This document shows, in pieces, positions 1 to 25,695 of a stretch of 25,695 nucleotides of DNA. The stretch covers positions 1 to 25,695 of IMG/VR virus record IMGVR_UViG_3300021371_000092; one strand, written 5' to 3'. The translations under genes and the position numbers were made by a program. The DNA is from a virus. Every line of letters starts with the position of its first letter. Position 1 is the first letter of the stretch. The notes below the pieces were generated by a model. It saw only the letters and a program-made list of their open reading frames with translations. It was not told the DNA's origin and did no database searches.

Positions 1-90
1 ATTTTGCTCTATTGGAGATAGCTCTGAATCTATCTCTGTTAGTAATTGATACTGCCCTACCGACAGATTAAATAACTTTGTATTTCCCAT
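1..90 (-). CDS. Partial phage protein, N-terminal 30 residues, cut by the left edge
   Basis: An ATG at 90-88 opens a frame that stays open to base 1. It encodes 30 residues starting MGNTKLFNLSVGQYQLLTEI. It overlaps the end of the large terminase gene by 23 bp in another frame, as is normal in this tightly packed operon. The LSVGQYQ segment recalls small proteins found near tail genes in Bacteroidetes phages, possibly tail assembly chaperones, but that is a memory-based guess. The rest of the gene lies outside the window. If the genome is circularly permuted, it would lead on towards the tape-measure gene cut by the right edge. Confidence 0.6.
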   Translation of the reverse strand, partial: MGNTKLFNLSVGQYQLLTEIDSELSPIEQN

Positions 91-1225
91 ATCCTTTCTT
101 ACTGAATTTGTGCATTATTAAATATCTTAGAGCGTCAATAGCGTGGTTATAGTTGTCTATTGGTACGTTTAAGCTCTTACCTGACCTATCCACTTTCCAC
201 TTATATTGTTCCAGCTCCTTTATTAAGTTCTTACTGCTCGAATGTACGTTTATTTTATAACCTTTCAATAGGTTTATTCCAAACATTATACTATCCGCAC
301 CCTTCTTTACTCCATCAATAGTCCACCTTAGCCGCCTTAGCTCCTCTATACTTTTAGGCTCTGAACTATCTGCGACTATTAGAGAGCCTCTGCTTACGTT
401 TAAAGCCTCCATCCTATTACTTATATCATTGTTAGTCATAGCAGTGTCATAGATAAGCTCTTTGACCCATAGCTCGCCATCTTGCATCCTAACCTCGATT
501 AGTGTACTTGGGTCATTCGAGAAACCAAAGTCCATTCCGTAGCCTATTAGCTTCTTATCTGCAAAGTCCTCATTAGTTACAAACCACTTACGCAACACAA
601 GCCCCTCTATTCTGCCAGTCCTACCCCTTGCGTATACCTTCCATAAGTCTATATCATTATTCTTTAGAGCCTCTATCTTCTCCCTTACCTTATCACTTAA
701 AAAAGGGTTATGCCTATGGTCTGATATGATGAGATGAGTATTTGGTAAAGGTATTAGCTTATCGTGTACCCAAAAGCTGGCATCAGGGTTATAGTCTATG
801 TACACTTGCTTACGAGTTCTAAGGCTAAGCTGCTCGTAGACGTTGTATGGTATGCCGTTTGCCTCGTTAATGAATAGATAGTCTCTCTTACCACTCTTAG
901 CGTCTTGGTCGTTATCGTATGAATTAAACTCCATTATAGAGCCGTTCTTAAAACTGAACACTCTATCTGACCTATTGTAGAATGTTACTTGCTGCTTAAT
1001 CGCCTCGTCTGCGTTATGTATATCTATCGCATCCCTTAACGCTCCTACCTTCAAGTTAGGTATGTCTTGCCCTACTACCGTTATCGTACAAGTCTCAGCT
1101 ATCGCTTTACTAAACAATACTTGCAAAATAGCATAGGTCTTACCTGAGGAAGTGCCTCCCTGATTGACTACGACGTCCGCAGTGCATTCAAAGTTCTGAC
1201 GATATAGAGCAGAGGTATTAATCAA
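68..1225 (-). CDS. terL: Terminase large subunit (packaging ATPase and nuclease)
   Basis: This is the motor that pumps phage DNA into the procapsid and cuts the concatemer. The 385-residue protein has a Walker A motif GGTSSGKT at 23-30 and a Walker B-like YLFINEAN at 116-123. The usual Walker B Asp is Asn120, followed by the catalytic Glu121, as in PBSX-type terminases. A motif III-like YIDYNP lies at 142-147. The C-terminal RNase H-fold nuclease shows its acidic residues in MDFGFSNDP (Asp232), VADSSEP (Asp286) and NHAIDALRY (Asp364). The length is slightly short but complete for this family. The gene overlaps the small subunit gene upstream by 8 bp, which supports translational coupling. Confidence is high. 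Confidence 0.95.
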   Translation of the reverse strand: MINTSALYRQNFECTADVVVNQGGTSSGKTYAILQVLFSKAIAETCTITVVGQDIPNLKVGALRDAIDIHNADEAIKQQVTFYNRSDRVFSFKNGSIMEFNSYDNDQDAKSGKRDYLFINEANGIPYNVYEQLSLRTRKQVYIDYNPDASFWVHDKLIPLPNTHLIISDHRHNPFLSDKVREKIEALKNNDIDLWKVYARGRTGRIEGLVLRKWFVTNEDFADKKLIGYGMDFGFSNDPSTLIEVRMQDGELWVKELIYDTAMTNNDISNRMEALNVSRGSLIVADSSEPKSIEELRRLRWTIDGVKKGADSIMFGINLLKGYKINVHSSSKNLIKELEQYKWKVDRSGKSLNVPIDNYNHAIDALRYLIMHKFSKKGYGKYKVI

Positions 1226-1604
1226 CTATATCTTTCTCGCTATTGGCAAACGGTACGCCAGTATCTATGATGTTAATGTCAAGGCTCTTGTAGGTAGTCT
1301 CTTGATGCACCTCAGTACGCTCTATGTACCCTCTCTTCTTACCTTTGGTCTTTAAGTAGAATATAGTACCTGATGTATTGCCCTCTTTTATTTGTTTGTG
1401 TAGTTGGCTTTCTGCAAAGTCTAAAGCTATATTTTCTATATCTTCTACGGCTTCTTTATATATGTCGTCTTGCTTTAGCCAAGTGTAATGCGTATTCCTA
1501 CTTATTCCTACTGACTTACAAGCAGAGGTAACTATACCTAACGACTTTTCTAAAGCCTCAAGCATTGCAGCCTTTTGTATGTCATTTTTTGTACTCATTT
1601 CCAT
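1218..1604 (-). CDS. terS: Terminase small subunit (DNA recognition)
   Basis: The 128-residue protein has an N-terminal helix-turn-helix at about residues 14-46 (SACKSVGISRNTHYTWLKQD). A helical oligomerisation segment follows, and a KTKGKKRGY stretch at 85-93 is typical of small terminase proteins in Gram-negative phages. It should bind the packaging site and load the large subunit, whose gene overlaps it by 8 bp. The start ATG at 1604-1602 lies inside the 3' end of the upstream methyltransferase gene (23-bp overlap). A second ATG two codons later is equally possible. The identification rests on the helix-turn-helix, the size and the position beside the large subunit. Confidence 0.85.
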   Translation of the reverse strand: MEMSTKNDIQKAAMLEALEKSLGIVTSACKSVGISRNTHYTWLKQDDIYKEAVEDIENIALDFAESQLHKQIKEGNTSGTIFYLKTKGKKRGYIERTEVHQETTYKSLDINIIDTGVPFANSEKDIVD

Positions 1605-2769
1605 TAATCTTTATTTCTAAATTAGGGTCTAAGTTTAACATCCTATCTATAATAACTTGGCAGTACTTAGGGTCTAATTCCATCCCGTAGCATTTTCTTT
1701 TTAGTTGATGTGCTGCTACCATAGTTGAGCCAGAGCCAAGAAATAAGTCGGCAATTATATTTCCTTTACAGTAATCTGAAATTAAACGACTCAAAAGTTT
1801 AGATGGTTTCATTGATGGGTGAACTCTATTTCGGGCTTCATTTGGGTCATCTTTGCTTAAAAACCCAAACCATTCAAAATCAAAAACGAGTCGCTTGTGT
1901 TTTTTTTTACTCCAACAAAGCTCAAAAGTATTTCCGATGCCTCGTTGTTGTGCCTCACTACTTCTCTTATTCCATACAAACCAACTACCGCTCTTACCAT
2001 AGTTTGGTATTAAATCAATAAAATAATCTGCTCCCCAAATAAAAATCTCTTTGCAATATCCAAAAGAAGCAAAGATTGTATTTATCAATTCAGGAGTAAA
2101 ATCCTCATTATCTCCAATTATTTTATCATATTTATTACCTACCTTATTCCCTTTAAACCCAATACTTTTTTCACTTCCCTTTATTTGAGAATAATCAGTA
2201 TCTAAAAACATTCCATAAGGAGGGTCAGTAAAAACCATATCGGCTTTCTCACCATTCATCAACTTAGCCACTTGGTCACTATCCGTACTATCTCCACAAA
2301 GTAGCCTATGCTCTCCTATCTCTATCAGGTCGCCTAAGACTACATCTACTTGCATATTTTCAGGCTCGATATAATCGTCCTCCTCTGCCTCTAATTCTGT
2401 TGCCTCATCAAAAGGGAAACCCTCTAAACCCCAGTCCTCAAGTTCTTGAGTATCCCACTCATTAGCTAACATCTCCCAGTCGTGCTCTCCAAACCCTACG
2501 TTATCTGCTATAATAAATCGCCTCGTCTCGTCCTCTGTAAGCTCGTCTGCTCGCTTTACCCATTCATTAGGTATATCAGTATAGCCTAACTCCTTTAAAG
2601 CCTTTAGACGCATATTCCCACCTAAGACTATATTCTCCGAATTAACTACCATAGGTCTAAGCTCCATCATCTTAGGAAACTCAGATATAGACTTCTTTAG
2701 CTTGGCAAATTTCTCGTCTTTAATAATACGAGGGTTGTTAGGGTTGCTTTTTATTTCTTTTATGTTCAT
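1582..2769 (-). CDS. ParB-like domain fused to a DNA methyltransferase
   Basis: The 395-residue protein has an N-terminal ParB/sulfiredoxin-like domain at about 1-95, with GGNMRLKALKELGY at 50-63. An acidic linker follows (roughly 123-137). The C-terminal part is a DNA N4-cytosine/N6-adenine methyltransferase: TDPPYG at 181-186 is the catalytic motif, and DLFLGSGST at 341-349 is the S-adenosylmethionine site. HPSMKP at 317-322 is another family landmark. Catalytic motif before cofactor motif is the beta-class order. This fusion is common in phages and may protect phage DNA from host restriction. No cognate restriction enzyme is seen. The ATG overlaps the stop of the upstream gene by 4 bp. The target sequence cannot be read from the gene. 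Confidence 0.9.
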   Translation of the reverse strand: MNIKEIKSNPNNPRIIKDEKFAKLKKSISEFPKMMELRPMVVNSENIVLGGNMRLKALKELGYTDIPNEWVKRADELTEDETRRFIIADNVGFGEHDWEMLANEWDTQELEDWGLEGFPFDEATELEAEEDDYIEPENMQVDVVLGDLIEIGEHRLLCGDSTDSDQVAKLMNGEKADMVFTDPPYGMFLDTDYSQIKGSEKSIGFKGNKVGNKYDKIIGDNEDFTPELINTIFASFGYCKEIFIWGADYFIDLIPNYGKSGSWFVWNKRSSEAQQRGIGNTFELCWSKKKHKRLVFDFEWFGFLSKDDPNEARNRVHPSMKPSKLLSRLISDYCKGNIIADLFLGSGSTMVAAHQLKRKCYGMELDPKYCQVIIDRMLNLDPNLEIKINGNEYKK

Positions 2770-2951
2770 TGTAGGTACTTAAAATATAGTTTTAATACGT
2801 GTTTATATATGCACTTACCGCAGCCAGTATCTGGGCGGTAGTTAAAGTCTTGCTGGCATAGCTTAACAAACTCAGGATGTAGGTCAGAGTTTAGCTTGCC
2901 TCCTTCTTGTTTTACTATGGTTATTATGTTGTCTCTTAACTCGTCTGTCAT
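2766..2951 (-). CDS. Small cysteine-containing phage protein, unknown function
   Basis: The 61-residue protein has Cys32 and a CGKCIYKH motif (Cys44, Cys47) near the C terminus, which might bind metal. I recall similar short proteins beside sigma-like genes in Bacteroidetes phages, but no function is known to me. It overlaps its neighbours by 4 bp on each side, so it is clearly part of the operon. The positional link to the upstream sigma-like domain is the only hint: it might act with it. Confidence 0.65.
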   Translation of the reverse strand: MTDELRDNIITIVKQEGGKLNSDLHPEFVKLCQQDFNYRPDTGCGKCIYKHVLKLYFKYLQ

Positions 2952-4300
2952 AGCGTTTGTAGCCTTTTAGCGTTCTCTTTAACTATGTTGTACTTCATAT
3001 TTACGTCCTCCTTTAGCTTTAGCCCTAAGTCTACTTGCATATTGTGATTGCCTTTTATCTTCTTAATAGCAGCAGCCCAGTTATTATTATATACTTTTAT
3101 ACTGTTTTTTGTTGTCGAGAGCAAATTGTAAGGCATTACCGCACTAACCATTACTGGCTTTGCAAAGTGTCCAGCCTCTATCATTTTTAGCTCTGATTTG
3201 CAGCTATTGAATGTGTTTTCTTGTAGAGGTATTAAACAGATACCGCAGTCTTCATAATCCTTAGCGTATTCAGATATAGAGTTTATCTGCTGCATTATAC
3301 CTTTCATTCGCTTGGGTAGCTTGGGAGTCTTTACGTATAGCTCCTCTTTATTGAACGCATCGCCTAATAGCTTTAAGTCTTTTAAGTGAGTACTGCCGCC
3401 TGAATAAAAGAAGGTGTCAAAGTCTATGCTTAGGCTTTCGTATGCGAATTGCTTTTCGAGAGGGTCTATGGCGTTCTTTACTATTTCTACATTTGTGTTA
3501 TAGGGCAGTATCTTATCAGCAAGTATCTTAGTAGTAGTCCATATTTGGTCTGCGTTTCTTATATTGGATACAATACACTTATCCATCTTTGTTTTAGCAT
3601 AGTAATGCTTAACTGGATGCCCTTTAGGCAATATCCAGTAGTCGTCTATATCGCATATTACTTTTATCCCTTTTGCCTTTAATAGAAGTATTGTCTCTTC
3701 GGGTTTCATAAGAGCAGATATGTTACGATTGTAAACTACGTGAGTAACGCCATCGAGCTTCTGCAAAAAGTCGTCCTTTTGGTTCATTAAGCAGACCACC
3801 TCTATTCCGTAGTCTTTGCTCATCTTAACAAGCGGCACTATTAGCCTATGATATGACACCGCACTTATAGACTGAGTGACGATAGCTACCTTAATATTTT
3901 TTTCGTACATTATTTTAAACTCTTTTTTTGCTTTCTTATAGTCGGCTTTTAACGTCTTGTAACCTATGGAAGCTCCTTTGTGTATCTGCGTCAGGTTCTC
4001 TCCGTTATAGATAGCCCTAAGTATGTTAGCGTGGTAATGCGTCATACTATTTAGCACCTCGTCTACCTCTGTATCCTCGTAAGTTTCGTTTAAGAAATAA
4101 GGGTCTTTAGCGTTGCACTTCTTTAACCACTGGTTACGCATCACCATAGCAAAGAAGCCCTTCAAATTATCTTTGAAAGGCTTTTGAGTGCATATATCAA
4201 ACGCAACAGACACTAATTCGTCTGCGTCGTTTTGGTTTTTGGTTAGCTTTAGAGCATAGTCTCGTATGCTCTTATCGAAATATATCTCTTCTAACTTCAA
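2948..4300 (-). CDS. Sigma-70-like domain fused to a GT-B glycosyltransferase
   Basis: This is one uninterrupted 450-codon frame with two unrelated parts. Residues 1-132 resemble a minimal sigma factor. A region 2-like helix bundle (NQNDADELVSVAFD, then FFAMVMRNQWLKK) is followed by a region 4-like helix-turn-helix near 90-130 (NLTQIHKGASIGYKTLKADY). Residues from about 136 on look like a GT-B glycosyltransferase: DIDDYW at 217-222, NAIDP at 276-280, SGGSTHLKDL at 300-309, and a donor-site segment CKSELKMIEAGHFAKPVMVS at 367-386. Met131 (ATG at 3910-3908) sits exactly at the junction after an A-rich stretch, so a free glycosyltransferase could also be made. The substrate is unknown. The ATG overlaps the stop of the gene upstream by 4 bp. 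Confidence 0.75.
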   Translation of the reverse strand: MKLEEIYFDKSIRDYALKLTKNQNDADELVSVAFDICTQKPFKDNLKGFFAMVMRNQWLKKCNAKDPYFLNETYEDTEVDEVLNSMTHYHANILRAIYNGENLTQIHKGASIGYKTLKADYKKAKKEFKIMYEKNIKVAIVTQSISAVSYHRLIVPLVKMSKDYGIEVVCLMNQKDDFLQKLDGVTHVVYNRNISALMKPEETILLLKAKGIKVICDIDDYWILPKGHPVKHYYAKTKMDKCIVSNIRNADQIWTTTKILADKILPYNTNVEIVKNAIDPLEKQFAYESLSIDFDTFFYSGGSTHLKDLKLLGDAFNKEELYVKTPKLPKRMKGIMQQINSISEYAKDYEDCGICLIPLQENTFNSCKSELKMIEAGHFAKPVMVSAVMPYNLLSTTKNSIKVYNNNWAAAIKKIKGNHNMQVDLGLKLKEDVNMKYNIVKENAKRLQTL

Positions 4301-4572
4301 AAGGGTAAATCACTTGACCCGTCAGCGTTAAAATCGACTGCGGAGTCGTTAGTTTTAGCTTGGTTAGGCTTCCAAGTGTCAAGCTCTACATACGGCTTAC
4401 CGCTTTTAGCTATCTTAATGTTTAAATTTACCCAACCTTTACTTTGTCTCTCCTTAATAAACGCTATGGCGTCATCCGCTTTAAGGCTTAAACTGCCTAC
4501 TACAAACTCAGGAGAATTAGGGTTCATTTTGAATATAAACCCATCTGCAAATATTTTTTCTGTGTTATCCAT
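4297..4572 (-). CDS. Small protein with an SSB-like acidic C-terminal tip
   Basis: The 91-residue protein has a beta-rich core (FIFKMNPNSPEFVVG ... WVNLNIKIAKSGKPYVELD). A flexible acidic tail ends in DFNADGSSDLPF. That ending closely matches the DDDIPF tip with which bacterial single-stranded DNA-binding proteins recruit partners. A phage single-stranded DNA-binding role is therefore plausible and fits the replication operon, but no classical OB-fold signature is obvious. A TATATTTG element lies 5 nt before the ATG, and a structured RNA lies upstream at 4606-4710, so this gene may have its own control. It overlaps the sigma-glycosyltransferase gene by 4 bp. Confidence 0.65.
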   Translation of the reverse strand: MDNTEKIFADGFIFKMNPNSPEFVVGSLSLKADDAIAFIKERQSKGWVNLNIKIAKSGKPYVELDTWKPNQAKTNDSAVDFNADGSSDLPF

Positions 4573-4577
4573 TGCTA

Positions 4578-4585
4578 CAAATATA
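4578..4585 (-). promoter_or_regulatory. Bacteroidetes -7 element, leaderless arrangement
   Basis: On the minus strand this reads TATATTTG, an exact match to the TAnnTTTG consensus, 5 nt before the ATG of the SSB-tipped gene. Transcription would start at or next to the ATG. No well-spaced -33 TTG is present (a TTG lies only 13 nt upstream), so the call rests on the -7 match and position. Confidence 0.5.
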
Positions 4586-4605
4586 ACATTTTTTTAAACA
4601 ATAAA

Positions 4606-4710
4606 TATAGGTAATGGCTAAGTATACCTAACAACTGGGCTCTCACCGTGTTTTTCGGGGTTATTGGTTTGCATACGATACTACTAACCCTTTTTCTCCC
4701 ACTACCTATA
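4606..4710 (-). ncRNA. Structured intergenic RNA with a 12-bp closing stem
   Basis: This element fills the 148-bp gap between genes ending at 4721 and starting at 4572. On the minus strand UAUAGGUAGUGG (4710-4699) pairs fully with CCAUUACCUAUA (4617-4606). One pair is G-U, which would be an A-C mismatch on the plus strand, so the minus-strand RNA is favoured. Inside, GGGUUA (4690-4685) pairs with UAACCC (4663-4658). AGUAU in that loop (4682-4678) can pair with AUACU (4625-4621), suggesting a pseudoknot. The overall form resembles a riboswitch or a translational operator. No known family is recognised, and no promoter for it alone was found. Confidence 0.5.
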
Positions 4711-4720
4711 TATTTTTTTA

Positions 4721-4903
4721 TTAAATAATTTCTTTGATAAGTTTAACATCTGTCAACTTCCATAAATTTCTGTCGCGTTGTAGCACCTTATGACGGTTCA
4801 TTAGACGAGCGAATAGTACTTTTTTATTAGCTAAGTCTCCGTAGACATTGCTGGTAATAGTCTTGCCTCCCTTTGTGGCAGTAACTTTTATTAATCCTTT
4901 CAT
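4721..4903 (-). CDS. Small basic protein, unknown function
   Basis: The 60-residue protein is rich in lysine and arginine (MKGLIKVTATKGGKTITSN, then NKKVLFARLMNRHKVLQRDR). I do not recognise it. The start overlaps the stop of the HNH-like gene (ATGA), which supports translation as part of the operon. Its stop lies 11 bp upstream of the structured RNA. The basic charge would allow nucleic-acid binding, but nothing specific shows this. Confidence 0.55.
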   Translation of the reverse strand: MKGLIKVTATKGGKTITSNVYGDLANKKVLFARLMNRHKVLQRDRNLWKLTDVKLIKEII

Positions 4904-5187
4904 AATTTACTTTTACTATCGTGTTTTATATGGCACTCTCTGCAACGTACTTTAATATTATCTTTATCATACGCCAGCTCTGACCGCCTTGTCTTTTGAG
5001 CCTCATCTACCGAGATAGTATGAGAGCAGTCCAAGTATACCCCAGTAGACCGTAAGCAGTCTACGCAGAAGTTATACCCGTACTCCCAAAATTGCTCACT
5101 GAGTGCGTTCTTTTTAGCCTCCTTTGTGCGAGCATCTATTACGCTCTTAGATATTCTCTCCTCTTCGCTTGTATAATAATGGTTCAT
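4900..5187 (-). CDS. HNH-like nuclease family protein
   Basis: The 95-residue protein has two cysteine pairs (CVDC at 41-44 and CREC at 82-85) that could hold a zinc ion. Between them lie LDCSH (His56) and DNIKV (Asn77), with His86 and His89 after. This spacing resembles HNH endonucleases and NinG-like recombination proteins of phages. It may cut DNA during recombination or packaging. It lies between a methyltransferase gene and a small basic protein. The catalytic His-His pair of a classical HNH enzyme is not clear-cut, so activity is uncertain. The start ATG at 5187 is the only early one. Confidence 0.6.
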   Translation of the reverse strand: MNHYYTSEEERISKSVIDARTKEAKKNALSEQFWEYGYNFCVDCLRSTGVYLDCSHTISVDEAQKTRRSELAYDKDNIKVRCRECHIKHDSKSKL

Positions 5188-5189
5188 AT

Positions 5190-5792
5190 TTAAAATAATT
5201 TAGTTTGCAGTTGATGGTCGTGCAAACGTTTCATCGCTGCATCGTAGTATTCCTTATCCAATTCACACGCTGTTAAATCAAAACCAAGATTATGGCACGC
5301 AATAGCAATTGAGCCACTACCTAAATGTGTATCCAGTATCTTGTCGCCTTCTTTGGCGTACTTCATTAAAAGCCATTCGTACAATTTTATAGGTTTTTGA
5401 GTTGGGTGTATTTTAGATTCAGGTACATTTTGAACTGAATATGAAAACATTGTAGATGTACTGCCAAGACCATTACTAATCGAAGCTAATTCACATTCTG
5501 AATATTTACCTTTTACTCCAGTTATTTTTTTATTCCAAACAACAAATCCTTTCCATTGTGGTAGCTGAAAATTGTTTGCCCCCCAAATTATTTGCTCTTT
5601 ACTTACCCTTATTAATTCATTCCAATATTCTGAGATTGGTCTACCCTCTAAACTTTCCATAGAACCTTTTGACCTCATTTCTTTTATTGGTTGGTTTCTA
5701 TCCCTATAAGGTGGGTCAACAATAGCAAGGTCAAAGTGGTTATCTTCATACCTTGCCATTAGCTCCATATTATCTTCGTTTGTTATTTTCAT
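5190..5792 (-). CDS. DNA methyltransferase (N4/N6 family), short form
   Basis: The 200-residue enzyme has the catalytic motif VDPPY at 25-29, the landmark HPTQKP at 129-134 and the cofactor-binding motif DTHLGSGS at 154-161. This is the same beta-class order as the ParB-fused enzyme at 1582-2769, but without the ParB domain. It probably methylates adenine or cytosine in a short target and protects the phage from restriction. It overlaps the next gene upstream by 4 bp (5789-5792). All catalytic motifs are present, so it should be active. Target specificity cannot be predicted. Confidence 0.9.
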   Translation of the reverse strand: MKITNEDNMELMARYEDNHFDLAIVDPPYRDRNQPIKEMRSKGSMESLEGRPISEYWNELIRVSKEQIIWGANNFQLPQWKGFVVWNKKITGVKGKYSECELASISNGLGSTSTMFSYSVQNVPESKIHPTQKPIKLYEWLLMKYAKEGDKILDTHLGSGSIAIACHNLGFDLTACELDKEYYDAAMKRLHDHQLQTKLF

Positions 5793-6124
5793 AACTTGCT
5801 TTGATATTGTTTAACTACTTCGTCCACTCCTATCTCGTGTATTTTTTCGCTAATATAATATTTTTCTGTCATATCTTTAAGTCGGCTATTCATTTCACCT
5901 ATTTTAAATATGTACTGAGCAGTCAAATTAGAATACTCATCTATATCTATGGCTTGTTTATGGCATAGGTTTATAAGGTTATCTAAGTTCTGCAAGTGTT
6001 TAGTCTGCTCTGTCTTATCTCCCTTGTATTTAGCGAGCTTAATTTTCATATCTCTAATAGACTTCTCTGCCTCTCTGCAAATATGAGGATTGTTTAGTGT
6101 TTCTTTTGCTTCTTGTTTTGTCAT
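5789..6124 (-). CDS. Helical phage protein, unknown function
   Basis: The 111-residue protein is highly charged and predicted by eye to be almost all helix, with likely coiled-coil segments around residues 16-50 and 70-90 (IRDMKIKLAKYKGDK; FKIGEMNSRLKDM). It lies directly after the helicase gene (1-bp gap) and overlaps the methyltransferase gene by 4 bp. That position suggests a replication accessory such as a helicase partner, but no motif supports this. Confidence 0.6.
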   Translation of the reverse strand: MTKQEAKETLNNPHICREAEKSIRDMKIKLAKYKGDKTEQTKHLQNLDNLINLCHKQAIDIDEYSNLTAQYIFKIGEMNSRLKDMTEKYYISEKIHEIGVDEVVKQYQSKL

Positions 6125-6125
6125 T

Positions 6126-7043
6126 TTAAAAAGGTTCTTTTGTGTTTACGTTAAATATAATTTTCATCGGGTCTTTGACTATCTCATCCGTAGCGTATGC
6201 GTACTTCTTCACGTTGTTTAAGTGGTCAAAATCGTAAAACCTCTGAGTTCCCCAGTCTATATGGACAACACATTGCCCTATACTACCGTAGGCTTTTGGC
6301 TTTACCTTGTCAACGTATATCTCGTAGGGCTGGTGGTTCTCCTTAGAGCCTTTATGTACTACTACTATGTTCCTACCGTTGTTATTCCACTCAGAACCGC
6401 CCATCAAATCGTAAACCGTTGGCTTTTTTACGTTGCCGTCTTTCACTTGCTTAGGGTCTGGGTTCTTAGGGTGTATAATTATGAAGGAGTGCATCTTATT
6501 TATATCCATAAACCTATTACGCAAAGACAATATCTTCCTCAAATAGTCAGGGCTTGTAGGCTCTCCTTTGTGTGCAAGGTAGTTCCAGCTATCTATAACT
6601 GCTGAGTTACATTTAGCCTCTTTTGCATAGTTCCAAAATGCTTCGGGTTCTATATTATGCTCTGCGGATATAAACTTAAAAGAGTCTGATAATTGTGTAG
6701 AGTATTTAGCTATCTCTCGCTCTGTAATGCTATTACGATACCCCTTCTCAAAGGTCTTGCCAGTCATCTTATGGAGTAGGTTAGATAGTACTTCTGTATC
6801 GCTACCGTCATCAGGCATATATACGCAATGCCTCCAGCCTTCGTTCATAGTTAGACCCATCATTATCTCCTTTAAAAATAAAGACTTCCCAAAAAACGGG
6901 TATCCCGTTATATCCGTACATCCTCCCTTAACAAATGTTAATTTCTCATCAAAGGCGTTTAGTCCTATCTTACTCCCTTCGGGTATGCCGTACTTGTGAA
7001 GGTGCATTAGTTGGTCGAGTATTTGGCTTGTAGACTTTATCAT
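6126..7043 (-). CDS. Replicative helicase-like ATPase (RecA/DnaB fold)
   Basis: The 305-residue protein is a RecA-fold ATPase like the helicase half of T7 gp4, Twinkle and DnaB. Walker A is TGYPFFGKS at 46-54. Walker B is NSAVIDS, with Asp151. IIIHPKNP at 188-195 and GGSEWNNNGRNIVVVHKG at 215-232 match the later helicase motifs. No primase domain is fused to it. It probably unwinds the phage replication fork. It sits next to the replication initiator gene, whose 3' end it overlaps by 4 bp (7040-7043). It could be loaded by that initiator. A RadA-like or RepA-like ATPase is the main alternative. Confidence 0.85.
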   Translation of the reverse strand: MIKSTSQILDQLMHLHKYGIPEGSKIGLNAFDEKLTFVKGGCTDITGYPFFGKSLFLKEIMMGLTMNEGWRHCVYMPDDGSDTEVLSNLLHKMTGKTFEKGYRNSITEREIAKYSTQLSDSFKFISAEHNIEPEAFWNYAKEAKCNSAVIDSWNYLAHKGEPTSPDYLRKILSLRNRFMDINKMHSFIIIHPKNPDPKQVKDGNVKKPTVYDLMGGSEWNNNGRNIVVVHKGSKENHQPYEIYVDKVKPKAYGSIGQCVVHIDWGTQRFYDFDHLNNVKKYAYATDEIVKDPMKIIFNVNTKEPF

Positions 7044-7678
7044 AGGTTTACTTGCTTGGGTCTATGTTGCAGTAGCTCGGCTATATAATCAGCAGCTCCA
7101 TTCTTGTTACTTTGCCTGAATAGGAATTGAGGTGTTAGCTTATCCATCCAGAATGAGTCGTCGTGGTTATTTATAGCTTCTACTATTTCAGCAGCACTAT
7201 ATATCGAGAACCAGTACTTGAAGTTTTTAAGGTTATTCTTATTTGGCTTAAATCTCGTATTTTTTATTTCATTCCATTTTGAAATTAAAGACTTGTATTT
7301 GTTAAATATCTCTTCGCTTGTATATTCAACGCCTTTAGCGTCAGTATATTTCTCTTTCTCTTTCTCTTTCTCTTTCTCTTGCATAGAGGGGTCTACATAG
7401 GGTCCCTCTATACCCCCCTTGCAGGGGTCTACTATGGGGGTTAGTTTTATTTTCGTAGCATCCTCATAACCTTTGACTTGCAAGTCTATTGAATGCTCTT
7501 GACTGAGATATGCAAACCTAACCATCCCAGTAAGCTCTTTGGGTTTTAAGCCTTGAAACTGCCTATCTAATAAAGCCTCAATAAATAAAAGTTTCTCCTT
7601 GTCGTTTAGCTCATTGTAAACGTCATAATAAGAGCGATAGAATTTAAACGCTTTTCTTTTTGTGAGTTTTTGTGCCAT
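7040..7678 (-). CDS. Replication initiator-like protein with a repeat-coded linker
   Basis: The 212-residue protein has three parts. Residues 1-75 (RKAFKFYRSYYDVYNELNDK ...) resemble a helical domain common in phage replication proteins, of the kind often labelled DUF6291. A linker at 80-111 holds two VDP peptides and a (EK)5 run. The C-terminal part at about 120-212 looks like a DnaD/helicase-loader-type helical domain (FKPNKNNLKNFKYWFSIYSA). It lies directly upstream of the helicase gene. The linker DNA holds direct and inverted repeats (7351-7440) that may be an origin, as in the lambda O gene. The initiator role is inferred from context. Confidence 0.65.
   Translation of the reverse strand: MAQKLTKRKAFKFYRSYYDVYNELNDKEKLLFIEALLDRQFQGLKPKELTGMVRFAYLSQEHSIDLQVKGYEDATKIKLTPIVDPCKGGIEGPYVDPSMQEKEKEKEKEKYTDAKGVEYTSEEIFNKYKSLISKWNEIKNTRFKPNKNNLKNFKYWFSIYSAAEIVEAINNHDDSFWMDKLTPQFLFRQSNKNGAADYIAELLQHRPKQVNL
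7351..7380. repeat. Hexanucleotide tandem repeat, TCTTTC
   Basis: Nearly five copies of TCTTTC run from 7353 to 7380. On the coding (minus) strand they encode alternating Glu and Lys in the initiator linker. Because the unit is 6 bp, copy-number change would lengthen or shorten the linker without shifting the frame. Confidence 0.9.
7383..7440. other. Candidate replication origin inside the initiator gene
   Basis: A locally G/C-rich 58-bp patch in an AT-rich genome carries a 10-bp direct repeat AGGGGTCTAC (7387-7396 and 7423-7432, spaced 36 bp apart). It also holds an 8-bp inverted repeat ATAGAGGG/CCCTCTAT (7383-7390 and 7404-7411) and CCCC-TTGCA-GGGG (7415-7427). Iteron-like repeats within the initiator's own linker resemble the lambda origin. 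The function is inferred. The repeats could also simply reflect the low-complexity linker. Confidence 0.4.
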
Positions 7679-7680
7679 AA

Positions 7681-7896
7681 TTAAACTGGTTTTGCTTCGT
7701 TAATTAATCTTCTCAACTCTTTAGATAAAGCTATAGCAGTGGATACATCTAATCTAATCTCCTTACTTTCGCTATTTACTTCGTTGTAGTAGTCCCAAAT
7801 CTCAATAGTTATCTCGTCTTGGTCTGTGTTGGTTACTTGTATTTCGTTTTCAGAGTTGCACTCTTTGCCCATAAATACTTTTTTAAATCTACTCAT
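7681..7896 (-). CDS. Small acidic phage protein, first gene of the left operon
   Basis: The 71-residue protein starts at ATG 7896-7894 (MSRFKKVF). A frame-compatible TTG start 10 codons upstream is less likely, because the ATG follows an A-rich stretch as usual here. A C-terminal helix (STAIALSKELRRLINEA) follows a strand-rich acidic centre. I do not recognise it. As the first gene downstream of the leader RNA at 7936-8030, it would be the first product of the left operon and could be a regulator, but there is no clear DNA-binding motif. Confidence 0.6.
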   Translation of the reverse strand: MSRFKKVFMGKECNSENEIQVTNTDQDEITIEIWDYYNEVNSESKEIRLDVSTAIALSKELRRLINEAKPV

Positions 7897-7935
7897 AATT
7901 TTATAATGGTTTTTAAGATTAACCAATAAACTGAT

Positions 7936-7992
7936 AAAAAAAAAGACCTCACAATAGAAGTAGGTTAGGACTACTGCTAAAGATTGGTCTTT
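7936..7992 (-). terminator. Terminator/attenuator in the left operon leader
   Basis: On the minus strand AAAGACC (7992-7986) pairs with GGUCUUU (7948-7942), and the stem runs straight into six more U residues (to 7936). A smaller hairpin AGUAG/CUACU sits inside. On the plus strand the stem is followed by only three T, so termination is expected for leftward transcription. It lies about 40 nt before the first gene, so it could attenuate the operon or end a short RNA. Confidence 0.55.
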
Positions 7993-8030
7993 AAATATTT
8001 TAAATTTATAACCTCCTAACGGTTAATATC
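7942..8030 (-). ncRNA. Leader RNA with two hairpins and complementary loops
   Basis: The minus-strand RNA expected from the -7 element at 8035-8042 begins near 8030. Hairpin 1 is UAACC-GUUAGGA-GGUUA (8025-8009). Hairpin 2 is AGUAG-UCCUAAC-CUACU (7975-7959), enclosed by the terminator stem. The two 7-nt loops, GUUAGGA and UCCUAAC, are perfect reverse complements and could form a kissing complex. Hairpin 1 also contains AGGAGG, an SD-like sequence unusual in this genome. Attenuation, a small regulatory RNA or a DNA operator repeat are all possible. Confidence 0.5.
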
Positions 8031-8034
8031 TCTG

Positions 8035-8042
8035 CAAATATA
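8035..8042 (-). promoter_or_regulatory. -7 element for the left operon
   Basis: The minus strand reads TATATTTG, an exact TAnnTTTG match. It would start transcription near 8030, just before hairpin 1 of the leader RNA. A TTTG lies 11 nt upstream, too close for a classical -33 box. It lies back to back with the plus-strand element at 8068-8075. Confidence 0.5.
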
Positions 8043-8067
8043 AAAATATAATACAAATAAAAAAAAT

Positions 8068-8075
8068 TACTTTTG
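8068..8075 (+). promoter_or_regulatory. -7 element for the right operon, leaderless arrangement
   Basis: The plus strand reads TACTTTTG, an exact TAnnTTTG match, only 4 nt before the ATG at 8080. Transcription from it would begin at the start codon. No -33 TTG is visible upstream in this A-rich stretch. Confidence 0.5.
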
Positions 8076-8079
8076 GAAA

Positions 8080-8406
8080 ATGGAAATAATTTTAAAAGAC
8101 CTCCCTAAAATCTCCCTTAATAAGTGGTACGCTGGTATGCATTGGACAAAGAGAAAGAAGATAAAGGACAACTATACTCAGATAGTCCGCAGCCAGTTTG
8201 CTTCCCTTCTAAGCAAAGATAAGACTTATCAAGTAGAATACCACTTCACATTTAAGAGTAGACCCTTAGACGCTTCTAACTGCGTTGCTATGGTTAAGAT
8301 GATAGAAGATATAATCTTCGAGACAGATAGCTATAAGGTAGTAACGGAGATATTAATTACAAGCTCAAAAGGATTAGAAGATAAGGTACTTATTAAGCTA
8401 CGCTAA
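8080..8406 (+). CDS. RusA-like Holliday junction resolvase
   Basis: The 108-residue protein has the size and layout of RusA: an N-terminal LPKISLNKWYAGMHW segment, a basic KRKKIK patch, and an acidic core with Asp64, Asn67, Asp77 and Asp83 (PLDASNCVAMVKMIED, then ETDSYKVV). RusA enzymes cut four-way DNA junctions with acidic residues that bind metal. The usual DDxxV triplet is altered here, so activity is likely but not certain. It is the first gene of the plus-strand operon and would resolve the recombination intermediates made by the ERF protein and exonuclease downstream. No gene occupies the 112 bp after it; that gap holds a promoter candidate. Confidence 0.75.
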   Translation: MEIILKDLPKISLNKWYAGMHWTKRKKIKDNYTQIVRSQFASLLSKDKTYQVEYHFTFKSRPLDASNCVAMVKMIEDIIFETDSYKVVTEILITSSKGLEDKVLIKLR

Positions 8407-8461
8407 TAGCCTTTTTTATAATAGTCCATTATTTGTCCAAAAAAAATAAATTAAATAATCC

Positions 8462-8493
8462 TTGCTTTGTATTAATTTTTTATACTTTATTTG
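8462..8493 (+). promoter_or_regulatory. Promoter candidate for the small-gene cluster
   Basis: A TTG at 8462-8464 is followed 21 nt later by TTTATTTG (8486-8493), one base off TAnnTTTG. That spacing fits Bacteroidetes promoters. It would give a leader of roughly 25 nt before the ATG at 8519, ending in the A-rich start motif. Confidence 0.45.
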
Positions 8494-8518
8494 CAGCATA
8501 AATAAAAAACGAAACAAA

Positions 8519-8668
8519 ATGAACACAAACACATTTACAATCACATTTAGAAACGTAAACCGTAATTGGGAGTCAGTAACTTTAAAATTAAAAATGCACT
8601 CAGTAAACGAAGTTAAGGAATGGTGGGACGAACATAATTCATCTGCAAGGTCAATAGAAAAACATTAA
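8519..8668 (+). CDS. Small phage protein, unknown function
   Basis: The start at 8519 gives 49 residues beginning MNTNTFTITFRNVNRNW. An earlier frame-compatible ATG at 8462 lies inside the promoter candidate and is rejected. The ATG follows ACGAAACAAA, the A-rich motif seen before four genes here. The protein has a strand-rich N-terminal half and a helix with WW (VNEVKEWWDEHN). The function is unknown; these short early genes often modulate the host. Confidence 0.6.
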   Translation: MNTNTFTITFRNVNRNWESVTLKLKMHSVNEVKEWWDEHNSSARSIEKH

Positions 8669-8688
8669 CATAATAAAAAACAAAACAA

Positions 8689-8883
8689 ATGGAAAAATTA
8701 GAAATAACATTTAGCCTCAGGGACTGGAAACAAGGTTCTGAGCTTCTATGGAAGTTAGGTATGACAGAGGAATTAGAGCTTACAGACTGCCACGAGTTAG
8801 AAGTAGAGTTTGACTTAATACACTTTATAGAAGGTGAATTAGAAAGAGCAGACGTAGAGTTTGAAATAGAATTTAAAAAATAA
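8689..8883 (+). CDS. Small strongly acidic protein
   Basis: The 64-residue protein is rich in Glu and Asp (EELELTDCHELEVEFDL) and may mimic nucleic acid charge, as several phage anti-host proteins do. That is speculative. The ATG follows AAAACAAAACAA with the same A-rich start signal as its neighbours. No motif is recognised. Confidence 0.6.
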   Translation: MEKLEITFSLRDWKQGSELLWKLGMTEELELTDCHELEVEFDLIHFIEGELERADVEFEIEFKK

Positions 8884-8895
8884 AAACAAAACAAA

Positions 8896-9198
8896 ATGAA
8901 ACAAACAATTAATTTTTACGATTTTAGAGATGCTTTTATTAAAGCTGGCAGAGGAAACCAATTTACGTATTCAGGTCTTAGAGCAATATTTGACTACATT
9001 GAAGATTACGAAAATGATTGCGACACACAAATAGAGCTTGATGTAATAGCTTTATGTTGCGAGTATACAGAGTACGACAATATAGCCGAGTTTTGGTTAG
9101 AATACGACCAAGAGGATTACCCAGATATCGATGCCATAGAGTATAACACTCAGGTAATAATGATAGATGAAGAGGCGTTTATTATGGCAAATTTTTAG
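8896..9198 (+). CDS. Acidic conserved phage protein, unknown function
   Basis: The 100-residue protein carries FYDFRDAFIKAGRGNQFTYS near the N terminus and IELDVIALCCEYTEY near the middle. I recognise this combination from small proteins widespread in marine phages, but no function is known to me. The CC pair and the acidic second half are characteristic. The start follows ACAAAACAAA directly. It lies in the early-type cluster. Confidence 0.7.
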   Translation: MKQTINFYDFRDAFIKAGRGNQFTYSGLRAIFDYIEDYENDCDTQIELDVIALCCEYTEYDNIAEFWLEYDQEDYPDIDAIEYNTQVIMIDEEAFIMANF

Positions 9199-9199
9199 T

Positions 9200-9349
9200 A
9201 TGAGAGAGCAAATTATTAAAGCAGTCAGTACACTAACCCCTATGTCATTAGTGTGCTGGTATGTAGACGAACCGAGAGCAGCAGTAGCAGTATTTGTAAT
9301 AGGGTTTATAGCTACCTTAGAACGGCTTGAAATTAAAATAAATAAATAA
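9200..9349 (+). CDS. Small membrane protein, unknown function
   Basis: The ATG at 9200 follows the previous stop by 1 nt and gives 49 residues. An upstream ATG at 9167, inside the previous gene, would add 11 residues and is less likely. The segment AAVAVFVIGFIATLERL is a plausible transmembrane helix ending in a basic tail. Nothing else is recognised. Confidence 0.5.
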   Translation: MREQIIKAVSTLTPMSLVCWYVDEPRAAVAVFVIGFIATLERLEIKINK

Positions 9350-9371
9350 TCATTGTATCACTAATTAATAC

Positions 9372-9379
9372 TATATTCG
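9372..9379 (+). promoter_or_regulatory. -7-like element, leaderless arrangement
   Basis: TATATTCG, one base off TAnnTTTG, lies 4 nt before the ATG at 9384. That is the same spacing as the elements before 8080 and 4572. A TTG lies 16 nt upstream (9353-9355). Confidence 0.4.
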
Positions 9380-9383
9380 CATT

Positions 9384-9575
9384 ATGAACGAAACAATAAA
9401 ACTAACAAAAATAGACGAGTGGAATATCTTAGAGCTCCTCAACGAAAAGATAGTCTACTATCAGAAACTAAAGCAAGAGTGGGCTGGAGACGGGGAAGAT
9501 GAAGACTTCTCTATGTCTACACATTGCGATAATCAAATAAATTCACTTACACAAATCAAGAATAAATTTTTATGA
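9384..9575 (+). CDS. Small acidic helical protein, unknown function
   Basis: The 63-residue protein is mostly helical with an acidic centre (WAGDGEDEDFS). It starts right after a -7-like element and overlaps the next gene by 4 bp (ATGA). No family is recognised. Confidence 0.55.
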   Translation: MNETIKLTKIDEWNILELLNEKIVYYQKLKQEWAGDGEDEDFSMSTHCDNQINSLTQIKNKFL

Positions 9576-9868
9576 TATTTAACGACAAACTAAGCAGAAT
9601 GATGAGTAGAGCTATTAAGGCAAATACTACCACCACCGAGAGAGAAGGCGTGGCAGCACTCCACGAGATGAGCATACACACTTTAAATAGCGTTATAAAT
9701 ATGCAGCGTAACGTAGCAAAGAGTAACGTGCCAGCGTTAACAGACATAATACGAATTGCGATAGCAAATGCAAACAAGTACGGTATCTCATTGACTCGGT
9801 ACATAGAAATGGCAAAGGCTGCCGAAGCAGCCCAGTTGTCAAATGAAACAAAACAAAAAGCAAATTAA
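9572..9868 (+). CDS. Helical protein upstream of the recombinase, unknown function
   Basis: The 98-residue protein appears fully helical (RMMSRAIKANTTTTERE; ALTDIIRIAIANANKYG). It precedes the ERF annealing protein by 23 bp and overlaps the gene before by 4 bp. It might assist recombination, but only position suggests this. Confidence 0.6.
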   Translation: MIFNDKLSRMMSRAIKANTTTTEREGVAALHEMSIHTLNSVINMQRNVAKSNVPALTDIIRIAIANANKYGISLTRYIEMAKAAEAAQLSNETKQKAN

Positions 9869-9891
9869 ATCAAATAAACGAACAAAACAAA

Positions 9892-10392
9892 ATGAACATT
9901 TACACAAAATTAGCAGCAGTCAAAAAAGAGATAGGGGCTATCTCTAAAGACTCAACAAATCCGTTCTTTAAGTCAAAGTACTTTGACATTAACGGACTAC
10001 TAAAACACGTAGAGCCATTATTAGACAAGAACGGTCTACTACTCCTCCAGCCAATAGTCAAAGGTGAGGTATTCTCTGAGATAATAGACGTAGAAAACGG
10101 AGATAGCGTTACAAGTTCAATGCTATTGCCAAATATCCAAGACCCTCAGAAGGTAGGTAGTGCAGTAACGTATTACAGACGCTATACGCTCCAGTCGCTC
10201 TTAGGACTACAAGCAGAGGATGACGACGCCAATGTAGCCAGTAAAGCCACTAAGCCGAAGGCGGATAAAAAGTGGGTTAACAAAGGTGACAAGATATGGA
10301 ATGCAGCCATAGATAAAGGAGTAAAGATAGGTGAGCTTTTAAAGCACTACGCAATAAGTAAAGATAATCAAGCAGTATACCCTTACAGATGA
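9892..10392 (+). CDS. ERF-family single-strand annealing recombinase
   Basis: The 166-residue protein carries the ERF signature: NPFFKSKYFDINGLL at 23-37, GSAVTYYRRYTL at 89-100 and the acidic EDDDAN at 109-114. ERF proteins such as P22 Erf anneal complementary single strands and drive phage recombination and circularisation. The C-terminal part after 120 is a basic linker and a short helical tail, as usual. The ATG follows ACAAAACAAA, and the stop overlaps the exonuclease gene by 4 bp. The recombinase-exonuclease pairing matches the lambda Beta-Exo arrangement. Confidence 0.9.
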   Translation: MNIYTKLAAVKKEIGAISKDSTNPFFKSKYFDINGLLKHVEPLLDKNGLLLLQPIVKGEVFSEIIDVENGDSVTSSMLLPNIQDPQKVGSAVTYYRRYTLQSLLGLQAEDDDANVASKATKPKADKKWVNKGDKIWNAAIDKGVKIGELLKHYAISKDNQAVYPYR

Positions 10393-10991
10393 GAGAATTT
10401 AAGATAAGAGCATCAGCTTCAGGTAAATTAGCAGTAAGTCCTCGCTCTAAGAGCGAGGCTTTATCTAAGACTACAAAGAGCTACTTGCAAGAGTGGTTAG
10501 CGTGTGAGATATACGGTGTCAGAAAGCAGATAAAGTCTAAGTATTTAGATAAGGGCAATAGAATGGAGCAAGACGCTATTAATTATGCAGCAGACGTGTT
10601 AGGTTGGCTCTTCGCTGCTAAGAATGAGGAGTATTTCGAGGACGAATACTTCTGCGGTACGCCTGACGTAATACTTGAAGACACGATAGTCGACATAAAA
10701 TGCTCGTGGGATTGTTTTACCTTTCCATTATTTGAGGAGGATATACCTAATAAAGACTATCTATACCAGCTTCAAGTATATATGCACCTAACTGGCAAGC
10801 GAAAGGCTCAGCTTTGCTATGTGCTTATGAACACTCCTGAAGACTTAACCTTTGACGAGCCAATAAATTACACCGAAATAGATAGCAAGTATAGGATTAA
10901 GACCTTTGATATAGACTACGACCCTGAGATAATAGAGAAACTACAAGATAAAGTAAAAATTTCAAGACAATACATAAAAGAATTAATATGA
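10389..10991 (+). CDS. YqaJ-like PD-(D/E)XK exonuclease
   Basis: The 200-residue protein has the PD-(D/E)XK nuclease core. Glu60 (GNRMEQDA) comes first, then GTPDVI at 90-95 with Asp93, VDIKCSW at 101-107 with Asp102 and Lys104, and the QxxxY motif YQLQVYMHL at 126-134. This pattern fits the YqaJ/lambda exonuclease group that resects DNA ends to feed the annealing protein. It is translated with the ERF gene (4-bp overlap) and with the DnaA-like gene after it (4 bp). A perfect hairpin at 10440-10458 lies near its 5' end. A Cas4-like nuclease is less likely, since no cysteine cluster is present. Confidence 0.85.
   Translation: MREFKIRASASGKLAVSPRSKSEALSKTTKSYLQEWLACEIYGVRKQIKSKYLDKGNRMEQDAINYAADVLGWLFAAKNEEYFEDEYFCGTPDVILEDTIVDIKCSWDCFTFPLFEEDIPNKDYLYQLQVYMHLTGKRKAQLCYVLMNTPEDLTFDEPINYTEIDSKYRIKTFDIDYDPEIIEKLQDKVKISRQYIKELI
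10440..10458. repeat. Perfect 8-bp hairpin near the start of the exonuclease gene
   Basis: CCTCGCTC and GAGCGAGG are exact complements around the 3-nt loop TAA. The stem begins 51 nt after the start codon and is very GC-rich for this genome. It encodes part of SPRSKSEALSK. It may slow translation or be an RNase site. Confidence 0.7.
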
Positions 10992-11395
10992 CATATAAAG
11001 AACTGAAGATTAAATACGAAAAATCGCAAGAAATAGCTATGCTTCAAGAGCAATATATAGCTGAACTCAAGGAGATAATCAAAGAGGGGTATGTACCCAA
11101 AAAAAGTCTTACTTTGCCTGATATTATGGACGCAGTTTGCAACTATTATCAAGTAGAAAGCAAACATATTTTCGGCAGAAAGAGGAATAGACCGTATGTA
11201 AGACCTCGACAAATAGTAGCGTACATCGCTAAGTATAACATCCCAAACATAACTTATAAGGATATAGGAAGGTATTTAGGTAACAGAGACCATAGCACTA
11301 TGATTAACTCAGTTAAGAGCATAAATGACGAACTTTCATACAGATTGAAGTTCAGAACAGAAGTTAACGAAATAAAAGCTATGCTAAGCCTATGA
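10988..11395 (+). CDS. Stand-alone DnaA DNA-binding domain (domain IV)
   Basis: The 135-residue protein has an N-terminal coiled coil (1-35). It is followed by a DnaA C-terminal domain: TLPDIMDAVCNYYQV near 42-56, YVRPRQIVAYIAKY at 70-83 and the DnaA-box-binding signature GNRDHSTMINSVK at 98-110. The ATPase part of DnaA is absent. It could bind DnaA boxes in the host or phage chromosome, either to recruit host DnaA, to compete with it or to load the phage helicase. Such short DnaA-like proteins occur in phages. It overlaps both neighbours by 4 bp. Confidence 0.85.
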   Translation: MTYKELKIKYEKSQEIAMLQEQYIAELKEIIKEGYVPKKSLTLPDIMDAVCNYYQVESKHIFGRKRNRPYVRPRQIVAYIAKYNIPNITYKDIGRYLGNRDHSTMINSVKSINDELSYRLKFRTEVNEIKAMLSL

Positions 11396-11784
11396 AATTT
11401 TTTTTAATTTTAATTTTATTCTTGCCTACTGGTTCTCCAGTAGGTGAGATTATTGATGCAAAAGACACTAACCTCATAGACGCTATCATACACGTAGAGA
11501 GTAGAGGCGATAGTACGGCACACAATAAGCGAGAAGATGCCGTAGGAGTGCTGCAAATACGCCCTATAATGCTTAGAGAGGTGAATAGGCTGCTCGGCTA
11601 CGACAAATACACCCTAAAAGATAGGTGGAGCAAGGCTAAGTCTATTGAGATGTTTGAGGTAATAAGAGAGCACACTACTAACCCGACAGACGAGAAGCTG
11701 GCGAGGAATTGGAACGGAGGTTGGAACGGATATAAAAAACCAAGCACATTAAAATACTGGAATAAAGTAAAAGAACAACTATGA
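11392..11784 (+). CDS. Secreted lytic transglycosylase-like lysozyme
   Basis: The 130-residue protein begins with a hydrophobic signal-like segment (KFFLILILFLPTG). The rest resembles a small SLT/lysozyme domain: HVESRG at 34-39 with likely catalytic Glu36, AVGVLQIRP at 50-58, and ARNWNGGWNG at 104-113. It would cleave peptidoglycan in the periplasm, either as an endolysin with a signal-arrest anchor or as an entry enzyme. Spanin-like genes follow, which supports a lysis role. The start overlaps the DnaA-like gene by 4 bp. A perfect hairpin (11425-11444) lies in the signal-peptide coding region. Confidence 0.75.
   Translation: MKFFLILILFLPTGSPVGEIIDAKDTNLIDAIIHVESRGDSTAHNKREDAVGVLQIRPIMLREVNRLLGYDKYTLKDRWSKAKSIEMFEVIREHTTNPTDEKLARNWNGGWNGYKKPSTLKYWNKVKEQL
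11425..11444. repeat. Perfect 8-bp hairpin in the lysozyme signal-peptide region
   Basis: CCTACTGG and CCAGTAGG pair exactly around the tetraloop TTCT, 33 nt after the ATG and directly after a very AT-rich stretch. It could limit early translation of a lysis gene. Confidence 0.7.
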
Positions 11785-12008
11785 GTATACATTACGACAA
11801 ACTAACATTTACAAAGGAGCAAGTATTAAAAGACGCAGAAGAATTGAACGGCATTTTTCAAGAGGATGACACCTTCTATTCTATTAAATTCCCATTTGGG
11901 CAAGATAGCTACACCCTAACAGAAAATAAACAAGAGAGCACCTCTATAAAATGTGATTGCAGCCACTTTACGGAGTGCCAAAATTTAATTAATTGCAGAG
12001 CAAAGTGA
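11781..12008 (+). CDS. Small Cys-containing protein, unknown function
   Basis: The 75-residue protein ends in a cysteine-rich tail (IKCDCSHFTECQNLINCRAK) with four Cys and one His, which could bind zinc. It has no signal peptide. It sits between the lysozyme-like and spanin-like genes and overlaps both by 4 bp, so it is part of the lysis cluster by position only. Confidence 0.6.
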   Translation: MSIHYDKLTFTKEQVLKDAEELNGIFQEDDTFYSIKFPFGQDSYTLTENKQESTSIKCDCSHFTECQNLINCRAK

Positions 12009-12262
12009 AAGTAAACAATAAATTGGCAATTATAGCAGCTTTATCAATACTGGTGTTTTATATAACGCTAAGCAGTAAAAAAGAGCTGCCTAAAACGTTA
12101 ACCGTAAACCTAACCAATACAGACACCATCTACAAGCAAATAGATAGCTTAGAGGTAGTGTCTGATACAATTAAATTATATTATGAAACTAAGGTCAAAA
12201 ATTATACTATTCTGCCTACTACTGAGCGAGTGCGTTTATTCGCAGAACGTATTAATAGATAA
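12005..12262 (+). CDS. Inner-membrane spanin-like protein
   Basis: The GTG at 12005 overlaps the previous stop (GTGA) and is preferred over a TTG at 11993. The 85-residue product has one N-terminal transmembrane helix (LAIIAALSILVFYITL), followed by a periplasmic stretch (TIYKQIDSLEVVSDTIKLYY). This fits an Rz-type i-spanin. The next gene starts 80 bp before its end in another frame, which is the nested arrangement of Rz/Rz1. Sequence similarity to a known spanin is not shown, so this is a topology and context call. Confidence 0.5.
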   Translation: MKVNNKLAIIAALSILVFYITLSSKKELPKTLTVNLTNTDTIYKQIDSLEVVSDTIKLYYETKVKNYTILPTTERVRLFAERINR

Positions 12263-12566
12263 CTCAGGCGATACGCTTGTGACTATTACACTGGAGCAGA
12301 TGGATGATATATACATAGAGCTTCTGCAAAAGGACTCTTTAATGGCACAAAGCGAAATAAGCCGTTTTAAGACACTTAAATACGTTCAGTTATTAGATAG
12401 TGCCGAAAAAGATATAACTACGCTTAGAATGCAATTAAATATAGTTAGCAGCGATTATAGTAGCTTATTGTATGTGAGCGAAAAGAAAATAAAACGAAAC
12501 AGAAAAATAGCTTTTTATTCTATTTTGGTAGCCATTTGTCAGGCTGCTATAATTTCAGTTTTGTAA
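12183..12566 (+). CDS. Membrane-bridging spanin-like protein
   Basis: The 127-residue protein has an N-terminal signal sequence with a possible but atypical lipobox (LLSEC, Cys17; Glu at -1 is unusual). A charged coiled-coil region follows (LQKDSLMAQSEISRF). A C-terminal transmembrane helix (IAFYSILVAICQAAIISVL) ends the protein. An N-terminal outer-membrane anchor plus a C-terminal inner-membrane helix is the layout of unimolecular spanins such as T1 gp11. With the overlapping gene before it, it could instead be half of a two-part spanin. Its 3' end overlaps the converging nuclease gene by 20 bp. It is the last gene of the plus-strand operon. Confidence 0.5.
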   Translation: MKLRSKIILFCLLLSECVYSQNVLIDNSGDTLVTITLEQMDDIYIELLQKDSLMAQSEISRFKTLKYVQLLDSAEKDITTLRMQLNIVSSDYSSLLYVSEKKIKRNRKIAFYSILVAICQAAIISVL

Positions 12567-12981
12567 TTCCCCAGCTAACGCCTAAGTCATTAAGAGCTTC
12601 TTTTAAAGGGGCTTTTTTTGTGTGCCATTTTCCCATATAGTAGCAAGTTTCTACTTCGCAAATGTTTAAAGGTATGTCGGAGCCGTCATCCTTAAAGTCG
12701 TGAGTAACTTTTAATACAATACTTTTTTTTGTGTGCCAAGAGTCGCAAATCCTTTCTAATAATAGCCTTTGACCCGTTGGTATATCGTTGTTTATTCTCT
12801 TAACTTCTATTAGTATTAGAGCTTCGTTATTAAACTCTAAAACTGCGTCAATATCAGAGGGGTGTATTTTGCCGTTTTCTACCCCAGTAAAGTCTATTGC
12901 TTGCTTTACCTGACTACTATTTCTAATTAACCCCATAACAAGAGCTAATATAACCTTTTTTTTTAAAGTTCCATAAGGCAA
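12547..12981 (-). CDS. Small PD-(D/E)XK-like nuclease, last late-operon gene
   Basis: The 144-residue protein has a nuclease-like core. IHPSDIDAVLEF at 39-50 supplies Asp43/Asp45, ALILIEVKR at 54-62 supplies Glu59 and Lys61, and IPTGQRLLLERICDSW at 67-82 supplies Gln71. This is the D...ExK...Q pattern of VRR-NUC and Holliday-resolvase-type enzymes. The substrate is unknown. It could process packaged or recombining DNA. It overlaps the metallophosphoesterase gene by 19 bp upstream and converges with the spanin-like gene downstream. The start ATG is the first in frame. Confidence 0.6.
   Translation of the reverse strand: MPYGTLKKKVILALVMGLIRNSSQVKQAIDFTGVENGKIHPSDIDAVLEFNNEALILIEVKRINNDIPTGQRLLLERICDSWHTKKSIVLKVTHDFKDDGSDIPLNICEVETCYYMGKWHTKKAPLKEALNDLGVSWGITKLKL
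12594..12619 (+). terminator. Intrinsic terminator of the plus-strand operon
   Basis: AGCTTCTT (12595-12602) pairs with AAGGGGCT (12606-12613), using two G-U pairs, around a 3-nt loop. It runs into seven T residues (12613-12619). It lies 28 nt after the last plus-strand stop, inside the coding region of the converging nuclease gene. Confidence 0.5.
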
Positions 12982-13673
12982 TTTATAGCCGTATGACCGC
13001 CTATTACTACACCGCAGCCGATAGCTTGCTTTTTGAAGTTCTTAGCGTATGCAGCAGCGTATGAGCTACCATCTACTCCGCAACCTACTTGCATACCGAA
13101 TACCTTAAAGTTACGACCTACTGCCCAGTCAGTGTAAGCCTGAGTATGTATGTGACCTTGTACCGTAGACATCATGTCGTTCTTAGACTTTGTTCGTGCA
13201 GTGCCGCCTTCTCCGTGTACATATTGCACTCCGTCGTAGACTACTCTATCCACCCAGTTCCAGTCTGTACCTAAAACCTCGTTATAGTCCTTAATCCATC
13301 GTGCTGGTATTTGAGAGTCAAAAGCTTTACGCATTATTATTCTATCGTGGTTGCCGATAGTTACGTCAGCATCAGGAAACTCATCTCTCCACTTGGCTAT
13401 TTCCTCTATGGCAAAGTCCAGCTCATCGCTACCGCCAAGCCCATCAGGGTCTGCCGTATGGAAAGAGCTATAATGGTTGTCTATGATGTCGCCAATAAAT
13501 ACAACTTGGTTGCAGTTATATTTAGCGTACACGTCCTTGCAATGCTCGAAGTATCCCTCTAAGGTAAAAGGAGCGTGTAAGTCTCCAATAACCAGTATGC
13601 GTCTCTCTTTTTTTGTGATGTTTTTATAGGCAGATAGCTTATTGCCTCTTAGTCGTGGTCTAATATCCCTCAT
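12963..13673 (-). CDS. Calcineurin-like metallophosphoesterase
   Basis: The 236-residue protein has the full set of family motifs: GDLH at 30-33, GDIIDNH at 61-67, GNHD at 107-110, YVHGEGG at 151-157 and GHIHTQ at 173-178. These bind two metal ions and cleave phosphate esters. Phage members act as protein phosphatases, nucleotidases or DNA-end repair enzymes. This one cannot be placed further. It lies in the late operon between the amidase and the small nuclease and overlaps both, so a link to DNA-end processing is possible. Confidence 0.9.
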   Translation of the reverse strand: MRDIRPRLRGNKLSAYKNITKKERRILVIGDLHAPFTLEGYFEHCKDVYAKYNCNQVVFIGDIIDNHYSSFHTADPDGLGGSDELDFAIEEIAKWRDEFPDADVTIGNHDRIIMRKAFDSQIPARWIKDYNEVLGTDWNWVDRVVYDGVQYVHGEGGTARTKSKNDMMSTVQGHIHTQAYTDWAVGRNFKVFGMQVGCGVDGSSYAAAYAKNFKKQAIGCGVVIGGHTAINCLMEL

Positions 13674-14067
13674 CCGCTACGTCAAAAGATGGGCAAGCCT
13701 TATTTGAGAACTCGTTATGTCCGTGAACACTTATAATCGAGTGTTCTTTTTTTAGCTTTTTGATTAGCTTTACAAGACTTTCTTTTTGCTCTTCAGTGCG
13801 AGTGTCTTTAGGCTTAGTATTTGACTTGTTCATACCTCCAACATAGCAGATACCTATGCTAAACTTATTATGTCCTCTACAATGAGCTCCAATAATCTCT
13901 ACTGGTCTTCCCTCTTTTATTTCTCCGTCCAGCTCTATGACATAATGGTAGCCTATGTCGCTCCATCCGTTTTGACCTACGTGCCAGTCTTTGATAGTTT
14001 CGATTTTTACGTCTCTGCCTTCAGGGGTAGCAGAGCAATGTATTATTACTTTGTTAATTGGTCGCAT
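13660..14067 (-). CDS. N-acetylmuramoyl-L-alanine amidase (endolysin)
   Basis: The 135-residue protein is an amidase_2/T7-lysozyme-type enzyme that cuts the amide bond between glycan and peptide in peptidoglycan. Zinc ligands are His10 (IIHCSAT), His117 (VHGHNEF) and Cys125 (KACPSF). Tyr40 in GYHY and Lys123 match the catalytic residues of T7 lysozyme. No signal peptide is present, so it would need the holin encoded just upstream to reach its substrate. It overlaps the metallophosphoesterase gene by 14 bp and the small membrane protein gene by 14 bp. Confidence 0.9.
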   Translation of the reverse strand: MRPINKVIIHCSATPEGRDVKIETIKDWHVGQNGWSDIGYHYVIELDGEIKEGRPVEIIGAHCRGHNKFSIGICYVGGMNKSNTKPKDTRTEEQKESLVKLIKKLKKEHSIISVHGHNEFSNKACPSFDVADEGY

Positions 14068-14206
14068 AATTTAAATCTAATGTTATTATTAAAAGGTATA
14101 ATGTAATAGTAGAGTATTGGTATTCCTCGTCAGCTGCTATATATTCCCAACCCAACGCAAATCTGTCGTGAGGGTAGTGAAATTTGATGTTTATTTGATA
14201 ATTCAA
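14054..14206 (-). CDS. Small conserved hydrophobic protein between holin and amidase
   Basis: A TTG at 14206-14204 overlaps the holin stop codon (TTGA) and opens a 50-residue frame ending inside the amidase gene. It fills a 135-bp gap. Near the N terminus it has IKFHYPHDRFALGWEYIAA, followed by a hydrophobic helix (STITLYLLIITLDLNY). I recall similar short proteins from Bacteroidetes phage lysis regions. TTG is the only usable start. The position suggests a holin partner or antiholin, without proof. Confidence 0.55.
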   Translation of the reverse strand: MNYQINIKFHYPHDRFALGWEYIAADEEYQYSTITLYLLIITLDLNYATN

Positions 14207-14622
14207 AATTCTTTGCGGACGTTTTTCATTTTCAAAATTACGCTTTTTATTGTATCAATGAAAGAATAGCCTTTTACCGCCACAAATGACTCGTCCATAG
14301 ACTTGACCTCGATAGATAGCAGAACTAAAGCAATAACCTTTGTAGATATAAAATCAACGCTTACCACCGTCATAGTCAAAGCGTTTATGATAAAGACATC
14401 CGAAGCGTATACGAGCATAATAACGGCAATGTAGCTTACCAGTTTAGGCACTAATCCGTGCCGAAATATTTTACTTGTTATTTTCTCGCCTATCTTATAG
14501 GCTTTCCATAGACCGAAGCCAGTATCTAAGATAGTAGCCAATGCCACCATCAAAATAATTCCCTTAATAGGGGCAAAGAATAGTAGCAATGCCGTTAATA
14601 TGTTACTCAGATAAATCTTCAT
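14203..14622 (-). CDS. Phage holin
   Basis: The 139-residue protein has several hydrophobic helices: LSNILTALLLFFAPIKGIIL near the N terminus, VSYIAVIMLVYASDVFIINA in the centre, and TKVIALVLLSIEV after it. LDTGFGLWKAYKIGEKITSK between the first two is typical of the holin_4 type. It should open the inner membrane at lysis and release the amidase encoded downstream. The start overlaps the preceding gene by 20 bp. Confidence 0.8.
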   Translation of the reverse strand: MKIYLSNILTALLLFFAPIKGIILMVALATILDTGFGLWKAYKIGEKITSKIFRHGLVPKLVSYIAVIMLVYASDVFIINALTMTVVSVDFISTKVIALVLLSIEVKSMDESFVAVKGYSFIDTIKSVILKMKNVRKEF

Positions 14623-14962
14623 CAGGCACTACGCAATATGGGCTGTCAGGATTTGCAATGCAGAACCCTTTAAGATAAAGCGAGTCATCACCAGCGAAGG
14701 TGTGAACACCTACGGGGTCAGGCCATACGATATACGCGTCTAAGGTGTCTAACGGCTCATTTAAGAGCATATCAACAGCGTACATAGCACTTAGGTCGGT
14801 ACACTCTCCTTCTTCGTTGTGAGCGTTGCAAATATGCCCTATCTCAACGATTGCGTTTATCTCAGGTATTAATGTTTCATTGCCCTCTTCATCTGTGTTG
14901 TAAAGGGTTGGTCTAATGGTCTCCCATTGTTCGTCAGTAAATTCGTATTTATTAAAAATCAT
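14603..14962 (-). CDS. Acidic protein between tail and lysis genes, unknown function
   Basis: The 119-residue protein is very acidic and has several cysteines (HICNAHNEEGEC; FCIANPDSPYCVVPDEDLSE). It overlaps the tail-fibre gene by 4 bp upstream and the holin gene by 20 bp downstream. The position suggests a fibre-associated or chaperone protein, but I do not recognise it. Confidence 0.6.
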   Translation of the reverse strand: MIFNKYEFTDEQWETIRPTLYNTDEEGNETLIPEINAIVEIGHICNAHNEEGECTDLSAMYAVDMLLNEPLDTLDAYIVWPDPVGVHTFAGDDSLYLKGFCIANPDSPYCVVPDEDLSE

Positions 14963-16110
14963 AATGTTGTTAGTGTTGCTAATTCTGCGTTTGATAATCT
15001 TGTGTTGTAAAGTTTAAAATCATTATAATTTGATTGTTCTATAAAACTTGTTCCTCTTGAATTTATATAAATATCATCTAAAGTTGATGTAAATGTAAAA
15101 GTATCGGTTTTACTTCCAATAAGAACCCCATTTATATACATTGCACTCGAACCACTTGAATAAGCAAATGCAATTTTATGTCTTCCAGCAGTAATGTTTG
15201 TCTTGCTAATATTAAAAGGATTAGAAGACGAAGTTTCTGCGTAAATTATATTGCCATCTCTGTAAATTTCTATTTTGTTGCTTGCATCTGGTCTAATTGA
15301 TACAAACATATTTAGGCCACTTAATGTATCAAAATCAACATCAACAAACAAAGTCCCCTCTGTTTGCCCTATAATACCACTTGGTACAGTTTGACTACAA
15401 ACCTCTGCCACCCTCGTCGCGGCACTTCCTTGCGTTGGTATGTACGAAGTAGCGTAGCTGCCTGCTTCTACTTGTGCTCCGTATACATAAAAAGACCCTA
15501 AAGAATCAGAATTTCTAAATATAAATACTCTTATTGAAGAGCAGCCCGATGGAGTTGTGAATGAAACGGTAACTCTTGACCATTCGTCAGTTATGGATTT
15601 TTCTGTATTTTCAAAAATAAACGCCGCCCCATTCAAATCGAATACTGCTAATTTTAAAACAGACAACTCACTTGATTTAGCGTAAAAACTAAACGTATAA
15701 TCCGTAGAAGCATTAACTAATATTGTTTGTCGTATGTTTGGAGTTGATAATGTTGTAATTTCTATTTCGTCAGCGTTACTTGTACCATCAGGTGAAATAG
15801 CTGCATTTGCCGTTTTTGTGACACCTCCATATTCCCACGCTGCATTATCAAACTGCTCACTATACAAAGCCAAATTACTCCTCTGTGGCTCAAGTTTTAA
15901 CGCTCCATCACTATCATTTAAAAAGTCTATTCTTGGCTCGTTATTACTAACTACTTCAATTAAACCCTCTTTATTAACTCTTGTTGCTGTTGTATTTCTG
16001 CTAAAGTCAAATGGCAAAGGTTTGAAGTTTCCGTTCTCATCATTATAAGCTAAAGTTGAGCCTTCTTTAGTTGCCCAAGTTCCATTTCCGAATTTTAAAG
16101 TATTTGCCAT
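14959..16110 (-). CDS. LamG-type tail protein, short paralogue
   Basis: The 383-residue protein has the phage tail motif TATRVNKEGLIEVV at 41-54, then LEPQRSNLALYSEQFDNAAW at 73-92. A carbohydrate-binding-like beta module at about 78-235 contains ISPDGTSNAD and YTFSFYAK. A LamG/concanavalin-like domain at about 255-383 (FVDVDFDTLSG; AMYINGVLIGS; YNTRLSNAELATLT) ends it. It probably binds host surface glycans at the tail tip. It is related module by module to the 619-residue protein upstream, which has one module more. It starts 3 bp after that gene. Confidence 0.75.
   Translation of the reverse strand: MANTLKFGNGTWATKEGSTLAYNDENGNFKPLPFDFSRNTTATRVNKEGLIEVVSNNEPRIDFLNDSDGALKLEPQRSNLALYSEQFDNAAWEYGGVTKTANAAISPDGTSNADEIEITTLSTPNIRQTILVNASTDYTFSFYAKSSELSVLKLAVFDLNGAAFIFENTEKSITDEWSRVTVSFTTPSGCSSIRVFIFRNSDSLGSFYVYGAQVEAGSYATSYIPTQGSAATRVAEVCSQTVPSGIIGQTEGTLFVDVDFDTLSGLNMFVSIRPDASNKIEIYRDGNIIYAETSSSNPFNISKTNITAGRHKIAFAYSSGSSAMYINGVLIGSKTDTFTFTSTLDDIYINSRGTSFIEQSNYNDFKLYNTRLSNAELATLTTL
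15841..15890. repeat. Tail-module repeat, copy 1
   Basis: This segment aligns base for base with 17161-17210 in the neighbouring gene (for example AAATTACTCCTCTG in both). It encodes RSNL..YSE.FDN and marks a duplicated module. Confidence 0.75.
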
Positions 16111-16113
16111 TGT

Positions 16114-17973
16114 TTAGTATGTTTTATATTGTTGTGCGTTTGCCATTTCTGAAAATGATGTCCAACTGGTTAATGTTTCTAACTCGCTATCCGTTAATGC
16201 GGTGTTATATACTTGTAGTTGTTTTGTCTTTCCGTAGAAATAATTTGAGTTATTCCCCCTATGAAAATCTAATACATCTAAAGAATTTGGTGTAAAAGCA
16301 TTAGATGATGTTTCTGTATCAACCTCTACACCGTTTACCCATAAAGCCCAATCATTTAACTTATATTTTATAGCTATTTTGTTTATTATTGTTTTATCAC
16401 TTAAAGTATATTGCAAAACAACATCTTGTCCTAATCCACCTGCTCTTGATACGGCTTGTATTAAGTTTGAACTTGCAACAAATCTTAAATTAAATTGATT
16501 ATTGTTTACGTTTGCTTCTTGGGATATGGAAATCCAACTATTTGATGTTGAAAAATCTAAAACTTTTGCTTCCACCATCAAAACCCCCTCACTATCATTA
16601 AAAGTAGATGCATCTCCAGCACCGTAGCAAGCATCGGCTATGCGAGTGGTTTGTGAGCCACTATTTGAAGGGATGTAGCTTGTAGGATAGCTTGAATTAG
16701 ATTCTACTTGAAAACCCCAAATATAAATAGTAGCACCTGTATCTGAAAGAACATCTGAATTGCCATTTGTTTGTGAAATTCTTGCTTTTAAATTAGCAAT
16801 CGAACAATTATAAGTAACGCTAATTCTATACCAATCATTTGGGTAGGTTTCAATATTAGTAGTATCAACTGTAACACCGCTACCGAATGTATCTTCATCG
16901 CCAGATACTCCATTTTCTATATCAAAATATTGGTAACAACCATTTGCAGTCCCATCCCACAACAATAAATAACACCAATTTGTACTACCTTTTTTAACAA
17001 ATAAAGATATTGATTGCTTACTTCCGCTTACAGTTATTGAAGCATTATTTTGAACATAAGCAGTAGCATTATCTATAGAAGTAAATAAATCAGCTGATAA
17101 AGTGCCATCAGGTGATATTAATGCATTACTCGTAATGTTCCCTCGTATTTTGTCCCAAAACGCATTGTCAAACGACTCTGAATAGGTAATTAAATTACTC
17201 CTCTGAGGCTCCAACAATAAACTCGCACAACTTGCCCCACCGCTATAATCTAAGCGAGGTACGTTAAGTCTGTCAGTAGTTGGGAAGTAAGGTTTAGCCG
17301 TTGAGCCTGAGTTCATTTGAAAACCCCATAAGTACACCCCACTAAATCCGTCACCAGCATAAAGGACATTCCCGTCTTTTTGCATTCCAATATTTAGACC
17401 ACCGCTACCCGTTGCGATTGCGGTTAAACTTATTGAAATCCTATACCATCCATCTCCTACGCTTTCTATATTTGACGCAGTTACATTTGAGCCTACGCTT
17501 AATGTGCCATTTGTCAAATCCGCAGTCGTAACATTAATGCTATTGAATACCGTACCGCTTGTGTTTATTCTTTGTAGTTCCAACTCGTTTCTTTCCGCTG
17601 CTTTTGCGTAAAAACTAAACGTATATACTTGCCCACTTGTCACCGCAATAGCACCTTGCCCTACCCTGTGCAAGTTGTTTTCAGTATTTTCTACAAGCTT
17701 GTCAGCCGTTAGTGTCCCGATTGGTGAATTAATCGCATTTGCAGTTATTGAAGAAGATGTTAAAGAATAGACGGCATTGTCAAACTGCTCTGAATACTTA
17801 AACTTATTAACTGGCACTTCCTCTATCAACCCTTCAGCATTCACCCTTGTAGCTGAACTTGCTCGTGTGAAGGTTAAATCGCCACTTCCGTCGGTTGGCT
17901 TTAAGCTATATATTTTATCCTCTTTGTAGCCCGAAGGGTACATTATTAGGCTTGCGTCATCGTATAAACTCAT
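16114..17973 (-). CDS. LamG-type tail protein, long paralogue with two binding modules
   Basis: The 619-residue protein starts with FTRASSATRVNAEGLIEEVP (35-54). Two carbohydrate-binding-like modules follow at about 58-235 (KYSEQFDNAVYS; INSPIGTLTAD) and 256-435 (NLITYSESFDNAFW; ISPDGTLSAD). A LamG domain at about 455-600 ends with YNTALTDSELETLTSW. Compared with its short paralogue, the first module is inserted between EGLIEEVPVN and VPRLDYS. It probably forms a receptor-binding tail structure. It overlaps the small gene upstream by 4 bp. Confidence 0.75.
   Translation of the reverse strand: MSLYDDASLIMYPSGYKEDKIYSLKPTDGSGDLTFTRASSATRVNAEGLIEEVPVNKFKYSEQFDNAVYSLTSSSITANAINSPIGTLTADKLVENTENNLHRVGQGAIAVTSGQVYTFSFYAKAAERNELELQRINTSGTVFNSINVTTADLTNGTLSVGSNVTASNIESVGDGWYRISISLTAIATGSGGLNIGMQKDGNVLYAGDGFSGVYLWGFQMNSGSTAKPYFPTTDRLNVPRLDYSGGASCASLLLEPQRSNLITYSESFDNAFWDKIRGNITSNALISPDGTLSADLFTSIDNATAYVQNNASITVSGSKQSISLFVKKGSTNWCYLLLWDGTANGCYQYFDIENGVSGDEDTFGSGVTVDTTNIETYPNDWYRISVTYNCSIANLKARISQTNGNSDVLSDTGATIYIWGFQVESNSSYPTSYIPSNSGSQTTRIADACYGAGDASTFNDSEGVLMVEAKVLDFSTSNSWISISQEANVNNNQFNLRFVASSNLIQAVSRAGGLGQDVVLQYTLSDKTIINKIAIKYKLNDWALWVNGVEVDTETSSNAFTPNSLDVLDFHRGNNSNYFYGKTKQLQVYNTALTDSELETLTSWTSFSEMANAQQYKTY
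17161..17210. repeat. Tail-module repeat, copy 2
   Basis: This copy matches 15841-15890. A third, shorter match at 17773-17810 (GGCATTGTCAAACTGCTCTG) lies in the first module of the same gene. Confidence 0.75.
17773..17810. repeat. Tail-module repeat, copy 3
   Basis: The shared core is GCATTGTCAAAC-GCTCTGAATA-like and encodes YSEQFDNAVY. It marks the first of the two modules in the long tail protein. Confidence 0.65.
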
Positions 17974-18122
17974 ATTAATTTATTTAATTCTCTTATTACA
18001 CAGTCTCTATTTTCTACTACTCCTCCGTCAGCTTCTACCCTTGCTCTATAGTCATCGAATATCAGTTGTCCCTCAGATATTCTCTTAGACTTGCTTGGGT
18101 AATGATATCCGTAACTATACAT
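17970..18122 (-). CDS. Small tail-associated protein, 50 residues
   Basis: The ATG at 18122-18120 follows the previous stop by 1 nt, and the stop overlaps the next start (ATGA). The product (MYSYGYHYPSKSKRIS... then DYRARVEADGGVVENRD) contains YRARVEADGGVVEN, a segment I recall from small proteins next to tail fibre genes. The function is unknown; the position suggests a fibre accessory. It fills a 150-bp gap. Confidence 0.65.
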   Translation of the reverse strand: MYSYGYHYPSKSKRISEGQLIFDDYRARVEADGGVVENRDCVIRELNKLI

Positions 18123-18123
18123 A

Positions 18124-18396
18124 CTATCCGAATATAGCTAATACGCTTCCAGTAGATACGTTAACTCTCTTCATCATACCTCCATTTTTAGCAGATATAA
18201 TCATCCCAGTAGATAGCGTTATTCCAGCTAAGGCACTTTCGGTTAGTACGTTGTTATCACTTTGGTCGGTTAGGTTGGCGAAGGTAGCATCCGCGTTTAC
18301 TACGAGGTATGCTACTTTGTCGGCGGCAGTAAAGGTAACATCTCCAGTTACTACTTTCTGTCCGTTTCTCGATAGGGTTAGTTCAGTTGTTGTCAT
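18124..18396 (-). CDS. Putative small virion structural protein
   Basis: The 90-residue protein is rich in beta-forming and small residues (TELTLSRNGQKVVTGDVTFT; VSTGSVLAIFG). Such compact beta proteins are often head decoration or tail-associated. No family is recognised. It lies between a connector-like gene and the tail-fibre genes. Confidence 0.5.
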   Translation of the reverse strand: MTTTELTLSRNGQKVVTGDVTFTAADKVAYLVVNADATFANLTDQSDNNVLTESALAGITLSTGMIISAKNGGMMKRVNVSTGSVLAIFG

Positions 18397-18411
18397 TTTA
18401 TATATATTTTT

Positions 18412-18882
18412 TTATGTTGGTATTTTGCATCTTGCGTAGCCGTAAGCAGTACTTAGCGACATACTTATCGCAGCTCCTGAATATAGGCTATCAAATCTTT
18501 CTGTGAATGGTTGTATGCTCCAAGTCTTATTTAGCACTAAGTTAAGGTCTTTGTCGGCATAACTTGCTTTATTGTAATTTTCAAATATGCTCATAATATC
18601 AAGAGCGATTAAGCAGCACTCGTTTTGAACACTTACCTCGTTTGACTCTGTGTTTATCTCAGTTACATTATCACAAATAAACAAGTCCAGCGAGTAGTCT
18701 ATTCCGTTGAAGCCGTTAGGAGCAATATTGGTAACATCGTATATAAGATAGCTACCAGTAACATCTTTAGTCAAGTCTACGTCCCAAATATTACCTTTTA
18801 GAATAGTGTTTATCTGAGGATGTTCGCTTGCTATTTGTTCCATTATGGTCTGAACATTTTTTATCGTTAAACTTTTGAACAT
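18412..18882 (-). CDS. Putative head-tail connector or tail terminator protein
   Basis: The 156-residue protein has a mixed alpha/beta pattern with SYLIYDVTNIAP, IDYSLDLFICDNV and a C-terminal IQPFTERFDSLYSGAAISMS. Similar proteins occur after connector genes in Bacteroidetes phages. Its size and place suggest a tail terminator or head-closure protein, but this is inferred from gene order. Confidence 0.5.
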   Translation of the reverse strand: MFKSLTIKNVQTIMEQIASEHPQINTILKGNIWDVDLTKDVTGSYLIYDVTNIAPNGFNGIDYSLDLFICDNVTEINTESNEVSVQNECCLIALDIMSIFENYNKASYADKDLNLVLNKTWSIQPFTERFDSLYSGAAISMSLSTAYGYARCKIPT

Positions 18883-18906
18883 ATTGCTCTAATTTTTGCT
18901 CTTTGG

Positions 18907-19410
18907 TTACACTATGAACTGGCTTCTCCATTGTACATCTATCTCAGGCTCTACTACATCCGCACCGCTTGGAGGAGTCTTGTATAGTGGATAATCGTTT
19001 TCGTTAGCTTTCAAATATAACTTTAATTTTTTTCTGTAAAAATCTGCATTGTCCTTAAATATGCTCTTAGCCGTTACAAGCTCTTGCTGACTTAGTGAGC
19101 TAAAGTTGTCTCCTGAGTGAGTTCCAGCCCCTTTATTGTTGAGTTTATACGTTCCTATGCGAGTATATTTATGGCAAACTTCCCACTTCAAAGCATCTCG
19201 CAAATACTCTTTAATAAGTGTTTCATTTAGAGTAGTTACGGTATTATTCTTAATCTGTGTTAATATCTCATCGAACAAAGCACTTCCTAAAATAGGTCGA
19301 ACAAATGTATTTTGTATGCTATCTATTAGCGGCTTTAGGTATCCGTCATCTACGTTATAGTGCAGTACGGTGTTTTCCTTGACAAATGCTGGGCTTACTA
19401 TTAATATCAT
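18907..19410 (-). CDS. Head-tail connector-like protein
   Basis: The 167-residue helical protein (DSIQNTFVRPILGSALFDEI; YLRDALKWEVCHKY) resembles the gp6-like or DUF6712-type adaptors that dock below the portal. It overlaps the portal gene by 4 bp, as expected for a connector. The family call is from the RPILG...LFDEI pattern and position. Confidence 0.65.
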   Translation of the reverse strand: MILIVSPAFVKENTVLHYNVDDGYLKPLIDSIQNTFVRPILGSALFDEILTQIKNNTVTTLNETLIKEYLRDALKWEVCHKYTRIGTYKLNNKGAGTHSGDNFSSLSQQELVTAKSIFKDNADFYRKKLKLYLKANENDYPLYKTPPSGADVVEPEIDVQWRSQFIV

Positions 19411-21632
19411 TTCTTTCTAAGTATAACTTGATTCCATTCGTGACGGCAATAAGGTATCGCTGCTCTCGGTTCTTCTCCTTCTTCTTGTATCGGTTGATAC
19501 CATCCTCCTCTCGCTAACCAAACATTAGCTGCGTTACTAAAGTCGTCTGGCGTCATATCATTGCTAAGCCCCTCTATTTCTTCCTTACTCCAGTATCTGT
19601 CCAAGTCTATCATATCTTGACAAAACTTTCTTGACTCTCCAATAGTTACACCTTCGTCATTCTTCTTTAATGCTGGAGCATCGCTTCGTAGCTGGTACTG
19701 GTATTTTATTTCAGTCTTTGGTATATTGATACCGTTAGCTAATTTGTCTCCTAAGTTTGTAAGCGTTATTTCTGTTTTCTCAGAACTTATAATGCCGTCT
19801 GATGTTAGAATAAGCAAAAAGTTTACTATATCATCAAAACTTAAACCTAAAGCCTTAGCTATTGCTGCTGCGGTTATCTTTGGATTGTCTTTAAGTAGTT
19901 TTATAATACTCCTTAGCATTTTTTGGTCTGGAGTAGCAAACTCTTTTGGACTCCCATTTGAGTCAAAGCGTATATCTAAACTTTCTATAACTTCATAATC
20001 GGACTTATTTACTCCGCTTTTTTTAAGTCTGTCTAATAGAGCAAAATCCTCGTCTTTAGAAAAGCAGCTACAAGATGACATCTTTTTGTTGTCTATTTCT
20101 TTCAGCTTGCTTATTGCCCAGTTAATGCCTGAAGTGCCGCCCCAAGCGTCCCACATTAACCCACCGCACCCTTCTGAGTATGGAACATCTTTGTGCTGCT
20201 GGTGACGCTTAAATGAAGCCATACGTGCTATCGTGTCTCTTGAAAGTTTTTGTTTCTTAGCCAACTGGTTGGCTCTTTTTTTCCCTACGCTTGTTCCGCA
20301 AGAACCCCAACCATTTTCTTCAGCCCATTTAAGAGCTCTCTTAGCATTGTTAGACGCACTATCTGGATAGTCGTTATAGGTGTCAAAATTATCTATAACG
20401 CTAAACTCCTCCTCGTCCTCTCCTATTGGCTCTATTGCGTTTATAGGGGCTAATGCTTCTGTAACTTCATCTTCAAGCTCTAAGCCAGTTTGATTATTTA
20501 TCAACTCTCTTATCTCTTCTCTGCTTAAATTAGCTAAGATTATATCAGAGGTAAGGTCTACCGTATCTATTGGCTTGAGTGGTATTATTTCAATGTCGCT
20601 TCTCTGTATCTCAAAGAAGGCTAATTTTCTGATAGTTCTGAGTAGTGTATTTTGGCGTTCTGCTATGTAGGTATTTGTAAATATTTCGTACGCTAAGTCA
20701 AGCTCGTTTCTCGCTCCAAGCTGCCCCTCTTCTTTAACTCCAAAGAGTATAGGGTTAGTAACTCGGTGTCCTATGAATATAGACTCCTTTACTCTGTTAC
20801 TCATTTCTAAATAACGCTCGTGCAAGTCGTTACCGTTTAAGTTTGTAATCTCGCTACCGTTATCCTTTGAAGGAGAAAACAAATGTACTATTTTAGTGCC
20901 AGTAGCTTTACCGAACTTCTCTTGAAATGCTTTTTCAAAATCCTTAGCCTCTTCCTTAGTTTCAGGTACTCCGTTATTGTGCTGAATTAGCGTGCCGCCT
21001 ACAAAGCCGTTCTTAACCTCATTGAGCCAATAGTCGCCTATCTGTACATCCGTCTTTATCTCTGCCAAAGAACCTACATAAACTGGCAGAGGGTAGTACT
21101 TCATATTTGGTCGGTAATCTACGTGATAAATTACGCCTCTTTTTTGCTCTGGATTACGAGGGTTGTATCTTTCTAAGTATTGTATATCAGGCTTAGAGTT
21201 TTTAGTACCCTTGTCAGTCACCCAGTCGTCCGCATATTGGAGACTCCCGTCTAAACCTACTCGGATATTGGCAAAATCTATATGGTGGTATTGGTTTCCT
21301 ACCTTCGTTTTTATTACCTCAATTGCATATCCGTTAAATAGCTCATAATCTAACGATAAACGCTTCGTTAAACTCGTCCAATCTTCGTCTATATTAGCTT
21401 GAGATAGCCACTTCTTTACCTCTATGTCGTCACTATGCAGCCCATTTCCTACGGTATAGCCTACTTTGCCGTTAATAATAGCGTTATGAGTGCTGCTATC
21501 ATTGTATAAGTCTATCAACTCAAATGGATACATATTATCCACCCCAAAATAGACAATATTTTTATTCTTTTTTTCTAAAAATAACGGCACTTCGGCAGAA
21601 GCGAACTCGGTAACTATTGGGAACTTATTCAT
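19407..21632 (-). CDS. Portal protein with three extra C-terminal domains
   Basis: The 741-residue protein is far longer than a usual portal (about 400-550). Residues 1-400 are a portal of the HK97/PBSX type (HNAIINGKVGYTVGNGL; VTNPILFGVKEEGQLGARNE). Residues about 415-515 hold an unassigned domain: NNAKRALKWAEENGWGSCGT, then EGCGGLMWDAWGGTSGI. Residues about 567-635 resemble a winged helix (ITAAAIAKALGLSFDDI). Residues about 640-741 resemble a minor capsid (MuF-type) C terminus (SRKFCQDMIDLDRYWSKEEI; IPYCRHEWNQ). The portal forms the DNA entry ring. The frame is unbroken. Confidence 0.8.
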   Translation of the reverse strand: MNKFPIVTEFASAEVPLFLEKKNKNIVYFGVDNMYPFELIDLYNDSSTHNAIINGKVGYTVGNGLHSDDIEVKKWLSQANIDEDWTSLTKRLSLDYELFNGYAIEVIKTKVGNQYHHIDFANIRVGLDGSLQYADDWVTDKGTKNSKPDIQYLERYNPRNPEQKRGVIYHVDYRPNMKYYPLPVYVGSLAEIKTDVQIGDYWLNEVKNGFVGGTLIQHNNGVPETKEEAKDFEKAFQEKFGKATGTKIVHLFSPSKDNGSEITNLNGNDLHERYLEMSNRVKESIFIGHRVTNPILFGVKEEGQLGARNELDLAYEIFTNTYIAERQNTLLRTIRKLAFFEIQRSDIEIIPLKPIDTVDLTSDIILANLSREEIRELINNQTGLELEDEVTEALAPINAIEPIGEDEEEFSVIDNFDTYNDYPDSASNNAKRALKWAEENGWGSCGTSVGKKRANQLAKKQKLSRDTIARMASFKRHQQHKDVPYSEGCGGLMWDAWGGTSGINWAISKLKEIDNKKMSSCSCFSKDEDFALLDRLKKSGVNKSDYEVIESLDIRFDSNGSPKEFATPDQKMLRSIIKLLKDNPKITAAAIAKALGLSFDDIVNFLLILTSDGIISSEKTEITLTNLGDKLANGINIPKTEIKYQYQLRSDAPALKKNDEGVTIGESRKFCQDMIDLDRYWSKEEIEGLSNDMTPDDFSNAANVWLARGGWYQPIQEEGEEPRAAIPYCRHEWNQVILRKK

Positions 21633-21987
21633 ATATTATAATATTATCTTCGTTTGTGTACGAATATACAACCTCTTTCGGTTGTTTTAGTCTTAGTATG
21701 CCTCTGTGTATTTCTACTCCATCAGTACCGCCCTCAGTAGTAGCGTTTATTATTTTGTAAGGGTAGTCTCCGTTGTTTGGCAGCTCTATCGTAGCGTCTA
21801 AGAGGTCTTGAGAGCCTTCTATAAGCTCAAATGCTACATACCTATCGTTTACCCCTTCAGGAGCTTCTAACGTTACATTAACGCTATACTCAGCAGCCTC
21901 TATGGTCATAGTATAATAATCGTTTAGCACCTCGTTAGAGATGTTGCAGTAAATATAGTTAGTAGTGTCTTTTATTATTATGTCCAT
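21625..21987 (-). CDS. Putative virion structural protein
   Basis: The 120-residue protein is beta-rich (YIYCNISNEVL; YSVNVTLEAPEGV; RGILRLKQPKEVVYSYTN). It is the first gene after the terminator at 21994-22026 and overlaps the portal gene by 8 bp. No family is recognised; the position suggests a head or tail component. Confidence 0.5.
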   Translation of the reverse strand: MDIIIKDTTNYIYCNISNEVLNDYYTMTIEAAEYSVNVTLEAPEGVNDRYVAFELIEGSQDLLDATIELPNNGDYPYKIINATTEGGTDGVEIHRGILRLKQPKEVVYSYTNEDNIIIYE

Positions 21988-21993
21988 ATTTGC

Positions 21994-22026
21994 AAAAAAA
22001 AGCCCACCACCGCAAAGTAGTGGGCT
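21994..22026 (-). terminator. Strong intrinsic terminator after the capsid genes
   Basis: On the minus strand AGCCCACUAC (22026-22017) pairs with GUGGUGGGCU (22010-22001) around UUUGCG, with one U-G pair that would be A-C on the other strand. It is followed by seven U. It ends transcription of the tape-measure-protease-capsid-tail block, or reduces readthrough into the portal genes. Confidence 0.85.
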
Positions 22027-22044
22027 ATATTAAAAAGGTATTAG

Positions 22045-22560
22045 CTACGCTTCAGGTATCGAAATACCGTCTTGTAGCCTTGCCATAGGCTCAGGCTCTT
22101 GTGCTTGGAAAGAAAGGCTGTAACCATTTCTATCTCCAAGAGCAGTCCCAGTACCACTATCAGAAGCCGTCATACGTACTCCGTTAGTAGCTCCCATTAG
22201 CCAGTATGAGCCATTGTTATCTTTTATGATAACTGATAGCTTTGCTCTTGCTAACATCTTTACCTCATTGCGCTTATCGTTGTCCATTTTGTTCAACACA
22301 TAAGTGCAAGTTTGGTCAAAGTAGCTTGTTCCGTTCTGGTCGTTAACCGTTGCGTTATCGTTCATTACAGAAGCAGCTCCTTGTGCATTCGTAGTCTCAT
22401 ATTTGTAGTAGGCAGCACCTGCGATAGCAGTAACCTCTGAAGTTACCGCATCGTAAGTAAGTGCAAAAGTGTCGTCAATATTAGCGAACCAAAATTCAGC
22501 TATACCTCCAGCACTATCGTTACATCCTACTGCAAAACCCATTGTTAAATCACACGCCAT
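22045..22560 (-). CDS. Putative major tail (tube) or virion protein
   Basis: The 171-residue protein begins MACDLTMGFAVGCNDSAGGI, a pattern I recall from structural genes following the capsid gene in Bacteroidetes phages. A beta-rich core (TSYFDQTCTYVLNKMDNDKR; AKLSVIIKDNNGSYWLMG) fits a tail-tube or spike-like fold. It lies directly after the major capsid gene and before a strong terminator, as expected for an abundant virion protein. The exact role is inferred. Confidence 0.6.
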   Translation of the reverse strand: MACDLTMGFAVGCNDSAGGIAEFWFANIDDTFALTYDAVTSEVTAIAGAAYYKYETTNAQGAASVMNDNATVNDQNGTSYFDQTCTYVLNKMDNDKRNEVKMLARAKLSVIIKDNNGSYWLMGATNGVRMTASDSGTGTALGDRNGYSLSFQAQEPEPMARLQDGISIPEA

Positions 22561-22593
22561 AATATTTATTTTTTAAATTTTTATGGTTAATGA

Positions 22594-23529
22594 TTAAGCT
22601 AAAGTAAACTCTACGATTTCGTTTGGATATGCTACTTGTAAACCTCTCTTAAATTTAACTCGGTAGTATACCTTGTCGTCTTTCTTGTCGTACCACATAT
22701 CGAACTCCTCTTCGTCGTTTTGCAAATCAAAACCTAAGAAGAAGTTTTCTTGAGTACCTAAGAACATACGGTCTGTACCGTCAAGTCCTACAACACCTAC
22801 AAGCGTTACGTTCTTGCCTGGTATAGAAACGGTATAGTTTGCCCAGTCAGTAGCGTTTACGTGATATAGGTTCTTAGCGTTCAAAGTATCTACGTATTTG
22901 TCAAAGGTATCTTGACCTACGAATAGTACTTGGTTAGCAGCAGACTTTACTTTCGCTGGTCTTGCGTTAGCCATATCAGTAATAAGCGTATCTACGTTTC
23001 CTGAAGCACCTGAAGTGATTGCAGTAGCAGCAGAAGTGTTACCGTCTATCGCAGTAGTAGCGTCGTCTATTATTTTGATTAGACCGTCGTATTTGTTGAT
23101 ATAAACGTCAGCACTTGTAGTATCTCCGTTCCAGTCAGCTACTTCGTTTTGCTCCATAATTGTTTTAATCACAGACTCAGCAACTTCTGCCTCAAAAGCC
23201 ATCTCTTCAGTCTCTCCGTTTCCAGCTCTTAGCAAGATTTGAGTATACTTAGGGATAAGGTCTTTCATGCAGAACCCACTAAAGTAAGTGATTTGACCTA
23301 CGGTTAAATTTCTGTCAGAGAAGTTTACATCTCCTGACGCTGCTGGAGAACATCCGCTACCGTCTTGAGGAAATGCAGTTACCTCTAATAGGTGCAAAGC
23401 ATCTGTTTTCTTTACTCCAGCTTGTAGCGTGAAGTAGTCGCTTGAAGTCTTCTCAAAGTATAGTCTTGAGATTAGGTCGGTTGATTGTTCGTTAACATAA
23501 TTTGTTAAACTTGATACATCGAAACTCAT
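22594..23529 (-). CDS. Major capsid protein (HK97-like fold)
   Basis: The 311-residue protein has no conserved enzyme motif but shows capsid features. An N-terminal helical arm is followed by a spine-like segment (MAFEAEVAESVIKTIMEQNE), a central loop domain, a P-loop-like VLFVGQDTFDKYVDTL, and a C-terminal GLQVAYPNEIVEF typical of this phage group. It directly follows the protease/scaffold gene, the standard order. The start follows an A-rich stretch at 23530-23545. Confidence 0.8.
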   Translation of the reverse strand: MSFDVSSLTNYVNEQSTDLISRLYFEKTSSDYFTLQAGVKKTDALHLLEVTAFPQDGSGCSPAASGDVNFSDRNLTVGQITYFSGFCMKDLIPKYTQILLRAGNGETEEMAFEAEVAESVIKTIMEQNEVADWNGDTTSADVYINKYDGLIKIIDDATTAIDGNTSAATAITSGASGNVDTLITDMANARPAKVKSAANQVLFVGQDTFDKYVDTLNAKNLYHVNATDWANYTVSIPGKNVTLVGVVGLDGTDRMFLGTQENFFLGFDLQNDEEEFDMWYDKKDDKVYYRVKFKRGLQVAYPNEIVEFTLA

Positions 23530-23544
23530 TTTATTATTTATTTG

Positions 23545-24156
23545 TTATTTGTTTGCTCTTATGATAGCACCCATTCGAGCAGCCTTTTCAGCTCTTGTAG
23601 TTGCTTTAAATTCTTGTGGCTTTTTAGCAGTAGACGGCTCAGACTTTACAATCTCCTCAAGCTCTTCTCCTACTTTGTTTAGTGTCTCGGAAAACTCTTT
23701 TTTAATTTCATCCTTTGCAGCCTTAACCTCTGCAAGCTCAGTTTTTAAAGTTTCGTTTTCAGATTTGATAGTCTCCAAAGAAGCAGTAAAAGCCTCAGCG
23801 TATTTCGCCATAGCTTTCTCTACCATCTCGCTTAGCATCTCAGCAGTAAACTCGTTTTCTACCTCATCTTCCATAACACCCTCCAAAGGAGTGATAGCTA
23901 CTACAAGACCGCCAGCAGTCTCTACGATAGTACCGTCTGATAATTCGTGGATACCGTCTGGAGCAGCTACTTCGCCCTCAGGCATAACTACAACAAGGGC
24001 AGCACCCTCTACGAGTTCGCCTTCCCATTTTACGATAGTGCCATCTACTAAAGTACCTTCACCAAACTTCTCTTCGGCTACTACTTCCTCTGTCTCTGCG
24101 TCTGCAAATACAGATTTCAAAGTGCTTATTACACTCTCTAAATTAATTTTATTCAT
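23545..24156 (-). CDS. Possible in-frame scaffold protein from an internal start
   Basis: Met176 of the protease gene (ATG 24156-24154) follows AAATTTAAAAAA, a good A-rich start signal in this genome. It would give a 203-residue acidic coiled-coil protein, the arrangement of lambda C/Nu3. This is a translation-start inference only. Confidence 0.35.
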   Translation of the reverse strand: MNKINLESVISTLKSVFADAETEEVVAEEKFGEGTLVDGTIVKWEGELVEGAALVVVMPEGEVAAPDGIHELSDGTIVETAGGLVVAITPLEGVMEDEVENEFTAEMLSEMVEKAMAKYAEAFTASLETIKSENETLKTELAEVKAAKDEIKKEFSETLNKVGEELEEIVKSEPSTAKKPQEFKATTRAEKAARMGAIIRANK

Positions 24157-24681
24157 TTTTTTAAATTTATACGGCTCTAAGTCAAACACACCCTCAACGC
24201 TAAACCCTTTTAATAAACCCTCCTTTTTCACCTTCGCCCAAGCCTCGTCATTGTCTACTTTTGCAGCGATAAACCAAGTTCCGTCAGCTACATTCTCAAA
24301 ACCAGAGGGAGCTGAAATGCCTAACTCTGCGTCGGTTATAAAGGATTGATAGATGTAAACACCATCTAATACGTTCAAAGCATTGTGCTGCTCGTTGAAT
24401 TCCGTGTGTTTGTTTTCTTTGAATAGCTTTTGTACGAGTGCTTTGATTGTTTCTTTTTTGAAGATAGCGTAGTACTCGCCTCTCTCATCTCTGCGATAAA
24501 TTGGCAAGTCAGGTATCATAGCAGCACCCATCACTATACGCTTATCCTCGTCTATTACCTCAAACTTATGCGGAGCAAATGCTTGGTAATTTAAGCCTAT
24601 CGCTGGGCTATCTACTAAAGCTATCGCTTGAAGCCCCTCGACCTCGTCGGTAAGTTTAAATTCGATAAAAGGTAAGTCCAT
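23545..24681 (-). CDS. Prohead protease with a scaffold-like C-terminal half
   Basis: The 378-residue protein has an XkdF-type protease domain at 1-175, with candidate catalytic His99 (NEQHN) and Ser161 in KGFSVEGVF. The C-terminal half at about 285-350 is an acidic coiled coil (MLSEMVEKAMAKYAEAF; KSENETLKTELAEVKAAKDE) like a scaffold. A basic tail (KKPQEFKATTRAEKAARMGA) follows. The protease would cleave the scaffold during head maturation. An internal ATG at residue 176 could yield free scaffold. It lies upstream of the major capsid gene by 15 bp. Confidence 0.8.
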   Translation of the reverse strand: MDLPFIEFKLTDEVEGLQAIALVDSPAIGLNYQAFAPHKFEVIDEDKRIVMGAAMIPDLPIYRRDERGEYYAIFKKETIKALVQKLFKENKHTEFNEQHNALNVLDGVYIYQSFITDAELGISAPSGFENVADGTWFIAAKVDNDEAWAKVKKEGLLKGFSVEGVFDLEPYKFKKMNKINLESVISTLKSVFADAETEEVVAEEKFGEGTLVDGTIVKWEGELVEGAALVVVMPEGEVAAPDGIHELSDGTIVETAGGLVVAITPLEGVMEDEVENEFTAEMLSEMVEKAMAKYAEAFTASLETIKSENETLKTELAEVKAAKDEIKKEFSETLNKVGEELEEIVKSEPSTAKKPQEFKATTRAEKAARMGAIIRANK

Positions 24682-24713
24682 TCATATATATATACAAATG
24701 GGCTCAAAATTGG

Positions 24714-25695
24714 CTACTCGACTACTACCGCCTTGTTATATATGCCGTCTATGTCTCTCGTAGCTTTGCGGATATCAGTTTCTGTTACTATTACTTTAGT
24801 GGTAGGCTGACCGCCTCCGAATGGTGAACCAATAAATCCTCTTGGGTCAAACCCTACACTACCTTCTCCATCTGCTGGAGGTGGTGGTGCAGTTGGAGGA
24901 GTAGCAGACCCCTTAAATTGGGTCTTTGATATTGTCGCTATTTGTGCCGCCCCAGTAGCAGCAACTATACCAGCCTTAACAAAGTTAGCTCCAGTTATTG
25001 CATCTTGTGGTACTGCTAATTGAGCAGATATACCTTGAGCGGTTGATATTACTGCTTGGGCTATACCAAATGCTTTATTAGCATTAAACGCTTTCTTTTG
25101 GCTCTCCTCGTCATCTTTGGCAAATGCTTGTACTAAACCGTTCAATGCTCCGAGAGTGTTAATAGCTAAATCTACTCTTTGTGCGTTTAGTTCCATTCTG
25201 GCTTCAGCCTCACCCTTTTCTATTTCCTTACGCTCTTTTGAAAAGTTTGCTTCTACCTCATTCCTTTGTCTCTCAGTTAAAGTCTTATCCTCTAAGAATA
25301 TCGCTTCTCTTCTTGCTAAATCTTCTCTTTGCTCTTCAAAGGTTAATTCCTCTTGCTCTTTATCCGCCTCTAAACTTGCGACTAAATCTTCTTGCTCTTT
25401 TAGTTTCTTTTTGTCTTCTTTAGCTTTTTTATCAGCATCCGCTTTATCGAACTTGTCTTGTATCTCTTTAAGTTTTGTTGCTTGTGCGGTCTTTAATTCA
25501 GCCGTATCTTCTCCATACTCCTTCGCTTGTTCTATTAGATTGTCGTACTTTTCTTTTTCCGCTCTAAGTTCCTCTTTTCTTCTTTCAGCCTCTGTATCGA
25601 TTTCAGCTAATCGTATTGCCTCTAATGCGTCTGCTTTCTCTTTTGCTGCTCTTTCTTCGGCTTTTTTGTTTTCTTCCTCTTCTTTTTCTTTAGCT
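24714..25695 (-). CDS. Tape-measure-like protein, C-terminal part, cut by the right edge
   Basis: The frame is open from the right edge to the stop at 24714, about 326 residues. It does not start at the internal ATG 25196. The first 160 residues are a charged coiled coil (KAEERAAKEKADALEAIRLA; DKKAKEDKKKLKEQEDLVAS). The C terminus has FGIAQAVISTAQGISAQLAV and KAGIVAATGAAQIATI, followed by a proline- and glycine-rich tail. This ending is typical of phage tail tape-measure proteins, which set tail length. The N-terminal part is missing. It is followed after 32 bp by the prohead protease gene. Confidence 0.75.
   Translation of the reverse strand, partial: AKEKEEEENKKAEERAAKEKADALEAIRLAEIDTEAERRKEELRAEKEKYDNLIEQAKEYGEDTAELKTAQATKLKEIQDKFDKADADKKAKEDKKKLKEQEDLVASLEADKEQEELTFEEQREDLARREAIFLEDKTLTERQRNEVEANFSKERKEIEKGEAEARMELNAQRVDLAINTLGALNGLVQAFAKDDEESQKKAFNANKAFGIAQAVISTAQGISAQLAVPQDAITGANFVKAGIVAATGAAQIATISKTQFKGSATPPTAPPPPADGEGSVGFDPRGFIGSPFGGGQPTTKVIVTETDIRKATRDIDGIYNKAVVVE

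Follow-up and report, generated by a model that had tools for sequence, protein, structure and literature searches.

We analysed a phage record of 25,695 bases from IMG/VR, the whole of which is referred to here as the window; its genes include those for terminase, portal, tail, ERF, DnaA-C-like and RusA-like proteins. A preliminary description of this DNA had set a pair of hairpins with complementary loops at a lysis/replication switch, but that is not where the element lies: its neighbors are a resolvase gene and a replication operon. On the plus strand there is a divergent gene for a RusA-like Holliday junction resolvase (8080-8406; PHROG 4632, E 1e-9), and on the minus strand a replication operon in which a 71-aa ORF, the first gene behind the leader (7681-7896), is followed by a 212-aa DUF6291 protein, a probable replication protein (7040-7678; Pfam PF19808), and a 305-aa primase/helicase-like ATPase (6126-7043; PHROG 239, E 5e-18). 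Two N6/N4 DNA methylase genes also occur on the minus strand of the window (5190-5792 and 1582-2769), and cultured relatives carry several as well.

The minus-strand layout proposed earlier is borne out. A Bacteroidota-type -7 promoter element, TATATTTG (8035-8042), immediately precedes hairpin H1 (8009-8025), with which the transcript is predicted to begin and whose 5-bp stem (UAACC, 8025-8021, with GGUUA, 8013-8009) presents the 7-nt loop GUUAGGA (8020-8014). A single-stranded, A/U-rich linker of 16 nt (7993-8008) leads from H1 to an intrinsic terminator hairpin (7942-7992) consisting of a 7-bp lower stem (AAAGACC, 7992-7986, with GGUCUUU, 7948-7942), a middle helix and an apical hairpin, H2 (7959-7975), followed by a U tract with a run of nine U (7936-7944). 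H2 reads AGUAG-UCCUAAC-CUACU, so that its 5-bp stem also carries a 7-nt loop (UCCUAAC, 7970-7964), and the loops of H1 and H2 are exact reverse complements over their full length. A strict descriptor applied to the 25.7-kb window picks out a single element of this type. The AGGAGG within H1, which had been thought unique to this hairpin, is not: the window contains 10 copies against 8.4 expected, and relatives retain H1 without it. Between the terminator and the small ORF lies a second short conserved motif, AGTTTATTGGTTAATCTTAAAAACC... (7897-7935, minus strand), with a possible GGU/ACC hairpin; a stretch in this position, roughly AATAGTTTATNGGTATCTTAAAACCNTTATTATTATGG, also precedes the ORF of about 70 aa in many other members (among them L285, L280, L276, L271, L044, L035, L057 and L295), and is perhaps a translational element of that ORF. 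Because the minimum free energy of the window leader shows only a modest gain over shuffled sequences (z = -1.86), the single sequence is no proof of a structure, and the case rests on its relatives.

Loop-loop pairing among related phages

Two distant relatives, whose DUF6291 proteins are 51-68% identical to that of the window over the best segment, share its anatomy but have other loops (GUUGCAG/CUGCAAC and CCUCUCAC/GUGAGAGG). When a descriptor was applied to 80 IMG/VR DUF6291 loci, 28 elements with high scores were found ahead of the gene and none in 400 shuffled regions, while 39 of these 80 related loci had no detectable element. A wider survey covered 342 loci (3.2 Mb) with a promoter-anchored descriptor that requires loop complementarity, and recovered 176 elements in 137 (overlapping) loci, as compared to none in 6.4 Mb of reversed and none in 6.4 Mb of dinucleotide-shuffled sequence. 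These reduce to 62 non-redundant elements, among which 51 distinct kissing sequences (6-10 nt) are represented and one or two elements (e.g., that of L205) may be chance matches; a very loose descriptor was dropped in favor of the stricter ones after yielding many chance matches. The same module is present in cultured Flavobacterium and Polaribacter phages as well as in IMG/VR contigs. A tblastn search of phage records with the DUF6291 protein of the window gave no matches, the cultured isolates being reached via neighboring genes, and a scan of genome contigs returned one irrelevant locus only. We infer that the members are phages of Bacteroidota-type bacteria, in most cases from their promoter type and from the few isolates.

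Because the main descriptor demands complementarity, elements were also selected without reference to the loops, the criteria being a TANNTTTG promoter and, behind it, a fold of exactly two hairpins, the second of which is an intrinsic terminator. In this loop-blind set (n = 87, non-redundant), the element's own loops are exactly complementary over at least 6 nt in 25/87 cases and over at least 7 nt in 16/87, whereas loops mispaired across elements reach these lengths in only 0.56% and 0.05%, respectively. The preliminary description had asked for a check on compensatory loop changes among related phages, and these are clear at three levels. Within the subfamily of the window (the window, L004 and L006), both partners have changed in four of the seven kissing pairs, and every pair is intact (GUUAGGA/UCCUAAC versus AUUGAGG/CCUCAAU). 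In an eight-member group, five of eight kissing pairs carry changes in both partners, pairing is kept in 96.8% of kissing cells, and sliding the partners by 1-3 columns lowers pairing of the whole structure to about 40%. And among cultured Flavobacterium phages, the elements of tooticki6-1, filifjonk9-1 and lillamy9-1 are nearly identical to that of the mumin-like record L269, the only differences in the pairing loop segments being GUGAGACG -> GUGGAACG and the compensating CGUCUCAC -> CGUUCCAC, which amount to two compensatory pairs.

Compensatory change of this kind lends good support to a strand-specific leader RNA in which two hairpin loops pair and which includes a terminator, and does not support a DNA operator, which had been put forward as the main alternative. 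Inverted-repeat geometry and the proximity of replication genes would suit a DNA-level feature, be it such an operator or the single-stranded hairpins of a replication origin, but the elements have a fixed strand polarity with a promoter before and a U tract after them, have stems with G-U pairs in 44/62 members, conserve pairing rather than sequence, and precede homing endonuclease genes too, all of which makes this explanation exceedingly improbable. At the level of sequence comparison, the alignments show the leader, with its terminator and loop-loop helix, to be a strand-specific RNA that is selected for pairing rather than for sequence. At the positions examined in stems, kiss and linker, no base is present at more than 70%, the linker (median 16.5 nt) being merely A-rich (51% A), and we saw no effector-binding sequence conserved outside the promoter. 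H2 is often joined to the terminator stem through an internal loop that is either symmetric and rich in purines (UGAA/GGAU, AA/GA, UGAU/UGAU) or loop-E-like (AGUA/GAA), for example in L322 and L051, and such loops may bend H2 towards H1.

Promoters, terminators and the genes behind them

In 57/62 elements, compared to 3.7 expected from shuffles, a strict TANNTTTG is found no more than 30 nt from H1, and because its median position is only 5 nt ahead of the hairpin, H1 should form the 5' end of the transcript. The -7 consensus is of the Bacteroidota type, as confirmed in Flavobacterium johnsoniae (PMC7366714). At the other end, the T tract is followed by a start codon after a median of 18 nt, and no promoter was found in this gap, so the downstream gene needs read-through of the terminator. 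The leaders combine the sequence features of a cis-acting transcription attenuator: a promoter upstream, an intrinsic terminator before the gene, and a gene that is reached by read-through. In Flavobacterium phages, the upstream operon has already ended, at an ordinary terminator, shortly before the module promoter, such that the leader terminator is not needed for that purpose; one of these ordinary terminators (L125 12565-12592, aligned in L126, L128 and L269) itself shows compensatory stem changes between phages.

The genes behind the modules are varied, and include those for DUF6291 proteins, a recombination-region protein of 145 aa, a DUF3987/primase-helicase, helicases, a ParB-like protein and NUMOD4/HNH endonucleases. 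Two or three orthogonal copies can occur in one genome before different operons: in such genomes, the loops of a module match each other over 6-10 nt, and loops of different modules over at most 5 nt. Modules stand 9-22 nt before HNH genes (mostly NUMOD4/HNH) in L125 (11603-12168), L025 (2869-3482), L202, L215, L222, L242, L269 and L322. Phage tooticki6-1 has a module with an HNH gene and filifjonk9-1 has neither, as if the two had been inserted together, and in mumin6-1 a helicase gene follows the module at the site of the DUF6291 operon. Given this presence and absence of module plus HNH gene and the exchange for a helicase, the module acts like a cassette of promoter and leader that can be exchanged.

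A transcript that is predicted to begin with H1 and whose 3' end is closed by the terminator might also be a small RNA with a function of its own, or a stability device with a compact, nuclease-resistant fold, to which the downstream gene is incidental. The short and fixed distance between terminator and start codon, retained before unrelated genes, speaks against this, as do the 51 kinds of loops, which offer no shared sequence for a common target, and we consider such a role rather improbable.

A putative kissing-loop attenuator

The reading that we favor, with a probability of roughly 0.6, is that of a cis-acting kissing-loop transcription attenuator, attenuation being suggested by the position of the leader. 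The comparison shows a host-type promoter that starts an RNA with H1 at its predicted 5' end, followed by the A-rich linker and a terminator tipped by H2, and H1 and H2 loops that pair over 6-10 bp of any sequence, each copy only with itself. This kiss would form co-transcriptionally once H2 leaves the polymerase, before the 3' arm of the terminator is made. The kiss might then alter the likelihood of timely closure of the lower stem, so that RNA polymerase would either stop after about 85 nt or continue into the replication or endonuclease genes just behind. The predicted strengths of the two structures are comparable (a median of -9.9 kcal/mol for the kiss and -16.8 kcal/mol for the terminator hairpin). 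The preliminary description had already suggested an attenuator in which a kissing complex sets terminator formation: its leader, loop-loop helix and terminator are well supported, and the control of termination by the kiss is what we infer from them.

As to the direction of control, we lean towards a kiss that opposes or delays terminator closure and thereby favors read-through, because the short linker must stretch nearly fully for the kiss and the complete terminator to exist together: a stretched linker barely spans the coaxial stack of H1, kiss, H2 and terminator, with a median ratio of 1.24. The opposite sign would be the less likely case. As a counterpoint to simple linker-spanning geometry, the linker shortens as the kissing helix lengthens (rho -0.55), and a simple geometric rule, by which linker length would grow with helix length, was dropped. 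Nor is classical antiterminator pairing the rule, at least half of the 5' arm being paired upstream in only 14/62 elements. Whatever feeds the switch, be it a phage or host protein, the speed of RNA polymerase or nothing at all, must be blind to sequence if it is common to all copies. One tentative possibility, which we hold to be a good deal less probable than attenuation as such, is that RNA polymerase or a factor reads, as transcription proceeds, the shape of the kissing complex but none of its bases, with the cassette used interchangeably, through orthogonal loops, for several replication operons and homing endonuclease genes.

The lack of an antiterminator helix, and of an effector-binding sequence conserved beyond the promoter, would also be expected of an unregulated partial terminator, in which the kiss merely aids folding and read-through is fixed at a low level. 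A weak promoter would be a simpler route to the same result, and exact pairing of 6-10 nt is retained through many changes; this explanation strikes us as very unlikely.

The loops could instead act between molecules, as an antisense control in trans of the kind seen in pT181-type attenuators or the c4/CI RNAs of phages P1/P7 and P4: the terminated RNA of about 85 nt would accumulate, its H1 loop would pair with H2 in other leaders still being transcribed, or its H2 with their H1, and replication genes would be limited, or related phages excluded, with a specificity set by loop sequence. The promoter and terminator would indeed give an abundant short RNA, and the loops diverge widely yet stay complementary, with no cross-pairing within a genome, as do incompatibility or immunity groups. 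But the two loops share one RNA at a spacing of about 45 nt, and cis pairing should therefore beat trans. Moreover, complementarity ends at the loop edges (extending beyond in 8/62 and 2/62 elements), whereas that of antisense pairs usually extends further, and TANNTTTG on the opposite strand is at chance in the 150 nt downstream (8/60 versus 7.7 expected). With loops that differ and opposite-strand promoters at chance, one trans antisense RNA for all copies is unlikely, and we regard trans control in general as unlikely too.

Relation to known regulatory RNAs

No family in Rfam 15 matches the element, nor is such an element described in the open-access literature searched. Kissing loops that act on terminators are known between two RNAs and within ligand-binding riboswitches; to our knowledge, there is no sequence-free version with one partner on the terminator itself. 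In plasmid pT181, the gene under such control is a replication gene. In pT181-type systems, the loop of a leader hairpin kisses to control transcription attenuation (PMC3753616). The phage leaders resemble these in coupling a kissing loop to an intrinsic terminator, as judged here by structure only, but carry both loops in one RNA, whereas the partner loop in pT181-type control is on a separate antisense RNA. The 7-nt loops of ColE1 RNAI and RNAII pair over their full length, but between molecules; they need an antisense RNA, and what they control is primer maturation rather than a terminator. HK022 put RNA consists of two hairpins that start early phage transcripts and act in cis on termination; the put hairpins are not known to us to kiss, whereas here the terminator itself bears one of the kissing partners.

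The c4 RNA of P1/P7-like phages and the CI RNA of P4 are phage leader RNAs upstream of their target on the same transcript, with covarying complementary segments. They belong to Proteobacteria and have another architecture, to which c4 RNA (RF01695) adds an Rfam family that does not match the element. The c4 antisense RNA is listed as a family (PMC2864571). A loop-loop tertiary contact within a leader that controls gene expression is found in the purine riboswitch (PMC4464220); a conserved core for ligand binding, of which none was seen in the phage leaders, sets this riboswitch and other pseudoknot leaders coupled to terminators apart. Judged by its sequence features, the element belongs to an undescribed RNA family, which fails the tested features of both pT181 (an antisense RNA) and riboswitches (a conserved core).

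The module appears to be a common start for replication operons in phages of Bacteroidota, a group whose gene control is little known. Being only about 85 nt long, available as many natural pairs that are orthogonal to one another, and present in cultured Flavobacterium and Polaribacter phages, it is directly testable and could become a source of components for RNA circuits in Bacteroidota. The only Rfam match encountered was a DUF805b RNA (RF02914, 49.5 bits) at L030 3990-4022, which falls outside the element, directly behind one kissing module and ahead of a ParB-like gene.
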